Shown: positions 1 through 64,000 of the stretch, piece after piece
Position numbering within the stretch: position 1 is the first letter of the stretch
Layout of the letters: the number at the start of each line of letters is the position of its first letter
Source: Parapedobacter defluvii
GTDB taxonomy: Bacteria > Bacteroidota > Bacteroidia > Sphingobacteriales > Sphingobacteriaceae
Reading direction: 5' to 3'
NCBI RefSeq assembly: GCF_014642075.1
Contig: NZ_BMIK01000004.1
Span: 1-64,000, forward strand
DNA length: 64,000 bases
Position numbers and translations under genes: made by a program
Notes under the pieces: model-generated
What the model saw: the letters and a program-made list of their open reading frames with translations, nothing else
Told to the model about the DNA's origin: nothing
Database searches by the model: none

Positions 1-1
1 G

Positions 2-160
2 CACAACTCCAACCACAGCGGGTTCACCGGGCGAGCCAATGACTGGACGCTGGTTTACAGCGAGGTACATCCCTCAAAACACGGCGCGGCCATAAGGGAA
101 GGTGAGATCAAAGCTTGGAAAAGCCGTACAAGGATTGAACAGATGGTCCGCCATGCTTAG
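2..160 (+). CDS. GIY-YIG nuclease, C-terminal 52 residues (5' end outside window)
   Basis: The gene runs in from the left edge and ends at TAG 158-160. The visible protein carries the C-terminal signature of small GIY-YIG (YhbQ/UvrC-like) endonuclease domains: an N-S-N-H-S-G-F-T-G-R stretch, then DWTLVYSE, a REGEIKAWKSR helix and a short basic tail. The catalytic GIY and YIG strands lie outside the window, so activity cannot be judged. The last codons (GCT TAG) coincide with nucleotides 5-10 of a tRNA-like sequence that continues to 230, so the stop codon is made of tRNA bases. I infer a nuclease gene inserted in, or recombined with, a tRNA gene. Family assignment is fairly secure. Confidence 0.8.
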   Translation, partial: HNSNHSGFTGRANDWTLVYSEVHPSKHGAAIREGEIKAWKSRTRIEQMVRHA

Positions 161-230
161 CCCAGCCGGTTCAGAGCATCCCGACTTACAGTCGGGAGGG
201 TCACTGGTTCGAACCCAGTAGCTCCCACCA
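155..230 (+). pseudogene. tRNA 3' part (tRNA-Val-like, anticodon TAC), 5' acceptor strand replaced
   Basis: From GCT at 155 the sequence follows a tRNA from about nucleotide 5 onward: D-arm, an anticodon arm whose 7-base loop CTTACAG would present TAC, a perfect T-arm (ACTGG, TTCGAAC, CCAGT), acceptor 3' strand AGCTCCC, discriminator A and encoded CCA at 228-230. Three defects argue against function. The bases where acceptor nucleotides 1-4 should be do not pair with the 3' strand (only GCT/AGC pairs). The D-stem has a C-A mismatch (GCCC against GAGC). The anticodon stem is 6 bp long instead of 5. It could be a remnant left when the nuclease gene was inserted; Val identity rests only on the apparent anticodon. 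Confidence 0.65.
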
Positions 231-259
231 ACACCCGCCAATGGCGGGTGTTCTTTTTT
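231..259 (+). terminator. Rho-independent terminator after the tRNA-like element
   Basis: Perfect 9-bp stem ACACCCGCC / GGCGGGTGT with an AAT loop, followed by TCTTTTTTC. The T-run is only on the plus side, so it terminates plus-strand transcription (nuclease/tRNA). The porin gene converges on it from the right. Confidence 0.85.
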
Positions 260-265
260 CTCAGT

Positions 266-2254
266 CTAATCGTAAAATTTCCATACAATACCTATCCGCA
301 GATTAGCGTTGTTCATTGGATACCGGCGCACCGTATAGTACCCAGCCGGCCATATGTGCTGATTCAGGAAATTGTAGCTCAGGAAAAGATTAGCACGTTT
401 GAGGGTAGCTGTGGTCCACACATCCACAATGGGATACGTGGAGAATTCGATACCCGTATTATCGTTGTAAAACTGCCCGATGTTAACGGCATATGAAGGC
501 GTCTTGAAAGGGGTGTTGAAACGGACATCAAAGCCTAGGTTGAAGTCAACAATTTTATAAAGTAATCCGTTATAATAAAGGCTATGCCAGGTATAAAGTT
601 CCGGAACGGCAAGTACCGCATTGTAATCAGACTTCTGGTATACCGCGTAATTTTTGAAATGAAACCTTCCCAGTGTAAAGTTTTGGCCTACAGACAGTTT
701 CAGTAGGTTGATGTTGTTCCCCAATTGCGCGGGTTCAACAACACGTAACTTACGGGGATCCAAACTGGGATTATCCACCTCTTTATAATACAGGTGATTG
801 CTGATAAGGAAATATTCAGCTTTTCCGGAGAAGCCAATGGCCGCATTCCGGTAGGAAAAGGAAAAGTTGGTGGTTTTGGTCTTTTCGAAGTTATGCTCCC
901 ATTGGTGATAGGTATAATTAACCCGTTGAAACAGCCATTCGGGTGATTTATTTTGCGTATAAGCACCTAATACAACCCGACCGATGGTATTGCTCAGCAA
1001 AATGTCAGCTTTCGCTTCGTAGAGATAATCTCCGAAGTTTGCCCCCTGCACGATCTGATTCAGGTCTCCCGTAATGGTAACGCGGTCGCTGAAACGATAC
1101 CCGATGCCGGCTTTAAGCGTGCTGTTTTGCAGGAATGCATGATACCCACTGTCGCGATACCAATGCATATCGTGCTGATATCCCAGGTCAATTTTCACTT
1201 CATTTTTGATAAATGCTAGTGACTTTCCCCGCAGGTAAAAGCTGTAGCCAAAATCATTGGTCACGGTGTTCACCCGAGTGGTGTCGTCTGTTAGCCTGCT
1301 TTGTACGAAGGGGAATACGCCATTCACATCTTCTTCATTTTTATAAAACTGAAAATTCTGAAAATGCACATTCAGGCTATGTGACATACGATTTGTAGGC
1401 AGGATCTGCTGTTCCGGTTTCCCCGCGTTGATGGTATCCAAACGCCCTACGAACAGGCTTTGCCGCAGGAAAATGTTGTTATCTCGCCAAGTGTGCCTGG
1501 GGCGGTTATCACGCGTACCGATAAGTTTTGTAGGTTCCGAGTCACTCGCCCCCCGTTCCGGATCCCGAAAAATGGTGTCATTAAGTATGGACCCATTTTC
1601 AGTGGAAATAAGTTTATTGAACACCGCATTTGTTAGTAGATTATAGCGGTGGTTCGACGATTCATACCAGGCAAAAACAGCGGATTTTAAATCGTTGTAC
1701 CGTTGATTCGTGTAATAGCCATCGGCACGTGCAGCATGAAACTCACCGCCGACGTTTAATCGGGGATTGATGTTCTGCGTTACCTTTGCCCGGATAATCT
1801 GATCGTCAAAGAAAAAACCGACATTATACAATTCCGAAAAGGGCGCACGGGCGCGGTAATACTTGACGGAATCGGATCGGTAAAGGTATCTGTCCAAACT
1901 ATGGAACCCCGTTTGAAAACCAATGGTTTTATTGGGAACAAAGAGTAGATCGCGTGTAGCCAGCCCATAACTGCCTAAGTGGATGCTGGGGTTCATCGGC
2001 TGATTCTGCGGATTGTAATATTGGAAATTCTGGTGCAGTGTATCAATCTGATACGTAAATGTGCCTTGCTTCATCATGGCAAGGGTCGTATAGCGGATGT
2101 ATCTTGCCGAGTAAATTACAGAATCTTCTTTGTTGTCTTCTGCGGCACGTGCTGAGTCCAATGCACTGCTAAATTCTCCCTCCTGTGCGTGCAGTGCAGG
2201 CAGGAAAGAAAACGAACACAGCGAGAGCAGCAAAACGCGCAGCAGGGCCTTCAT
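266..2254 (-). CDS. Putative outer-membrane porin (Porin_10-like, Bacteroidota)
   Basis: A 662-residue protein with a signal peptide (hydrophobic stretch about residues 4-21, cleavage likely after A23 in LHA-Q) and then a long run of alternating polar and aromatic strands typical of a large beta-barrel. It resembles the putative porin family found near core genes in Bacteroidota, but the substrate is unknown. The start ATG overlaps the stop of the upstream purine nucleoside phosphorylase gene in an ATGA at 2251-2254, so the two are probably translationally coupled. This raises the possibility of a nucleoside-related role, which is inference only. Confidence 0.75.
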   Translation of the reverse strand: MKALLRVLLLSLCSFSFLPALHAQEGEFSSALDSARAAEDNKEDSVIYSARYIRYTTLAMMKQGTFTYQIDTLHQNFQYYNPQNQPMNPSIHLGSYGLATRDLLFVPNKTIGFQTGFHSLDRYLYRSDSVKYYRARAPFSELYNVGFFFDDQIIRAKVTQNINPRLNVGGEFHAARADGYYTNQRYNDLKSAVFAWYESSNHRYNLLTNAVFNKLISTENGSILNDTIFRDPERGASDSEPTKLIGTRDNRPRHTWRDNNIFLRQSLFVGRLDTINAGKPEQQILPTNRMSHSLNVHFQNFQFYKNEEDVNGVFPFVQSRLTDDTTRVNTVTNDFGYSFYLRGKSLAFIKNEVKIDLGYQHDMHWYRDSGYHAFLQNSTLKAGIGYRFSDRVTITGDLNQIVQGANFGDYLYEAKADILLSNTIGRVVLGAYTQNKSPEWLFQRVNYTYHQWEHNFEKTKTTNFSFSYRNAAIGFSGKAEYFLISNHLYYKEVDNPSLDPRKLRVVEPAQLGNNINLLKLSVGQNFTLGRFHFKNYAVYQKSDYNAVLAVPELYTWHSLYYNGLLYKIVDFNLGFDVRFNTPFKTPSYAVNIGQFYNDNTGIEFSTYPIVDVWTTATLKRANLFLSYNFLNQHIWPAGYYTVRRYPMNNANLRIGIVWKFYD

Positions 2255-3075
2255 TGCTGCAAAGCTACCAATTCTTTCAATATTAACGCCATCTTCGGCT
2301 CAGCGGCTCCGGCTACCTCAACAATTTCGGCAAGTGAGACCGGCTGGAGGTCGTCGTGAAACCCTTCGTCCGTAATGACCGAAATCGCGAAGACCGGCAA
2401 ACCCATGTGGTTGGCCACAATCACTTCCGGCACGGTACTCATCCCGACGATGTCTCCGCCGATGAGGCGCATGTAACGGTATTCAGCCCGGGTCTCCAAA
2501 TTCGGCCCAGGGGTCGATACATAGACCGCACGGTGAGTTCTGATGCTATGCCGATGGGCGATGGTTAACCCCTGTTGGATCATATCCATATCATAAGGCC
2601 GGCTCATGTCCGGAAATCGAGGACCAAAGCGTGGATCATTAGCTCCGCGCAAGGGATTATCGGGCAGGAGATTTATATGATCGTCAATGATGGCTAGGTC
2701 ACCTTTCCGTATCTCCGGATTAAGTGATCCCGAAGCGTTGGATACAAATAGTTTTTGTATCCCCAATGCTTTCATAACCCGTACCGGAAAGGTAATCTGC
2801 TGCATACTGTATCCCTCATAATAGTGAAGGCGCCCCTGCATGGCCACGACAGGCTTGCCCTGAAGCATGCCGAAGATCAGTTTGCCCGTATGAAATTCTA
2901 CGGTGGAAATCGGGAAATTGGGGATATTGGCATACATCAATTGATGCGCGACCGCTACTTCCTCAGCCAGTTTCCCTAAGCCCGTGCCCAGAATAATGCC
3001 AAACTCGGGCGTAAAATCGCCGATGCGATGTTTAATAAACGATATGGTTTCTTCAATCAAATGAAACATGGTCAT
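2251..3075 (-). CDS. Purine nucleoside phosphorylase
   Basis: Cleaves purine (deoxy)nucleosides with phosphate to free base and (deoxy)ribose 1-phosphate in purine salvage. The 274-residue protein has the family landmarks in order: GTGLGKLAEE near the N-terminus, HYYEGY, NASGSLNP, the PGPNLETRAEYR segment and the SVITDEG base-binding loop. I place the start at 3075 because GAGGAG lies about 9 bases upstream; an in-frame ATG at 3117 lacks such a site and would add 14 residues without family resemblance, and another ATG follows two codons later. The gene lies downstream of rsgA and overlaps the porin gene by 4 bp. Confidence 0.9.
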   Translation of the reverse strand: MTMFHLIEETISFIKHRIGDFTPEFGIILGTGLGKLAEEVAVAHQLMYANIPNFPISTVEFHTGKLIFGMLQGKPVVAMQGRLHYYEGYSMQQITFPVRVMKALGIQKLFVSNASGSLNPEIRKGDLAIIDDHINLLPDNPLRGANDPRFGPRFPDMSRPYDMDMIQQGLTIAHRHSIRTHRAVYVSTPGPNLETRAEYRYMRLIGGDIVGMSTVPEVIVANHMGLPVFAISVITDEGFHDDLQPVSLAEIVEVAGAAEPKMALILKELVALQQ

Positions 3076-3123
3076 CAAAACTTGCTCCTCAAACTTAACG
3101 TAAATTTTGCGAGTCACAAAAAG

Positions 3124-4050
3124 CTACATCCGCGTATCGTTGCCATGGTAAATGCTCAGGTAACTTTCATAGCGGCTCGGGGCAATCTGTCCTTCATAAA
3201 GGGCATTCAATACCGCGCAACCCGGCTCATTTATATGGCGGCAGTTGTTGAAGCGGCAGTCGTTCATCAGCACACGCATCTCGGGGAAGAAATGGCTAAG
3301 CTCCTGCTGTTCGATATCAATAATGCCTAATTCCCGTATCCCCGGCGTATCAATCAGCTTTCCCCCAAACGGGAGCATAATCATTTCCGCAAAAGTTGTT
3401 GTATGCTTACCTTTGTCAGACCATTCGGAAACCGCCGCCGTGCGGAGATCGGCACGGGGATGGATAGCGTTGATCAGCGTAGATTTGCCCACACCGGAAT
3501 GCCCGGAAATCAGTGTCGTCCTGTCCCGCAGCAAATCTTTGAAAACTTCGATGTTAGTGCCTTGAAGTGCTGATACTTCATGACAGGGGTACCCGATGGC
3601 TTTATAAATGGCCTCGTAATCCCGTAATATGGCTAATCCCTCTTCTGAAAATAGATCCAATTTATTGAATATCAACCCAGCAGGTATATCGTACGCTTCT
3701 GCAGTGACAAGAAAGCGGTCGATGAATCCCAATGAAGTGAACGGAGAAGCTAAGGTAACGACCAAAAATGCCTGGTCTAGGTTGGCGGCAATAATCTGCG
3801 CTTGTTTCGACAGGTTTACGGATTTACGGATGATGTAGTTCTTCCGTTCGTGGAGGTGTACAATAATGGCAGTATTGCCGGCAGCTTCTGTCTCGAGGAT
3901 GATGTCTACCCAATCACCGACCGCTATCGGGTTGGTGGTTTTAATATCCTTAGTTCTGAATTTACCCTTAATCCGGCTTTTATAGCTGTTGCCATCGTCG
4001 GCAAGCACCTCGTACCAGCTTCCTGTTGATTTGGTGACGAGACCCTTCAT
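3124..4050 (-). CDS. rsgA: Ribosome small-subunit-dependent GTPase A
   Basis: A circularly permuted GTPase that helps late maturation of the 30S ribosomal subunit. Visible parts: an N-terminal OB-fold (about residues 1-70), then GTPase motifs in the permuted order NKLD (G4), GHSGVGKST (G1) and DTPG (G3), and a C-terminal zinc knuckle with C-x5-C-x-H and a later Cys (CRFNNCRH...GC). At 308 residues from the ATG at 4050 it has the usual length; a longer frame to 4080 only adds a non-conserved tail. It heads the minus-strand run rsgA - purine nucleoside phosphorylase - porin and is divergent from polA. Confidence 0.93.
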   Translation of the reverse strand: MKGLVTKSTGSWYEVLADDGNSYKSRIKGKFRTKDIKTTNPIAVGDWVDIILETEAAGNTAIIVHLHERKNYIIRKSVNLSKQAQIIAANLDQAFLVVTLASPFTSLGFIDRFLVTAEAYDIPAGLIFNKLDLFSEEGLAILRDYEAIYKAIGYPCHEVSALQGTNIEVFKDLLRDRTTLISGHSGVGKSTLINAIHPRADLRTAAVSEWSDKGKHTTTFAEMIMLPFGGKLIDTPGIRELGIIDIEQQELSHFFPEMRVLMNDCRFNNCRHINEPGCAVLNALYEGQIAPSRYESYLSIYHGNDTRM

Positions 4051-4155
4051 CCGATTACCTTGTTGTATCCCTTTGTACATGCTGCCATTACCGCAAAAGT
4101 CGTAAATTTATTTGTGAAGTTACCAATTTGTGCCGCGCATCTCGTCCCGATCGCC

Positions 4156-4163
4156 TATCTTTG
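4156..4163 (+). promoter_or_regulatory. -7 element of the polA promoter
   Basis: TATCTTTG matches the Bacteroidota -7 consensus TAnnTTTG. Transcription from about 4168 would give a leader of roughly 20 bases containing GGAG at 4181-4184, five bases before the GTG start at 4190. A TTTG at 4127-4130 is too far upstream for a well-spaced -33 element. Confidence 0.6.
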
Positions 4164-4189
4164 TACGCATACCAATACGTGGAGTGCCC

Positions 4190-6991
4190 GTGAACAAATT
4201 ATTTCTTTTAGACGGAATGGCCTTGATTTACAGGGCTTATTTTGCATTAAGTAAAACGCCGAGAATTACATCAACCGGGTTTAATACCTCCGCGATATTC
4301 GGGTTTGCCAATACGTTACTTGAATTATTGCGCACACAGCAACCCTCTCATATTGCGGTAGTATTTGACACCATGGCCCCCACTAACCGCCATACGGAAT
4401 TTGAATCCTACAAGGCAAATCGACAGGCCATTCCAGAAGATCTCGCAGCAGCGATTCCTTATGTATATAAACTGGTGGAAGGGTTCAATATTCCCATCAT
4501 CACAATGGATGGTTATGAGGCCGACGATATCATCGGTACATTGGCAAAGCAGGCGGAGGCACGGGGCTATACGGTATATTGCATGACGCCCGACAAGGAT
4601 TTCGGGCAATTGGTGTCAGAACGTATTTTCATTTATAAACCCGCCCGGTTGGGCAATGGGGCCGAGGTACTCGGTGTAAAGGAAATATTGGAAAAATGGG
4701 AAGTAACCGACGTCAAGCAAGTGATCGATATCCTGGGCCTTTGGGGCGATTCCGTGGATAACATTCCGGGCATACCGGGTATCGGCGAAAAGACAGCCAA
4801 AGACCTGATCAAGCGATTTGGTTCGATGGAGAATATATTGGCTAATACAGATCAACTCAAGGGCAAGCAAAAGGAGAATCTCGAAACATTTGCCGAGCAG
4901 GGGCTGATTTCGAAGAAGTTGGCGACAATCCAGTTGGATGTGCCCATCGAACTGGACGAGGAGAAATTGACGCTTGGCGAACCCGACCGGGAAGTGTTGG
5001 AGCCCCTTTTTGCGGAACTGGAATTCCGTACCTTGGGCAAGCGTGTTTTTGGCGAAGAGTTTAATGTGCTGGAGGCAAAGACCGGTACAGGCACGCAAAT
5101 GGATCTGTTTGGAAATGCGTCCGACAGCAGCCTGCAGGTACCCGGCACGGCGACCGAATATGTACCGCCACCGGCAAGCCGGAGTGTCCACAACACGCCG
5201 CATGAATATTTTTTGGCAGACACACCTGAGCAGCAACAGGAGCTGGCTGCATTGCTGGCTAGACAGCGGAGTTTTTGTTTTGATACGGAAACTACCGGTA
5301 CAGATGCCAATACAGCCGATTTAGTAGGACTTTCTTTTGCCATTGAGCCGGGCAAGGCGTGGTATGTGCCTGCTTGCCCCGACCGCGAAGAATGCTTGCG
5401 GTTATTGGCCTATTTTAAACCGGTATTCGAAGACGAAACAATTGAAAAAATCGGCCAAAATACCAAATATGACATCCTCTTGCTTGCCCGGTATGGTGTT
5501 GCCGTACGGGGCCCTTTGTTCGATACCATGTTGGCACACTACCTCATTGATCCGGACACGCGCCATGGCATGGATGTGCTAGCTGAGAATTACTTGGGTT
5601 ATACCCCCATTTCCATTACGGAACTGATTGGGCCGAGAGGTAAGAAGCAAGGAAACATGCAGGATGTTGACGTAGAAACGATCAAAGAATATGCCGCTGA
5701 AGACGCCGACATTACGCTGCAGTTAAAGGCGGTTTTTGAGCCGTTACTGGAGCAGGCCGAAGCTGCGGAACTGGCCCGAAAAGTGGAATTTCCCTTGGTG
5801 CATGTACTTGCGGAAATGGAGCAATGTGGTGTTAATATCGATGTGCCGGTATTGCGGCAGCTGTCGGAAACCTTGGAACATGATTCGGCGGCTATCGAAA
5901 AAACCATTTACCAGAAAGCCGGCGTGCGCTTTAACATCGCTTCGCCCAAGCAGTTGGGTGAGGTACTCTTCGAAAAATTGCAGCTTGATCCCAAAGCCAA
6001 GAAAACCAAAACCGGACAGTATAAAACCGGTGAAGATGTGCTACTGGCCCTGGCTCCAAAGAGTGATATTGTTAAAGACATCTTGGAATTCAGACAATTG
6101 CAGAAACTTAAGTCGACTTATGTGGATGCGCTGCCGCAACTGATCAATCCAATTACCGGCCGTGTGCATACGTCTTATAACCAAGCCGTAGCCGCTACAG
6201 GCCGGCTGAGTTCAACGAATCCCAACCTACAAAATATTCCCATCCGGACCGAGCGCGGACGGGAAGTACGCAAAGCGTTCATCCCCCGGGATGAGGATCA
6301 TGTGATTTTATCGGCCGATTATTCACAAATTGAATTGCGGTTGGTAGCGCACATGAGCGGCGATGAGGGCATGCTGGATGCTTTTGCCAAAGGACTGGAT
6401 GTTCACCGGGCTACCGCGGCCAAGGTATATGGCGTGCCGTTGGAAGAAGTGACGCCTGACCAACGGCGGAATGCCAAGGCTGTGAATTTCGGCATTATTT
6501 ATGGCCAGTCAGCTTTTGGTCTCTCTCAAAACTTGGGCATCCCCCGTACCGAAGCGGCACAGATCATCGAACAGTATTTTACGCAATATCCGGGTATTAA
6601 ACGGTATATGAATGATGCCATCAATTTCGCCAAGGAAAATGGCTATGTCGAAACCCTGCTTAAACGGCGGCGTTACCTGAGGGATATCAATTCGGCCAAC
6701 CAAACCGTAAGAGGGTTTGCCGAACGAAATGCGATCAATGCACCCATTCAGGGTTCGGCGGCAGATATGATCAAGGTAGCCATGATTGCCATTCACGAGG
6801 CAATTAAACAACGTGGATTGCGCGGTAGGATGACCATGCAGGTGCACGATGAGTTGGTATTTGATGTCCCCAAGGAAGAACTGCCCATTTTCCGGGAACT
6901 TGCAGAAACACATATGAAAAATGCATTGGTCATGTCTGTACCCATCGTGGTTGAATTAGGGGAGGGTCGCAATTGGCTGGAAGCCCATTAG
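4190..6991 (+). CDS. polA: DNA polymerase I
   Basis: Repair and Okazaki-fragment polymerase of 933 residues. Order of domains: 5'-nuclease (about 1-300, beginning KLFLLDGMALIYRAYFAL, with EADDIIGTLA), 3'-5' exonuclease (about 360-540) and the family A polymerase. The exonuclease keeps the D-x-E signature in FDTETTGTD and a later YAAEDAD, so proofreading is probably active, unlike in many polymerases of this family. The polymerase domain has DYSQIELR and MQVHDELVF with the metal-binding acids. I choose GTG at 4190 because GGAG is correctly spaced and homologs begin there; the ATG at 4130 lies upstream of the probable promoter. Confidence 0.95.
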   Translation: MNKLFLLDGMALIYRAYFALSKTPRITSTGFNTSAIFGFANTLLELLRTQQPSHIAVVFDTMAPTNRHTEFESYKANRQAIPEDLAAAIPYVYKLVEGFNIPIITMDGYEADDIIGTLAKQAEARGYTVYCMTPDKDFGQLVSERIFIYKPARLGNGAEVLGVKEILEKWEVTDVKQVIDILGLWGDSVDNIPGIPGIGEKTAKDLIKRFGSMENILANTDQLKGKQKENLETFAEQGLISKKLATIQLDVPIELDEEKLTLGEPDREVLEPLFAELEFRTLGKRVFGEEFNVLEAKTGTGTQMDLFGNASDSSLQVPGTATEYVPPPASRSVHNTPHEYFLADTPEQQQELAALLARQRSFCFDTETTGTDANTADLVGLSFAIEPGKAWYVPACPDREECLRLLAYFKPVFEDETIEKIGQNTKYDILLLARYGVAVRGPLFDTMLAHYLIDPDTRHGMDVLAENYLGYTPISITELIGPRGKKQGNMQDVDVETIKEYAAEDADITLQLKAVFEPLLEQAEAAELARKVEFPLVHVLAEMEQCGVNIDVPVLRQLSETLEHDSAAIEKTIYQKAGVRFNIASPKQLGEVLFEKLQLDPKAKKTKTGQYKTGEDVLLALAPKSDIVKDILEFRQLQKLKSTYVDALPQLINPITGRVHTSYNQAVAATGRLSSTNPNLQNIPIRTERGREVRKAFIPRDEDHVILSADYSQIELRLVAHMSGDEGMLDAFAKGLDVHRATAAKVYGVPLEEVTPDQRRNAKAVNFGIIYGQSAFGLSQNLGIPRTEAAQIIEQYFTQYPGIKRYMNDAINFAKENGYVETLLKRRRYLRDINSANQTVRGFAERNAINAPIQGSAADMIKVAMIAIHEAIKQRGLRGRMTMQVHDELVFDVPKEELPIFRELAETHMKNALVMSVPIVVELGEGRNWLEAH

Positions 6992-7005
6992 CAGTTAATA
7001 ACCGT

Positions 7006-8127
7006 ATGAGATTACCGTTGCTCTTCTGCTTGTTGGCGGTTTCACCAATCGTTTTCGCAAATGGGCTGGATACCGTCCCAAAGACTCCTGTTTACTACGA
7101 AAATGCATCCAACGGACAGACTCGTTTTTTTTATGACGACCGTTATTTCCTGGCCGATAAAGATTGTCAGTTTAAGGCCATTGAACGCGTAGCCCGGTAT
7201 GATTTCCAGCAGCGGATGTTCGTCGGTTCCTTCATTGATTTCAATAATGAGGGCCGGGGAGTTTTACGGGGAAGCTACCAAAACGGCAAGAAAGAAGGAA
7301 AATTTACAGCCTATCACCCCAATGGGCAGATCAAGTGGGAAGGTAACTACACACAGGATACGCCGAATGGATTATGGAAATATTACTACCCCGATGGGAA
7401 GCCATTACTCGAAGTAGAATACGGCTACGAGGGAATAAATATCCGTAGTTTCTGGGATCGGAGGGGCCGGCAACGGGTTACCGACGGAAACGGACAGTAT
7501 CAATTTGAGGTGGAAGCCGATGGCTACAGCGAATTCGGGTACGTGCGGTACAACCGGAAAGGAAAGGTGGTAGATGGACAGCCACATGGCAATTGGATCA
7601 TCGAATATGTCTTTGGCGACGGAAAAAAAGAGGGCGCAGGCCACGAGCTGTATCAGCACGGCAGGTTTATCCGTGGGTACGAAAGCTATAAAGACGAAGA
7701 GTTTTTCGATGCACCGAGATACCGCTTACTGCCTGTGGATTTTTTCACCCGGGCCGAGGCACTGATCGGCAAGGAATGCTCCATTGATGAGTATTCGGGA
7801 TTTACGGGTTACTTAAGCAACCATTTGGAAGACTGGTTTGAAGGTGAAGTAGATGAGATGCCGGATCCGCTGAATATTAAATTCACCCTAGCGGTGACCC
7901 GGACGGGAGAACCCGGAAAAATTGAAATGGATACTACGTTTATACAGAAACGGTATGCGAATCTATTGATGGAAGGAATCCAGCAGGTGGGGTTTTGGTT
8001 CCCCTCATTTGCAGCAGGGGAATTCATCAACGATACGCTCACCGTCACGATGGAAGCATTCCCCGATGCGGTTGGACGCAAACTCCGCTTCTTTGACGTG
8101 AAGATACGGCGCGAGAAAGGTATTTGA
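7006..8127 (+). CDS. YwqK/MORN-repeat secreted protein
   Basis: A 373-residue protein with a signal peptide (RLPLLFCLLAVSPIVFA, cleavage after the A in VFA). Its first half contains tandem repeats of the MORN_2/YwqK kind, with units such as G-x-Y-x-N-G-K-K-E-G and HPNGQIKWEGNY. Such repeat proteins are common in Bacteroidota and of unknown function; some YwqK relatives act as immunity proteins, for which there is no support here. The C-terminal half, from about residue 260, is unrelated to the repeats and may be a TonB-C-like fold (weak). The start is the ATG at 7006, 14 bases after the polA stop. Confidence 0.6.
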   Translation: MRLPLLFCLLAVSPIVFANGLDTVPKTPVYYENASNGQTRFFYDDRYFLADKDCQFKAIERVARYDFQQRMFVGSFIDFNNEGRGVLRGSYQNGKKEGKFTAYHPNGQIKWEGNYTQDTPNGLWKYYYPDGKPLLEVEYGYEGINIRSFWDRRGRQRVTDGNGQYQFEVEADGYSEFGYVRYNRKGKVVDGQPHGNWIIEYVFGDGKKEGAGHELYQHGRFIRGYESYKDEEFFDAPRYRLLPVDFFTRAEALIGKECSIDEYSGFTGYLSNHLEDWFEGEVDEMPDPLNIKFTLAVTRTGEPGKIEMDTTFIQKRYANLLMEGIQQVGFWFPSFAAGEFINDTLTVTMEAFPDAVGRKLRFFDVKIRREKGI

Positions 8128-8178
8128 CACTTGCATAACCTCAGCAAGTTACCTAACTTCGCCTACTAAATTCGACAT

Positions 8179-8838
8179 ATGACAATTCACAAAGAAGGAT
8201 ATACCAGCCTAGCAATTGTTGCATTGGTTATATTTGTTGCCAATGCATTGGTACACTATTTTATACCGGATGCTACCTGGGCTGTCTGGCTCACCTACAT
8301 CCTCTCATTTTTACTCTTCGTAACCATCCTTCAGTTTTTCAGAAATCCCCGGCGGCGCATTACTACCGATGAAAATCTGATCTTGTGCCCGGCGGATGGC
8401 AAAGTAGTCGTGATCGAAGAAGTGGAGGAAACGGAATATTTCCAAGACAGACGCATACAGGTATCCATCTTTATGTCGCCTATCAATGTACATATCAACC
8501 GGAACCCAGTAAGCGGTACGGTTACATTCTTCCGCTATCATCCGGGCAAGTATTTGGTTGCCTGGCATCCCAAATCATCTACCCTTAATGAGCGGACCAC
8601 AATCGCGGTACAGACCGGACAAGGGAAAGAAATACTCTTCCGGCAGATTGCGGGCGCAATGGCCCGGCGTATCGTTTGGTACGTGGAAGAAGGTGCTCCC
8701 GTACAGCAGGGAGCTGAATTTGGATTTATCAAATTTGGCTCACGGGTGGATGTTTTTCTTCCCCTGGACGCTAAGGTGGATGTGAAAATCGGAGATAAGG
8801 TATCCGGCGGCCTTACGGTGTTGGGTCGGTTTCAATAA
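8179..8838 (+). CDS. psd: Phosphatidylserine decarboxylase family protein
   Basis: Makes phosphatidylethanolamine from phosphatidylserine at the inner membrane. The 219-residue size fits the short decarboxylase class with one or two N-terminal membrane helices (about residues 8-28 and 33-52). The conserved segments CPADGKVV, RIQVSIFMSPINVH and the C-terminal FGSRVDVFLP are present; in the last, the Gly-Ser bond is where family members cleave themselves to form the pyruvoyl group. It is followed after 20 bases by the histidine kinase gene. Confidence 0.88.
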   Translation: MTIHKEGYTSLAIVALVIFVANALVHYFIPDATWAVWLTYILSFLLFVTILQFFRNPRRRITTDENLILCPADGKVVVIEEVEETEYFQDRRIQVSIFMSPINVHINRNPVSGTVTFFRYHPGKYLVAWHPKSSTLNERTTIAVQTGQGKEILFRQIAGAMARRIVWYVEEGAPVQQGAEFGFIKFGSRVDVFLPLDAKVDVKIGDKVSGGLTVLGRFQ

Positions 8839-8858
8839 TCTTTTAATCAATTGCGGCG

Positions 8859-9890
8859 ATGAGGTTTCTCTGGCTTGTTTTCATCAATGCATGTGCCGTT
8901 GGAATTTCCATCGCTTGCGTGAATTTTTATTTCCAGCATAGCTGGCTTCACTTGCTCATTACGTTCGCCATATCTTTTGCCATCAGCTTCTTTGCATTCT
9001 ATTATTTATTCCAGCGGTACATATATAATAAGATAAAGCTGATCTATAAACTGATCCATAATCTCAAGTTGGGAAAGGATCTGAAAGAAGCGCTTGGTGA
9101 AAAAATGAGCGATGACCCCATCAACGATATGGAACAGCAGGTGAGGGACTGGGCAAAGGAAAAAAAGCGGGAGATAGATGCATTAAAGGAACAGGAAAAA
9201 TTCCGAAGGGAGTTCCTTGCCAATATTTCGCACGAATTTAAAACACCGTTGTTCGCCATTCAGGGGTATATCGATGCATTGCAGGATGGCATGATGCAGG
9301 AAGATCCGGAAACGGCCACGCAGTTTTTGACCAAAGCGTCCCAAAACCTGGATAGGTTGACATTCTTAATCAAAGATTTGGATGAAATATCCAAACTGGA
9401 AAGCGGGCAGATACCCATCAATTATCAAAAGTTTGATTTGGTGAACCTCATAAAAGAGGTGCTGGAGTCTATGGAAGATAAAGCAAAAACACATGATATT
9501 TCCTTGGTCTTCAAGGAAAAATATCATTCTTCCATGCAGGTCCGGGCCGATCGTGAAAAAATCAGGCAAGTATTGGTCAATCTGATAAGCAATTCAATAA
9601 AATACGGGAAATCCCAGGGTCACACCTATATACGGATTTACGAATTATTTGAAGCAGTGTTGGTAGAGGTAACCGACGACGGCATTGGAATTGAGGAAAA
9701 GAATCTCCCAAGAGTTTTCGAACGGTTTTACCGGACCGATAAAAGCCGCTCCCGCAAAATTGGCGGTTCGGGTCTGGGGCTTTCCATTGTAAAACATATC
9801 ATCGAAGCCCACCAACAGACCATCAATGTGCGAAGCACAGAAGGGATGGGCACAACCTTCGCATTCACCCTCGAAAAAATAAAGCCTTAA
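8859..9890 (+). CDS. Sensor histidine kinase, PhoR-like, without adjacent regulator
   Basis: Membrane sensor kinase of 343 residues. Two N-terminal membrane helices (about 4-23 and 30-52) are separated by only a few residues, so there is almost no periplasmic sensor domain. A linker follows, then HisKA with phospho-acceptor H125 in ISHEFKTPL, and a HATPase_c domain with an N-box (NLISNSIKYG), DDGIGIE and GGSGLGLSIV. The architecture resembles PhoR-type kinases. No response regulator gene is adjacent; the next genes are for phosphate uptake, behind Pho-box-like repeats, so a role in phosphate sensing is a reasonable inference. Confidence 0.85.
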   Translation: MRFLWLVFINACAVGISIACVNFYFQHSWLHLLITFAISFAISFFAFYYLFQRYIYNKIKLIYKLIHNLKLGKDLKEALGEKMSDDPINDMEQQVRDWAKEKKREIDALKEQEKFRREFLANISHEFKTPLFAIQGYIDALQDGMMQEDPETATQFLTKASQNLDRLTFLIKDLDEISKLESGQIPINYQKFDLVNLIKEVLESMEDKAKTHDISLVFKEKYHSSMQVRADREKIRQVLVNLISNSIKYGKSQGHTYIRIYELFEAVLVEVTDDGIGIEEKNLPRVFERFYRTDKSRSRKIGGSGLGLSIVKHIIEAHQQTINVRSTEGMGTTFAFTLEKIKP

Positions 9891-9908
9891 CACGAAACAA
9901 TCTGTTAC

Positions 9909-9942
9909 TTAACATTAAGTTAACATTAACATTATATTTTTG
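9909..9942 (+). promoter_or_regulatory. Pho-box-like direct repeats and -7 element
   Basis: TTAACA occurs at 9909-9914 and 9920-9925, exactly 11 bp apart, with a further TTAACA at 9926-9931. TATTTTTG follows at 9935-9942, a good Bacteroidota -7 element. Repeats of TT(A/T/C)ACA with about 5-bp spacers are the known PhoP box of Bacillus, and an 11-bp repeat unit next to the core promoter is also the geometry of the E. coli Pho box. The downstream genes encode a PhoU-like protein and a phosphate transporter. Confidence 0.6.
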
Positions 9943-9959
9943 CGGAAATATTTTGTTCT

Positions 9960-10607
9960 ATGTCACTCAATAGTATATTCCAGTATTTTGTTCCGAAAGA
10001 CAAAAAGTTCTTTCCCCTGTTTGAGCAAGCCAGTAGTAACCTGATTGACATGGCGAAACTTTTGAAGGAATTGGTAAACCTCCCCGATTCCGGCAAACGG
10101 AAAGAACTTTGCCGGAAGATTGAAGACCTGGAACACCGCGGTGATGATATCTCTCACCAAATCCATTTGGAGTTGGGTAAAAATTTCATCACACCGTTTG
10201 ACCGCGAAGATATCCATACATTGACCAGTTCGCTGGATGACGTGGCAGATTTTATACACGGGGCCTCCAATCGCATCGACTTGTATAAATTAGAAAAAAT
10301 TACCGATCCGATTATTGAGATGGCCGATCTGATTCTGGAAGCTACTGAAGATGTAGCCAAAGCCGTTCATGAATTGCGCAATCTGAAAAATATCCGGAAT
10401 ATAACCGATTCATGCGTACGCATTAATAGCATCGAAAATAAGGCAGACTATATTTTCGATAAAGCGGTGGGCGAACTGTTTGAATTCGAAAAAGATGCAA
10501 TCGCGCTGATAAAATACAAAGAGGTGTTATCTGCCATGGAGACCGCTACTGATAAGTGTGAGGATGTAGCCAACGTATTGGAGAGCATCTTAGTGAAAAA
10601 CGCCTAA
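9960..10607 (+). CDS. DUF47 family PhoU-like phosphate transport regulator
   Basis: A 215-residue, mostly helical cytoplasmic protein of the DUF47 (PhoU_div) family, which partners Pit transporters. Typical features are the helical N-terminus with FVPKDKKFFPLFEQAS and the acidic EDLEHRGDDISHQ and DREDIHTLTSSLDDVADF segments, which in PhoU proteins bind metal clusters. It lies 22 bases upstream of the transporter gene, so the pair forms an operon. It probably adjusts Pit activity, as inferred for other DUF47-Pit pairs. Confidence 0.9.
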   Translation: MSLNSIFQYFVPKDKKFFPLFEQASSNLIDMAKLLKELVNLPDSGKRKELCRKIEDLEHRGDDISHQIHLELGKNFITPFDREDIHTLTSSLDDVADFIHGASNRIDLYKLEKITDPIIEMADLILEATEDVAKAVHELRNLKNIRNITDSCVRINSIENKADYIFDKAVGELFEFEKDAIALIKYKEVLSAMETATDKCEDVANVLESILVKNA

Positions 10608-10629
10608 TTAAACCATCCAAAAGCGTATT

Positions 10630-11640
10630 ATGGTCACGACACTATTGGTCATTGTTATCATCCTTGCCGTTGCTTTTGATTACATCAACGGATTTCATGA
10701 CGCCGCGAATTCGATCGCTACCATTGTGTCAACCAAAGTGTTGTCACCCTTCCAAGCAGTTTTATGGGCCGCTGCTTTTAATTTTGCAGCCTACTTCTAT
10801 TTCACCGACCACAAGGTGGCTAATACGATTGCCAAAACCGTGCTCGAACAATACATCACGCTTGAAGTAATTTTTGCAGGGTTGATGGCCGCTATCGGAT
10901 GGAATCTCTTCACTTGGTATTATGGTGTGCCTTCCAGCTCTTCCCATACTTTAATAGGTGGATTTGCCGGAGCGGGAATGTCCCATGCATTTATTCTGGG
11001 TGACAATGTCCTCGGAGCCATCAACCTGAAAGCCACCTTGCAGATCATCTCCTTTATTGCGCTGGCTCCGTTGATCGGGATGTTCATTGCTGTAGTTGTG
11101 ACTTTGTTGATTATCAATATATCGAAGCGTGCTAAACCGTCGGTTGCCGAGTGGTGGTTCCGGAAACTCCAATTGGTCTCCTCGGCGGCACTGAGTTTCG
11201 CACACGGCGGAAATGATGCCCAAAAGGTAATGGGGATTATCTTCGTGGCAATGGTGGCGGGAGGATATCTGCAATCCGATGCCCCGATGCCGGAATGGAT
11301 ACCCCTCACTTGCTACTCGGCCATCGCATTGGGAACCATGAGCGGCGGATGGAAAATTGTAAAGACGATGGGTACCAAGATTACCAAAGTAAATGCGTTG
11401 GAAGGTGTGGGTGCAGAAACCGCTGCTGCGGTAACATTGGGAATTACCGAACACTTCGGCATTCCGGTGTCTACCACACATACCATAACCGGTTCGATTA
11501 TCGGTGTGGGCGTGGTGAAACGTGTTTCTGCTGTGCGATGGGGCGTAACCATCAGCCTCTTGTGGGCTTGGGTACTTACAATTCCGGTATCAGCAATCCT
11601 CGCAGGCATTACGTATACCATTATCCACTATCTATTTTGA
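10630..11640 (+). CDS. Inorganic phosphate transporter, Pit family
   Basis: A 336-residue inner-membrane permease with about ten hydrophobic helices. The duplicated signature of the Pit/PHO4 family is clear: FDYINGFHDAANSIAT near the N-terminus and FAHGGNDAQKVMG in the second half, plus VPSSSSHTLIGG and VPVSTTHTITGS. It moves phosphate (as metal-phosphate with protons) into the cell. It follows the DUF47 gene and shares its Pho-box-like promoter. Confidence 0.93.
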   Translation: MVTTLLVIVIILAVAFDYINGFHDAANSIATIVSTKVLSPFQAVLWAAAFNFAAYFYFTDHKVANTIAKTVLEQYITLEVIFAGLMAAIGWNLFTWYYGVPSSSSHTLIGGFAGAGMSHAFILGDNVLGAINLKATLQIISFIALAPLIGMFIAVVVTLLIINISKRAKPSVAEWWFRKLQLVSSAALSFAHGGNDAQKVMGIIFVAMVAGGYLQSDAPMPEWIPLTCYSAIALGTMSGGWKIVKTMGTKITKVNALEGVGAETAAAVTLGITEHFGIPVSTTHTITGSIIGVGVVKRVSAVRWGVTISLLWAWVLTIPVSAILAGITYTIIHYLF

Positions 11641-12042
11641 TCAGGCAACAAATTCTTTTTGATTTTTTTGGGAAACGATACGATTAATCCGTAGATTTAC
11701 GTCGTTTTTGCCGAACTGCCTATAAAAGTAGACATGTTAAATGGCGATATATCAAATGGTTGCCATGTGTAATTAGTTTCTTGAAGGTATTCTAGGTCTT
11801 TGTTGACAGGGAATTGTTATATTCCATTACAGATTTAGAGACTTTTGTAACTGATTGTTAAACAGCCGAATGAGTTCTTTATAATTAGTTTTTGGGATGA
11901 TTAGTTTGGGGATTTTTTTAGAAAATCACGGAAAAGAAAAAAACTGGAATAGTATTTGCAAATATTGCGTGAATCAAACTATTGGTTATTTTTGCGAAAA
12001 ATTAGACAATTAAAAATTTTTAACCTTAAAAAAAACAAGAGT
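11641..12042 (+). other. 402-bp intergenic region upstream of the OmpA-family gene
   Basis: AT-rich and without a supported gene. The right end holds the OmpA promoter. I see no strong terminator for the phosphate transporter gene; only T-rich stretches near 11650-11670. Confidence 0.5.
11964..11994 (+). promoter_or_regulatory. Promoter of the OmpA-family gene
   Basis: TATTTTTG at 11987-11994 fits the Bacteroidota -7 consensus; ATTG at 11964-11967 sits 19 bases upstream as a partial -33 element. The leader of about 40 bases is A-rich (runs of A before the ATG) and has no Shine-Dalgarno sequence, as is usual for strongly expressed genes of this phylum. Confidence 0.6.
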
Positions 12043-13419
12043 ATGAATTATTCTACAATCAAAACGGCAGTTGCTTGCTCGCTGGTTGCGGCCTTAGGGT
12101 TGACCGAAACAGTGCAGGCACAGGAGCCGACTGTATTTGGCGGAAGACGCCAGTACAGGACATGGTCAATTGGGGTCAACGGTGGTTTTACAACACCATC
12201 TGTGATCATCGGTGGATCGAATGCTTTAAACTACAAAGTAGGTTTTGGTGAATACAAATTGCGCGAGTACTACGGTATTACGGTTCGTAAGCAATTGTCT
12301 AGCTGGTTTGGCTTAGAAGCTGCCGGTAACCGCGGTAGAATTTTTGCCTTCAATCAACAACCCAATCCCGCTGGAACAGTTAACCCCTGGAATGGTGCTA
12401 GTTTCGAATCCGCTGAGACTTCAGTTCAATATGCTGCAAGCTTGAATGGTGTATTCCAATTAGCTACGATCGATTTCCTGCGTCGTGAAAATGCAGTTAA
12501 TTTTTACGCTAGCGTAGGTTACGGTGTTATGGCGTTCAACCCTGTACAGTATTCTGACAAAGAAGGAAACACTGTTTCGTTTGACAACAAAGGAAACTGG
12601 GGTGAAGAATATCCGGGCGAGCGTAATTTGACCACTGACCGCGACTTCAAACGTGAAACGTACATCCCGGTTGGTGTTGGCGTGAAGTTCAAACTGTCTG
12701 ACCGTGTAGCATTGAACTTGGGTTATACCATGAACTTTGTTGACGATAAAGCACTGTTTGGTCCGGTAGCAAATCGTTCTGCTAATGACAAATTCTCTTA
12801 CACCTATGCTGGTTTAGAGTTCTCTTTGGGTTCTTCTTCAAAACCGGATTTGACTTGGCATAACCCTGTATCAACGTTGTATGATGAGTTGAAAGATCCT
12901 TCATTGCGCAACGAACTTGAAGCATTGAAACAACGCGTATCTACGTTGGAAGGTCTTGTTGACGAGTTGAGCCGTGACGAAGATGGTGACGGTGTATCTG
13001 ATAAATTTGACAAATGCCCAGGCACGCCTGCAGGTACTCAGGTTGATGGTGCTGGATGCCCCATTAAATTCCCTGAGCCTAAGGTTCAAGAGTCAGCTAC
13101 TTATCCAAACATCCAGTTTGAATTTGACAGCTCTGTATTGAAGACCGAGTCTTACTCAATTCTTGACCGGTTGTCTTCAGATCTTCGTGAAAGCGGTGCT
13201 TCCGTTACCTTAGATGGCCACGCATCTGCTGAAGGTTCAGAAGCTTATAACTTGAACTTGTCAAGAGACCGTGCAAACTCTGTAAAACAATACTTGGTTA
13301 ATTCAGGCGTAGACGCTGCTAAAATCAACGTTCAAGCGTTTGGCGAATCTGCTCCGATTGCTTCCAATGCAACCGAAGAAGGTCGCGTACTTAACCGTCG
13401 TGTTGAAATCAAAAGATAA
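12043..13419 (+). CDS. OmpA-family outer membrane protein with TSP3 repeat
   Basis: A 458-residue outer-membrane protein: signal peptide (ending VQA-Q), an eight-strand-type beta-barrel (about residues 35-270), a thrombospondin type 3 calcium-binding segment (DEDGDGVSDKFDKCPGTP), and a C-terminal OmpA peptidoglycan-binding domain (about 345-458) with IQFEFDSSVL, LDGHASAEGSEAYNLNLS and NRRVEIKR. It anchors the outer membrane to the cell wall. The start ATG at 12043 is preceded by a strong promoter, and the gene ends in a strong terminator, so it is a monocistronic, probably abundant protein. Codon choice looks more uniform than in its neighbours, as expected for high expression. Confidence 0.93.
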   Translation: MNYSTIKTAVACSLVAALGLTETVQAQEPTVFGGRRQYRTWSIGVNGGFTTPSVIIGGSNALNYKVGFGEYKLREYYGITVRKQLSSWFGLEAAGNRGRIFAFNQQPNPAGTVNPWNGASFESAETSVQYAASLNGVFQLATIDFLRRENAVNFYASVGYGVMAFNPVQYSDKEGNTVSFDNKGNWGEEYPGERNLTTDRDFKRETYIPVGVGVKFKLSDRVALNLGYTMNFVDDKALFGPVANRSANDKFSYTYAGLEFSLGSSSKPDLTWHNPVSTLYDELKDPSLRNELEALKQRVSTLEGLVDELSRDEDGDGVSDKFDKCPGTPAGTQVDGAGCPIKFPEPKVQESATYPNIQFEFDSSVLKTESYSILDRLSSDLRESGASVTLDGHASAEGSEAYNLNLSRDRANSVKQYLVNSGVDAAKINVQAFGESAPIASNATEEGRVLNRRVEIKR

Positions 13420-13441
13420 GTAATCTCTTAGATTACGATGC

Positions 13442-13478
13442 AAACGGCTGCCTGTAACAGGCAGCCGTTTTGTGTTTT
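13442..13478 (+). terminator. Terminator of the OmpA-family gene
   Basis: 13-bp perfect stem (AAACGGCTGCCTG / CAGGCAGCCGTTT) with a TAA loop, followed by TGTGTTTT. Confidence 0.9.
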
Positions 13479-13548
13479 AAGGCCCCTGCATAAAACTTTT
13501 TCCGAGTGTCCTTGTTTAGTATTCAGTGTTAGATTTAAATGTTATAGA

Positions 13549-13734
13549 ATGAGTAATCTAAAATTAAAAGGAACTTGGAACAAGTTAAAAGGAAAAGTTA
13601 AACAGCAGTATGCTGAATTGACGGACGACGATTTATTGTACGAAGAAGGGAAAGAAGACGAGCTGATTGGCCGTATTCAGCAGAAAACGGGCAAGGCCCG
13701 GGATGAAGTGGTAGAATGGTTGAATAGTTTGTAA
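13549..13734 (+). CDS. CsbD family stress protein
   Basis: A 61-residue hydrophilic protein. It matches the CsbD family: [21 protein letters not shown], then [20 protein letters not shown] and [13 protein letters not shown]. In Bacillus the founding member belongs to the general stress (sigma B) regulon; the molecular function is unknown. Start chosen at ATG 13549, because the longer frame runs into the preceding terminator. It is flanked by terminators on both sides, so it is its own transcription unit. Confidence 0.9.
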
Positions 13735-13759
13735 ATTAACCTCCATTAGAATGAAGAGG

Positions 13760-13797
13760 AAGCGTTACGGAAGTTGTCCGTAACGCTTTTCTTTTTA
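13760..13797 (+). terminator. Terminator after csbD-like gene
   Basis: 12-bp perfect stem AAGCGTTACGGA / TCCGTAACGCTT, 5-base loop, followed by TTCTTTTT. Confidence 0.9.
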
Positions 13798-13807
13798 ACT
13801 TCGTCCC

Positions 13808-14584
13808 ATGTCAAAAAAACAACCGTCTATATTAGTCGTTAATGACGATGGCATTACCGCACCCGGCATCAAGGTATTGATTGAAGAAATGCAGCAGTTA
13901 GGCCATGTCACCGTTGTGGCTCCGGAGGGGCCGCAATCCGGTACCGGACATGCGATTACCATCGGGAAACCCCTACGCATCGATCGCATTTACATTTACC
14001 CGGATATCGAAATGTATAAATGTTCAGGCACACCGGTCGATTGCGTGAAGCTTGCCGTAAACAAGGTGTTCAAGGGAAGAAAGCCGGATATCTGTGTATC
14101 GGGCATCAACCACGGCCTGAATAGCTCCATCAATGTACTGTATTCCGGCACCATGTCTGCCGCGGTAGAAGGAGCAATTGAAGAAATTCCCTCCATCGGT
14201 TTTTCGTATGACGACCTGGAATACGATGCAGATTTCTCGAAGTGCCGGGCGTATGTCAGAAGTATTACAGAGCAGGTATTGGCAAATGGATTGGCAAAAG
14301 GAACGCTACTGAATGTAAATTTTCCGAAAACCGATCAGATCAAAGGAATCAAGATCTGCCGACAGGCCGATGCAAAATGGGCAGAGGAATTTGATGAGCG
14401 GAAAGATCCGAATAACCGCAGCTATTATTGGCTTACGGGTGTATTTCAATTACGCGATCGGGGAGAGGACACCGATGTATGGGCCTTGCAAAATGGCTAC
14501 GTTTCAGTCGTACCCGTTCAATTCGATATGACTGCACATCACGCAATACCCGAACTGAATTCCTGGGAATTCGTAACGCAATAG
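13808..14584 (+). CDS. surE: 5'/3'-nucleotidase SurE
   Basis: Metal-dependent nucleoside monophosphatase of 258 residues. The N-terminal VNDDGITAPGI supplies the metal-binding aspartates D13-D14; SGTGHAIT, GTPVDCVKLAV and SGINHGLN complete the active site. Length and motifs are typical for the family. A small membrane protein gene follows 3 bases after the stop. Confidence 0.95.
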   Translation: MSKKQPSILVVNDDGITAPGIKVLIEEMQQLGHVTVVAPEGPQSGTGHAITIGKPLRIDRIYIYPDIEMYKCSGTPVDCVKLAVNKVFKGRKPDICVSGINHGLNSSINVLYSGTMSAAVEGAIEEIPSIGFSYDDLEYDADFSKCRAYVRSITEQVLANGLAKGTLLNVNFPKTDQIKGIKICRQADAKWAEEFDERKDPNNRSYYWLTGVFQLRDRGEDTDVWALQNGYVSVVPVQFDMTAHHAIPELNSWEFVTQ

Positions 14585-14587
14585 CGA

Positions 14588-14851
14588 ATGTGGCTAAATT
14601 CTTTTCTTTCGGGACTGGGTATCGGGATGTTGGCTCCCACAATTGCTCATATAGTAACGAAATTTACTTCTCTACCTATGCTCCTCGGATTCAAATCGCT
14701 GGGTTTATATGTCATCGCAGCGTTAATTAACCTATTGGTTGTCCGTTATCTCTACCGGAAAGGGTTTGAGCAGAGGGCACGTGGCGTGATTTTAATTACC
14801 TTTGTGCTGGCGATGTTGTTGATTTTTACCCAAAAGCTGCCGTTGAATTGA
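14588..14851 (+). CDS. Small hypothetical membrane protein
   Basis: An 87-residue protein with three predicted membrane helices (about 5-25, 32-52 and 63-82) separated by short polar loops (RYLYRKGFEQRARG between the last two). I do not recognise the family. It starts right after surE and is probably translated from the same mRNA; no function can be assigned. Confidence 0.65.
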   Translation: MWLNSFLSGLGIGMLAPTIAHIVTKFTSLPMLLGFKSLGLYVIAALINLLVVRYLYRKGFEQRARGVILITFVLAMLLIFTQKLPLN

Positions 14852-14921
14852 TATGAACCGTCCACGTTTAAAATTTCATTTTTATCACACAAGGAAATGT
14901 AAATTTTAAAATAGGATAAGC

Positions 14922-15007
14922 TCCATCTGACCGATGGAATAAAATTATTTACAGATGAAACCTGCCATGTCAGCGCCTATACACAAAAGGCGATGAAAAT
15001 ACAGGTT
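14922..15007 (+). ncRNA. Candidate structured leader upstream of mqnD
   Basis: Two hairpins in the 188-bp gap. The first is TCCATC / GATGGA (14922-14938, 5-base loop). The second is larger: outer stem AACCTG (14959-14964) with CAGGTT (15002-15007), an internal loop of nine bases on each side, and inner stem CGCCT (14974-14978) with AGGCG (14988-14992) closing a 9-base loop. The mqnD start follows at 15040. I do not recognise a known riboswitch class; covariation would be needed to support it. Confidence 0.3.
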
Positions 15008-15039
15008 CCATTAGGCTATTAAAGAATAATTATTTTCTA

Positions 15040-15903
15040 ATGAAATTAAGTCTCGGCTTTTCTCCCTGCCCAAATGATACGTTCATCTTCGATGCACTGA
15101 TCCACCATAAAATCGATACCGAGGGGCTGGACTTTGAAGTGCACTATGACGATGTAGAAACGTTAAACCACAAAGCCTTCAACGGCGAATTGGATATCAC
15201 GAAACTTAGTTATCATGCATATGCTTATGCCGTTGAAAAATATGTACTGCTGAATTCGGGAAGTGCGCTCGGCTTTGGTGTCGGGCCTTTGTTGATCTGC
15301 AAACGGCATGAGTTGATAGAAGGGTTGTCGGAGAACAGTGATCGGGTATCGGCGGCCGGTGACGAGTGGTTGGTGGGCATCCCCGGACGCTATACGACCG
15401 CAAATTTCCTGCTGGGGTTAGCATTCCCTACATTGACAAATAAACAGGAAATGGTGTTTTCAGCTATCGAGCAGGCACTCCTTGACGAGCGTATCGATCT
15501 TGGACTCATTATCCATGAAAACCGCTTTACCTACCAAGAGAAAGGCCTGTATAAAATTAGGGATCTCGGCGATTATTGGGAGCGCACCACGGGGGCACCT
15601 ATCCCGCTGGGTGGGATCGTGGCGAAGCGGCAACTGCCGGAAGAAATACAACACCGAATTGATCGCGTGATCCGCAGAAGCGTAGAATACGCGTTCGCCA
15701 ACCCAAAATCCGGCCTTGATTTTATACGTTCACATGCGCAGGAAATGAGTGAAGAAGTGATGTACAAACACATTGAACTATATGTCAACCGGTTTTCCGT
15801 GTCGTTGGGAGACGAAGGCAAAACGGCAATCCGGACACTTTTTAACAAAGCATGGGAATTGGAACTGATCCCCCAAACAACCCATGATTTATTTCTATCT
15901 TAG
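15040..15903 (+). CDS. mqnD: 1,4-dihydroxy-6-naphthoate synthase (futalosine menaquinone pathway)
   Basis: A 287-residue protein of the MqnA/MqnD fold, which converts cyclic de-hypoxanthine futalosine to 1,4-dihydroxy-6-naphthoate. The N-terminus LSLGFSPCPNDTFIFDALIH and the segments YDDVETLN, ITKLSYHAYAYA and GSALGFGVGPLLI are those of MqnD rather than MqnA. It implies that this organism makes menaquinone by the futalosine route. A possible structured leader lies upstream. Confidence 0.92.
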   Translation: MKLSLGFSPCPNDTFIFDALIHHKIDTEGLDFEVHYDDVETLNHKAFNGELDITKLSYHAYAYAVEKYVLLNSGSALGFGVGPLLICKRHELIEGLSENSDRVSAAGDEWLVGIPGRYTTANFLLGLAFPTLTNKQEMVFSAIEQALLDERIDLGLIIHENRFTYQEKGLYKIRDLGDYWERTTGAPIPLGGIVAKRQLPEEIQHRIDRVIRRSVEYAFANPKSGLDFIRSHAQEMSEEVMYKHIELYVNRFSVSLGDEGKTAIRTLFNKAWELELIPQTTHDLFLS

Positions 15904-15980
15904 GCGCTTGTTCTGACTGCCTACCGTCAGCTGACAGCCACTGTCTCAAGTCTGATGTCCCAAATCTCAAATCTAATAAC

Positions 15981-15988
15981 TAACTTTG
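15981..15988 (+). promoter_or_regulatory. -7 element of a possible secA promoter
   Basis: TAACTTTG fits TAnnTTTG and would give a leader of about 75 bases, including a small GCCA-TAA-TGGC hairpin shortly after the start site. Confidence 0.45.
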
Positions 15989-16067
15989 CCAATTATGCCA
16001 TAATGGCGGTAATGGTCTTTTGGTGCTATTATTGAGCATATGGCATGTCATTTAGAGAAAACAACTG

Positions 16068-19000
16068 ATGTTAACATTTTTAAGTAAAATATTTGGTAGT
16101 AAGTCCGAGCGGGACATCAAACATATCTATCCGTTAGTCGAGAAAATCAAAGTGGAGTATGCGAAGCTGGAATCCCTTACCAACGATGAACTCCGTGCAA
16201 AAACAATCGATTTTAAACGCCGTATCACTGAATATCTTGCTGACATTGATGCGGAAATCGCGTCATTGAAAGGAGAGGCTGAACAAGAGGGAATCGATAT
16301 GACCGAAAAAACGGCCCTCTATGATAAGGTCGACAAGTTGGGTAAAGATCGGGATCAAAAACTGGAAGAAGTCTTAATGCAAATCCTGCCTGAATCCTTT
16401 GCAGTCGTGAAGGAAACGGCACGCCGCTTCACAGAGAACGAAGAACTTGAGGTAACCGCATCAGACTTTGACCGCGAAGTAGCGGCTTCAAAACCTCATG
16501 TACAGATAGTGGGCGATAAGGCTCTTTGGAAACATACATGGATCGCGGCCGGAAACGAGGTGACGTGGAACATGATCCATTACGACGTACAGCTGATCGG
16601 AGGGATTGTGTTACACGAAGGTAAAATCGCCGAAATGGCTACCGGGGAAGGAAAGACTTTGGTGGGTACACTCCCCGCTTACCTGAACGCCCTATCCGGC
16701 CAGGGAGTACATATCGTAACGGTGAATGACTACCTGGCCCGTCGGGACTCCGAGTGGAACGGTCCCCTGTTTGAATTCCATGGCCTGCGGGTCGATTGCA
16801 TTGATAAACACCAACCCAATTCACCAGCCAGGCGGAATGCGTATGCCGCGGATATCGTGTTCGGTACCAACAACGAATTTGGCTTTGACTACCTGCGTGA
16901 CAACATGGCGCAATCGCCCGATGCATTGGTACAACGGAAGCTACATTTTGCGATGGTGGACGAAGTGGACTCCGTACTGATTGACGATGCCCGTACTCCC
17001 CTGATCATCTCAGGACCGATACCTCGGGGCGACCAGCATGAGTTTTATGAACTTAAACCGCGTATCGAGCGCCTGGTCAATACACAGAAAGCATTCATTA
17101 ACGGTGTATTGAATGACGCTAAAAGAGCAATTGCCGCAGGAGACACCAGCGTAGAAGGTGGTGGATTGGCCCTGTTACGTGCACACCGCGGGCTACCCAA
17201 AAACAAAGCACTCATTAAATTTCTCAGTGAAGGTAGCAACCGTCAAGTTCTCCAAAAGACGGAAAACTACTACCTGCAGGAACAAAGCAAGAACATGCCC
17301 AAGGTGGATGCCGAGTTATATTTCGTCATCGACGAGAAAAATAATCAGGTAGAGCTCACCGAAAAAGGCATTGAGCTGATTACCGCTTCGGGAGAAGATC
17401 CTAATTTCTTTATTATGCCTGATGTGGGGACGGATGTGGCGGAAATCGAAAAGTCAAGCCTTAGTCCTGAAGAAAAGTTAGCTAAAAAAGAGGAGTTAAT
17501 GCGTGACTTTTCCGTGAAATCTGAACGTATTCACTCCGTCAATCAATTACTTAAAGCCTATACCCTGTTCGAGCGGGATGACGAATATATCATTGACGAG
17601 GGCAAGGTTAAGATCGTCGATGAACAGACGGGCCGTATCATGGAGGGCCGCCGCTATTCAGACGGGTTGCACCAAGCCATCGAGGCCAAGGAAAATGTGA
17701 AGGTCGAGGACGCAACCCAAACGTATGCTACGATCACCTTACAGAATTACTTCCGCATGTATCATAAGCTGGCGGGTATGACCGGTACAGCAATTACAGA
17801 AGCAGGGGAACTTTGGCAGATTTACAAATTGGATGTGGTCGAAATTCCGACCAATGTACCGATTCAACGTGAGGACCGCCACGATTTGATCTACCGTACG
17901 GCCCGTGAAAAATACAACGCTGTCGCTGAGGAAATCCATCGGCTTACCCAAGAGGGGCGGCCGGTGCTTGTGGGTACTACTTCCGTGGAAATCTCCGAGT
18001 TGCTGAGCCGCATGCTCAAATTGCGTGGGGTAAAACATAACGTGCTGAATGCAAAGCTGCACCAACGTGAGGCAGATATCGTAGCCGAAGCGGGACAACC
18101 GAGCATGGTAACCATTGCGACTAACATGGCAGGCCGTGGTACAGACATCAAGCTAGGCCCCGGAGTTAAGGAAGCTGGAGGTCTGGCGATCATCGGTACG
18201 GAACGACACGAATCACGCCGTGTAGACCGGCAGTTGCGTGGACGTGCAGGACGTCAGGGAGACCCAGGATCATCTCAATTCTTTGTATCGCTTGAGGACC
18301 CGCTGATGCGTTTATTTGCCTCTGAGCGGATTTCCAACATCATGGTGCGCATGGGTGTACAGGAAGGTGAAGTTATGCAACATAGCATGCTTACCAAATC
18401 CATCGAACGGGCACAAAAGAAGGTAGAGGAAAATAACTTCGGCATCCGGAAACGCCTGTTAGAGTATGACGATGTGATGAACTCTCAGCGTACGGTAATC
18501 TACGCCAAACGTAAAAACGCGTTGTTTGGTGAACGCTTGGATGTGGATCTCAACAATACCATTTTCGATGTGGTAGAAGAACTGGTTGCTGCCAGCAAAG
18601 AAGCCGGCACATACGAGGAGTTCCAACTGGAAGTAATCCGTATTTTCTCAGTTGATCCGGATATTGACGCCGATGAATTTGCACAAAGCAACATTGCAAC
18701 GCTTACAGACAAGCTCTTTGCACAGGTCATTAGGTACTACCACGAAAAGGCAGAAAAAATTGCCAAGCAGACACTGCCTGTCTTAACGGATGTGTTTGTG
18801 ACGCGGGGCGGGCAAATCGAAAACATTGTGGTTCCCTTTTCGGATGGCTTACGCGGTATCCAAGTAGCTACAAACCTTAAAAAAGCTGTCGAGTCCGGCG
18901 GCAAGGAAGTCTTCAAATCTTTTGAAAAAGGTGTTGTCCTGGCATTGATCGACGAGGCTTGGAAAGAGCATCTCAGAGATATGGATGAGCTGAAACAATC

Positions 19001-19361
19001 CGTGCAAAATGCGGTATATGAACAAAAAGACCCCATTATCATCTACAAAATGGAGGCGTTCAACCTGTTCAAGGAAATGCTGGTTAACATGAATAAAGAT
19101 GTGGTTGGATTCTTGTTCAAAGGCGAAATCCCCAACCAGCAACCACAGGATGTGCGTGAAGCACGGCCGCTGCCCCGGCAGGAAGCACGGGTAAAAACAT
19201 CGAAACCCGAGTTAGTAGCCTCTGGAGGAGGCAGCGCACCGGTTGAAGATACCCGCGAAATACAGCGCACACAGCCTGTCCGCAACGAGCAAAAAGTAGG
19301 AAGAAACGATCCTTGTCCCTGTGGAAGCGGAAAAAAATACAAAAATTGCCACGGTGCATAG
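16068..19361 (+). CDS. secA: Preprotein translocase ATPase SecA
   Basis: Motor ATPase of the Sec translocon, 1097 residues, the long Bacteroidota form. Walker A is ATGEGKT at residues 191-197; [13 protein letters not shown] holds the DEAD-type motif, with a Bacteroidota-length insertion before the second helicase domain. [13 protein letters not shown] and [10 protein letters not shown] belong to the second helicase half. The C-terminus carries a SEC-C zinc site [14 protein letters not shown], used for SecB or ribosome contact in relatives. A SPOR-domain gene follows 21 bases later. Confidence 0.97.
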
Positions 19362-19382
19362 GAAACGAAAAACATAAATACT

Positions 19383-19826
19383 ATGGTTAAAATAGGTTTG
19401 GCGCTCATCGGTTTATTGATCTGTTTTTCCGGATCTGTGGGCTATGCCCAACAGCGGGGAGCGGTAGAGGTGGTGGCCGATCCGCTCATCAGCCTGATGC
19501 AACGGAACCGGATGGGCACAAATATCCTGGCTGGGTCAACTAGCAAGCCACCCGTAGATAAGAAAAATGCGACGCGCTCCACAGCCATGGGGTTTCGGGT
19601 TCAGATCTATTCCGGGGCGAACCGCTCGGAGGCTTATGCCGAACAAGCCCGCTTCAAAGCCCTCTACAAGGATATTGACACCTACATAACTTACGAAGAA
19701 CCCAATTATCGTGTAAAGGTGGGCGATTTCCGAAGCCGGAGTGAAGCCCAGGATCTTATGCAGGGCCTGCGGAAACAGTTTAATAACGTATTTATCTTTA
19801 CCGAAGAGATATACGTATACCAATAA
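19383..19826 (+). CDS. SPOR domain-containing periplasmic protein
   Basis: A 147-residue exported protein: signal peptide at residues 1-22 (cleavage near GYA-QQ), a linker, then a SPOR domain (about 65-147) with FRVQIYSGANRSEA and YRVKVGDFRSRSEAQ. SPOR domains bind denuded peptidoglycan glycan strands, often at the division septum. It lies between secA and an M20 peptidase gene, with spacings of 21 and 15 bases, so it is likely co-transcribed with them. Confidence 0.85.
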   Translation: MVKIGLALIGLLICFSGSVGYAQQRGAVEVVADPLISLMQRNRMGTNILAGSTSKPPVDKKNATRSTAMGFRVQIYSGANRSEAYAEQARFKALYKDIDTYITYEEPNYRVKVGDFRSRSEAQDLMQGLRKQFNNVFIFTEEIYVYQ

Positions 19827-19841
19827 GAAAAAAGAGAGGTA

Positions 19842-21023
19842 ATGAGGGATAAAATCAGCTCAATTGCGACGCAAATCCATGAAGAGACAGTAGCCAACCG
19901 GAGGCACCTTCACCAACATCCCGAGCTGTCATTCGAAGAATATGAGACGTCTGCATTTGTAAAAGCTGAACTGGATAAGCTGGGAATACCCCATATCTCC
20001 ATGGCAAATACGGGAGTCGTGGCCTACATAAGCGGCGAACGCCCTTCTGACCGGGTAGTTGCACTACGGGCAGATATGGATGCCCTACCCATTATCGAAA
20101 TACCCGGTCGGGAATACGGTTCGAAACGAGCGGGTGTCATGCACGCCTGCGGTCACGATGTACATACCTCCTCTTTATTGGGTACCGCCCGTATTCTGCA
20201 GTCGCTGAAAGCGGATTTCGGAGGGATGGTTAAATTGATTTTCCAACCGGGAGAGGAGCGGCTGCCCGGCGGTGCCAGTTTGATGATTAAAGAGGGAGTG
20301 TTGCAGAATCCTGCTCCCCAAGCAGTCATTGGCCAGCACGTGATGCCCGCCATTCCGATCGGCAAGGTTGGCTTCCGGGCCGGAAAGTACATGGCATCGA
20401 CCGACGAATTGTATGTAACCGTAACGGGAAAAGGGGGCCACGGGGCACAGCCACAGCAGAACATAGATCCTGTGGTTATTACCGCTCACATCATTACAGC
20501 GTTACAGCAGGTTATAAGCCGCATTGCCGATCCCAGAATGCCCACGGTTCTGTCTTTTGGCAAAGTAATAGCCAATGGTGCCACAAACGTAATCCCGAAT
20601 GAGGTGTACCTGGAAGGTACCTTTCGCACATTTGACGAAAAATGGCGTAAAGAGGCCCACAAACGCATGAAAAAAATGGCAACAGGCATCGCTGAAAGCA
20701 TGGGTGCTACCTGCGATTTTGACATCCGGGTTGGATACCCTTTTCTGGTGAACGAGGAAAAATTAACCGCCGAAGTCCGGGGCTACGCGGAAGAATTCCT
20801 CGGCAAAGAAAATGTAATTGACCTTGACCTTTGGCTTGCGGGAGAGGACTTTGCCTATTACTCGCAGGAAACCAATGCCTGTTTTTATCGCCTGGGTACC
20901 GGTAACGAGGCAAAGGGTATCACTTCGGCGGTGCACACGCCAACATTTGATATCGATGAAAATGCATTAGCACTCAGCACGGGACTGATGGCCTATATTG
21001 CGTTACGGCAATTGGGTAATTAA
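19842..21023 (+). CDS. M20 family amidohydrolase
   Basis: A 393-residue metalloenzyme of the M20D (hippurate hydrolase / N-acyl-amino acid amidohydrolase) group. The motif MHACGHDVHT contains the metal-binding Cys and His residues; PGEERLPGGASLM holds the catalytic Glu, and a dimerization domain (about 190-300) starts at VTGKGGHGAQP. C-terminal VHTPTFDIDE supplies a last ligand. The substrate is not predictable. The gene is in the run downstream of secA. Confidence 0.92.
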   Translation: MRDKISSIATQIHEETVANRRHLHQHPELSFEEYETSAFVKAELDKLGIPHISMANTGVVAYISGERPSDRVVALRADMDALPIIEIPGREYGSKRAGVMHACGHDVHTSSLLGTARILQSLKADFGGMVKLIFQPGEERLPGGASLMIKEGVLQNPAPQAVIGQHVMPAIPIGKVGFRAGKYMASTDELYVTVTGKGGHGAQPQQNIDPVVITAHIITALQQVISRIADPRMPTVLSFGKVIANGATNVIPNEVYLEGTFRTFDEKWRKEAHKRMKKMATGIAESMGATCDFDIRVGYPFLVNEEKLTAEVRGYAEEFLGKENVIDLDLWLAGEDFAYYSQETNACFYRLGTGNEAKGITSAVHTPTFDIDENALALSTGLMAYIALRQLGN

Positions 21024-21035
21024 GGGTATACCGCC

Positions 21036-21599
21036 ATGTCTTCGCATCACATTGTCAAAGAAGACCAGGAACCTGCACTGATCATTGCGGCAACAGATCG
21101 TATCCCATCATCTTTACTAAACCAGTTATTGGAATGGAATCCGATTGTCATTACGGATGGGCGTAACCTGGAACACGTTGTGCAGTTAGGTATTAAAGTA
21201 GATGTGTTGGTAACCGATGAACCAGCGGACCTCTCCCAGGATCATGTCTTTGTCTTACCCCTGACTACGTCGTTTTTGGATATTGCTCTTACCTATTTGA
21301 TAAAACGGGGGTGCCGCGCCGCGAACATTCTATCAACAGATGTGGACCCTAACCTGCTCCTCCGGTATGCAGCGAAAATTCAGGTAGTCCTTTTAAGCAA
21401 CGGCAGAAGGACTTTCGTCGTCAAATCCGGATTTACAAAGTGGAAACCAAAAGGGGAATCGGTGTTTCTCCACAGCAATCAGGTAATTGAGACCAAGGGG
21501 TTACAGCAAACCGGGGAAAATGAATACATTACTGCGCACGATGGCTTTTATTCCATCCATTTTGACCAGTCCCATGGTTTGGTAGGCGAACAGATTTAA
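21036..21599 (+). CDS. Thiamine pyrophosphokinase-like protein, active site degenerate
   Basis: A 187-residue protein. The spacing ITDGRNLEHVVQLGIKVDVLVTDEPAD recalls the DGAN...G..PD..(V/I)GD.DS core of thiamine pyrophosphokinases, but the aspartate-rich GDFDS-type motif is replaced by TDEPAD, and the second half contains the expected beta-rich domain only loosely. It could be a paralogue with another ligand. A GNAT gene follows 3 bases later and an M20 peptidase gene precedes it by 12 bases. Family assignment is from pattern memory and is moderately sure. Confidence 0.5.
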   Translation: MSSHHIVKEDQEPALIIAATDRIPSSLLNQLLEWNPIVITDGRNLEHVVQLGIKVDVLVTDEPADLSQDHVFVLPLTTSFLDIALTYLIKRGCRAANILSTDVDPNLLLRYAAKIQVVLLSNGRRTFVVKSGFTKWKPKGESVFLHSNQVIETKGLQQTGENEYITAHDGFYSIHFDQSHGLVGEQI

Positions 21600-21602
21600 C
21601 GC

Positions 21603-22112
21603 ATGAACGAAACAGAGATTCAAGCAGCCACATCGGCCGATGTACCGACAATCAGCACATTGGCCCATGCAATTTGGTGGCCTACTTACCGCGACTTGTT
21701 GCCTCATGGGCAGATTAGTCTGATGCTGGAATTGATGTATTCCGAATCGGCCTTATTGGATCAGCTGAAAAATGGCCAACAGTTTGTGTTTGCCGTGAGA
21801 AACGGTACCGCAGTGGGATTCGTCGGCTTTCAAGCTAAACCGGCGGAATCCATTATGCGGATCGAAAAGCTGTACGTTTTACCGGCGGAACAGGGAAAAG
21901 GAACCGGTAGGCAGCTGATTAACCATGTGGAAATGCTGGCATCAGCAGTAGGCATCCACTGCCTGGAATTAAATGTTTATCGTCATAATCCTGCAAAGAC
22001 ATTTTATGAACGGCAAGGTTTTAAGGTAGTATCCGAGGTGGATATCCCATACCATGGCTATACGTTGAATGATTACATCATGCAAAAGTGCCAAACAATG
22101 ACATCCCTCTGA
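21603..22112 (+). CDS. GNAT family N-acetyltransferase
   Basis: A 169-residue single-domain acetyltransferase. The acetyl-CoA pyrophosphate-binding motif is LYVLPAEQGKGTGRQLI (Q-x-x-G-x-G), preceded by VGFVGFQAK and followed by CLELNVYRHNPAKTFYERQGF. The substrate (small molecule or protein N-terminus) cannot be told. It starts 3 bases after the preceding gene and is probably co-transcribed. Confidence 0.88.
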   Translation: MNETEIQAATSADVPTISTLAHAIWWPTYRDLLPHGQISLMLELMYSESALLDQLKNGQQFVFAVRNGTAVGFVGFQAKPAESIMRIEKLYVLPAEQGKGTGRQLINHVEMLASAVGIHCLELNVYRHNPAKTFYERQGFKVVSEVDIPYHGYTLNDYIMQKCQTMTSL

Positions 22113-22166
22113 TTGTCTCTCATCATGGGGCATCTCTTCAAGAAGTGCAATAGCCCATGAAAGCTG

Positions 22167-22892
22167 ATGAACGAAAAAATTAGTACGATTTATTGCAACG
22201 CCTTAACGGTATTACAGAATTGCCAGTGTGAATTTATGATCGGCGGCGGGTATGCCGTAGTTCACTATACGGGCGTGCCACGGGCTACCAAAGATCTGGA
22301 CATCTTCTGCCGGCCTCAGGAATATCCCAAAATCTTAAAATGTTTTGCCGACAATGGCTATCGCACCGAATTGACGGATTCGCGGTGGCTGGCCAAGGTA
22401 TTTAAGGACGATTATTTCATCGATATCATTTTTGATACCGTCAATAACATCTGTAAAGTAGACGATACCTGGTATGAACATGCGGAAGAGGGTGAATTCC
22501 ACGGCATACCCGTTAAATACATCCCCCCTGAAGAGCTGATCTGGTGTAAAATATATGTGCAGAACAGAGAGCGCTACGATGGTGCAGACGTCAACCATTT
22601 GCTGCTAAAGGCAGGTCATCGGCTGGATTGGACGCGGCTTTGGAAGCGGCTGGATACTCATTGGCATTTACTACTGGCACAGCTATTGATCTTTCAATTC
22701 GTGTATCCATCCGATTATCGCAGCATCGTGCCCGATTGGTTGTTTTACGACCTGCTTGACCGCGCCAAAGAACAGTACGAGCTGCCTCCCTCCCTTGAAC
22801 GGGTGTGCCAGGGACCGCTTATTGACCAAACACAATATGAGGTGGATATCAAAGCATGGAACTATAAGGCATATACCATAAAGACAGTATAA
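22167..22892 (+). CDS. Nucleotidyltransferase-fold protein
   Basis: A 241-residue protein with an N-terminal nucleotidyltransferase core: FMIGGGYAVVHYTGVPRATKDLDIF has the G-G and D-x-D-type pattern of minimal or AbiEii-like nucleotidyltransferases, and a third acid may lie in YFIDIIFD. The C-terminal half is a helical domain. The metallophosphoesterase gene starts 8 bases after it, so the pair is likely one operon with opposing chemistries. The substrate is unknown. I see no second component typical of an AbiE toxin-antitoxin pair. Confidence 0.7.
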   Translation: MNEKISTIYCNALTVLQNCQCEFMIGGGYAVVHYTGVPRATKDLDIFCRPQEYPKILKCFADNGYRTELTDSRWLAKVFKDDYFIDIIFDTVNNICKVDDTWYEHAEEGEFHGIPVKYIPPEELIWCKIYVQNRERYDGADVNHLLLKAGHRLDWTRLWKRLDTHWHLLLAQLLIFQFVYPSDYRSIVPDWLFYDLLDRAKEQYELPPSLERVCQGPLIDQTQYEVDIKAWNYKAYTIKTV

Positions 22893-22900
22893 AACGTAGT

Positions 22901-23704
22901 ATGGAAACAGAAACGAAAAAAACAGAAACGAAAAAACGCATACGAATAGCCGCTATCGGTGATCTGCATGTGCGCGACACAGATCGGGGGAAATGGAAAG
23001 ACTATTTCGCCGCAATTAACCGGGAAGCGGATATCCTAGTGATTGCGGGCGATATTACCGATACGGGGGACGAGGATGAAGCCACTCTGTTTACCGAAGA
23101 GTTGCAGGGTAACCATCTTCCCATCGTCGGCGTATTGGGCAATCACGATTATGAAAAAGGACGCCATAAAATTATCAAAGAAATTCTTTCCCAAGCCAAT
23201 ATGCAGGTGCTGGACGGAGAATCAACGGTGATCGAGGGGATTGGATTTGCAGGCATCAAAGGATTCGGTGGCGGGTTTGGCCCACGTATGCTCGCACGGT
23301 TCGGCGAAGACATGATGAAGTCGTTTGTGCAGGAAGCGGTTGACGAAGGGCTGAAGTTGGAACGCGCCTTGTCGCGGCTGGGACAGCATCGGGGAAAAGT
23401 AACCAAAATAGCCGTCATGCACTATGCGCCGATTCCCGAAACGGTGGAAGGCGAGCCACGAGAGATCTATCCGTTCCTCGGTTCGTCCCGGTTGCTTGAA
23501 CCGCTTCAGCGCACAACGGTAGCCGCCGTATTCCATGGGCACGCCCATATGGGGCAATACGAGGGGGAAACACCCGATGGTACCAAAGTGTGGAATGTTT
23601 CATTACCGGTTCTTGCCCGCCAGGGAAAACCTCATCCATTCCACTTACTCGAAATTGAAGTCGACGAAGTGCCCGATACGTTCGAAAGATTACCCATTAA
23701 GTAA
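22901..23704 (+). CDS. Metallophosphoesterase (calcineurin-like)
   Basis: A 267-residue two-metal phosphoesterase. All the family motifs are there: GDLHVRD, GDITDTGD, GNHDYE, a central His (AVMHYAP) and GHAHMGQ. The N-terminus begins with a near repeat (ETETKKTETKK). It is separated from the nucleotidyltransferase gene by 8 bases. The substrate is unknown; cAMP-type or RNA-end phosphodiesters are possible. Confidence 0.88.
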   Translation: METETKKTETKKRIRIAAIGDLHVRDTDRGKWKDYFAAINREADILVIAGDITDTGDEDEATLFTEELQGNHLPIVGVLGNHDYEKGRHKIIKEILSQANMQVLDGESTVIEGIGFAGIKGFGGGFGPRMLARFGEDMMKSFVQEAVDEGLKLERALSRLGQHRGKVTKIAVMHYAPIPETVEGEPREIYPFLGSSRLLEPLQRTTVAAVFHGHAHMGQYEGETPDGTKVWNVSLPVLARQGKPHPFHLLEIEVDEVPDTFERLPIK

Positions 23705-23715
23705 TCGTGTTTTTT

Positions 23716-23723
23716 TATTTTTG
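23716..23723 (+). promoter_or_regulatory. -7 element of the GH15 gene
   Basis: TATTTTTG fits TAnnTTTG, 53 bases before the ATG at 23776. Confidence 0.45.
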
Positions 23724-23775
23724 GGCTACGGATCGTATCTTACACCTTTCTTGAAACACCTCACGAACAAAACGT

Positions 23776-25563
23776 ATGGAAAAACGACATGTCTATAACA
23801 GCGGAATCATCGGAAATTGTGCGTATTTGGCCCACATCCAAAAAGATACGAATGTTTCTTGGTTATGTTGGCCTTCGTTTGATAGTTCGTTTGTTTTTGG
23901 AAGTCTTCTCGACTCCAAAAAGGGAGGACAGTTTTCCATCCGGCCGGTAGGTGAATTTACGACCAACCAATATTACATCGAAAACACCAATGTACTGCGC
24001 ACGGAAGTCACGACGGCCGACGGCACCTATCGGATTACCGATTTTGCTCCCCGGTTCCGGCAGTACGAACGGTATTTTAAGCCTTTGATGTTGATCCGTA
24101 AGATCGAACCGCTGGACAATAACCCCCGCATCCGCGTGATTTGCGAACCTGTATCTGATTACGGCCAACAATCTTTCCAGAAATTCAGAGGGAGTAATCA
24201 CGTGGAATTCAGCAACGGGATCGAGCAAATGCGGCTCACAACCAATGTCTCCATTAGCCATTTCTTTGGAGAACAATCTTTTGTGCTGAGTGAACCCAAA
24301 TATTTAGTACTCACTTACGGGCAACCTCTTGAGGCGCCCCTTGAACATACCGTGGAGCATTTTCTCCGGGAAACAATCGGCTACTGGCGTACCTGGATCA
24401 AGCATGCAACCATTGCCCCGTTTTACCAAGCCTCGGTTATCCGGTCGGCTCTTGCGTTAAAAATACACCAATATGAAGATACAGGTGCTATTATTGCCGC
24501 AGGAACCACCAGCCTGCCCGAACATCCGGGCAGCGGCCGCAACTGGGATTATCGCTACTGCTGGCTGCGCGACAGCTATTACGTAATTACGGCTCTGAAC
24601 CACATTGGCCAATTTGAAGAAATGGAATTGTATGCCCATTACATTACCAACATCACGCATGCCGATCGGGGAAGGTTACAACCCCTTTATGGAATAAACA
24701 GCCAGTTCGAATTAACGGAGCACATTTTGGACAACCTGGAGGGATACATGGGGAACAAGCCTGTGCGTATCGGCAACCAAGCCTACGAACACATTCAGAA
24801 CGATGTATATGGACAGGCGATGATTGCATTGCTTCCCCTCTATACCGATTACCGCTTTGTATTTAAAGAACGTTCGGACACCGGCCGTTGGGTCGATTAC
24901 ATCCTCCAGAAAATCGAAAAAACCATTGATGAAAAAGATGCGGGCATCTGGGAGTTCCGGAATTTTGCGAACCATCACTGTTATTCCAATCTTTTCCAGT
25001 GGGCAGGCAGTTCAGCGGCTTATAAAATTGGGAAAGTCATTGACGACCCGCAATTGATGAGCCGGGCAGAAACATTGATGAAGCGTGCTGCATATCATAT
25101 TGAAGCCTGCTACGATAGCAAGCGTAAGGTCTACGCCAATGCGGCCGGCAGCCCTTACCTGGATGCCAGCACCTTGCAACTGATTATGATGCACTACCTC
25201 GATCCGGCATCCGAAAAAGCCCGTGCCCACCTGGAAGCATTGGAACGTGAACTGAAAACGCCGCAGGGACTTTTCTATCGCTACCTGCATGCAGATGATT
25301 TCGGCAAACCGAAATCCACCTTTCTGATCTGTGCGTTTTGGTATGTAGAGGCATTGGCCTGTGTAGGGCGTATCGATGAAGCCGTTGAAACGTTCGAACG
25401 GTTATTGACCTACGCCAATCACCTGATGCTTTTCAGTGAAGACATCGATGAGTCTAACGGAAGTCAATGGGGTAATTTCCCGCAGGCATACAGCCATGTA
25501 GGGTTGATGAATGCTGCATACCGCATTTCAATGAAACTGGACCGCCCTATTTTTATTGGGTAG
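23776..25563 (+). CDS. Glycoside hydrolase family 15 protein (glucoamylase/trehalase-like)
   Basis: A 595-residue cytoplasmic enzyme (no signal peptide). It has the N-terminal beta-sandwich domain of bacterial GH15 (about 1-220) and a C-terminal (alpha/alpha)6 barrel with GSGRNWDYRYCWLRDSYY, and near the end EDIDESNGSQWGNFPQAYSH, which holds a candidate catalytic acid. Some family members hydrolyse trehalose. It converges with a trehalose synthesis gene and overlaps it by 11 bp at the 3' ends (25553-25563), which suggests trehalose or glycogen as substrate. Confidence 0.88.
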   Translation: MEKRHVYNSGIIGNCAYLAHIQKDTNVSWLCWPSFDSSFVFGSLLDSKKGGQFSIRPVGEFTTNQYYIENTNVLRTEVTTADGTYRITDFAPRFRQYERYFKPLMLIRKIEPLDNNPRIRVICEPVSDYGQQSFQKFRGSNHVEFSNGIEQMRLTTNVSISHFFGEQSFVLSEPKYLVLTYGQPLEAPLEHTVEHFLRETIGYWRTWIKHATIAPFYQASVIRSALALKIHQYEDTGAIIAAGTTSLPEHPGSGRNWDYRYCWLRDSYYVITALNHIGQFEEMELYAHYITNITHADRGRLQPLYGINSQFELTEHILDNLEGYMGNKPVRIGNQAYEHIQNDVYGQAMIALLPLYTDYRFVFKERSDTGRWVDYILQKIEKTIDEKDAGIWEFRNFANHHCYSNLFQWAGSSAAYKIGKVIDDPQLMSRAETLMKRAAYHIEACYDSKRKVYANAAGSPYLDASTLQLIMMHYLDPASEKARAHLEALERELKTPQGLFYRYLHADDFGKPKSTFLICAFWYVEALACVGRIDEAVETFERLLTYANHLMLFSEDIDESNGSQWGNFPQAYSHVGLMNAAYRISMKLDRPIFIG

Positions 25564-27745
25564 GAGCAGCCGAAATTGCTGCCAGCTTCTTGAGCAATGC
25601 CCGTACATCGGATTGCTGTTTCAGGTAAAACCTCGCTGCAGACACTTCTGTTCCCACTTTAATGGTGCATGCTTCCGGTGGTAGCACCTGAAACGTATCC
25701 TCATCCGTACGGTCATCGCCAATCGAAAGGATAAAGTCATACCGGTTTTCATGAAGGATGTCTAAGGTTGCACGGCCTTTATTTACTTCGGCGCTCCGTA
25801 TTTCCACCACTTTATCGCCATCCAGAAGTTGCAATCCATAAGCTGCTGAATAATCACGCAGGCTATCGATCAGCTCATGTGCACGCAGCGGGCCCAGGTC
25901 CCGCTGTACCTTGCGGTAATGCCAGGCAAGCGAAAAACTTTTTTCTTCGACAAAAGCACCCGGCGTACGGTCAGCGAATGCTTCCATGAGTGAACCTACC
26001 TCGTCTTTCCAACTGTTGGAAAGTCCGCTTTTAAGTCTCCATTCGGTACCCGGTTCCTTGGTCCACACCCCGTGTTCGGCAATCAAACTATAGTTCCTGC
26101 CCTGAAACCATTTTTCGAGTGTACTATGCTTTCTTCCGCTGATGATCACCAAGTGATTCAGGATATCCCCTTCCAGCGTATCGAGCAGCTGATAGAGCTC
26201 CTCATCCGGCGATGCCTTATCGATATCATCCTGAAATCCGACCAATGTGCCATCGTAGTCAAGCAGCAATAGGCGGCTGCTGGCATCTTTATATTGTGTA
26301 ATGATTTGTTCTTCAATGCTCGCTCCCACCAATCTCGCTTTGGTGGTTGATTGTACGTTTTTGATCTCTTGTAGTCTGCTCATAAATAAGGTTGCCCAGT
26401 GTTGCACCGTAAATTTGAATACGATGGCCTGCATGGATTTCATCCGCTTTTTCATTTCGGCCAGCGGCATATTCAGTGCGGTTAACAAGGCGTTTCGGAT
26501 ATCGTGGATATTATTCGGGTTTACGATGACGGCGTCAATCAGTTCTTTGGCAGCGCCTGCCATCTCACTCAAGATCAATACACCGGTTTCATCTTTTCTG
26601 CTGGCGACATACTCTTTGCTTACTAAATTCATCCCATCGCGCATGGGGGTCACCAAACATACGTCAGCGACATTGTAAACAGCGGATATTTCGGTTATGG
26701 GGTATCCGTGATAGAAATACGCCACCGGATACCAGTCATAAGCCCCATATTGTGCGTTGATGTGACCCACCAAGCGATCTATTTGATCCTTGAGCTCACG
26801 ATAGTGAGGCACCGTATCACGCGAGGGCACCACAATCATATACAACGTCACCTTTTTATGGAAATTCGGATTCTCACGGAGGAACAGCTCAAATGCCTCC
26901 AACCGCTGGAGAATGCCTTTACTGTAGTCCAGACGGTCGATGGAAAGAACGATTTTCTGTCCGCTGAAATTGGATTTCAACTCGGCAACCCGATTCTTAA
27001 CCGCCTCAGCCGATGATAAATCCGAAAAACGCTTGCTATCGATCCCCATGGGAAAAGGCTCAACAAAAACCGGCCGGCCATCTACTTCGAGCCGATTGGC
27101 GTTATTGTTTGTTCCGATCAGACGGGTGGCCGAACTGATAAAGTGACGGACATCGTCAAAGGTATGAAAGCCAAGCAGGTCGGCTCCCAACATGCCCTCC
27201 AATAATTCTTTCCGCCAAGGGATGAGTCGAAATAACTCCTGCGATGGAAACGGAATATGCTGGAAAAAACCGATCGACGCATCCGGCAGGGCTTTCCGCA
27301 GCATGCCCGGAAGCAACAATAGTTGATAGTCGTGAATCCAAATGGTGTCATCCGGCCCGGCCTCCCGTAAAATCAGCTCCAGAAACTTATGATTAACGCG
27401 GACGTATGTTTCCCAATTTTGTAGGCTATAATTGGCATAATTAGGGAAATAATGAAAAATGGGCCACAACACCTCGTTGGAAAACCCTTCGTAAAACCCC
27501 TTGATTTCTTCTTCATCTAAGAAAAGTGGAACCAATCGCTTCTCTTTTAAGGCTGAGGTAAAATACGCCCGTTGTTGCGGATCGCTGATTGAAATACCCG
27601 GCCAACCGATCCAGCTATTGTCTCCCTGTGCATGTATGGAAGCCAACCCGGTTGCCAGCCCCCCCTCGCTGGGTTGTAGCGCATAGCCCTGTTCATCTTC
27701 GGTAATTTTGATGGGTAAACGATTGGATACAATGATAGTCTTACT
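25553..27745 (-). CDS. Fused trehalose-6-phosphate synthase / trehalose-phosphatase
   Basis: A two-domain enzyme of 730 residues. The N-terminal GT20 synthase (about 1-465) joins glucose from UDP-glucose to glucose 6-phosphate; landmarks are IIVSNRLPIKI, GGLATGL, WIHDYQLLLLPGMLR and DGMNLVSKEYVA. The C-terminal HAD phosphatase (about 485-725) removes the phosphate; LLLLDYDGTLVGF and GDDRTDEDTF are its motifs. Trehalose protects against osmotic and drying stress. I choose the GTG at 27745 (GTG AGT AAG ACT) because homologs begin there; an ATG at 27781 would add 12 residues. Neither start has a good ribosome-binding site. Confidence 0.92.
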   Translation of the reverse strand, partial: SKTIIVSNRLPIKITEDEQGYALQPSEGGLATGLASIHAQGDNSWIGWPGISISDPQQRAYFTSALKEKRLVPLFLDEEEIKGFYEGFSNEVLWPIFHYFPNYANYSLQNWETYVRVNHKFLELILREAGPDDTIWIHDYQLLLLPGMLRKALPDASIGFFQHIPFPSQELFRLIPWRKELLEGMLGADLLGFHTFDDVRHFISSATRLIGTNNNANRLEVDGRPVFVEPFPMGIDSKRFSDLSSAEAVKNRVAELKSNFSGQKIVLSIDRLDYSKGILQRLEAFELFLRENPNFHKKVTLYMIVVPSRDTVPHYRELKDQIDRLVGHINAQYGAYDWYPVAYFYHGYPITEISAVYNVADVCLVTPMRDGMNLVSKEYVASRKDETGVLILSEMAGAAKELIDAVIVNPNNIHDIRNALLTALNMPLAEMKKRMKSMQAIVFKFTVQHWATLFMSRLQEIKNVQSTTKARLVGASIEEQIITQYKDASSRLLLLDYDGTLVGFQDDIDKASPDEELYQLLDTLEGDILNHLVIISGRKHSTLEKWFQGRNYSLIAEHGVWTKEPGTEWRLKSGLSNSWKDEVGSLMEAFADRTPGAFVEEKSFSLAWHYRKVQRDLGPLRAHELIDSLRDYSAAYGLQLLDGDKVVEIRSAEVNKGRATLDILHENRYDFILSIGDDRTDEDTFQVLPPEACTIKVGTEVSAARFYLKQQSDVRALLKKLAAISAAPTQ

Positions 27746-27920
27746 CACTTCTGCTTTTACTGTTGATATGCACGCTCCCATGCCTGCATAAATACGGATA
27801 GTTGAACCTTCCTAATATAATGATAAACAAGCAAACCTCCAAAAGTTTAGGTTTTTTTTGGCCCTTTTTTTTAATCTAAACAATCCCAATCTCTCCCTGT
27901 TATCACAGAAAACGATCATT

Positions 27921-29459
27921 ATGGGTACAAGAGATGGCACGTTGCCCAGCCTGTGGCAACAGGGGATTGCAGTCCCTGACACATCGGTGAAAACCTCCAA
28001 TGCAGCGACTGACCAGACTTGGGATGCGCTGATTGTGGGGGGCGGCATCACCGGACTGACTACGGCACTGCTGCTGCAGGAAGCCGGCTTAACTTGTGCA
28101 CTCGTAGAAGCGCACACCCTAGGTTTTGGCACCACCGGAGGCACTACTGCGCATATCAACACGATGCTAGATACGCCTTATCATACCATTGAAAGCAATT
28201 TCGGCCCGTCAGGTGCAAAGATCGCGGCCCATGCGGCGCGGGCAGCACGGGACCTCATTGCTCAAAATGTTTCCAATTACGGCATTGCCTGTGACTTTGA
28301 ATACAAAGACGGATTTCTATTTGCCGAAACCGAAAAGGAAGCTGCCGAACTGGAGAAAATATATGCGGCATCCCGACGTGCGGGGGTGGAAGTGGAACCT
28401 GCGACGCACATACCCGTACCCCTGGAATTCCGGAAAGCCATTACATACACCAAACAGGCACAAATACACCCGCTAAACTATGTCTATGGATTAGCAGATC
28501 GTTTCACCAGCAATGGAGGCATAATCCTGGAGCATACCCGGGTAATGGGCAGCGCGCGCAAGGGCGACGTCCATCAAATTGAGACAACCGGCCTCCCCTT
28601 CAGGAGTCGGCAGCTCGTCTATGCAACCCACATTCCACCGGGATTGAACATCCTCCACTTGAAATGTGCTCCGTATCGGAGCTATGTGTTGGCACTGCAA
28701 CTCACCGATGGTAATTATCCGGATAACCCCGCTTACGACATGCAGGAACCCTACCATTATTTCCGTACACACGTGGTCAACGGCGTCCCGTACCTGATTG
28801 CCGGTGGAGCCGACCATAAAACCGGGCACGGATCACCACTCAATGCTTTCCAAACGCTTGAAGCTTATGTCCGAACGCACTTTCAGGTATCGTCGATTGA
28901 TTACCGGTGGTCCGCCCAGTATTTCGAACCCACCGACGGTTTGCCTTACATCGGCAAACTTCCGGGAGCCGATGAAGAAACCTACGTAGCCACAGGATTC
29001 AGTGGCAACGGCATCTTATTTGGAAGTTTTTCCGGGTTATTATTGGCCGATCTGATTCTCGGCAGGGAAAATCCCTACAAAGGCCTTTTTTCGCCGTCGC
29101 GGATAAAGCCCGTTGCCGGTTTCACGAATTTCATACGGGAAAATGCAGACGTGGCCTATCGGTTTGTATCCGACCGGATCAACACTGAGAAGCTGGATGT
29201 GTTGGCGGAGCTGCCCCCCGGAACTGGCGCGGTAGTCAACTATGAACAGGAAAAGATCGCCCTGTACAAGTCGCCCGAGGGAAACATCCGTGCCTTAAGC
29301 CCGGTGTGTACACACGCAGGGTGCGTGGTGACATGGAATGATGCGGAAAAAAGCTGGGATTGCCCCTGTCATGGCGGACGATACGATGTTTATGGGAATG
29401 TGTTAACCGGGCCACCCCGGGAGAACCTGCGGGCCATTCCACTTATTTCTAACGGCTGA
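27921..29459 (+). CDS. FAD-dependent oxidoreductase with C-terminal Rieske domain
   Basis: A 512-residue DadA-like flavoprotein fused to a [2Fe-2S] Rieske domain. The N-terminal dinucleotide fold is ALIVGGGITGLTTALLL; the middle has the glycine/sarcosine-oxidase type substrate domain; the C-terminus (about 415-512) has C-T-H-A-G-C and C-P-C-H-G-G, the C-x-H / C-x-x-H ligands of the cluster. This fusion is known in Bacillus YhfW-like proteins. The substrate is unknown. The start ATG at 27921 is favoured over an upstream ATG at 27858. Divergent from the trehalose gene; a short AAACCT / AGGTTT hairpin with a T-run lies in the gap near 27833-27862. Confidence 0.88.
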   Translation: MGTRDGTLPSLWQQGIAVPDTSVKTSNAATDQTWDALIVGGGITGLTTALLLQEAGLTCALVEAHTLGFGTTGGTTAHINTMLDTPYHTIESNFGPSGAKIAAHAARAARDLIAQNVSNYGIACDFEYKDGFLFAETEKEAAELEKIYAASRRAGVEVEPATHIPVPLEFRKAITYTKQAQIHPLNYVYGLADRFTSNGGIILEHTRVMGSARKGDVHQIETTGLPFRSRQLVYATHIPPGLNILHLKCAPYRSYVLALQLTDGNYPDNPAYDMQEPYHYFRTHVVNGVPYLIAGGADHKTGHGSPLNAFQTLEAYVRTHFQVSSIDYRWSAQYFEPTDGLPYIGKLPGADEETYVATGFSGNGILFGSFSGLLLADLILGRENPYKGLFSPSRIKPVAGFTNFIRENADVAYRFVSDRINTEKLDVLAELPPGTGAVVNYEQEKIALYKSPEGNIRALSPVCTHAGCVVTWNDAEKSWDCPCHGGRYDVYGNVLTGPPRENLRAIPLISNG

Positions 29460-29468
29460 TACACAGAT

Positions 29469-29669
29469 TCAGGAAGAAAGCCGCTCAAAAGGAAAGACAC
29501 CGGAAATATGCTTGTTAAAATAGCGTCCCTTTGACCGTGCCTGCCGGAGTCCTACGTATACCGCTTCGGGGACGTCAAAATACCGATAGACCGCTCCCGT
29601 TTGGAAGATGATTTTCAAGACGTGTGTTTCCGCTTTGTAATCCATGTATTTGATGACGCTGGAGGGCAT
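29469..29669 (-). CDS. KTSC domain protein
   Basis: A 66-residue protein consisting of one KTSC domain: SSVIKYMDYKAETHVLKIIF, then GAVYRYFDVPEAVYVGL and a KGRYFNKHISGVFPF tail. The domain is named after a conserved Lys-Thr-Ser-Cys and is found alone or with lysyl-tRNA synthetases and stress proteins; function unknown. The long upstream frame to 29828 overlaps the SDR gene on the other strand and has no family resemblance, so I choose the ATG at 29669. Confidence 0.8.
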   Translation of the reverse strand: MPSSVIKYMDYKAETHVLKIIFQTGAVYRYFDVPEAVYVGLRQARSKGRYFNKHISGVFPFERLSS

Positions 29670-29763
29670 TTCTTTTCGTATATAGGGAATAACGCCGGGA
29701 ATCCCGTGTTTGTTTCGATGACTGAATCCGAAACAAACGCCAGGCCATGCTGTTATTCCCCAT

Positions 29764-30540
29764 ATGGACAGACTGAAAGATAAAGTAGCCCTGATTACCG
29801 GCTCAGACTCCGGAATTGGCCGGGCCATCGCGCTTGCATACGGTGCAGAAGGAGCAAAGGTTGGGGTTACCTATCGCTCCGATGAAGAAGGGGGAAAACG
29901 CACGGCTGAAGACATCCAAGCTCAGGGCTCGGAAGCCATCTGCCTGCACCTGGATGTAAGCGACGAAACCAGCGTAACGGCTGCATTTGACGAGATTATC
30001 CGACAATACGGAAAGATTGATATCCTTGTCAACAACGCCGGAGTCAACGGCAGCGACGTACCGGTCGCGGAAATGAATACCGATACATTTGACAAGTGCC
30101 TAAAAACAAATCTATATGGCCCTTTCTTTTGCTGTCGGGAGTACCTTCGCAAACGCGTACACCCTGATTCCGAGGGAAATATCATTTTCATCAGTTCGAT
30201 TCATGAAGACGTGAATACCGCTGGAAATGCCGATTACAATGCCTCAAAGGCGGCAATAAAGAATTTCAGCCGCAGCCTGTCGCTGGAGTTGGCCGATAAA
30301 AACATCCGGGTCAATAATATCGCTCCCGGAATGATATTGACGGAAATGAACCAAGAAGCCATGGAAAATCAAGAGATAAGAAAGGAAAAAGAACAGCACA
30401 TTCCCATGAAACGGGCGGGGACACCCGAAGATGTGGCGAATGTGGCTGTTTTCCTTGCCTCACCTGAAAGCGCTTACGTTACAGGCACTACTTATGCGGT
30501 GGATGGAGGATTAATGATCCTACTCGGACAGGGGGCATAG
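29764..30540 (+). CDS. SDR family oxidoreductase (glucose 1-dehydrogenase-like)
   Basis: A 258-residue classical short-chain dehydrogenase: TGSDSGIGRAIA (NAD(P) binding), LVNNAGVNG, catalytic Ser in ISSIHED and Y-N-A-S-K for the YxxxK pair. The C-terminal PEDVANVAVFLASPESAYVTG and YAVDGG are typical. It resembles the glucose dehydrogenase and general stress protein 39 groups. It lies among stress-associated genes. Confidence 0.9.
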   Translation: MDRLKDKVALITGSDSGIGRAIALAYGAEGAKVGVTYRSDEEGGKRTAEDIQAQGSEAICLHLDVSDETSVTAAFDEIIRQYGKIDILVNNAGVNGSDVPVAEMNTDTFDKCLKTNLYGPFFCCREYLRKRVHPDSEGNIIFISSIHEDVNTAGNADYNASKAAIKNFSRSLSLELADKNIRVNNIAPGMILTEMNQEAMENQEIRKEKEQHIPMKRAGTPEDVANVAVFLASPESAYVTGTTYAVDGGLMILLGQGA

Positions 30541-30546
30541 ACGATT

Positions 30547-31275
30547 TCACGTTCTTTTGGTTCTTTTGGGTTTTCCCGAGTCATTCACCAAAAGGGCTTC
30601 GGCCGATCCGGGGATACCCGCCTCGTTACCCGCTTGGGTAGCTTTTGAACCCGCACCGGCATCCATACCTTTTATTGCACCCTTCATAGTGGCTATGGCC
30701 GGTTCGGATTCCGTCGTAATGCTTCCCGTATCGGGCGGGGAAAGTTGTTCCTTGTTAACCGGCTCAATACTGGCGTCGATGTTAATATCACTTTCGGCTA
30801 ATTGGGTAAGTATTCCATCCGTCTTCTTCTCTTCGGCCAACGTTTGTTCCAGCAGGTCTGCAGCTTCCTGAAAACCCAGCGTTTTTGCCAGGGTGCTTAA
30901 GCTTCCGTAAGCAGCAATCTCGTAATGCTCCACTTTCTGAGCAGCCACAATCAATGCGGCATCGCGGTGGGCTGAACCCTCTTCCGTCTCATCGATCACC
31001 AGCCACCCCTCATCAAACAACCCTTGCATGCCCACGCAGAAGATGGGTTGTGCCCCCATGCCTTCGAGGTAGAATATTTTTTCCAGTCGGGCTATGTGGT
31101 CATTTGTTTCCGCTCGATGGGTACGGAAGGCCAACTTTAATTCGTCCGTACCCGCACGTTCCTCCATGTTATCCAACACGTCGCGCAGGTGCAGTTCACA
31201 CCAATAGATTTCCTGCAACATGGTCCGGTAGAAGAGCTCCAAACCAGACGGCGTTTCTTTTTCCTGGGTTGTCAT
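30547..31275 (-). CDS. DUF892 ferritin-like protein (YciE/YciF type)
   Basis: A 242-residue protein. Residues about 8-165 form the DUF892 four-helix bundle with metal-ligand patterns E-I-Y-W-C-E-L-H-L, THRAETNDHIARLEKIF, QKVEHYEIAAYGSL and EEKKTD. The remaining C-terminal part is a low-complexity tail rich in Ala, Gly and Thr, ending KPKRTKRT. YciF-like proteins are induced by osmotic stress and in stationary phase. Convergent with the SDR gene (6 bases apart) and divergent from the small charged-protein gene. Confidence 0.88.
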   Translation of the reverse strand: MTTQEKETPSGLELFYRTMLQEIYWCELHLRDVLDNMEERAGTDELKLAFRTHRAETNDHIARLEKIFYLEGMGAQPIFCVGMQGLFDEGWLVIDETEEGSAHRDAALIVAAQKVEHYEIAAYGSLSTLAKTLGFQEAADLLEQTLAEEKKTDGILTQLAESDINIDASIEPVNKEQLSPPDTGSITTESEPAIATMKGAIKGMDAGAGSKATQAGNEAGIPGSAEALLVNDSGKPKRTKRT

Positions 31276-31386
31276 GTTCGTATAATTTCGTTACCTGTTT
31301 CTTTTTGCTTGCGGTGATGAGTTAACAAAAGCGCAGGTCGTCGGTTTTAAGAATTTCATGATAAAACAGAATGCCACATCGCTTGT

Positions 31387-31394
31387 TATCCTTG
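31387..31394 (+). promoter_or_regulatory. -7-like element before the small charged-protein gene
   Basis: TATCCTTG, one base off TAnnTTTG, 34 bases before the ATG at 31428. Confidence 0.35.
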
Positions 31395-31427
31395 CACAAA
31401 CAGGTTGAAATTTTAAATGATAACGTG

Positions 31428-31589
31428 ATGCAACATAAAAAAGAATCCAAAGAAGCGGAAAGCAAAAAAAAGAAGGAAGAAAAGGATCGGAAATTAGATG
31501 AAGAAATCGAGCAATCATTCCCTGCGAGTGATCCCCCATCGTATTCACAACCACACAACGAGCCCGATGAGAAGGAGGAGGATGAATAA
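31428..31589 (+). CDS. Small charged protein with FPASDPPS motif
   Basis: A 53-residue, very charged protein. A Lys/Glu-rich, probably helical half (residues 1-30) is followed by E-Q-S-F-P-A-S-D-P-P-S-Y and an acidic tail. The (E)xSFPASDPPS motif recurs in small proteins of many bacteria that sit near stress genes; no function is known to me. The start is the ATG at 31428. The next gene begins 10 bases after its stop. Confidence 0.7.
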   Translation: MQHKKESKEAESKKKKEEKDRKLDEEIEQSFPASDPPSYSQPHNEPDEKEEDE

Positions 31590-31598
31590 GGGCCGGTC

Positions 31599-32096
31599 AT
31601 GAAACGAACAGGCGTCGAAAGAATCGAGCATTCGCTTGAGCTGGAAGAAAAACTGGACCAGCAATTGAAAGGTTGGATGGTTCAGAAAATAGGTCGTGTA
31701 CTGATTGGGACTATCATTTTCCTGACCGCCCTCGGCCTATTTGGCAATGGATTGTTAAGCAATAAAAAAATCGAAAAAAACGGCACCTCTCTTCAATACG
31801 AAAGATTTTTACGCTATGAAAAGGAAATGGACGTCCAGTGGACGATAGCCGGTCAAGAAGAAATCCAAATCCGGATTCCCTTGCAGTATCTCGACCGTTT
31901 CAAAGTCGAAAAAGTCATTCCGGAGGGATACGAAACGGCCACTGCCAACGGATATGTCAGCTACACTTTTAAGTCAGGTAAAACAACGGAGACACCGGTC
32001 CACTTTTACCTGAATCCCCAAAAGACAGGAAACGTTACTGGCGAATGGCTGGTCAATAAACAGCGTTTTCAATTGAGACACTTTATTTACCCCTGA
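31599..32096 (+). CDS. Hypothetical single-pass membrane protein upstream of DUF421 gene
   Basis: A 165-residue protein: an N-terminal charged helix, one membrane helix (about 35-55, RVLIGTIIFLTALGLFGNGLL) and a soluble domain of beta character. Similar proteins are often encoded directly before DUF421 genes, as here (2 bases apart), so it is likely a partner of that protein. I do not know its function. Confidence 0.65.
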   Translation: MKRTGVERIEHSLELEEKLDQQLKGWMVQKIGRVLIGTIIFLTALGLFGNGLLSNKKIEKNGTSLQYERFLRYEKEMDVQWTIAGQEEIQIRIPLQYLDRFKVEKVIPEGYETATANGYVSYTFKSGKTTETPVHFYLNPQKTGNVTGEWLVNKQRFQLRHFIYP

Positions 32097-32097
32097 T

Positions 32098-32538
32098 ATG
32101 GAACTTATTCTTCGCGGCGCAGCCCTTTATCTGTTTCTTTTGCTGCTTTTCCGCGTACTCGGAAAACGTAGCCTCGCCGAAACGACAACATTTGATTTCG
32201 TCCTATTGTTGATTATTGGAGAAGCAACACAGCAGGCGTTGTTAGGCAACGATTTTTCGACCACCAACGCACTTGTATTGATCACCGTACTGATGGGTAT
32301 TGACCTCGCTTTTGTAAAACTAAAGGGAAAATACAAGAAGTTGGACAGGTTATTGGAGGGAACCCCACTAATTTTAGTGGATCACGGGAAACCGTTAAAA
32401 GGAAGGATGAAAGAAGCCAAAGTCGATACCGAAGACATTCTGGAGGCAGCACGCATCAGCCACGGACTGGAGCAGATGCACCAAATAAAATATGCCGTAT
32501 TGGAACGAGATGGACAAATTTCAATTATACCTTCCTAA
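32098..32538 (+). CDS. DUF421 (YetF-like) membrane protein
   Basis: A 146-residue protein with N-terminal membrane helices (about 2-22 and 32-75) and a cytoplasmic YetF C-terminal domain (about 80-146) with GTPLILVDHGKPL and ERDGQISIIP. Characteristic N-terminal segment: RVLGKRSLAETTTFDFVLLLIIGEA. DUF421 proteins occur in stress and sporulation regulons; mechanism unknown. Confidence 0.88.
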   Translation: MELILRGAALYLFLLLLFRVLGKRSLAETTTFDFVLLLIIGEATQQALLGNDFSTTNALVLITVLMGIDLAFVKLKGKYKKLDRLLEGTPLILVDHGKPLKGRMKEAKVDTEDILEAARISHGLEQMHQIKYAVLERDGQISIIPS

Positions 32539-32559
32539 CAACGGAATTTCAAGATTTGT

Positions 32560-33084
32560 TTAAACCTTTCGGTCTGCCGCTTTGGCATAAGGCTTTAGCG
32601 TCTTTTTCAGTTGCTGCCGGGCCATGTGGATCCGCGTTTTTACTGTTCCGATCGGAATTTGGAATTGCTCCGCAATTTCGTGGTATTTATAACCCTCGTA
32701 GTACATCGTAAACGGATAATAATATTCTTCAGAAAGCTTCGAAAGCGCATATTCAATATCCTTCATCACAAACTTTCCTTCAGCTTGGTTGCGCAGCGAA
32801 CTCATGTAAAGATCGGAAGAGGAGAGGGCCTCTGATTTGACAATGAGGGAATTGGTTTTAACCTTCCTCCGGTAATAATTGATAAACGTATTCTTGAGGA
32901 TCGTGTAAAGCCACGCCTGCAAATTTGTTCCTTCTCTGAATTTGTTGTAATAAGAAAACGCTTTTAGCAGTGTGTCCTGTACCAAATCACTCGCATTTTC
33001 CGGATCCCGTGTAAAATACCGTGCGTAACTGGTTAATGCTCCTGTTTCCTGGACTACTTTGTTGCTAAATTCTATCTTATTCAT
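32560..33084 (-). CDS. ECF RNA polymerase sigma factor
   Basis: A 174-residue sigma factor with regions 2 and 4 only. Region 2 has TSYARYFTRDPENASDLVQDTLLKAF and NLQAWLYTILKNTFINYYRR; region 4 ends with YHEIAEQFQIPIGTVKTRIHMARQQLKKTL, the helix-turn-helix for the -35. No anti-sigma gene is adjacent: both neighbours lack a membrane-bound zinc or anti-sigma pattern. The ATG at 33084 gives the family N-terminus; the frame extends to 33183 without support. It lies in the stress-related stretch and may control it. Confidence 0.9.
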   Translation of the reverse strand: MNKIEFSNKVVQETGALTSYARYFTRDPENASDLVQDTLLKAFSYYNKFREGTNLQAWLYTILKNTFINYYRRKVKTNSLIVKSEALSSSDLYMSSLRNQAEGKFVMKDIEYALSKLSEEYYYPFTMYYEGYKYHEIAEQFQIPIGTVKTRIHMARQQLKKTLKPYAKAADRKV

Positions 33085-33236
33085 AGCTTCATTTTTAATT
33101 AGAAAGTAATTCAACATTTTATCACGCTGTCTAGTATCCTTGGTTTCAATGTGCTGGCAAAAAAGCAGACAAAAAGACGCCAAAATTGTTTGAATTCTTT
33201 TAAAATTTATCGGATGCTGGACTTCATGGGATACCC

Positions 33237-33599
33237 CTAATTGGGCAGATCATCGGAACGCCTTTCCCATACATCAAGAAAATCATCGATTGCATCATGC
33301 TGTTCGTCAAACGAATTCAATACTCCCTCATACCAAGCCTTAGCCTGCTCAAATACTTTATTAAGGTCATCCGTCACATACCGGTGCACAATAAAAGCAA
33401 ACTGCTCAATTTCACCATATTTGTTGACACGCTCCCATTCATAGCGAGGGCTAATGGTTCGAAGTATCGGATTTTGGGCTTCCAAAAGCTCAAGAATAGT
33501 GTGTGTCGGAAAATGAAAAATTATCACTCGACCCGCTAAGGAAGCTGCCTTGGGTGCCAGCTCCGTCAACAATGTGAAATCAGGAATTGTAAATCTCAC
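33237..33599 (-). CDS. Hypothetical protein, GTG start
   Basis: A 120-residue protein that I do not recognise. The start is taken as GTG at 33599, because AGGAGG lies 8 bases upstream; an ATG at 33623 lies before that site. It has mixed alpha/beta character with a conserved-looking RVIIFHFPTHTILELL segment and an acidic C-terminus. The leader has an inverted repeat AACCTGTC / GACAGGTT at 33622-33656. Confidence 0.65.
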   Translation of the reverse strand: MRFTIPDFTLLTELAPKAASLAGRVIIFHFPTHTILELLEAQNPILRTISPRYEWERVNKYGEIEQFAFIVHRYVTDDLNKVFEQAKAWYEGVLNSFDEQHDAIDDFLDVWERRSDDLPN

Positions 33600-33899
33600 A
33601 AGCTTATCCTCCTTTCGCCGCAACCTGTCTTTTTTCTAACCCTCCAGGGACAGGTTTGTTTGGCAGTATCATTTTTTTTAGTGGCTTATTTTTAATTCCG
33701 ACCAACAATTTTAGGGTTAAACTGTCATCTTGGAGAACACTAACAAGGGCGATTTATATAAAGGAGAGGGCATTCCCATCTCCCAAGCCTGCCAAAAAGG
33801 CTTTTGCTATGAAGCGGACATAAGCTTAAATGAATGGATGGCGTTGAGCAGGGACTGATAGATGCCATTGGGCACCAGATTTTTTTGCATTTTGAGTAA
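33600..33899. other. 300-bp gap: leader hairpin and remnant 5' part of a phosphoribosyltransferase gene
   Basis: From left to right: the ribosome-binding site and leader of the minus-strand gene, an 8-bp inverted repeat (33622-33629 with 33649-33656), a weak AAGCCT / AGGCTT hairpin with a short T-run (33785-33805), and from 33834 a short in-frame stretch that looks like the missing N-terminus of the next gene. Confidence 0.5.
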
Positions 33900-34505
33900 T
33901 TGACGAGTGCCAACTTCGTAAAAGCCCCGAGACAAAAATTGGTCTTCGGCGTAGCACGTGGTGGGGTGGAAGTTGCTTACTACGTAGCCCGTAGGCTACA
34001 CGCCGAATTGTATCCCATTATGGCCAAGAAATTGCCGTATCCGGGAAATCCAGAATACGGGTTCGGGGCGGTAGCCGAAGACGGGACACGTTATGTAGAC
34101 CCAGGCCGTGCGGAAGCACTCAGCCCAGCATCCATTGATGCCATCGTAGCCAGGCAGTTGGCTGAAATCGAAGAGCGTATCCATAAATATCGGCAGAATA
34201 AACCCTTACCACCCATGGAAGGCCGAACGGTTATCCTTGTAGACGACGGAATCGCTACCGGAGTTACACTTGTACCCCTATTGGAACTCTGTCGAAAACG
34301 CGGGGCATCCAACGTAGTTATTGCGGCTCCCGTTTCAGGAATGCACTTTGACCTTCGGCTGAAAGAAGCAGACGATATTGTGATACTGGTGCAGCCCCGT
34401 AATTTCTACGCCGTAGGCCAAGCCTACCGTCACTTTGGTGATTTCTCAGACAACGAGTTGGTGAAGTTAGTAAGCGATTCGAGACATGATGAACCACAGG
34501 ACTAA
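33900..34505 (+). CDS. Phosphoribosyltransferase family protein, N-terminus probably damaged
   Basis: The 201 residues from TTG 33900 carry a phosphoribosyltransferase fold with the PRPP-binding loop VILVDDGIATGVTL and FGVARGGVEVAYYVAR. Family members usually begin about 15-25 residues earlier. In the same frame, ATG 33834 opens 21 codons reading ...LIDAIGHQIFLHFE and is then stopped by TAA 33897-33899, directly before the TTG. That stretch resembles the DAG-x-QLA start of the family. So this is either a pseudogene broken by a nonsense change or a gene using TTG right after the stop. The substrate is unknown. Confidence 0.6.
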   Translation: MTSANFVKAPRQKLVFGVARGGVEVAYYVARRLHAELYPIMAKKLPYPGNPEYGFGAVAEDGTRYVDPGRAEALSPASIDAIVARQLAEIEERIHKYRQNKPLPPMEGRTVILVDDGIATGVTLVPLLELCRKRGASNVVIAAPVSGMHFDLRLKEADDIVILVQPRNFYAVGQAYRHFGDFSDNELVKLVSDSRHDEPQD

Positions 34506-34568
34506 ACTATGTTTTCCACGCGATCCGACATTTTTGCCGAAAACCGATCCCAAAATGCTCAGCCGCTT

Positions 34569-35123
34569 TTAAATAACTTTCATAAACCAATCGATATAGG
34601 CATTCACCGCTTTCTGCAAGAAATCTTCGGTTTCTTCGCTTTTCAGGTTTTCCGATTCGTCAAAAAGTTCTTTTACCTGGGCTAGGTAAACTTCTGGTTG
34701 TTGCATAGTCGGCATGTTTAAGAAAACAAGGCTTTGCCTTAAGTGATGATTTGCGCCAAAAGCCGACAAATTCCCGGGAGAGTTACTAAATACGGCGGCA
34801 GGCTTTCCACTCCAAACACTGCTGCCCATGGGCCTTGATCCGATATCCAGGGCGTTTTTTAAAACACCGGGAACCGAACGGTTGTATTCCGGCGTGATAA
34901 ATATGACCCCATCCACGGCCTTTACTGCATTTCTGAAAACAACATAGGATTCAGGCACCCTATTTTCGTCGTCAAAATCGGGGTTGTAAACGGGAAGATC
35001 ATCCAGCGGAATGATATTGAATTCAAACCCCTTGGGAGCCATTGAAGTGATGACCCTGGCTATTTTCTTTGAAAAAGATTCCTTGCGAAGGCTCCCTGCC
35101 AGTATTCCTATGACTTTACGCAT
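34569..35123 (-). CDS. NADPH-dependent FMN reductase family protein
   Basis: A 184-residue flavodoxin-like reductase. GSLRKESFSKKIAR forms the FMN phosphate loop; FITPEYNRSVPGVLKNALDI is the typical second flavin segment; GKPAAVFSNSPG follows. It reduces FMN or quinones with NAD(P)H. Downstream of the HAD phosphatase gene on the same strand, 27 bases apart. Confidence 0.9.
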   Translation of the reverse strand: MRKVIGILAGSLRKESFSKKIARVITSMAPKGFEFNIIPLDDLPVYNPDFDDENRVPESYVVFRNAVKAVDGVIFITPEYNRSVPGVLKNALDIGSRPMGSSVWSGKPAAVFSNSPGNLSAFGANHHLRQSLVFLNMPTMQQPEVYLAQVKELFDESENLKSEETEDFLQKAVNAYIDWFMKVI

Positions 35124-35150
35124 GCTTTGTATCGATTAACTAGTAACAAA

Positions 35151-35807
35151 CTATAATTTCTCTAAGAATTCACGTACTTCATGGAGATTATCAAACGAGC
35201 GATCCACATTCAACATCTGCCGGATGGATTCATGGGATTGTACACCAAAGCAGGTTAGACCGGCGGAATTAGCCGCTTCGGTGCCCGTTAACGAATCTTC
35301 CAGTACCAAGCAGTCTTCACCTGCCAGGCCCAGTTCTTGCACGCAACGCAAGTAGGGTTCTGGATTCGGCTTGGGCCACTGTACATCCGTGCGTGTTACC
35401 AATACGGAAAAGAAATGCCTGATCCCATTTCGCTCAAGATGATAGATGGCAACTTCACGCTTACTGGAAGTAACTACGGCCATGGTGATCTCCCGTTGGT
35501 GTAAAAAATGGATCAGATCACTAGCACCGGGCATTAACGGCACAGTTTCCTCTTCGTGCTGTTGGGCGATGTGCGCACGTACCTGTTCAAAGAACTCTTC
35601 CCGGTTTGCTTCAAAACCGTGTTTACTTCGCAGAAACTCAAAAGCCTGTCCATCGGTTTTTCCAGCCAGCTCATTCAGCCACAATTCACTTCCAAGTGCG
35701 AAGCCATACGCTTTGAGAGCCGCCCTCCACGCTTTGTAATAGAACCACTCCGAATCTATAAGCGTCCCATCCATATCAAACAATACGGCCTTCCAGTTTT
35801 TTATCAT
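35151..35807 (-). CDS. HAD-superfamily sugar phosphatase (beta-phosphoglucomutase-like)
   Basis: A 218-residue HAD hydrolase with cap domain. Motif I is FDMDGTLIDSE with both catalytic aspartates; motif II is VVTSSKREV; motif III/IV are KPNPEPYL and VLEDSLTG. It is probably a phosphatase or mutase for small sugar phosphates. I take the start as ATG 35807: a possible -7 element (TATCTTTA) lies within the longer frame that starts at 35849. Confidence 0.88.
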   Translation of the reverse strand: MIKNWKAVLFDMDGTLIDSEWFYYKAWRAALKAYGFALGSELWLNELAGKTDGQAFEFLRSKHGFEANREEFFEQVRAHIAQQHEEETVPLMPGASDLIHFLHQREITMAVVTSSKREVAIYHLERNGIRHFFSVLVTRTDVQWPKPNPEPYLRCVQELGLAGEDCLVLEDSLTGTEAANSAGLTCFGVQSHESIRQMLNVDRSFDNLHEVREFLEKL

Positions 35808-36027
35808 ATGCTTTTTAAAATACTTGGTAAAGATAGCAAATACAGGCATTCTACAGAACCCTGGATAGATTACCCGCCCGGTGACTACTGCTTATGATGC
35901 TTGCAGATCAATATAAATTTTGCTAAATTTGACGTGCCAAAAAAAGCCTTATTTTTAATTACACCTACCTCTTTAACTACACCTGAAAGCATTAGATTTC
36001 TATTAAAATTTCCAAAAATGGCATTTC

Positions 36028-36594
36028 ATGGACATTCAATTAAACGAAAAAGCAATGATCATAACCGGCGGCCCCGGAATGGGCAAAACATCCCTTATCG
36101 AAAGGCTCGGACAAATCGGATATCCTTGTGTGCAAGAATCCGGGCGGCACATCATTCAGGCGGAACTTAAATCTGGCGGCAACAACCTCCCCTGGGCAGA
36201 TCGACAGGGGTTTGCAAAGGAAATGTTCAATAGGGCCGTGGCCGATTATGGACAAGCCCTGCATAACAACACGCATACGTTCTTTGACAGAGGACTTCCT
36301 GATGTAATCGGATACCTGATGTTGTGCAACCTTCCTATCTCCGATACGCTATGGACTGCTGCAAAAACATACCGATATCATCCACGTGTATTCATTGCAC
36401 CGCCATGGTCGGAAATCTATACTGTCGATAACGAACGGAAACAATCTTTCGAAGAAGCGAAAGCTACCTATGAAGCCATGGCAAATGTGTATATGCTCCT
36501 GGGCTATTCCTTGATCGAAATCCCAAAGGTTTCCCTGGAAGAAAGAGTTCAGTTTATCATCAAAAATACAACCAAAAAGTTACTTTTACGTTAA
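36028..36594 (+). CDS. P-loop ATPase/kinase (AAA_28 type)
   Basis: A 188-residue protein with Walker A GGPGMGKTS near the N-terminus and FFDRGLPDV as the probable Walker B. The QESGRHIIQ and later RYHPRVFIAPPW segments place it in the AAA_28 predicted ATPase/kinase group, which resembles small-molecule kinases. No substrate known. A TAAATTTG -7 element at 35924-35931 lies in the divergent gap. Confidence 0.8.
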   Translation: MDIQLNEKAMIITGGPGMGKTSLIERLGQIGYPCVQESGRHIIQAELKSGGNNLPWADRQGFAKEMFNRAVADYGQALHNNTHTFFDRGLPDVIGYLMLCNLPISDTLWTAAKTYRYHPRVFIAPPWSEIYTVDNERKQSFEEAKATYEAMANVYMLLGYSLIEIPKVSLEERVQFIIKNTTKKLLLR

Positions 36595-36707
36595 CGTAGA
36601 GGCAGCTGAAAGAAGTTTTTGTTGACCAAGAAGCTGTTTCCAACCGTTTATTCAAACAGCGGAAAAAGTTTATGAAATTTGTTCGTTGAAATTACAAGAA
36701 GAAGGCC

Positions 36708-37007
36708 ATGGCTGAACACCGACAACGCAGACACCTGGATATCACCGTATACGGCAAGGTACAGGGTGTATACTTCCGGCTAACGACCAAGGCGGTCGCA
36801 GACCAACTGGGTATAAAGGGAATCGCTTTCAATAAACCCGACGGCACGGTATACATCGAGGCGGAGGGCGACGATTTTGCACTGGAGTCTTTTCTCGACT
36901 GGTGCCGTGAAGGCCCTGAACGGGCCGAAGTGGAAAAAGTAGATCAAGTGGAGGGCGAAATGAAAAACTATCGTAACTTTGAGGTCATCAGGAGATCACG
37001 GGGCTGA
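36708..37007 (+). CDS. Acylphosphatase
   Basis: A 99-residue acylphosphatase: hydrolyses acyl phosphates. The substrate-binding signature G-K-V-Q-G-V-Y-F-R supplies the catalytic Arg, and AFNKPDGTVYIEAEG has the catalytic Asn. Normal length. The flippase gene follows 16 bases later. Confidence 0.93.
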   Translation: MAEHRQRRHLDITVYGKVQGVYFRLTTKAVADQLGIKGIAFNKPDGTVYIEAEGDDFALESFLDWCREGPERAEVEKVDQVEGEMKNYRNFEVIRRSRG

Positions 37008-37023
37008 CCCTAACGTTTGAGCA

Positions 37024-38517
37024 TTGTCTGTACTTCGAAAATTTGCCGGGCAAACCGCCATATACGGGCTAAGCACCATCATCGCCAGGCTGATTAATTT
37101 CCTGCTTACGCCCCTCTTTGTCCGGCAGTTTCCCACAGCCGTATATGGGATTTTTACCTACTTATACGGCTGGGCAGCCATGATACAGGCCGTCCTTGCC
37201 TTCGGCATGGAGACCACCTTTTTCCGCTTTCTGCAAAAGCACGAAGATAAAGGCCGGGTATTGAGCAACAGCTTTTTTGTCGTGCTGATCATCTCCGCCC
37301 TGTTCCTGTGTGCCGTCTTTTCCAGTGCCACCGATATTGCAACGTGGTTGAACAATGGGCAGTACGACGGCGACTATGTGATGTATGTCCGTTTTTTTGC
37401 CCTTTTTTTGGTTGCCGATGCACTGGCGGTCATCCCGTTCGCCCAGCTACGTGCGGAGGGTCGGGCCATGCGGTTCGCCTGGCTCAAACTGACCAACGTG
37501 GTTACGCTCGTTGCCCTCAACCTGTTCTTCATCGTTTGCATTCCCTGGCTTTTGACCCATGTCCCACAGACCATACCGTATATTGAAGGTTGGTATCGGC
37601 CGGGCTGGCTGGGCTATGTATTTATCGCCAACCTCAGCGCCAGCCTGTTGGTGCTGTTGCTCCTTTTGCCCGAATTGATGAAAATCCGGTTGCGGCCCGA
37701 CCGTGCCTTGCTTCGCGAGATGTTTGCATACAGCTTTCCCATACTCATTGCCAATATTTCCTTTATCATCAACGAGTACCTCGACAAGCTCATGATCCCG
37801 AAGCTGATTCCGGGTGAGCAGGGTATTTCCGACAATGGCATCTATGGGGCAGTGTCCAAGATTGCCGTATTTTTGAGCATTGCCATCCAGGCATTCCGGC
37901 TGGGTGCCGAGCCGTTCTTCTTCAGTTACGCAAAAAATGAGAATGCCCGACGCGTCTATGCACTCATCATGGACTATTTCATCATCGCCATGGTACTGGT
38001 GATGGTCGGTATCTCTGTCAACATCGAGTGGCTCAAATATTTCATCGAGGGTAAGGATGCCGAACAACAGGCGCTGTACTGGTCGGGTTTGCATATTGTG
38101 CCCATCCTGTTACTCAACTACGTACTGCTGGGCATTTACATGAACCTGTCGGTATGGTACAAACTGACCGACCAAACCCGGTTTGGGCTTTACATATCGG
38201 GCATCGGTGCCATCGTCACCCTGGTACTCAACGTGATCCTGATCCCCCGTTACAGTTATGTCGGAGCCGTTTGGGTGACGACGCTTGCCTATGGCATCAT
38301 GGTGATGCTGTCTTACCTATGGGGGCAGCAACGATATCCCATCCCTTACCGGGTGGGCAAAAACCTCACTTACATTTTGATAGGTGCAGGAGTTTGCTGG
38401 CTGATGTTTGACGTATTTGACCGCCATGTGGTCATCGGTAACCTGCTTTTCGTGGTATTTGCGGGAATGACATTCTTTTTGGAGCGTAAGGCGTTATTCG
38501 CCCTGCTGAAAAAGTAA
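37024..38517 (+). CDS. Polysaccharide flippase (Wzx/MATE-like), TTG start
   Basis: A 497-residue inner-membrane protein with about 14 predicted helices, of the oligosaccharidyl-lipid flippase (MVF/MATE) superfamily. The N-terminus LRKFAGQTAIYGLSTIIARLINFLLTP is typical of the Bacteroidota branch. In-frame TGA at 37018-37020 lies just before the TTG at 37024, and no ATG fits the conserved N-terminus, so TTG is the start. Its stop lies one base from the stop of dusB on the opposite strand. It probably exports lipid-linked sugars for surface polysaccharide or lipid assembly; no other such genes are adjacent. Confidence 0.88.
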   Translation: MSVLRKFAGQTAIYGLSTIIARLINFLLTPLFVRQFPTAVYGIFTYLYGWAAMIQAVLAFGMETTFFRFLQKHEDKGRVLSNSFFVVLIISALFLCAVFSSATDIATWLNNGQYDGDYVMYVRFFALFLVADALAVIPFAQLRAEGRAMRFAWLKLTNVVTLVALNLFFIVCIPWLLTHVPQTIPYIEGWYRPGWLGYVFIANLSASLLVLLLLLPELMKIRLRPDRALLREMFAYSFPILIANISFIINEYLDKLMIPKLIPGEQGISDNGIYGAVSKIAVFLSIAIQAFRLGAEPFFFSYAKNENARRVYALIMDYFIIAMVLVMVGISVNIEWLKYFIEGKDAEQQALYWSGLHIVPILLLNYVLLGIYMNLSVWYKLTDQTRFGLYISGIGAIVTLVLNVILIPRYSYVGAVWVTTLAYGIMVMLSYLWGQQRYPIPYRVGKNLTYILIGAGVCWLMFDVFDRHVVIGNLLFVVFAGMTFFLERKALFALLKK

Positions 38518-38518
38518 C

Positions 38519-39514
38519 CTAGGCAACCTCCGGCTCAAATAGTTCGTTGATTTCGTCGAGCACAGCATGGATATCTGCAATATCGTTGAGCGAAACCAGT
38601 TTCATGCGGTATTCCTTAAAGTGGGGAATACCCTTGAAATAGTTGGCATAGTGGCGGCGCATTTCAAAGATACCGGTTTTCTCACCCTTCCACGCCACGG
38701 ATTTTTCCAGATGCGTACGGCAAACGGCTATCCGTTCGGCAATGGTCGGTCCGGAGAGGTATTCCCCCGTACGGAAGAAGTGCTTGATTTCGCGGAAAAT
38801 CCAAGGATAGCCGATGGATGCACGGCCAATCATGATGCCATCCACTTCATACTCCATGCGCCATGCGGCGGCCTTTTCTACACTGTCCACATCGCCGTTA
38901 CCGAAAATCGGTATCCGGATGCGGGGATTGCGCTTCACCTCGCGGATGAGGTGCCAGTCCGCCTGCCCTTTATATAGCTGGGAACGGGTACGGCCATGGA
39001 TGCTCAATGCCTGGATGCCAACATCCTGTAGCCGCTCGGCCACTTCATAGACATTCTTGGTATTGTCATCCCAACCGAGGCGTGTCTTCACCGTAACGGG
39101 CAGATGCGTAGCTTCCACCACCGCCTTGGTCATCGCTGTCATCTTATCGATATCCTGTAGCAGACTTGCCCCAGCACCTCGGCAGGCCACATTTTTCACC
39201 GGACAGCCATAGTTGATATCAATCAGATCAGGTCCGACCTGTGAGGCAATTACTGTCGCTTCACGCATCGTATCGATGTCACTGCCGAAAATCTGGATAC
39301 CAATCGGTCGTTCATATTCGAAAATGTCCAGCTTCTGGCGACTCTTAGCGGCAGCCCGGATAAGTCCCTCGGAAGAGATAAACTCCGTATACATCATATC
39401 TACCCCGTTTTGTTTGCACACAAAACGAAACGGCGGATCGCTCACATCCTCCATGGGTGCGAGGAGTAGCGGGAATTCGCCCAAGTCGATATGGTTTCCG
39501 ATTTTAACAGACAT
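38519..39514 (-). CDS. dusB: tRNA dihydrouridine synthase DusB
   Basis: FMN enzyme of 331 residues that reduces uridines in the tRNA D-loop. MEDVSDPPFRFVCKQNG and TEFISSEGL form the flavin site; NYGCPVKNVACRGAGASLL holds the catalytic Cys (first C). The barrel is followed by the helical domain with MRRHYANYFKG. The start is the ATG at 39514, 16 bases after the -7 element; an ATG at 39532 overlaps that element. Confidence 0.93.
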   Translation of the reverse strand: MSVKIGNHIDLGEFPLLLAPMEDVSDPPFRFVCKQNGVDMMYTEFISSEGLIRAAAKSRQKLDIFEYERPIGIQIFGSDIDTMREATVIASQVGPDLIDINYGCPVKNVACRGAGASLLQDIDKMTAMTKAVVEATHLPVTVKTRLGWDDNTKNVYEVAERLQDVGIQALSIHGRTRSQLYKGQADWHLIREVKRNPRIRIPIFGNGDVDSVEKAAAWRMEYEVDGIMIGRASIGYPWIFREIKHFFRTGEYLSGPTIAERIAVCRTHLEKSVAWKGEKTGIFEMRRHYANYFKGIPHFKEYRMKLVSLNDIADIHAVLDEINELFEPEVA

Positions 39515-39529
39515 ATGAGTTACCTGCCG

Positions 39530-39537
39530 CAAAAATA
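39530..39537 (-). promoter_or_regulatory. -7 element of the dusB promoter
   Basis: On the minus strand the sequence is TATTTTTG, a match to TAnnTTTG, giving a leader of only about ten bases. Confidence 0.5.
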
Positions 39538-39588
39538 CGGAAAAATTTTTACGCGAAGGTTCTCACACGGCGCGCAGCACTCTTTGCG

Positions 39589-39619
39589 AAAAAGCGAAAC
39601 GCGTTTGTACGCTTTGCGC
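39589..39619 (-). terminator. Terminator after trpC
   Basis: On the minus strand, GCGCAAAGCG and CGCGTTTCGC pair at 8 of 10 positions around a 6-base loop, followed by TTTTT. It lies 15 bases beyond the trpC stop and closes the trpE-trpG-trpC unit. Confidence 0.55.
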
Positions 39620-39633
39620 AAAACAAACCCCAT

Positions 39634-40416
39634 TTACAATAAGTTTACAAACTCCCGGATTGCCTGCGCAGGATCTCCGGTTTTCATGAAATTTTCGCCA
39701 ATGAGGAATCCCTGGAAACCGGCTTGGCGTAACTGCCGGATCGTTTCCGGGTCACTGATACCGCTTTCCGACACCTTGATGAACCGGTCAGGGATCAAAT
39801 CCACCAGCTCCAACGAATGATCGAGCGACACCGAAAAATCTTTCAGATTACGGTTATTTACGCCGATGGCATCCACACTGTCCACCATACTGCGTTCCAA
39901 CTCTTCCCGGTTGTGTACCTCCAGCAGCACGTTCAGCCCCAGCGATTGCGCAAATTCGGATAGCGCTTGCACCTGCTTGGAGTCGAGCACAGCCGCAATC
40001 AGTAAAATGATGTCTGCCCCATGTGCCTTTGCTTCCACAAGCTGATATGCATCGATGATAAATTCCTTACGGAGCAGTGGAATATGCAACTCAGCACGCG
40101 CAGCCACCAGGTCATTCAGGCTTCCTCCGAAAAATTCCCGGTCTGTAAGCACAGATACGGCAGATGCCCCTGCTGCTTCATAACCGACAACAACCTCAGC
40201 TACCGATGAGCGATCGTTAATGATGCCTTTGGAAGGTGAGGCTCGCTTATATTCTGCGATAATGCCATTCCGTTCCGTATGATGGATTGAGTCGTGCAGC
40301 GACAGACACGATCGCTCAAACAGCGGCATCGCCTCCAGATTTGCAATCGTCGAAATCACTTTAGCCTGTTCGACTTCTACCTTTTTCTTAACAATGATTT
40401 TGTCTAGGATGGTCAT
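39634..40416 (-). CDS. trpC: Indole-3-glycerol phosphate synthase
   Basis: Fourth step of tryptophan synthesis, a 260-residue TIM barrel that decarboxylates and closes CdRP. Characteristic segments: EYKRASPSKG (catalytic Lys), VLTDREFFGGSLNDL, LLRKEFIID, EVHNREELE and GVNNRNLKDF, and ESGI near the end. The gene follows trpG by 26 bases, with no room for trpD (anthranilate phosphoribosyltransferase), which usually lies between them. Confidence 0.95.
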   Translation of the reverse strand: MTILDKIIVKKKVEVEQAKVISTIANLEAMPLFERSCLSLHDSIHHTERNGIIAEYKRASPSKGIINDRSSVAEVVVGYEAAGASAVSVLTDREFFGGSLNDLVAARAELHIPLLRKEFIIDAYQLVEAKAHGADIILLIAAVLDSKQVQALSEFAQSLGLNVLLEVHNREELERSMVDSVDAIGVNNRNLKDFSVSLDHSLELVDLIPDRFIKVSESGISDPETIRQLRQAGFQGFLIGENFMKTGDPAQAIREFVNLL

Positions 40417-40442
40417 TTTTCTTTTCCTTTGAGCATGGGTAT

Positions 40443-41090
40443 TTATGTGATGCGTAAACTATGCGTATCCGCCTGATTCGTGTTATCTGCGTTCCATCGA
40501 GCCGTATCCAGCCAATTGGCAATCATTTCTCTTCCATGTTCGGTGAGCACGGATTCAGGATGAAATTGCAACCCTTTCACGTCCAACGTTTTGTGAGACA
40601 ATGCCATGATAACACCTTGTTCATCCTCGGCGGTAATGGAAAGGGAATCGGGAAACCCCTCGTGTGAAACCGCCCAGGAATGGTACCGCCCCACAGAAAA
40701 AGACAAAGGCAATCCGTTGAAAATCGGTTCTTCCGGATCTGTCACACGGATGGGCGTAGCCGTTCCATGCACGGGTCTCGCCAGGTTATAGAGCATACCC
40801 CCATATACTTCGGCAATGGCCTGCTGCCCCAAGCAAATGCCGAGGATACTTTTGGAGGCTCCATACGTGCGGATAACATCCAATAACAGCCCCGCTTCCG
40901 AAGGAATACCCGGCCCGGGCGACAGGAGAATCTTGTCAAAAGCGGCTACATCCGCCAGTGCAAACTTGTCATTGCGCCATACCGTAGCGTCATGTCCGCA
41001 CTCATGCAGGAGATGTACCAAATTGAACGTAAAGGAATCGTAGTTGTCTATCACCAAAATGCTGGGTGATGTGGTTTGCAAGCTGCTCAT
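40443..41090 (-). CDS. trpG: Anthranilate synthase component II (glutamine amidotransferase)
   Basis: A 215-residue class I glutamine amidotransferase that supplies ammonia to TrpE. The start VIDNYDSFTFNLVHLL is characteristic. Catalytic Cys in GICLGQQAI, His and Glu in LQFHPES. It could also serve aminodeoxychorismate synthase (pabA role), as often in bacteria with a single copy. It lies 7 bases downstream of trpE. Confidence 0.93.
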   Translation of the reverse strand: MSSLQTTSPSILVIDNYDSFTFNLVHLLHECGHDATVWRNDKFALADVAAFDKILLSPGPGIPSEAGLLLDVIRTYGASKSILGICLGQQAIAEVYGGMLYNLARPVHGTATPIRVTDPEEPIFNGLPLSFSVGRYHSWAVSHEGFPDSLSITAEDEQGVIMALSHKTLDVKGLQFHPESVLTEHGREMIANWLDTARWNADNTNQADTHSLRIT

Positions 41091-41097
41091 GTTTCTA

Positions 41098-42507
41098 TTA
41101 AATATCTTGTGCCAATTCCAATGCTTTGCGCAATGCGGCTATTTTGTTGTTTACTTCCTGACGCTCGGTTTCGGGATCGGAATCCGATACAATGCCTGCC
41201 CCTGCCTGATAATGCAGCGTGTTCTGACGGCTTAGAAACGATCGGATCATGATGGCGTGGTTAAAATCACCATTAAAACCCATATAACCGATGGCTCCGC
41301 TGTAAAAACTCCGCTGCTGATTTTCGTACCGGTCAATCAATTGCATGGCCATATGCTTGGGGGCACCGCTGAGCGTACCCGCGGGAAATGTATCGCCCAC
41401 TACATCGAAAGAATTAACCCCTTCTTTCAATGTTCCGCACACTTTCGATACCAAGTGGATGATGTGCGAGTAATACTGCGCCTCTTTGTACGACTTGACG
41501 TGCACTTGTTCACAATGCCGACTTAGATCGTTCCGCGCCAGATCTACCAGCATCACGTGCTCGGCACTTTCCTTGGGATCCGCTTTCAGCGCCTCGGCTA
41601 TTTTTTCATCCTGCTCCTGATTTCCGCTCCGTTTAAAGGTACCGGCAATCGGGTAGATGGTGGCTTCCTGTCTGCGGATGGTCAATTGGGCCTCGGGCGA
41701 GGAACCGAATAACTTGAAATCGCCGTAGTCAAAATAAAAGAGATAGGGAGACGGGTTGATCGACCGCAATGTGCGGTATACGTTGAACTCGTCACCCAGA
41801 AACGGACGGGAAAAACTCCGCGAGGGCACAATCTGGAAAACATCACCCCGGTAAATATGTGTTTTCATCGTTGCGACCAACGATTCAAACCCTTCGTCCG
41901 TCATATTGGACGTTTCCTCACCGTTGAGGGAAAAGCTATACTCCGGAAAATTCTTATTCTGGATCAGGTATTGCATTTTCTCCAGCCCCGATGGGCGCTC
42001 TTCGTCTTCGAGCTGATGCTCGAAAATGTAAAGCTGATTCCGGAAATGGTCAATGGCAATCACATACCGATAAACGTGGTATTGCAGATAGGGAATATCC
42101 CGGTTCGGATCGGGCGGACTCTTCAGCTCAATGTCCTCAAAATGGGCAACCGTATCAAACGTGAAAAAACCGAAAAGCCCATTGGAAATGAACCTGAAAT
42201 CCGTATCGCCCGCCTCTTGGAATGCATTTCGGAACCCCGACACCTCCTCCCGGAGATTGATCTCCGACGCTGGCTTCCGCTCAGGCTTGCCTTGGGGGTA
42301 TTGTATTTCGAGAAAATGCCTATCCAGTTTAATGCCCGCTATGGGTTCACAGCAAATGTAGCTCATGTTGTTTTCACGGCTATGATAATCCGAACTCTCC
42401 AACAGCAAACTGTTTGGAAATACATCCCTGAGCCGGAGATAAGTGCTTACCGGCGTAGTCGTGTCGGCCAGCAGCTGTTTGTACGTAGTTTTAAATCGAT
42501 ATGCCAT
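41098..42507 (-). CDS. trpE: Anthranilate synthase component I
   Basis: Makes anthranilate from chorismate with TrpG. The 469-residue protein has the N-terminal regulatory domain and a C-terminal chorismate-binding domain (about 190-465), with FKRSGNQEQDE, HVMLVDLARNDL, PAGTLSGAPK and YSGAIGYMGF. The tryptophan feedback element LLES-x10-S is intact (residues 35-38 and S49), so the enzyme is probably inhibited by Trp. The start is ATG 42507, 19 bases after an attenuator terminator. Trp would thus act at both the RNA and the enzyme level. Confidence 0.95.
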   Translation of the reverse strand: MAYRFKTTYKQLLADTTTPVSTYLRLRDVFPNSLLLESSDYHSRENNMSYICCEPIAGIKLDRHFLEIQYPQGKPERKPASEINLREEVSGFRNAFQEAGDTDFRFISNGLFGFFTFDTVAHFEDIELKSPPDPNRDIPYLQYHVYRYVIAIDHFRNQLYIFEHQLEDEERPSGLEKMQYLIQNKNFPEYSFSLNGEETSNMTDEGFESLVATMKTHIYRGDVFQIVPSRSFSRPFLGDEFNVYRTLRSINPSPYLFYFDYGDFKLFGSSPEAQLTIRRQEATIYPIAGTFKRSGNQEQDEKIAEALKADPKESAEHVMLVDLARNDLSRHCEQVHVKSYKEAQYYSHIIHLVSKVCGTLKEGVNSFDVVGDTFPAGTLSGAPKHMAMQLIDRYENQQRSFYSGAIGYMGFNGDFNHAIMIRSFLSRQNTLHYQAGAGIVSDSDPETERQEVNNKIAALRKALELAQDI

Positions 42508-42525
42508 ATCTTCACTTAATAACAC

Positions 42526-42560
42526 AAAAAAACCCGACGGATTTTTAAAAAACGTCGGGC
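42526..42560 (-). terminator. trp attenuator terminator
   Basis: On the minus strand CCCGACG (within 42547-42560) pairs with CGTCGGG (within 42533-42540), extendable by G-T and A-T pairs to 9 bp, followed by a run of seven T (42526-42532). It lies between the leader peptide and trpE and shares its 5' half with the antiterminator. Confidence 0.85.
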
Positions 42561-42624
42561 TAAATATTCCAAAGCCTTGGTTGATTAGGAATATATACTT
42601 GTTCCTACTGGCCCGACGTTTTTT
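42547..42624 (-). promoter_or_regulatory. trp antiterminator (competing stem)
   Basis: On the minus strand AAAAAACGTCGGGC (42611-42624) is perfectly complementary over 14 bp to GCCCGACGTTTTTT (42547-42560), the 5' half of the terminator. The two stems cannot form together. The first half lies within the leader-peptide coding region, directly after the Trp codons, so ribosome position can decide between them. Smaller hairpins (TAGGAA / TTCCTA and ATATTCC / GGAATAT) lie in the loop. Confidence 0.8.
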
Positions 42625-42671
42625 TCACCGAGCCACCACCATGCTACCGTGTGGAACTTATTCATCAACAT
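42585..42671 (-). CDS. trpL: trp leader peptide with three consecutive Trp codons
   Basis: A 28-codon frame: ATG at 42671-42669, stop TAA at 42587-42585. Codons 11-13 are TGG TGG TGG (42633-42641), giving Ala-Trp-Trp-Trp-Leu. Trp has one codon and is the rarest residue, so a triplet in a 28-residue leader is hard to explain otherwise. It lies between a good promoter and the trpE attenuator, like trpL of E. coli. ATG is only about 6 bases after the -7 element, so the mRNA may be leaderless; codon 3 is another ATG (42665) and an alternative start. Confidence 0.85.
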   Translation of the reverse strand: MLMNKFHTVAWWWLGEKNVGPVGTSIYS

Positions 42672-42677
42672 ACGAGA

Positions 42678-42707
42678 CAAAAATATAAAAAATATTGTGT
42701 AAACAAA
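42678..42707 (-). promoter_or_regulatory. trp operon promoter
   Basis: On the minus strand TTTG (42704-42707) and TATTTTTG (42678-42685) are separated by 18 bases and match the Bacteroidota -33/-7 promoter. Transcription should begin near 42672, right at the leader-peptide ATG. Confidence 0.75.
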
Positions 42708-42730
42708 TTTTTGCGCAAAAAATAATCCCC

Positions 42731-43726
42731 TTACTTCACCAATTCCAATTTATTCAATTCCGCAGAGATAAAAGCGATTTCTTCGGCCGTCAGGCCCGCA
42801 TCCGTGGTTCGAGCATTTTGGATGGCTTGCTCAGCATTCCGGGCGCCAACCAATGCAATGGTAATTCCGGGTTGCTGCACGGTCCACAGCAGGGCCAGTT
42901 GCCCCAGGGAAATTCCCTTTCCGTCTGCCACCGGCTTAACCGTTTCCAAAAACGCGTTGGTACGCCGCAAGTTTTCTTCGCTGAAGAAATAAAGTCCCGC
43001 ACGGTGATCGCCCTCGCTAAACACATGGCCGGGTTTTATCTTTCCAGTAAGCAATCCCCGTTCCATGGGGCTATATGCCAGGATAGATTTCTGCTGGTCA
43101 ATACAATAAGGCACCACCTCCGCTTCAATACCACGTTTCACCATGCTGTAAGGCACCTGGTTGGATACCACATCTACATATTTGGATGCCTCTGCAAGCT
43201 GCTCAACGTTGTAATTACACACTCCCGCATAGCGGACTTTCCCCTGTTCGATCAGTCGTGCCACGGCTTCCATGGTTTCCTGGATCGGCGTGGTAACATC
43301 CGGCCAATGGATTTGATACAGGTCAATGTAATCGGTTCTCAATCGACGGAGACTGTCTTCGCATTCTTTAACAACACTTTCCTTGCCCGCATATTTATAA
43401 ATATCGATATTCTTCCCCGCATTGTCCTTACTGTGGGAAGCAAGCGTACCCCGTGCCAGGTCCCACCGCATCCCGTATTTTGTTAGTACATAAACCCTGT
43501 CACGTGGAATCCCTTTAATGGCTTCGCCAACAATTTCCTCACTCGTACCCTGCCCATAGACCGGGGCGGTATCAATCGTTGTTACCCCCAGGTCATAAGA
43601 AGCCCGGATTGCTTCCACCGCATCTTTCCGCTCTGTGCCACCCCACATCCAACCGCCTACGGCCCATGCGCCAAAGGTAATGACCGATAAATCCAGTTCA
43701 GTTCCTGTTAATGTGCTGTATTGCAT
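42731..43726 (-). CDS. Aldo/keto reductase
   Basis: A 331-residue NADPH-dependent reductase with TIM barrel. The catalytic tetrad is visible: Asp in TTIDTAPVYG, Tyr in the same segment, Lys in YVLTKYG, His in YQIHWPD. The C-terminal GITIALVGARNAEQ binds NADP. It resembles the YajO/GSP69 group. Its stop lies just upstream of the trp promoter; no functional link is implied. Confidence 0.9.
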   Translation of the reverse strand: MQYSTLTGTELDLSVITFGAWAVGGWMWGGTERKDAVEAIRASYDLGVTTIDTAPVYGQGTSEEIVGEAIKGIPRDRVYVLTKYGMRWDLARGTLASHSKDNAGKNIDIYKYAGKESVVKECEDSLRRLRTDYIDLYQIHWPDVTTPIQETMEAVARLIEQGKVRYAGVCNYNVEQLAEASKYVDVVSNQVPYSMVKRGIEAEVVPYCIDQQKSILAYSPMERGLLTGKIKPGHVFSEGDHRAGLYFFSEENLRRTNAFLETVKPVADGKGISLGQLALLWTVQQPGITIALVGARNAEQAIQNARTTDAGLTAEEIAFISAELNKLELVK

Positions 43727-43764
43727 CGCAATGAATTTCTATAAAAAAGACCCGAGAGGCAGCG

Positions 43765-45042
43765 CTATTCGCCCGTGTAAAGAATCCGGTATATGGCTCC
43801 CGTCACATCATCCGACACATATAACGACCCATCCGGTCCTTGTGCCAACCCGCATGGGCGGTGTTTCGCGTCACCGGGAGCAGCTACGGTGTCTGCACCG
43901 GCAAATCCGCTCGCAAACACTTCCCAATCGCCACTAGGCTGGCCATTTTCAAAGGGCACAAAGGCCACCATATAACCCCGTTGATTCGGTGATCGGTTCC
44001 ACGAGCCATGGAAGGCTACAAAAGCGCCATTTTTGTACCGAGCGGGAAATAATTCCCCGGTATAAAACAGCAAAGCATTGGGTGCCATATGCCCCGGAAA
44101 AGCGACTACCGGGTCCAGCACATCCACTCCGCCTTCCCGCTTGCCATCGCCACCATATTCCGGATTGACGATCTTTTTCTTTTGATGCTGGTCATAATAG
44201 ATATAGGGCCAACCCGCATCAGATCCTTCACTCAAACGGTACATCGCTTCCGAAGGCAGATCAACGCCCGTTTCGGAATCATACATTTCAGGGTAAAAGT
44301 CATGCAGGTTGTCACGTCCGTGCTGCATCACAAATAACGCGCCCGCTTGCGGGTTCCAATCCAGTCCCACCACATTGCGCAGTCCCGTGGCATAGCGCAA
44401 TCCGTCGCCATACCCCTGTTTCATGCCGTCTGCTTTGAATCGCCAGATACCCCCGGCCGAATCCAGGATCGGACAGGGCTGCATACCCGGAGACCCATAT
44501 GTCCGGTCCTTCTCCTGACATACATTGGAGTAAGCACCAATATTCACGTAAATATTTCCAACACCGTCTAAGGCGATCGATTTGGAATTATGCTGTCCGC
44601 GGTCAATCAGCCCGGAAACGATGGTGTCCGGTGCCATCGGATTGCGCACCTCCTCGTTCTCATCCAACGCATAGCGGAATACCTCGCTGTTTGAAGACGC
44701 ATAGAGAAAGCCGTCTTTGATCGCGATACCCGTGCCGCCATAATCCCCAAAACCTGATTGCACGTCCGCCCGGCCATCTCCATCGGTATCGGAAAGCACG
44801 ATGATGCCTTTGCTATCAACCGGTCGCTGCAGTTTAACAAAAATACCCCCTTTTGAACCGACCGCTATGTGCCGTGCCGCGCCAATGCTATCTGCCACTT
44901 TCAACGCTTCGAAACCTTTGGGCAGGGTCAAACCGGCATTGTCTGCATCAGCGGCAATTTTGCTCCCATCCGGGTTGCAGGAGGCAAGGGCCACCCCCAA
45001 CGCAACACCCCAGAAACAGCTGCTTTTCAATTGATTTGCCAT
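43765..45042 (-). CDS. PQQ-dependent sugar dehydrogenase-like lipoprotein
   Basis: A 425-residue protein with a lipoprotein signal peptide (lipobox-like L-A-S-C, Cys at about 23), thus probably anchored in the periplasm or outer membrane. The rest is a six-blade beta-propeller of the GDH/SNDH (L-sorbosone dehydrogenase) family, with LSDTDGDGRAD, ATGLRNVVGLDWNP, HGRDNL, GDAKHRPCGLAQGPDGSLYVSDD. It probably oxidises a sugar or aldehyde with PQQ. Divergent from the NIPSNAP gene. Confidence 0.85.
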   Translation of the reverse strand: MANQLKSSCFWGVALGVALASCNPDGSKIAADADNAGLTLPKGFEALKVADSIGAARHIAVGSKGGIFVKLQRPVDSKGIIVLSDTDGDGRADVQSGFGDYGGTGIAIKDGFLYASSNSEVFRYALDENEEVRNPMAPDTIVSGLIDRGQHNSKSIALDGVGNIYVNIGAYSNVCQEKDRTYGSPGMQPCPILDSAGGIWRFKADGMKQGYGDGLRYATGLRNVVGLDWNPQAGALFVMQHGRDNLHDFYPEMYDSETGVDLPSEAMYRLSEGSDAGWPYIYYDQHQKKKIVNPEYGGDGKREGGVDVLDPVVAFPGHMAPNALLFYTGELFPARYKNGAFVAFHGSWNRSPNQRGYMVAFVPFENGQPSGDWEVFASGFAGADTVAAPGDAKHRPCGLAQGPDGSLYVSDDVTGAIYRILYTGE

Positions 45043-45193
45043 ACAGCAAAAATCGCGCTTTCACCTTTTATTTCCAATGATTTATCAGATAATAGGTAAG
45101 ATTATTCTCCAAACGTTACAGGATTGTTACGTTAATATCGCATAAATCCCGTTAATTTGGTACCGCTGATTTTATTCTTTATTCCCCCTTAGT

Positions 45194-45961
45194 ATGAAAA
45201 CCAGAATATTGCTGCTTTTTATCGTTTGTTCAATGGCCTCACTGGCCCGAGGCCGTGATTTTTATCAACTGAAAATCTATCATTTGACAACCGCTCAGCA
45301 GTCGGAACAATTAGATAACTTCCTGCAAAATGCATACCTGCCTGCGCTCCATCGCGCGGGTATCCCAAAAGTAGGCGTATTCAAGCCCATTGCCAACCCC
45401 GAAGCCGAAACTGAAGAACTCGTTTATGTATTTATCCCGTATACCTCCTACGACCAATTTACAGCGTTGGACGAGGTCTTACAGCAGGATAAAGCCTATC
45501 AAACGGCAGGCGAAGCTTATTTACGCGCTCCTTATGACCACCCACCGTACGACCGGATTGAAACCATTTTATTGAATGCCTTTGTTAATAGCCCACACGT
45601 CCAATTCCCGGAATTGACTTCCCCGAAATCCGGACGGGTATACGAATTGAGGAGCTACGAAGGGCCAACCGAGGCTTACTACCACAACAAAGTGGAGATG
45701 TTTAATAAAGGGGATGAAATCGGGCTGTTCAAGCGGCTGGGATTCAATGCAGTATTTTACGGTGAAGTTGTCGCAGGAAGCCGTATGCCCAACCTCATGT
45801 ACCTCACCACATTTGAAAACCAACAATCACGCGACGAGCATTGGGCTGCTTTCAGCAAAGATGCGTACTGGAAAGAACTTTCCGCCAGGCCCGAATACCA
45901 ACATAACGTATCGCGCAACCAACAGATTTTCTTACATCCGACGGACTATTCCGATATTTAA
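45194..45961 (+). CDS. NIPSNAP family protein
   Basis: A 255-residue exported protein: signal peptide (about 1-20, SLARG-RD) and two ferredoxin-like NIPSNAP units, the second starting VYELRSYEGPTEAYYHNKVEMF. The first unit begins FYQLKIYHLTTAQQ. Such two-domain proteins are common and uncharacterised in Bacteroidota. The divergent neighbour is the PQQ-type dehydrogenase; a link is possible. Confidence 0.85.
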   Translation: MKTRILLLFIVCSMASLARGRDFYQLKIYHLTTAQQSEQLDNFLQNAYLPALHRAGIPKVGVFKPIANPEAETEELVYVFIPYTSYDQFTALDEVLQQDKAYQTAGEAYLRAPYDHPPYDRIETILLNAFVNSPHVQFPELTSPKSGRVYELRSYEGPTEAYYHNKVEMFNKGDEIGLFKRLGFNAVFYGEVVAGSRMPNLMYLTTFENQQSRDEHWAAFSKDAYWKELSARPEYQHNVSRNQQIFLHPTDYSDI

Positions 45962-46034
45962 CGACTAGCTCCATTCAGGAAACAAATTTAACACTGCAGT
46001 ACTTTTCCGTTGGCAGATAAATTAGTTTCTTTGA

Positions 46035-48623
46035 TTGATGGAACGGATTGTCTCACACCTCAAGGCGCAGCACTATTACGTCAAGGAAATCCTCGGCTTC
46101 CTTTTTATCATCCTCGGGGTCTATTTCCTACGGCAGCATAGCCATGAAGTCGCGGAAGTAAAAACGGCCATCCAGCAGAGTTCCTATTCCTGGCTGGCCG
46201 CAGGCCTGTTATTGGTCGCGGTATATATCGGTTGCCAGGCCTTGATGTATACGGCGAGTTTTAAAGCCGTGGGAAACGGCTTAAGCTTTTCGCTGGCATT
46301 GGGTCTGTTTTTGAAACGCAACCTCATCAGTGTGTTCCTCCCGGGCGGCGGCGTTACCTCGCTGATCTTTTTTACCAAAGAAATCGAAAAGACAGGTATA
46401 AGCAAAACCAAAATCAACTTTGCCTCCTACATTTACGGACTGGTAGGTATCGTATCGCTCATATTGGTCGCAATTCCCGTTATCGTTTACCTGGCACTTA
46501 CCGATCATCACATGGATGGAGAATGGGAAGCGATTGCCCTGCTGGTCTTGGCCGTTGGCTTGGTTACCTGGCTCAGCCTATCCCTCTATCGTAGACAGTG
46601 GGCCTACCGGATACTTGTCCATTACGTGCCCTCACTCGAACACCTGATCGAAGAAATCCATTCCGGGTCATTTTCAAGGCGATGGTTAGGGCAAACATTG
46701 GCTTATTCCATGGCTATTGAAGCCATTGGTATCCTACACCTTTACATCGCGATGCAAGCCCTGGGTTTAACGCCTTCGCTGGCGGCTGCCGTAGGGGGAT
46801 ATGTCATCGCAACCCTGTTTTTATGCATATCGCCATTCATGAGAGGGTTGGGAGCTGTAGAGATCTCCATGGTACTCGTACTTCGCCACTATGGCTTCGA
46901 GGATGCGCAGGCACTGTCGGTAACGTTTCTTTACCGCTTCTTTGAGTTTTGGCTACCTTTGATCGCCGGCGTACTGAGCTTTGTCTTTCAAAAAGGGAAT
47001 GTCTTTCTGCGGATTTTTCCGTCGTTACTACTTTTCCTCCTGGGGGTAATCAATATCGCGTCCGTGCTCACCCCGGCAATCGCCCAGCGTATGCGGATAC
47101 TGCATCAGTTTATCCCCAACGATGCCATCCATTTTTCGACCTACATGGTGCTGTTGATGGGTGTGCTGCTCATCATCTGTTCAGCCTTTTTATTGAAAGG
47201 CCTGCGCAATGCGTGGTATATCGCCATGAGCCTCAGCATCCTGTCTTTCTTTGGTCACATGGCCAAAGCCATTGATTACGAGGAGGCTTCCCTTGCACTG
47301 TTTTCGATTGTCACATTGGCATTGACGTATAAACAGTATTACATCAAACGACATAGGGACATCCGTTATTTCAGTATAGGCACCTCTGTATTGCTGATCG
47401 TGGCCGTGGTGATTTATGGTACCATTGGCTTCTATTTCCTCAAAATCCATCATTTCCGCGATGATTTTACGCTGGGCGAGTCCATCGTAAACACGTTCGC
47501 TTGCCTGGTGTTACTGGATACCGATTACCTGCAGCCTCAAACCGAATTTGCCCGGTATTTCGTCTATTCACTCAATCTGTTTGGCGTGTTTTCGTTATCC
47601 CTGCTTTTCTATGCGTTTATCCGTCCGTATATCTGGAAAACCAAACATGGGGAGGTAGAGCGGGAGCGGGCACAGATGTACATCAGCCGCTACGGCAATT
47701 CGGCATGCGATCATTTCAAAGCAACAAAGGATAAGCTGTTTTTCTTTGCCGAAGGTATTGAAGGGGTAATCGCCTATCGGGTAGCCAACAATTATGCCGT
47801 GGTACTGCATGAACCGGTGTGTGCGACAGATGACGAGCGCATCCAATTGATTCAGGCTTTTTACCAATTTTGCAAAGAAAACAGTTTGCGTACATTCTAC
47901 TACCGCATCGACGAGGAGCGTCTGCCGTTTTATGAAGGCATCGGGTGGAAGGCGTTGCCTATCGGTCAGGAGGCTGTCGTTGACATTCCCGGGTTCGGGT
48001 TGGAAGGGAAAGACCGGAAGTCGCTCCGCAATGCCCTCAACAGCGTGGCCAAGAAGGGTTATGGCATACAAGTTTACCAGCCACCCATTAAAGACGGCCT
48101 GCTGCAGAAGCTCCGGCACGTGTCTGATACTTGGCTGGAAGTCATGCAGCGGGAAGAGCAGGTTTTTTCCCAAGGAATGTTTGACGAAGCCGAGCTGAAA
48201 CAGCAAACCATCATCACCTTGGAAAACGCAGACGAAAAAGTAGTGGCTTTCCTGAACATCATTCCCGATTATGCGCCCGGTGAACTGACATACGACCTCA
48301 TCCGGAAAACAGACGACGCACCGGGCGGATGCATGGATGCCCTGATTGTGGCATTGATCGATTATGGCCGGTCCGGTAGCCTCACCGCATTGAACATGGG
48401 ACTTGCACCCTTTTCGGGTATTGAGCGCCCCACAGACCTGCCGCAACGCACCGTCAAATTTGCCTATGAAAGGCTTCAGCTTTTCCGGCATTATAAGGGA
48501 CTCCGGGAATTCAAAGACAAGTTCAATCCGGAGTGGAAAACCAAATACCTGGTATTTGACCATCACTACGACTTATTGCAGGCACCGTTGACGTTGGCTA
48601 AGGTGATGAAGCCCTCCCGATAG
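46035..48623 (+). CDS. MprF-like protein (flippase domain plus DUF2156 synthetase domain)
   Basis: An 862-residue protein with about 14 membrane helices in residues 10-535 (lysylphosphatidylglycerol flippase/synthase-type) and a C-terminal cytosolic DUF2156 double GNAT domain (about 560-855). In MprF the latter transfers an aminoacyl group from tRNA to phosphatidylglycerol, and the membrane part flips the lipid. Landmarks: LPGGGVTSLIFF in the membrane part, GLEGKDRKSLRNALN, and near the end LNMGLAPFSGIERPTD. Bacteroidota homologs are not characterised; the lipid may differ. Probably lowers surface negative charge. Confidence 0.88.
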   Translation: MMERIVSHLKAQHYYVKEILGFLFIILGVYFLRQHSHEVAEVKTAIQQSSYSWLAAGLLLVAVYIGCQALMYTASFKAVGNGLSFSLALGLFLKRNLISVFLPGGGVTSLIFFTKEIEKTGISKTKINFASYIYGLVGIVSLILVAIPVIVYLALTDHHMDGEWEAIALLVLAVGLVTWLSLSLYRRQWAYRILVHYVPSLEHLIEEIHSGSFSRRWLGQTLAYSMAIEAIGILHLYIAMQALGLTPSLAAAVGGYVIATLFLCISPFMRGLGAVEISMVLVLRHYGFEDAQALSVTFLYRFFEFWLPLIAGVLSFVFQKGNVFLRIFPSLLLFLLGVINIASVLTPAIAQRMRILHQFIPNDAIHFSTYMVLLMGVLLIICSAFLLKGLRNAWYIAMSLSILSFFGHMAKAIDYEEASLALFSIVTLALTYKQYYIKRHRDIRYFSIGTSVLLIVAVVIYGTIGFYFLKIHHFRDDFTLGESIVNTFACLVLLDTDYLQPQTEFARYFVYSLNLFGVFSLSLLFYAFIRPYIWKTKHGEVERERAQMYISRYGNSACDHFKATKDKLFFFAEGIEGVIAYRVANNYAVVLHEPVCATDDERIQLIQAFYQFCKENSLRTFYYRIDEERLPFYEGIGWKALPIGQEAVVDIPGFGLEGKDRKSLRNALNSVAKKGYGIQVYQPPIKDGLLQKLRHVSDTWLEVMQREEQVFSQGMFDEAELKQQTIITLENADEKVVAFLNIIPDYAPGELTYDLIRKTDDAPGGCMDALIVALIDYGRSGSLTALNMGLAPFSGIERPTDLPQRTVKFAYERLQLFRHYKGLREFKDKFNPEWKTKYLVFDHHYDLLQAPLTLAKVMKPSR

Positions 48624-48661
48624 ATTCAATACGTTCAACCAAATCTTGTTAACAAACAACT

Positions 48662-48728
48662 TTTCATCCCGTTTTATGGCAGTTTCATCCCACCCGCTCC
48701 CTGATTTGTCCCGTCGCAGCTAATTTTG
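48662..48728 (+). promoter_or_regulatory. Three 21-bp-period repeats and -7 element before the DUF4407 gene
   Basis: TTTCATCCC at 48662-48670 and at 48683-48691, and a weaker ATTTGTCCC at 48704-48712: 9-bp units with 12-bp spacers, exactly 21 bp apart. A -7 element TAATTTTG at 48721-48728 follows. Two of these repeats also occur before the LytS-like kinase gene at the same distance from its -7 element. 9-bp direct repeats with 12-bp spacers are typical of LytTR-family response regulators. Confidence 0.6.
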
Positions 48729-48803
48729 TGGCAAGGCAATCAGGATCAGACTGTAACAATTTACACAACCCGTTTGTCTTATAACTTGGAATAGCTCGAC
48801 ACA

Positions 48804-49898
48804 ATGAACAAGGTGACGCAATTTTTTTGGTGGTGCAGTGGTGTACACCAGGCAACAATAGCCAAATATCCCGCTGAACAGAATAAATACGTGGGGATTG
48901 GGGCCACCATTTTCTTCACCGGACTGTTTGCGGCCCTGTCTGGGGGGTATGCCTTGTATTTTGTCTTCAGTGGCACATCCTTCTCCATCGTATATGCACT
49001 CCTTTTTGGCCTCCTGTGGGGGTTGGCCATTTTCAATATGGACAGGTATATCGTATCGAGCATCAACAAAAATGCTTCCGGAGGAAAGCAATTCCTGCAA
49101 GCCACCCCGCGCATTCTGCTCGCTGTCCTCATTGGCATTGTCATCGCCCGGCCCTTGGAGCTTAAGGTATTCGACAAAGAAATCCGCGAACAGCTGCGGA
49201 CCACCTACCTGGACCGCCAACGTGCTCATATCGATACGCTCAATAAAGCCTTTGAGGGTAAATATGCAATCGAATTAGCCAAGACGGCAGAATTGAAAAC
49301 CGAGCGGGATTCGCTCGAATCTGCCATTAAATCCGACCGTATCAAGCTGAAAATGGAGACCTTCGGTGAAAAAACAGTGGAAACGTCGGGTATCGTGGGG
49401 TATGGGCCGTATGCGAAGCAGCGACAGGCCGAGCTTGATAAGCAGGAACAATACCTGGATACACTCCGATCCCGGATCCAGCAGCAGGAGATTTATCTCC
49501 GGCAACGCAAACAGTTCGAAGGGCTGCTGGACAACCAATTGCTTACCGGTGGTTCGCTTGACAGCGTCGTAAACCTCGCCGGCTTTGCCGACCGGAACGC
49601 TGCATTGGGTAACTTAAAATATAATCAAGATGGCAGCGTAAACAGTACCAATTATTGGTCCATCACTTTCATCATGCTGCTTTTCATCTTTTTTGAATGC
49701 CTTCCTGTTTTCGTGAAGTTGATGAGTGCACGCGATGCATACGACATCACGTTGTACGACCAGCAAAAAGTGGATATCCACCACTCAGGCAAAAACCGTG
49801 ACGCCGAAATAAACGCCATGGACCAAACCCACGACCACCATATACAAACGTTGATACATCGCCGTACACGGGAATTGGACGCAGAAGACTATACGTAA
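48804..49898 (+). CDS. DUF4407 membrane protein
   Basis: A 364-residue protein with four membrane segments: about 32-52, 57-77, 97-115 and near 283-303. Between the third and fourth lies a long, charged helical (coiled-coil) domain, about 125-255. N-terminal KVTQFFWWCSGVHQATIAKYP and FNMDRYIVSSI are typical of DUF4407. Function is unknown. The repeats in its promoter suggest control by the adjacent LytS/LytTR pair, and thus a role in a response to envelope conditions. Confidence 0.85.
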   Translation: MNKVTQFFWWCSGVHQATIAKYPAEQNKYVGIGATIFFTGLFAALSGGYALYFVFSGTSFSIVYALLFGLLWGLAIFNMDRYIVSSINKNASGGKQFLQATPRILLAVLIGIVIARPLELKVFDKEIREQLRTTYLDRQRAHIDTLNKAFEGKYAIELAKTAELKTERDSLESAIKSDRIKLKMETFGEKTVETSGIVGYGPYAKQRQAELDKQEQYLDTLRSRIQQQEIYLRQRKQFEGLLDNQLLTGGSLDSVVNLAGFADRNAALGNLKYNQDGSVNSTNYWSITFIMLLFIFFECLPVFVKLMSARDAYDITLYDQQKVDIHHSGKNRDAEINAMDQTHDHHIQTLIHRRTRELDAEDYT

Positions 49899-49910
49899 AG
49901 ACTCCGCCCC

Positions 49911-49977
49911 ATTCGTCCCGGATATCCCTGCTTTCATCCCATCCTGTTGCTTAGCGGTAGCGGATTTCCTAACATTG
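49911..49977 (+). promoter_or_regulatory. 21-bp-period repeats and -7 element before the LytS-like kinase gene
   Basis: ATTCGTCCC at 49911-49919 and TTTCATCCC at 49932-49940 are 21 bp apart. TAACATTG at 49970-49977 is a -7-like element starting 30 bases after the end of the second repeat, the same distance as in the DUF4407 promoter. The kinase gene starts at 49998. Probable self-regulation of the two-component operon. Confidence 0.6.
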
Positions 49978-49997
49978 CCGTAACAAAACGAACGGTT

Positions 49998-51425
49998 ATG
50001 AACCTTAGACGCATTGAATCCATCTTGGCTACCGCCATTTTCATTTTTATCCTGATCGTCCTTTATAGCAACGGCGCACCGCATGAAAGTCGGCGGGTGT
50101 TTTTCTCGTGGCTGGCCTATACCAGTGTCATCTATGGCACCTTTATGGTGTTTACCCAATGGATCACGCCAGCCTTTTTTATCCAGCGGAAAATAGAAGC
50201 CGGTATTGCACTGACCTTGCTGCTGTTCTTCTTCACCTGGGGAGGCTTGGCGGGATGTCTTTGGATACAGGGGTTTCAATCATACCGGGGCAACGGTTTC
50301 CAGCATTACCTCCTCCAGGGTCTTTCGTTGGGTGCATCTGCTATGGTTTTTTTGCTGATGTTTACCTACGAAGGAATAAAGCGTATGATCCGCTATATGC
50401 AGGCCCAAAATAAAAGCCTGGCTGCACGTATTATTCAGGAAAGCCTCATTGTATTGGGGGGCGGTTTGCTCATATTACTTCCGCTGTTAAGCGTTGAAAG
50501 AAATCTGTGGGCGCTTTGGCTGGTCTCCATTCCCTACGCCTACTTGTTATTCGCATTAAACACGTATTGGCTGATGCCTTTTTCCGAAAAACGCCGCAAC
50601 GACCCGGGTACCTATCTGTTGATAGCTATCCCCATTTCATTTGTCGCGTTTGTGCCCTTTGGCGTGCTTTTCTTAGGAATTACCCAATTCAGTGGCTTCG
50701 TTTTCTTCGCCTTATGGTTCTTCATTACCGTGGTCGTTTTACCGTTATCGTATTATATCTATCAACGCCAAAAAGAACGCATCGCGCAATGGGTCAACTT
50801 AAAGATTGAGTTGGGCCAGGCCTCGGCCGACCTGAGTTTCCTTCGCTCACAGATCAACCCCCATTTCCTGTTCAATATCCTCAACACGCTGTATGGCCTG
50901 GCATTGCAGGAAAATGCGGAGCGCACTGCTTCGGGCATTCAAAAATTAGGCGATATGATGCGGTTTATGCTACACGAAAATAATCAGGACCGTATCCTGT
51001 TGGCAAGAGAAATCGAATACCTGCGCAACTACATTGACCTGCAGCAACTGCGTACGGCTAGCACTCCCGGCATTACCGTAGAATGTGACATCCAGGATGC
51101 GTTGGAAGGCACCTATATCGCACCCATGCTGCTCATCCCGTTTGTGGAGAATGCATTCAAGCACGGAATCAGTCTGCAGGAAAAGTCGTGGATAAAAATC
51201 AGCCTGTATGAATCGGACCAACGGCTGTATTTCGATGTGCACAATAGCATACACCGCAAGGCAGAAGCTGACCCGGAACGGAGTCATTCGGGTGTGGGAC
51301 TGGAAAATGTGAAGCAGCGGTTGGCGATGCTATATGCAGGCAATCATGAATTGGTGATCCGGGAAACCACTCAGGAGTTTTTTGTACACCTGACACTGAC
51401 ACAACGGCCGCTTGGCCAAGTCTGA
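49998..51425 (+). CDS. LytS-like sensor histidine kinase (His_kinase family)
   Basis: A 475-residue kinase of the HPK7/8 type. The N-terminal half contains about 7-8 membrane helices without a distinct sensor domain; the cytoplasmic part begins at KIELGQASADLSFLRSQINPHFLFN, where the His of NPHFLFN is phosphorylated, and ends with an ATPase domain (VENAFKHGIS, GVGLENVKQRL). The start ATG at 49998 gives the first membrane helix; an ATG at 49947 lies upstream of the -7-like element. The response regulator gene follows 23 bases later. Confidence 0.9.
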   Translation: MNLRRIESILATAIFIFILIVLYSNGAPHESRRVFFSWLAYTSVIYGTFMVFTQWITPAFFIQRKIEAGIALTLLLFFFTWGGLAGCLWIQGFQSYRGNGFQHYLLQGLSLGASAMVFLLMFTYEGIKRMIRYMQAQNKSLAARIIQESLIVLGGGLLILLPLLSVERNLWALWLVSIPYAYLLFALNTYWLMPFSEKRRNDPGTYLLIAIPISFVAFVPFGVLFLGITQFSGFVFFALWFFITVVVLPLSYYIYQRQKERIAQWVNLKIELGQASADLSFLRSQINPHFLFNILNTLYGLALQENAERTASGIQKLGDMMRFMLHENNQDRILLAREIEYLRNYIDLQQLRTASTPGITVECDIQDALEGTYIAPMLLIPFVENAFKHGISLQEKSWIKISLYESDQRLYFDVHNSIHRKAEADPERSHSGVGLENVKQRLAMLYAGNHELVIRETTQEFFVHLTLTQRPLGQV

Positions 51426-51448
51426 TAAACTTAGTACCTTGGAGCCAA

Positions 51449-52138
51449 ATGATGACCGCCATCGCCATAGACGACGAACCCATTGCGCTTGACGTAGTCC
51501 GCAGCCATGCGGCCAAGGTGCCCTTTCTGGATTTGCAGGCTACTTTTACCAATGCTTTTGAAGCGATGGACTATTTGCAGCAGCACCCAATTGACCTTCT
51601 GTTCCTCGACATCAAAATGCCGGATATCTCCGGTATCGAATTTTTCAGGAGCCTCAGCAAAAAGCCGATGACGATCTTTACCACGGCTTATTCGGAGCAC
51701 GCTGTTGCTGGCTTTGAGCTTGATGCGGTAGATTACTTACTCAAGCCGTTTTCGTTGGCACGGTTTCTCAAAGCATGTAACAAAGCGCAGGAATGGCAGC
51801 AACTGCCCCGGGCAAACGGAACAAAGCCGGGATACCTCTTTGTCAAAACCGGATACGATCAGGTCAGGGTGGATTTCGAAGATATCGACTACCTCGAAGC
51901 CACCGGCAATTACGTCAATTTCGCCCTTGGCGACCGCCACGTATTGAGCCGGATGACCATCACCGAATGCGAAGCACTCTTACCCCCGGGTCAGTTCATA
52001 CGTGTTCATCGCTCCTTTATTGTGTCCATTGATAAGGTGGAAAAAATCGAGCGGCATCAACTTGCCGTGGGCAGTAGCATTTTGCCAATCGGCGCATCCT
52101 ATCTGGCGGCTATCAAGCAACTTTCTGCCAAACCTTAG
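51449..52138 (+). CDS. LytTR-family response regulator
   Basis: A 229-residue regulator: receiver domain (1-115) with acidic pair DDE at 8-10, phospho-acceptor D54 in LFLDIKMPD, and Lys in LLKPFS; then a LytTR DNA-binding domain (about 128-229) with FVKTGYDQVRVDFEDIDYLEATGNYV and FIRVHRSFIVSIDKVEKI. Partner of the upstream LytS-like kinase. Likely binds the 21-bp-period repeats found before its own operon and before the DUF4407 gene (inference). Confidence 0.93.
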   Translation: MMTAIAIDDEPIALDVVRSHAAKVPFLDLQATFTNAFEAMDYLQQHPIDLLFLDIKMPDISGIEFFRSLSKKPMTIFTTAYSEHAVAGFELDAVDYLLKPFSLARFLKACNKAQEWQQLPRANGTKPGYLFVKTGYDQVRVDFEDIDYLEATGNYVNFALGDRHVLSRMTITECEALLPPGQFIRVHRSFIVSIDKVEKIERHQLAVGSSILPIGASYLAAIKQLSAKP

Positions 52139-52282
52139 CAGAAAAACTGTCCGTTTCCGAACACTTTACTGCCCGATATCGAACAAACACTTCCCAAAAC
52201 TGATTACACAAGCTATTTATAATCTTGCAGTTAGATTTTTGGCGCAGACTATGTATGCCTTAGGCCAAAACAGAACAACGAA

Positions 52283-53617
52283 ATGCGCGATCGTATCCGT
52301 TATGTAATTTTGGGGGGGGTAATGCTTGGCCTAGCCAGTCTATCGGCTTTTGCACAGGATACCCTGACCCTCGAACAATCCATTAAGCTGGCGCTGAAAC
52401 AGAACCTGGAGGTCCAGCAAAGCCAAATCCGCACGCAAAACCAAGCCATCAATTTGCGGCAGGCAAAAAACAACCTCCTTCCTGATTTGAATGCGCGGCT
52501 GGGCCACTCTTTTGAAGTAGGACGGGCCATAGACCCGGAAACCAACCAATACCTCAACAACGTCACCAACCGCTATGGCAACCAAAGCGTAAGCAGCTCC
52601 GTGGTATTGTTCGATGGGCTACGGATGTTCCATGACATCACCCAACAGGCCTATGCGTACCGTGCCACCCAATTGGACGAACAATATGCCAAGGAGCAGA
52701 TCGCCCTTAACGTCACCCGCGCCTACATTCAGGCGCTCGCTGCACGGGATGTCGTTGCCCAGGCAGACAGTCTTGCCGCCGTCATGCGACGTCAAGTGGA
52801 ACGAAGCACCTTACTTTTCAACCAGGGAGCCTCAAACCCGGGTGATTATTACGACCTGAAAGGACAGTATGCAAGCGACCTCAATAATTTGAATGAAGCC
52901 AGAAATCAATACAACGAGGCCCTGGTGTCACTTTTCCAACTGATTAATCTTCCGTTCAACGCAGAAACCAAACTCGCCTCTTTCCAGGAGCTGCCCCTGG
53001 CCACTACCGATACCCTTACCGATGAGCAGCTCTACCAAACCGCAGCCGACCGCCTGGGTATCCTTAAGGCGGCGGAAAATTGGAAAAAACAGGCTCAGTT
53101 TGGATTAAAAGCCGCGCGCTCGTCTTATTTTCCGTCCCTATCCATGGGCGCCGGATTGTCCAGCAGCTATATCCACGGCAACGGAGCATACGTCGATCAG
53201 GTACGGGACCGCATCGGGCAAAACCTCGGATTTACCTTATCCATTCCCATCTTAAACCGGTTCCAGGTCCGCAACAACGTTGCCCGGGCAAAACTTGACT
53301 TACTGGACGCTGAGAATAACGCGCAAACACGCCGCAACGAATTGCAGCAAGCTGCCAGCCAGGCATTATTTAACCTGGACGCAGCCAAAGAACGGTATAA
53401 AAATCTGATGGACCAGGTAGAAAACTATGCGGAATCATTCCGTATCGCGGAAGTGCGCTTTAATGCCGGTGCCATCAATTCCGTGGATTACTTGTTTGCC
53501 AAAAACAAATTGGATAACGCAACCGCTAACCTGGTTATCGCTCGTTACCAATGGCACCTGCGCCAGCGGATCGTGGAATATTACCATGGAGAGCTGGTTC
53601 TGCCAAAAACGGACTAG
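52283..53617 (+). CDS. TolC family outer membrane efflux protein
   Basis: A 444-residue protein with a signal peptide (cleavage near AFA-QD) and two copies of the outer membrane efflux repeat; the first copy begins LTLEQSIKLALKQNLEVQQ, the second around LGILKAAENWKKQ. It forms a trimeric outer-membrane channel in type I export or RND pumps; no inner-membrane partners are adjacent. Its TAG stop shares the palindrome CTAG (53614-53617) with the stop of the ABC ATPase gene on the opposite strand. Confidence 0.9.
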   Translation: MRDRIRYVILGGVMLGLASLSAFAQDTLTLEQSIKLALKQNLEVQQSQIRTQNQAINLRQAKNNLLPDLNARLGHSFEVGRAIDPETNQYLNNVTNRYGNQSVSSSVVLFDGLRMFHDITQQAYAYRATQLDEQYAKEQIALNVTRAYIQALAARDVVAQADSLAAVMRRQVERSTLLFNQGASNPGDYYDLKGQYASDLNNLNEARNQYNEALVSLFQLINLPFNAETKLASFQELPLATTDTLTDEQLYQTAADRLGILKAAENWKKQAQFGLKAARSSYFPSLSMGAGLSSSYIHGNGAYVDQVRDRIGQNLGFTLSIPILNRFQVRNNVARAKLDLLDAENNAQTRRNELQQAASQALFNLDAAKERYKNLMDQVENYAESFRIAEVRFNAGAINSVDYLFAKNKLDNATANLVIARYQWHLRQRIVEYYHGELVLPKTD

Positions 53618-54651
53618 CCCTCACCGGGAAGCACCTCGTAGGTTGAAAGGGTTACATCCACCTTACACCCAATCGGATACTGCCCGGGGATGGTATTGAT
53701 GGCGTTCAGCTGAAACGAGCCGCTACCTACCGATAATTCTTCGTAAAACCCTTTGAATCGTATGGCCAAGACTTCAAACGCCGCATCCGGCTGTATACGC
53801 AGCACTACCCATTCGGGATGAATGGCTACCGCCCTGTTGCTTTTAATGCCCAATAACGAGGCTTCCTCCACATTCAGGATGTTGCTTTTGGCCAGCAACC
53901 TTGCGGTGTATGCATTGGGAGGGCGATTGTATAGCTCCTCCGGTTTGCCCATTGCCACCAATTTCCCGCTTTTTAGTACCATAAGCTCATCGGCCATGGA
54001 CAGTACCTCCGCCGGATCGTGGGATACCAGCACCACGGTTAAGCCGGTATCTGCCACAATGTGCCGGATATCTGCCTGTAGGGTTTCCCGGAACGACGCA
54101 TCCACTTGATTAAAAGGTTCGTCCATCAACAACACCTCGGGTTCGTTGACCAATGCCCGTGCGATGGCCACGCGTTGCTTCTCACCTCCACTCAGATCTG
54201 CGATCCGCTGCGTTTTCAAATGTGCAATCCGCAAACGATCCAAGATACGTGCAGTGTGATGGAATTTCGCTTCCAAATCGGTGTTCGGCAATTGAGAAGC
54301 CACATTGTCCCACACGTTAGCGTAAGTATTCAGGTCGTCAAAACCCTGGGATACCATGCGCATCGCGTCGTGCCCTGGAATCAGCTTTTCCCGGGGATTG
54401 GGCACCCGCCAGCCCCGATAACGCACTTCTCCGTCATCGGGCCCCAGCAAGCCGTATATAAGCTTCAACATCGTACTTTTTCCGCTTCCGCTTTCGCCGA
54501 TAATCGCGGTAATCCGACCTTCGTCAATACCAAAAGACAACCCACGGACCGCTGCGATTACCTCTTTGCCTTGAAAGGAACGGCTTACGTCTCTACCATG
54601 TATCAGCGGAAGACCCTCGCGCTGTATATCGTTAGGCACCGAACAAACCAT
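53614..54651 (-). CDS. Solitary ABC transporter ATP-binding protein (PotA/FbpC type)
   Basis: A 345-residue ATPase: Walker A GESGSGKST, signature LSGGEKQRVAIARAL, Walker B VLLMDEPF and switch VLVSHD, followed by a C-terminal beta domain (about 240-345) of TOBE-like character, as in importer ATPases for iron, molybdate or polyamines. No permease or binding-protein gene lies nearby. The ATG at 54651 sits one base after the T-run of a hairpin; a later GTG (VPNDIQ) is an alternative start. Confidence 0.85.
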   Translation of the reverse strand: MVCSVPNDIQREGLPLIHGRDVSRSFQGKEVIAAVRGLSFGIDEGRITAIIGESGSGKSTMLKLIYGLLGPDDGEVRYRGWRVPNPREKLIPGHDAMRMVSQGFDDLNTYANVWDNVASQLPNTDLEAKFHHTARILDRLRIAHLKTQRIADLSGGEKQRVAIARALVNEPEVLLMDEPFNQVDASFRETLQADIRHIVADTGLTVVLVSHDPAEVLSMADELMVLKSGKLVAMGKPEELYNRPPNAYTARLLAKSNILNVEEASLLGIKSNRAVAIHPEWVVLRIQPDAAFEVLAIRFKGFYEELSVGSGSFQLNAINTIPGQYPIGCKVDVTLSTYEVLPGEG

Positions 54652-54684
54652 AAAAAAGCTGTCCCGATATGGTATCGGGACAGC
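54652..54684 (-). terminator. Terminator between the outer-membrane protein gene and the ABC gene
   Basis: On the minus strand GCTGTCCCGATA pairs over 12 bp with TATCGGGACAGC around a 3-base loop, followed by six T. The ABC gene ATG follows immediately, so the hairpin either ends the upstream operon or controls reading into the ABC gene. Confidence 0.85.
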
Positions 54685-54713
54685 ACAAAAGTACAAAATA
54701 TATTGATACGGGG

Positions 54714-55628
54714 TTAAAACCCAAGCATTACACCGAATGTAAAGTTCTGCAAACCCGCTTGGTTGGGGCTGTTTTCAAAGAGGTCATTGAAGTAATATTT
54801 GCCATAAATACCAAATGAACCCACGCCGAACCGGGCAAATGCCCCGTAGCGGAACTGGGTGAAGTTATAATCGTCTTTGAATTTCTGTTTACCCAACTCC
54901 TCACTTTTGAAACGTTGTGTTCCCTTCAACAGAAAGCCCCCCTCTGGCCCAAAGGCAAAGCGGAGCCGCCCAAGCCCGCTGTAACTTTTGCTGCGCAATT
55001 CAAAGGTAAGGGGCAAACGTAAGTAGGTGGATGTAAGCCGGTTTTTGGAATAATCGATGTCGGAATGTTCCCACGTAAGCGGTGTGGTGTTCTCCAAAAA
55101 ATCAATGTTTTCCCGCAAGCGTATGTAGGTCCAATCGAAGCCGCCGGATAAGAAAATCCGGAAATTATCGTTGAACCGGTAGCCCGCCTGCAGTACATCA
55201 AAACCAAAATTAACTGTCTTTCCGGGGCGATAACGGAAGTCACGGTTGTCATCTGATAGGGTAAAACTACCGTTGTCAATCAGCTTAACCAGCCCGAGGT
55301 CAATCCGTGAAAACGTAATTCCATAAATAGGGCGTGATTTCCGTGGGTTGTCTACTGTCACCTCCGTGTGCGATTCCTTTTTGCGCGGCTCATTTTCCGG
55401 CGCATACTCATAGGTCTTTTCCGATTTCTCGATGGTAATCACCCCTTCATCCTTACCCGGTATGATGATGCGCACCTTGCGCTTCTCCCCGGTGTTAACA
55501 TCTTCCATGATTACCGTATCAATGGCGGTTCCCCTGCTTTTCCGGGGGCTGTCGGGCTGCTTTTTCTCCTGTGCGGAAGCCAGTACTAAAACGGTGCAGA
55601 ACAACACTGTAAGGCTAACGTATTTCAT
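54714..55628 (-). CDS. Putative outer-membrane beta-barrel protein
   Basis: A 304-residue protein with a signal peptide (about 1-19, VLASA-QE), a charged N-terminal segment of about 75 residues (with VEIP-type basic and acidic stretches) and a C-terminal barrel from about residue 95 that ends NFTFGVMLGF, with a terminal Phe. I do not recognise a specific family. Third in the ECF sigma / anti-sigma operon, so it is likely its target. Confidence 0.65.
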   Translation of the reverse strand: MKYVSLTVLFCTVLVLASAQEKKQPDSPRKSRGTAIDTVIMEDVNTGEKRKVRIIIPGKDEGVITIEKSEKTYEYAPENEPRKKESHTEVTVDNPRKSRPIYGITFSRIDLGLVKLIDNGSFTLSDDNRDFRYRPGKTVNFGFDVLQAGYRFNDNFRIFLSGGFDWTYIRLRENIDFLENTTPLTWEHSDIDYSKNRLTSTYLRLPLTFELRSKSYSGLGRLRFAFGPEGGFLLKGTQRFKSEELGKQKFKDDYNFTQFRYGAFARFGVGSFGIYGKYYFNDLFENSPNQAGLQNFTFGVMLGF

Positions 55629-55659
55629 TGTGTCTAATTATTTAAGGTTTGATTTAATA

Positions 55660-56457
55660 CTATTTAAGTTTCCTCTTCTTGTTTTTAGCCAAGCCGAAAT
55701 TGAAATCCAGTTTCAGCGATCCTTCCTCATCGTTCGAAAAGGTGACTAATTTTTCGTCGCGCTGATCCACTGTACCAACAACGTAGTTAAGAATGTTGCT
55801 GATCCCGAAGGGCTGCTTACGTTGTTCCGTGGATGCCAGCATCATTTCTTCTTCGTCTTCCAGTACCACCAAAGGCTCAATGTCAGGCACGCCGGCTATC
55901 TCGGTTTGCCCATTCTCCAAACTATCCCTTTGCTTGGGAAGCAGGATGGGCGAAGGGCTTGTCCGTTCATTCACAGCCAATTGTTGGGGTTCAACCGCTT
56001 CAATAGGTAAAGCTTCCTCCGGTTGCTCTTCGCCTTCTACCACCGGCAGTGGCTTGGGTTCCTTCACCTGCCGCCCTTTTTTCGCAAATACCCGTTTTAA
56101 CCTTTCCAGATCCAATGGCTCGGCTAGGGGCTCCGGTGCTTCCTCAGGGGTGCTTGGTTCCACGGTTGCTTCTTCGGGTTCTGCTTCCGCATCCACATGG
56201 GCGTGCAGGTACGTAACAGACACGGGACGGCTTTGCCAATAGAGTACACCGCAGGCAACCAAGAGTACAGCGGCTGCAGCCATCCACCAGGTAGGGAACC
56301 GGCGTCGCTTCGCTGGCATGGCCACAACGGAACGGGGTTCCGCTTCATCCAGTTGGGTAGCAATCTTGTCCCACAAACCCTTGGGAACCTCCGGCCTAAA
56401 GCCCTCAAATTTGTCGCGCAGTTGTTTGTCAAATTCTTTGTTTTCACCTCGATTCAT
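55660..56457 (-). CDS. Anti-sigma-factor-like single-pass membrane protein
   Basis: A 265-residue protein: cytoplasmic N-terminus (about 1-70) with FDKQLRDKFEGFRPEVPKGLW, typical of Bacteroidota anti-sigma-like proteins downstream of ECF genes, one membrane helix (about 72-90, WWMAAAAVLLVACGVLYW) and a periplasmic Pro/Glu-rich, probably disordered domain. It overlaps the sigma factor gene by 14 bp, which supports coupled synthesis. There is no zinc-binding HxxxCxxC motif, so assignment rests on context. Confidence 0.65.
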   Translation of the reverse strand: MNRGENKEFDKQLRDKFEGFRPEVPKGLWDKIATQLDEAEPRSVVAMPAKRRRFPTWWMAAAAVLLVACGVLYWQSRPVSVTYLHAHVDAEAEPEEATVEPSTPEEAPEPLAEPLDLERLKRVFAKKGRQVKEPKPLPVVEGEEQPEEALPIEAVEPQQLAVNERTSPSPILLPKQRDSLENGQTEIAGVPDIEPLVVLEDEEEMMLASTEQRKQPFGISNILNYVVGTVDQRDEKLVTFSNDEEGSLKLDFNFGLAKNKKRKLK

Positions 56458-57001
56458 AATTCCCTCCTTCCAATTGTTTTAATTTCTCTTTGAGCCATGT
56501 TCTTGCCCTCGACAGTTGTGACTTCGACGCCCCCTCGCTGATCTGCAATGCCTCGGCAATCTCCTTGTGCGAAAACCCCTCCAACGCGTACATGTTAAAA
56601 ACCATACGGTAACCATCGGGCAGCGTTTGGATAATCCGAAGCAAATCTTCACACTCCAGGGCATCCATTGAAAATGTTTGCTGGGTGTCTTCGTATACCT
56701 CCTCCATTTCAACCGATAATCCGCCCCGCTGGTTTTTACGGTAGGTCTCAATGGCCGTATTGACCATGATCCTTCGTATCCACCCTTCAAACGATCCTGC
56801 TCCCCGGTAACTATCTATGTGGCGGAATACCTTGATAAACCCCGTTTGAAGCACGTCCTCCGCTTCAAACGTACTGCTGGCATAGCGTAAGCAAACTCCC
56901 AGCATCTTTGAGGCCATGGCATGGTACAGCTTCTCCTGTGCTTGCCGGTTGCCTGCCTTGCAACCTTCGTACAAACTCTCTATGGTAACCGTTTGCTCCA
57001 A
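56444..57001 (-). CDS. ECF RNA polymerase sigma factor
   Basis: A 185-residue sigma factor with region 2 (MLGVCLRYASSTFEAEDVLQTGFIKVF, FEGWIRRIMVNTAIETYRK) and region 4 (DGYRMVFNMYALEGFSHKEIAEAL, SKSQLSRARTWLKEKL). It resembles the SigW/RpoE-like group common in Bacteroidota. The genes after it encode a probable anti-sigma and an outer membrane protein. The genes before it are tsaE and porX on the same strand, with 66 bp between tsaE and sigma. Confidence 0.93.
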   Translation of the reverse strand: MEQTVTIESLYEGCKAGNRQAQEKLYHAMASKMLGVCLRYASSTFEAEDVLQTGFIKVFRHIDSYRGAGSFEGWIRRIMVNTAIETYRKNQRGGLSVEMEEVYEDTQQTFSMDALECEDLLRIIQTLPDGYRMVFNMYALEGFSHKEIAEALQISEGASKSQLSRARTWLKEKLKQLEGGNYESR

Positions 57002-57067
57002 CTTGCGTGTGTTTATTACTAAGATGATAAGATAGGTAAAAAGGTTGCACGGTAGGTTGGTTTTATT

Positions 57068-57481
57068 TTAATCTTCCACTTCAACCCGGCGGCTGCCATC
57101 CGGCTGTACCGTTATCTGCACGGAAACTGCATCGGCAGGTAACAAGCCGGCAATCTTCTCCGGCCATTCCACGAAGCAATACCGATGGGAATAAAAATAG
57201 TCTTCATAGCCCAGGTCAAACGCCTCCTGTTGGGATTTGATCCGGTAAAAATCAAAATGGTAAACCGGACCCTGGGGGGATGTGTATTCGTTAACGATGG
57301 CAAACGTGGGGCTGGAAGTAGCATCCACAACACCCAGGTGGGCACATAGCGCTTTGATGAGTGTTGTTTTTCCTGCACCCATCTCTCCATAAAAAAGAAA
57401 AATACGCCTTTCGTCTGCAGCGGCAAGTATACGGGCCGCGACATCCGGCAATTCCGATAAACTTGCCAGTCTAATAACCAT
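57068..57481 (-). CDS. tsaE: tRNA threonylcarbamoyladenosine biosynthesis ATPase TsaE
   Basis: A 137-residue P-loop ATPase needed for the t6A37 modification of tRNA. Walker A is GEMGAGKTTL; SSPTFAIVNEY and VYHFDFYRI follow, as in the family, and a conserved FVEWPEK. Normal length. Follows porX by 23 bases; porX-tsaE pairs are a recurrent Bacteroidota arrangement. Confidence 0.93.
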   Translation of the reverse strand: MVIRLASLSELPDVAARILAAADERRIFLFYGEMGAGKTTLIKALCAHLGVVDATSSPTFAIVNEYTSPQGPVYHFDFYRIKSQQEAFDLGYEDYFYSHRYCFVEWPEKIAGLLPADAVSVQITVQPDGSRRVEVED

Positions 57482-57504
57482 GCGTGCAAAAATACGCTTT
57501 TTGC

Positions 57505-59058
57505 CTACTTGGTCGTATAAGTTGCAAATGGGATAATCATTTCTTCCAGCGATATGCCACCGTGCTGGAAGGTTTCATTGAAATAATTGACAAAATGATT
57601 GTAATTGTTGGGATATACAAAGTAGATGTCTTCCTTAGCAAAAATGAAGCTGGAACTGACGTGCAACTTGGGCAGCAAAGCGTCATGTGGATTCTTTACG
57701 TGAAAAACATCCTTTGCAATGTAGTTGAGGTTCTTTCCCTGCTTATAGCGGAGGTTGGTGTTGGTATTGCGGTCGCCAATGACTTTACTGGCACGTTTCA
57801 CCCGGATGGTCCCATGGTCTGTCGTAATGATCACCCGTACCTGTTTTTGGGCGAGCCATTTCAGCGCGTCCAGCAACGGAGAGTGCTCAAACCAGGAAAG
57901 CGTGAGCGAGCGGTAAGCGGCCTCGTCATTGGCCAATTCGCGAATCATCGCCATATCCGTGCGGGCATGCGAAAGCATGTCCACAAAGTTATAAACCAAC
58001 ACATTGAGGTCATTCCCCATCAAATTACTTAAATTGTCAGCCACATCACGACCTTGTTCCAAGGTCAGTATTTTATGATAAGAATGCTTGCATTCTTTGC
58101 GGTACAGGCGTTTGATCTGATCGGCAAGAAATTTGTCTTCATGAAGGTTCTTGCCTCCTTCGTCTTCATCGTTCTGCCAAAGATCCGGATGCTGCCGCTC
58201 CATTTCCAGGGGCATCAACCCGCTGAATATCGCATTGCGGGCGTATTGCGTGGCTGTAGGCAGAATACTGTAATAACTATCCTCTTCTTCCAACCGGAAA
58301 TGATTGCCGATCACCTCGTTAATCACACGCCATTGATCGTACCGCAGGTTATCAATGAGGAAGAAGAAGGTCGGCCTGTTTTCCTGTAACGTCGGGAAAA
58401 CTTTTTTGCGGAACAGCTGATGTGACATGATCGGGCCCTTTTCAGGTTCCTTGACCCAACGGAGGTAATTTTTCTCGATAAACTTGAAAAACTGCATATT
58501 GGCCTCGGCCTTTTGCAGGGTTAACACTTCATGCATCCCCGCATCCTCCAGTTTTTCAAGAGACAGTTCCCAATAAATCAACTTCTTGTAAACATCCGCC
58601 CATTGTTCGAAATCCAGGTTGTCGTTTAAAATCATACCCAGATTACGGAAATCCTGCTGATAGGCCATCGACGTCTTCTCACTGATAAGCCGTTTGTTTT
58701 CCGTCAGCTTCTTGATGGTCAGCAAAATCTGCTTGGGGTTAACAGGCTTAATCAGGTAATCATCTATTTTGGATCCGATGGCGTCTTCCATCAAATGCTC
58801 TTCCTCGTTTTTGGTAACCAGCACCATGGGCACGCCGGGATTGATGTTTTTCAGGGCCGAAAGGGTCTCCAGGCCTGTAAGGCCCGGCATGTTTTCGTCT
58901 AAGAACACCAAATCGTAAAATCCCTTCTTGAACGCATCCACCGCATCGTTGCCGTTCGTTACCGTTTTTACGCCGTACCCTTTTTCATTCAACAGCATGA
59001 TATGTGGCTTCAGCAGATCAATTTCGTCATCTGCCCATAGTATATTCGTCTCTTGCAT
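57505..59058 (-). CDS. porX: T9SS response regulator PorX (receiver plus PglZ domain)
   Basis: A 517-residue orphan-type response regulator that controls the type IX secretion system with PorY in Porphyromonas. Receiver domain 1-120 with acidic pair D10-D11, phospho-acceptor D54 in VFLDENMPG and a conserved Lys in LIKPVN; a helical linker; and a C-terminal PglZ (alkaline phosphatase-like) domain (about 205-510) with FFLIDNLRYDQW and ITTDHGTIRV for metal binding. Start ATG 59058 has AGGAG 5 bases upstream; the long upstream extension is not conserved. Length agrees with the known 518-residue protein. Confidence 0.93.
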   Translation of the reverse strand: MQETNILWADDEIDLLKPHIMLLNEKGYGVKTVTNGNDAVDAFKKGFYDLVFLDENMPGLTGLETLSALKNINPGVPMVLVTKNEEEHLMEDAIGSKIDDYLIKPVNPKQILLTIKKLTENKRLISEKTSMAYQQDFRNLGMILNDNLDFEQWADVYKKLIYWELSLEKLEDAGMHEVLTLQKAEANMQFFKFIEKNYLRWVKEPEKGPIMSHQLFRKKVFPTLQENRPTFFFLIDNLRYDQWRVINEVIGNHFRLEEEDSYYSILPTATQYARNAIFSGLMPLEMERQHPDLWQNDEDEGGKNLHEDKFLADQIKRLYRKECKHSYHKILTLEQGRDVADNLSNLMGNDLNVLVYNFVDMLSHARTDMAMIRELANDEAAYRSLTLSWFEHSPLLDALKWLAQKQVRVIITTDHGTIRVKRASKVIGDRNTNTNLRYKQGKNLNYIAKDVFHVKNPHDALLPKLHVSSSFIFAKEDIYFVYPNNYNHFVNYFNETFQHGGISLEEMIIPFATYTTK

Positions 59059-59122
59059 TCCTGCTCCTCTAACTAAAAATATAAGGGCGAACATAAGGAA
59101 AAGTTTGCCGGTATCTACATTT

Positions 59123-59157
59123 TTAACAAAAATTAACAGGCGGGTACCGTATCTTTG
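59123..59157 (+). promoter_or_regulatory. Promoter of the HD-domain gene, with TTAACA repeats
   Basis: TATCTTTG at 59150-59157 matches TAnnTTTG. Upstream, TTAACA occurs at 59123-59128 and 59133-59138, 10 bp apart, recalling the repeats before the phosphate genes but with a 4-base spacer. May be chance in AT-rich DNA. Confidence 0.5.
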
Positions 59158-59205
59158 CACCGTATTTTGCAGTAGGATTCTGTCTTGCTGCAACGCGAAG
59201 AAACA

Positions 59206-60453
59206 TTGAATAAAAAGAAAATAATCAACGATCCCGTTTATGGATTCATATCCATCCCATCCGGTTTTATATTTGACCTGATCCAGCACCCCTACTTCCA
59301 ACGCCTTCGTTATATCAAACAGGTTAGCATGACGCATCTGGTCTATCCGGGCGCATTGCATACCCGCTTTCAGCATGCCCTGGGGGCTATGCATCTCATG
59401 GGGCTGGCCGTGGAGACCCTCCGCAGCAAGGGGGCGGCCATTACGGAAGCCGAAGAGGAAGCAGCCCTCGTTGCCATCCTGTTGCACGACATCGGTCATG
59501 GTCCGTTTTCACATTCCCTGGAACACACCTTGGTAGAAGGGGTCTCGCATGAGTTACTTTCCGCATTGATGATGAAAGAGCTTAACGAGCTTTTTGCGGG
59601 GAGGCTCGATCTGGCCATCGAGATTTTCAACAACCGCCACCCAAAAAAATTCCTCCATCAGCTGGTATCCGGACAGCTCGATCTCGACCGCATGGATTAC
59701 CTCAGCCGCGACAGCTTCTTCACAGGCGTTGCAGAAGGGGTAATCAGTTTTGACCGGATTATCAAAATGATGAATGTGGTTGACAACGAACTGGTTATCG
59801 AACATAAAGGGATTTATTCCATTGAAAAATTTCTGATCGCCAGACGGTTGATGTATTGGCAGGTCTACCTGCACAAAACCGTCCTCAGCGCTGAGCAGAT
59901 GCTGCTTAAAATCCTGCAACGTGCAAAAGAATTATATGGAAACGGCATTTCTCTTTTTGCATCACCATCGTTGGAACATTTTTTGCGCAATAAGATTACC
60001 CGAGAGAATTTCACCGAAAATGTGTCACATTTGGTTCACTTTTCACGTCTCGATGACACAGACATCTTGTCGGCCGTGAAAACTTGGGCGTATCATGAAG
60101 ACCCCATTTTGCAGATGTTGTGTTCACGGCTTATGGCGCGTACCCTATACCATACCGAGCTCCACAGCAGTGAGTTGGATGGTCGGTTTGTCGATGATCT
60201 GAAAACCCGGGCGGTAACATACTTTGGTATAGATGCAGCCCAAGTGGATTATTACGTATGGACGCAATTGATTGAGAATAGTGCTTACGAAATAACTAGC
60301 AGTAATATTAAGATTTTAATGAAAGACGGGAGCATACAGGATATTGCGGAGGCATCCGATCTGTCTAATTTGGAGACACTATCCAGGAAAGTACGGAAGT
60401 TTGCCGTCTCTTTTCCAAAAGAACTGTTGGGTAGTACTCCATCAATAAGCTGA
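59206..60453 (+). CDS. HD-domain phosphohydrolase, TTG start
   Basis: A 415-residue cytoplasmic metal-dependent phosphohydrolase related to dNTP triphosphohydrolases. The HD motif is in ILLHDIGHGPFSHSLEH (H and D), with TRFQHALGAMHLM as first ligand and DLDRMDYLSRD later. The conserved N-terminus starts NKKKIINDPVYGF, so I choose TTG 59206; another TTG at 59185 would add 7 residues. The substrate is not certain (nucleotides likely). It precedes lpxD. Confidence 0.85.
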   Translation: MNKKKIINDPVYGFISIPSGFIFDLIQHPYFQRLRYIKQVSMTHLVYPGALHTRFQHALGAMHLMGLAVETLRSKGAAITEAEEEAALVAILLHDIGHGPFSHSLEHTLVEGVSHELLSALMMKELNELFAGRLDLAIEIFNNRHPKKFLHQLVSGQLDLDRMDYLSRDSFFTGVAEGVISFDRIIKMMNVVDNELVIEHKGIYSIEKFLIARRLMYWQVYLHKTVLSAEQMLLKILQRAKELYGNGISLFASPSLEHFLRNKITRENFTENVSHLVHFSRLDDTDILSAVKTWAYHEDPILQMLCSRLMARTLYHTELHSSELDGRFVDDLKTRAVTYFGIDAAQVDYYVWTQLIENSAYEITSSNIKILMKDGSIQDIAEASDLSNLETLSRKVRKFAVSFPKELLGSTPSIS

Positions 60454-60491
60454 TAACCAGTAAAAATTTTAATATATATCGTTTAAACTTA

Positions 60492-60499
60492 TACATTTG
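60492..60499 (+). promoter_or_regulatory. -7 element directly before lpxD
   Basis: TACATTTG matches TAnnTTTG and ends only 3 bases before the ATG at 60503. If used, the lpxD mRNA would be leaderless or nearly so. Confidence 0.4.
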
Positions 60500-60502
60500 C
60501 AG

Positions 60503-61543
60503 ATGCAATTTTCCGCACGTCAAATAGCAACGCTCGTGAACGGTTCCCTTGAAGGGAATCCCGACGTGATGGTGGAGCAATTGGCCAAAATTGAAGAGGC
60601 AACCGCCGGAAGCCTTTCTTTTTTGTCTAATCCTAAGTACGAACAGTACTTATACACGACCCAAGCCTCGATCGTAATCGTCAACAACGATCTGAAGTTG
60701 GATAAACCCGTGGCAAGCACCCTGATCCGGGTAAAAAACGCCTATTCCGCATTTTCCATGTTGCTGGAAGTTTACAATAAAATGCGTCTGAATAAAACCG
60801 GCATCGAAAATCCGGTCTTTATTCATCCAACAGCCAAAATCGGGAAAAATGTCTACATCGGGGCCTTTACCTACATAGACAAGGATGTGGTCATCCAGGA
60901 CAATTGCAAGGTATATCCCCATGTATATATTGGAGACAATGTTAAAATAGGTAACGATACAACCTTATTCCCTGGAGTTTCCGTCTATTTTGACTGTGTA
61001 ATCGGCGAACGCGTAATTATCCATTCCGGCACGGTCATCGGCAGTGACGGGTTCGGGTTTGCACCGCAGGAAGACGGAACCTACAATAAGATCAACCAGA
61101 TCGGAAATGTGGTCATTGAAAATGACGTAGAAATCGGTGCTAACACCGTCATAGACCGAGCTACTATGGGCTCCACAATTATCCGGCAGGGCGTAAAACT
61201 GGATAACCTGATTCAGGTGGCACACAACGTAGAAATTGGCAAAAACACCGTGATTGCCGCCCAATCGGGCATTTCAGGAAGCACGAAAATCGGCGAAAAT
61301 GCCGTCATCGGCGGGCAGGTCGGCATCGTGGGACACATTCATATCGCCAGTGGCACCCAGATACAGGCCCAATCCGGTGTTAATCGCACCATTGCCGATG
61401 AAGGAAAAAAATGGTCAGGCAGCCCGGCTGCTCCCTACAGCGCACAGATGCGGTCGCAGGTTGTATATTCGCGTCTACCCGAACTCGAACGTCGCTTGGA
61501 AGAGCTGGAACAATTACTGTTAACAAAAGAACTATCAAAATAA
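60503..61543 (+). CDS. lpxD: UDP-3-O-(3-hydroxyacyl)glucosamine N-acyltransferase
   Basis: Third enzyme of lipid A synthesis, 346 residues. An N-terminal uridine-binding domain (about 1-105: [20 protein letters not shown]) is followed by the left-handed beta-helix of hexapeptide repeats (105-300), with catalytic His in [11 protein letters not shown], and a C-terminal helix. The start is the ATG at 60503. Trimer in the cytosol. First of the run lpxD - lpxC/fabZ - lpxA, here on one strand. Confidence 0.95.
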
Positions 61544-61590
61544 ACGAAGTGCTTTTGCCTTTCTTTGGGCAGATAAGCCAATGGACAGCA

Positions 61591-63000
61591 ATGAACGTAA
61601 AACAACGAACAATTAAATCAGAAATCAGTATCTCAGGTGTAGGGCTCCACACGGGTAAACCCGTCACCATTACCCTGAAACCGGCTCCCGAACAACATTG
61701 GTATCGGTTCAGGCGCATCGACCTTGACAAACAACCAACCATCCTTGTGGATGCCGATAATGTGTCGGATACTTCACGCGGAACGACCATCTCTCAGAAC
61801 GGTGCAAGTGTAAGCACCATTGAACACCTGATGGCCGCATTGGTGGGCCTGCAGATCGACAACGTGCTCATTGATATCGACGGTCCCGAAGTACCCATTA
61901 TGGACGGCAGTTCGGCCCCTTTTGTCAAAGCGATCGAGCAAATTGGGTATGTAGATCAATTGGCAGACCGCGATTATTACGAAATCCCCCATAACATCCA
62001 CCACACCGAACCCGACCGGAAGGTTGAGATGGTGGCCATGCCGTTGGATGGTTATCGTTTTACCTGTATGATTGACTTTAACTCGCCGGTATTGGGCAGC
62101 CAGCATGCCTCCATCAGCAACATCGACGAGTTTCCCAAAGATATCGCCTCATCCCGCACGTTCTGCTTTCTGCACGAATTGGAGATGTTGCTCAAAAACA
62201 ACCTCATCAAAGGAGGAGATCTCAACAATGCCATCGTCGTGGTCGATAAAGAGGTAAGCAAAGATGAACTGCGTCACCTGGCCAAACTGTTCAACCGGGA
62301 AGATATCGATGTGGCCAAGGAAGGGATATTGGACAACATTGAGTTGCGCCACCAAAATGAACCTGCCCGCCACAAATTGCTTGACATGATCGGCGATCTC
62401 GCATTGGTGGGGCGCCCCATCAAGGGACACATCATGGCTGCCCGGCCGGGGCATGCCGCAAACGTAGCATTCGCCAAAAAGATCAAAGCGCAGATAAAAA
62501 AGGAAAAAGGGCGTAAATACGTAAAAATATACGACCCCAACATGCCGCCGCTGTATGACACCGTACAGATCATGAACATCTTGCCCCACAGGCAGCCGTT
62601 CCTGATGGTCGATAAAATCCTGGAATTGACCAAAACACATGTCGTTGGGCTGAAAAACGTGACGATGAACGAGGACTTGTTCATGGGCCATTTCCCCGGA
62701 GCTCCTGTCTTCCCGGGCGTGCTGCAAATCGAAGCCATGGCACAAACCGGTGGAATTCTGGTGCTCAGCACCGTACCCGACCCGGAAAACTACCTTACCC
62801 TCTTCCTTAAAATCGAAAATGCCCGCTTTAAAGCACAGGTAAATCCCGGAGATACCATCATTTTCCGTTGTGATCTGCTCGAACCCATCCGGCGGGGCAT
62901 CGCTCAGATGAAGGGCGTGGGTATGGTTGGCGAAAAAATAGTGGTGGAAGCAGAGTTGATGGCTCAGATTGTAAAAGTAAAAGAGAGCCAAGCGTCATGA
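61591..63000 (+). CDS. lpxC: Fused LpxC deacetylase / FabZ dehydratase
   Basis: A 469-residue bifunctional protein. Residues about 1-310 are LpxC, the zinc UDP-3-O-acyl-GlcNAc deacetylase and the committed step of lipid A synthesis: SGVGLHTG, STIEHLMAAL (zinc His), and RHKLLDMIGDLAL (zinc His and Asp). Residues 325-469 are FabZ, 3-hydroxyacyl-ACP dehydratase: ILPHRQPFLMVDKI and GHFPGAPVFPGVLQIEAMAQ (catalytic His and Glu). This fusion is normal in Bacteroidota and lets one protein balance lipid A and fatty acid flux. The start is ATG 61591; its stop overlaps the lpxA start (ATGA, 62997-63000). Confidence 0.95.
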   Translation: MNVKQRTIKSEISISGVGLHTGKPVTITLKPAPEQHWYRFRRIDLDKQPTILVDADNVSDTSRGTTISQNGASVSTIEHLMAALVGLQIDNVLIDIDGPEVPIMDGSSAPFVKAIEQIGYVDQLADRDYYEIPHNIHHTEPDRKVEMVAMPLDGYRFTCMIDFNSPVLGSQHASISNIDEFPKDIASSRTFCFLHELEMLLKNNLIKGGDLNNAIVVVDKEVSKDELRHLAKLFNREDIDVAKEGILDNIELRHQNEPARHKLLDMIGDLALVGRPIKGHIMAARPGHAANVAFAKKIKAQIKKEKGRKYVKIYDPNMPPLYDTVQIMNILPHRQPFLMVDKILELTKTHVVGLKNVTMNEDLFMGHFPGAPVFPGVLQIEAMAQTGGILVLSTVPDPENYLTLFLKIENARFKAQVNPGDTIIFRCDLLEPIRRGIAQMKGVGMVGEKIVVEAELMAQIVKVKESQAS

Positions 63001-63791
63001 TACAGCCTTTAGCATATATACACCCACAGGCAAAGATTGCCGGCAATGTCGTCATCGAGCCGTTCGTCACCATCCATAAAGATGTAGTGATCGAAGAAGG
63101 CACGTGGATCGGTTCCAATGTAACCATCATGGACGGAGCACGCATCGGTAAAAATTGCCGTATATTCCCAGGTGCCGTCATCTCAGGTATCCCACAGGAC
63201 CTCAAATTTGACGGAGAAGAAACTACGGCAGAAATCGGCGATAACACCACCATCCGGGAGTGTGTCACCGTAAACCGCGGTACCAAGGATAAATGGAAAA
63301 CGGTAATCGGTAAAAACTGCCTGATTCAAGCGTACAGCCATATTGCGCACGACTGCATTGTGGGGGATAACTGTATTTTCTCCAACAGCAGTACGCTCGC
63401 AGGCCACATCACCGTGGGCGATTACGTCGTATTGGCAGGTATGGTAGCTGTACACCAGTTCTGCCACATTGGCTCCCATGCCTTTATTGCCGGCGGCTCA
63501 TTGGTGCGCAAAGACGTACCGCCCTTTGTCAAAGCCGCCCGGGAACCGTTGTCGTATGTCGGTATCAATTCCGTAGGGCTGCGGAGAAGAGGCTTTTCAT
63601 CTAATCAGATCAACGAAATCCAGGATATCTACCGGGTACTGTTCGTCAAAAACAATAACCTCACCAAGGCATTGGACATCATTGAGGCCGAATATAAACC
63701 CACCGAAATACGGGATGAAATACTGGACTTCGTGCGGAACTCCAACAGGGGGGTTATGAAAGGGTTTGGCCAAAGCAAGGGCATACTCTGA
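62997..63791 (+). CDS. lpxA: UDP-N-acetylglucosamine acyltransferase
   Basis: First enzyme of lipid A synthesis, 264 residues. Left-handed beta-helix of hexapeptide repeats (about 1-190), starting IQPLAYIHPQAKI; catalytic His in YSHIAHDC; C-terminal helical domain (195-264) with NSVGLRRRGFSSNQI. Trimeric, cytosolic. Translation coupled to lpxC/fabZ by a 4-bp overlap. Confidence 0.96.
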   Translation: MIQPLAYIHPQAKIAGNVVIEPFVTIHKDVVIEEGTWIGSNVTIMDGARIGKNCRIFPGAVISGIPQDLKFDGEETTAEIGDNTTIRECVTVNRGTKDKWKTVIGKNCLIQAYSHIAHDCIVGDNCIFSNSSTLAGHITVGDYVVLAGMVAVHQFCHIGSHAFIAGGSLVRKDVPPFVKAAREPLSYVGINSVGLRRRGFSSNQINEIQDIYRVLFVKNNNLTKALDIIEAEYKPTEIRDEILDFVRNSNRGVMKGFGQSKGIL

Positions 63792-63795
63792 GGTT

Positions 63796-64000
63796 ATGGA
63801 TATCTCTTTGGAAGACATCGGCAGACGATTTAATCGTGATTGGGTTTTCCGGCATATCAACTATCGGTTTGAAATAGGTCAAAGCTACGCCATATTGGGG
63901 CCAAACGGGTCGGGTAAATCCACATTCCTGCAGGTCATCGCTGCCAATCTGGTCCCTTCGGCTGGCCATATCCGCTATACAGCTGCGGATAAGGAAATAG
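63796..64000 (+). CDS. ABC transporter ATP-binding protein, N-terminal part (runs off the right edge)
   Basis: ATG at 63796, 4 bases after the lpxA stop; 68 codons are visible. Walker A GPNGSGKST appears in the run AILGPNGSGKSTFLQVI, and the N-terminus looks like the start of an ABC ATPase. The partner permease is outside the window. Location next to lpxA suggests an envelope-related role, which is inference. Confidence 0.85.
   Translation, partial: MDISLEDIGRRFNRDWVFRHINYRFEIGQSYAILGPNGSGKSTFLQVIAANLVPSAGHIRYTAADKEI

Follow-up and report, generated by a model that had tools for sequence, protein, structure and literature searches.

Introduction

The E. coli trp leader combines tandem Trp codons with RNA strands that pair as 1:2, 2:3 and 3:4, and attenuation of this kind requires a ribosome close behind RNA polymerase. 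Sinorhizobium meliloti carries a Trp attenuator of trpE(G) (trpL, rnTrpL) in a split trp pathway; the sections of PMC7298713 that deal with it place the start of the attenuated RNA at the trpL ATG and describe trpE(G) as the only one of three trp operons to be attenuated. A survey from 2010 states that, to its authors' knowledge, no leader-peptide system had been shown outside Proteobacteria and Actinobacteria (PMC2965389). For Bacteroidota, the Rfam family RF01692 (Bacteroid-trp, "Bacteroidete tryptophan peptide leader RNA") stems from Weinberg et al. 2010 (PMC2864571) and has been reported upstream of the Flavobacterium psychrophilum trp operon, where it was likened to the E. coli leader (PMC6414381). 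The amino-acid operons of the same species are said to give "strong clues" for leader-peptide attenuation, with 5′ elements at pheA and hisG (PMC9723704); these leaders belong to Flavobacteriaceae, and the portions of that paper at hand mention neither Sphingobacteriaceae nor paired attenuators. An earlier note on the DNA studied here, which took little to be known of trp attenuation in Bacteroidota, is corrected by both RF01692 and the F. psychrophilum reports. Among the matches listed in our literature search, with subscription journals mostly outside it, none treated paired Trp attenuators or trp attenuation in Sphingobacteriaceae, which is weak evidence that such work is absent.

Here we analyse a leader region ahead of trpEGC in a 64,000-nucleotide stretch of Parapedobacter defluvii DNA (the window). 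Judged from its sequence, the element is with a probability of roughly 0.92 a classical ribosome-mediated transcription attenuator, a reading already put forward in the earlier note and well supported by the conservation of Trp leaders and by the pairing tests described below.

Results

Layout of the leader region

Between two promoter elements and trpE, the minus strand carries a leader frame with three consecutive Trp codons, followed by RNA strands that can pair in alternative ways and by a hairpin with a T run (Table 1); the genes that follow are trpE, trpG, trpC and then dusB. The promoter parts with their 18-base spacer, the 28-codon frame with its Trp codons and the 14-bp antiterminator are present just as the earlier note had read them. 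Of the terminator it described, the reuse of the antiterminator strand and the seven T hold, and the right arm, placed at 42533-42540, was one base off; trpE, said to lie 19 bases on, follows after 18.

Table 1 Features of the trp leader region and operon in the window, in the direction of transcription
Feature	Position	Strand	Remark
-33 promoter element TTTG	42704..42707	-	Read from sequence; 18 bases ahead of the -7 element
-7 promoter element TATTTTTG (TAnnTTTG)	42678..42685	-	Read from sequence
Leader ORF MLMNKFHTVAWWWLGEKNVGPVGTSIYS	42585..42671	-	28 codons + TAA; ATG 42671-42669, TAA 42587-42585
Outer 1:2 helix, 5′ half GUUCC	42653..42657	-	Partner 42601-42605
TGG TGG TGG, leader codons 11-13, proposed sensing codons	42633..42641	-	
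Strand 1 core UGGCUCGGUG	42626..42635	-	10 pairs with 42609-42618; 5′ end is the third Trp codon
Strand 2	42609..42624	-	42618-42609 with strand 1, 42624-42611 with strand 3
Outer 1:2 helix, 3′ half GGAAC	42601..42605	-	Partner 42653-42657
TCAACC block, between leader stop and strand 3	42579..42584	-	Recurs in relatives
Strand 3	42547..42560	-	Antiterminator 3′ half, 42560-42547 in 14 contiguous pairs with 42624-42611; first 8 bases are the terminator 5′ half
Strand 4, terminator stem 3′ half	42532..42539	-	Pairs with 42560-42553; takes in the first T of the run, which makes the outermost pair, G-U
Run of seven T	42526..42532	-	Read from sequence
trpE, anthranilate synthase component I	41098..42507	-	NCBIfam TIGR00564 best model; ATG 42507-42505, 18 bases past the T run
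trpG, anthranilate synthase amidotransferase subunit	40443..41090	-	TIGR00566 above cut-off
trpC, indole-3-glycerol phosphate synthase	39634..40416	-	NF001377 above cut-off

The trpE product scores 424 bits with TIGR00564, under the cut-off of 517.7, and is 96% identical to TrpE of P. indicus. Its tabulated ATG fits the genus, in which TrpE matches start at residue 1 of the ATG reading in all nine members. An in-frame GTG also occurs at 42525, directly after the T run and six codons before the ATG, from which the ORF would have 475 aa. The TTTG element stands 18 bases ahead of the -7 element in eight of the nine genus members, and none was found in the ninth.

The sequence and pairing features of an E. 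coli-type trp attenuator are present: a tandem-Trp leader ORF before trp genes, an intrinsic terminator between leader and trpE, a 2:3 antiterminator that excludes the terminator and a 1:2 protector stem that overlaps the Trp codons, the last being weak in part of the family. The window leader thus shares with E. coli the tandem Trp codons, the strand order and a similar length of the attenuated RNA, which would be expected here to end near 42526 and to measure ~145 nt. It differs in having three Trp codons in a 28-codon leader, in a strand 2 that lies wholly within the coding region and in an mRNA that is probably leaderless (see below).

Conservation and covariation among relatives

trpE was found in all nine Parapedobacter genomes and in 106 of 121 genomes of the family, and 60 upstream regions from the family were examined together with the window's own. 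A leader ORF with two Trp within four residues precedes trpE in 58 of these 61 regions (the exceptions are L056, L057 and L061), and a strict WW leader does so in 54, compared with 0/61 on the opposite strand and a mean of 0.45/61 after mononucleotide shuffling. Within the genus, the Trp run is WWW in eight members and WWR in the ninth. All 79 named Sphingobacteriaceae loci, a set that overlaps with the family genomes, likewise have a Trp leader before trpE (80 were taken and L139 was dropped for too little upstream sequence). A search at order level gave the same family only (81/81 with TrpE). The sample from outside the family consisted of 40 regions out of 103 genomes with a TrpE match (158 searched) and covered 26 of the 29 TrpE-carrying genomes at class level and 14 of the 68 more distant ones; a Trp leader is present in 36 of the 40, that is, in 26/26 from the same class and 10/14 from beyond it. 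The reverse-strand control of the looser W.?W test gave 8/119. As a separate observation, the TrpE match in one family genome (G014, contig C1, 1530093-1531223) is short and contains one TGA and one TAG.

The pairing partners were compared at two depths. In the alignment of the nine genus members, three of the five pairs of the outer 1:2 helix are altered on both sides and still paired, and the strand 1 core is paired with strand 2 in 86.7% of cells. Stems 1:2 and 3:4 jointly show four two-sided pair changes, a number that 2/500 shuffles reach; for 2:3 the genus gives no covariation beyond shuffles (its score was reached by 101/500). Across the family, seven of eight terminator pairs have a compensated two-sided change in at least one sequence, and RNAalifold on a MAFFT alignment recovered the terminator only. 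Because this alignment was ragged in 1:2 and 2:3, we used an alignment-free partner-swap test, in which the energy of a strand with its own partner is set against that with partners from other genera (57 leaders, 19 genera). The 57 leaders exclude L035, L056, L057 and L061, which have no leader within the set limits (L035 has a WW leader farther upstream), and presence of a terminator was a condition for entry.

Own partners were better throughout. For 1:2, permutations scored as low in 0/5000 cases for the whole stem, 5/5000 for its outer part and 27/5000 for its core; for 2:3 the figure was 2/5000, and for 3:4 it was 0/5000, a result that is partly circular because its arms had been picked for forming a hairpin. 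The counts for three mismatched controls were 698, 2919 and 367 of 5000. When partners were swapped within the genus, own and swapped partners were about equal for the whole 1:2 stem, for its core and for 2:3. The earlier note had looked to relatives for conserved Trp-run frames and covarying stems: the Trp leaders are indeed conserved and the outer 1:2 helix and 3:4 covary, and it is for 2:3 within the genus that the expected covariation failed to appear. Sequence and comparison together establish the leader, its Trp codons, the three alternative stems, their order and their conservation.

The TCAACC block recurs in 29 of 61 family regions, where shuffling gives a mean of 1.9, and in 59 of 79 named ones, with a shuffle mean of 2.6; regions from outside the family have it in 0/40 (26 class, 14 phylum). 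In the window's own genome, AATCAACCAA occurs 35 times, compared with 14 for the reversed pattern; of 30 places read, 20 lie inside frames of more than 300 bases, and the other 10 include the trp leader. No second amino-acid leader was seen by eye among these 10, and we rejected TCAACC as a general attenuator signal.

Folding and ensemble model of the trpE leader

The minimum free energy fold of the window leader pairs the strand 1 core with strand 2 in a stem that begins within the Trp codons, and the GUUCC/GGAAC helix encloses these codons. Compared with shuffled sequences, the fold of the whole leader is modest only (z -1.87), and that of the segment from behind strand 2 to the T run reaches z -2.71. 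By a hand count over the family, the z of the local 1:2 fold is at most -1 in 34 of 57 leaders, and in eight it is above zero.

In an ensemble model of the window leader, the free RNA forms the terminator with a probability, P(3:4), of 0.76. Placing a ribosome on the Trp codons, whichever of the three it is, brings P(3:4) down to 0.00; the value is 0.79 for a ribosome in transit, some six codons farther along, and 0.72 for one at the stop codon. The transit state agrees with the proposal in the earlier note that a moving ribosome masks strand 2, which holds in passing. Strand 2 ends 23 bases ahead of the leader stop codon, so that, going by the usual ribosome footprint, a ribosome resting there should not cover strand 2, and it would be the re-formation of 1:2 that frees strand 3. 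When strand 1 was masked, P(3:4) fell from 0.76 to 0.00 in the free RNA and from 0.72 to 0.00 with the ribosome at the stop codon. The suggestion that no clear 1:2 stem is needed and that the mechanism may differ is therefore contradicted for the window leader by the fold, by the covariation of the outer helix in the genus and by the loss of the terminator once strand 1 is hidden.

Before strand 4 exists, the equilibrium model has strand 3 of the window leader paired upstream at 0.99 even without a ribosome; termination would then need rearrangement or kinetics. In the models of the family leaders, stalling of the ribosome makes strand 3 pair upstream more in 40 cases out of 57 and less in one, and with the full transcript it shifts the mean P(3:4) little, from 0.90 to 0.79. 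A fall in P(3:4) of more than 0.1 on masking of strand 1 is limited to 12/57 leaders; with the ribosome at the stop codon, 6/57 show such a fall and one shows a rise.

Start of the leader mRNA

An exact TAnnTTTG lies 6-7 nt before the leader ATG in all nine genus members. Of 56 family leaders, 11 lack an exact copy within 60 nt; each of the other 45 has one at 3-10 nt, and in 32/56 a copy stands 6-7 nt from the AUG. The named loci agree, with an exact box in 69 of 76 and all 69 at 3-10 nt. The family set also has four copies of the motif ahead of the start codon of trpE, and these lie 17-26 nt from it. In Flavobacterium johnsoniae, the start site is given as 4-5 nt past the -7 box, and 87% of leaders are longer than 10 nt (PMC6847099, in part). 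Taken together, the 6-7 nt distance and the F. johnsoniae spacing predict a 5′ UTR of 1-2 nt, with transcription of the window leader predicted to start at 42673 or 42672, and the trpE leader mRNA is probably leaderless. As to how frequent such messages are, 5.5% of F. psychrophilum mRNAs are given as leaderless (PMC9723704), and a genome survey whose method is confined to promoters of the Pribnow-like kind reports leaderless genes in 1/37 Bacteroidetes/Chlorobi genomes (PMC3160421).

The short spacing is not general beyond the family: it was seen in 5/12 leaders of family f4, 5/14 from other families of the class and 1/9 from the rest of the phylum. For ordinary ORFs of at least 150 aa with a -7 motif within 100 nt, the spacing is short in 1/10 in the window, and in 6/12 in six Parapedobacter loci and 72/167 in 80 named loci, the latter two sets being homologous copies of one region.

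Relation to described RNA families

At gathering level, an Rfam scan of the whole window returned a tRNA at 155-222 only. A permissive scan of the trpE leader gave ten matches up to E 10, all far under the family cut-offs; neither the T-box model nor RF00513 (Trp_leader, cut-off 41 bits) nor RF01692 (cut-off 49 bits) was among the matches to the element up to E 10. Over 20 family trpE loci, RF01692 matched 0/20 up to E 1, and the best score of RF00513 was 33.1 bits (L021), below its cut-off. The element would act like RF01692 and E. coli trpL and, with no match to either model, is a member of neither Rfam family in its present form. RF01692 comes from the same phylum and precedes the same genes, with a WWW leader and then a terminator. 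Its matches among 198 phylum genomes number 17, every one from family f4 (probably Flavobacteriaceae), and the control genome of Bacteroides ihuae is matched in addition; a WWW leader stands upstream of trpE in 12/12 f4 regions, and all but one of the genomes they come from belong to the 17.

A second Trp leader ahead of trpD

In the window's own genome, trpD is found on a different contig (C2 of G000, about 295 kb), where frames that by eye read as trpF, trpB and trpA follow it; upstream of it stand a leader, MNFQTEHIIGWWHGS, and a terminator. None of the 49 family genomes with hits to both genes has trpE and trpD together: in 41 they are on different contigs, which in draft genomes is alone no proof of distance, and in eight a single contig carries both at a separation above 1.1 Mb (compared by eye). 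A W.?W leader precedes trpD in 38 of 41 family regions (the own region, L224, and 40 of the other 48, L228-L267; L234, cut by a contig end, is counted as a miss), compared with 4/41 in the reverse-strand control. RF01692 gives sub-threshold matches to trpD leaders in 9 of 20 sources, the best at 47.9 bits (cut-off 49), and no match to the own-genome trpD leader; by these sub-threshold matches, the trpD leader is closer to the model than the trpE leader is. An exact TAnnTTTG at 3-10 nt was found in 0/38 trpD leaders, which carry a CATATTTG-like box roughly 10-12 nt before the ATG (by eye). In the model of the own trpD leader, as long as strand 4 has yet to be transcribed, strand 3 pairs upstream at 0.24 without stalling and at 0.87 with it; in the full transcript the terminator stays at 0.97-0.98 despite stalling.

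Two genomes of one genus (G050 and G010) have no WW leader at trpE (L056, L057) or at trpD (L265, L266) and keep the terminators at both; this double absence is one concordant loss and not a statistic. We give even odds to the fuller picture of two unlinked attenuators, each with a structure of its own, kept or lost together and answering one signal, in which that of trpEGC is distinct, outside Rfam and leaderless, and that of trpD and its downstream genes is RF01692-like. In S. meliloti, as far as the cited sections of PMC7298713 go, the likeness to the window extends to a trpE(G) Trp attenuator in a split pathway; the difference is that in Sphingobacteriaceae trpD, too, has its own Trp leader.

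Discussion

From this arrangement of codons and strands we infer the transcription start of the trpE leader, its translation, stalling, termination and Trp response as follows. The leader would be translated once its AUG emerges from RNA polymerase. With charged tRNA-Trp scarce, the ribosome would stall on codons 11-13 and cover strand 1, leaving the core of strand 2 free, so that 2:3 could form as strand 3 emerges, the terminator would be blocked and trpEGC transcribed. With plentiful Trp, the ribosome would either be over strand 2 while strand 3 emerges or be gone, with 1:2 re-formed; strand 3 would pair with strand 4, and transcription would halt near 42526. Through the unlinked Trp leader of trpD, the remainder of the pathway would respond to this signal as well.

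Other uses of a Trp-rich leader and a hairpin must be weighed against this proposal. TnaC is an arrest peptide in which free Trp stalls the ribosome via the nascent chain, and a leader of that type, acting here through free Trp on the nascent chain, would bring induction at high and not at low Trp. A short Trp-containing leader ahead of a Trp-related gene would suit it, as would the H-T-x-x-WWW pattern that recurs in a number of family leaders. However, in some leaders, L047 and L063 among them, the bases of the H-T codons can be seen by eye to pair with a segment that lies behind strand 2, so the pattern may be one of RNA and not of peptide; moreover, the genes are biosynthetic and not catabolic, the residues past the Trp run vary, the position of the stop relative to strand 2 varies widely, and what recurs is the tandem Trp codons and strand 2. 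We consider such an arrest peptide highly improbable. Slighter still is the chance that the RNA senses uncharged tRNA or Trp directly, as a T-box or riboswitch for which the Trp-rich frame is incidental: a terminator with a competing antiterminator is what such an RNA would have, but the 10 matches up to E 10 from a search of 4227 Rfam families include neither kind, and the Trp run, conserved throughout the sampled part of the phylum, is placed a short way upstream of strand 2.

The start of trpE, 18 bases behind the T run, leaves room for a further scheme, in which the ribosome or the folds control re-initiation at trpE and the hairpin is no working terminator; that bacterial ribosomes may re-initiate after a leader frame has been proposed (PMC4833913). 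Against this, no part of the region is better conserved or better compensated than the hairpin and its T run, which lie between leader and trpE in 57 leaders, for which, it should be noted, a terminator was the condition of entry. Such translational gating is very unlikely, if the least improbable of these alternatives, and transcription attenuation by a ribosome stalled at Trp codons remains the preferred reading.

We regard the switch as real and ordinary in kind; its interest lies in the spread over the sampled phylum, the gap in Rfam, the twin attenuators and the probable leaderless start. Where a single Rfam model covers one family and a control genome in our sample, the Trp leaders take probable trp attenuation in Bacteroidota to nearly all regions sampled across the phylum, and a split trp pathway can retain one signal through a Trp leader on each part. 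Bacteroidota are, to our knowledge, a phylum without Shine-Dalgarno initiation; since attenuation needs a closely trailing ribosome, these leaders are ready reporters of transcription-translation coupling where Shine-Dalgarno sites are absent. Should their mRNAs indeed be leaderless, they would also offer a naturally occurring collection of such messages in which the use of leaderless starts can be measured.

A further amino-acid leader was noticed in the genus. In the own genome (L225, contig C18 of G000), no hairpin with a T run was seen by eye in the leader of hisG. A His-rich leader frame (e.g. MSAFFHHVHFHHRPCGE) stands upstream of hisG in all nine Parapedobacter genomes (L225 and L268-L275), and it is followed by a nearly invariant block, TGTATGTTTCTACGTGAAGCA, from which L274 differs in one base.
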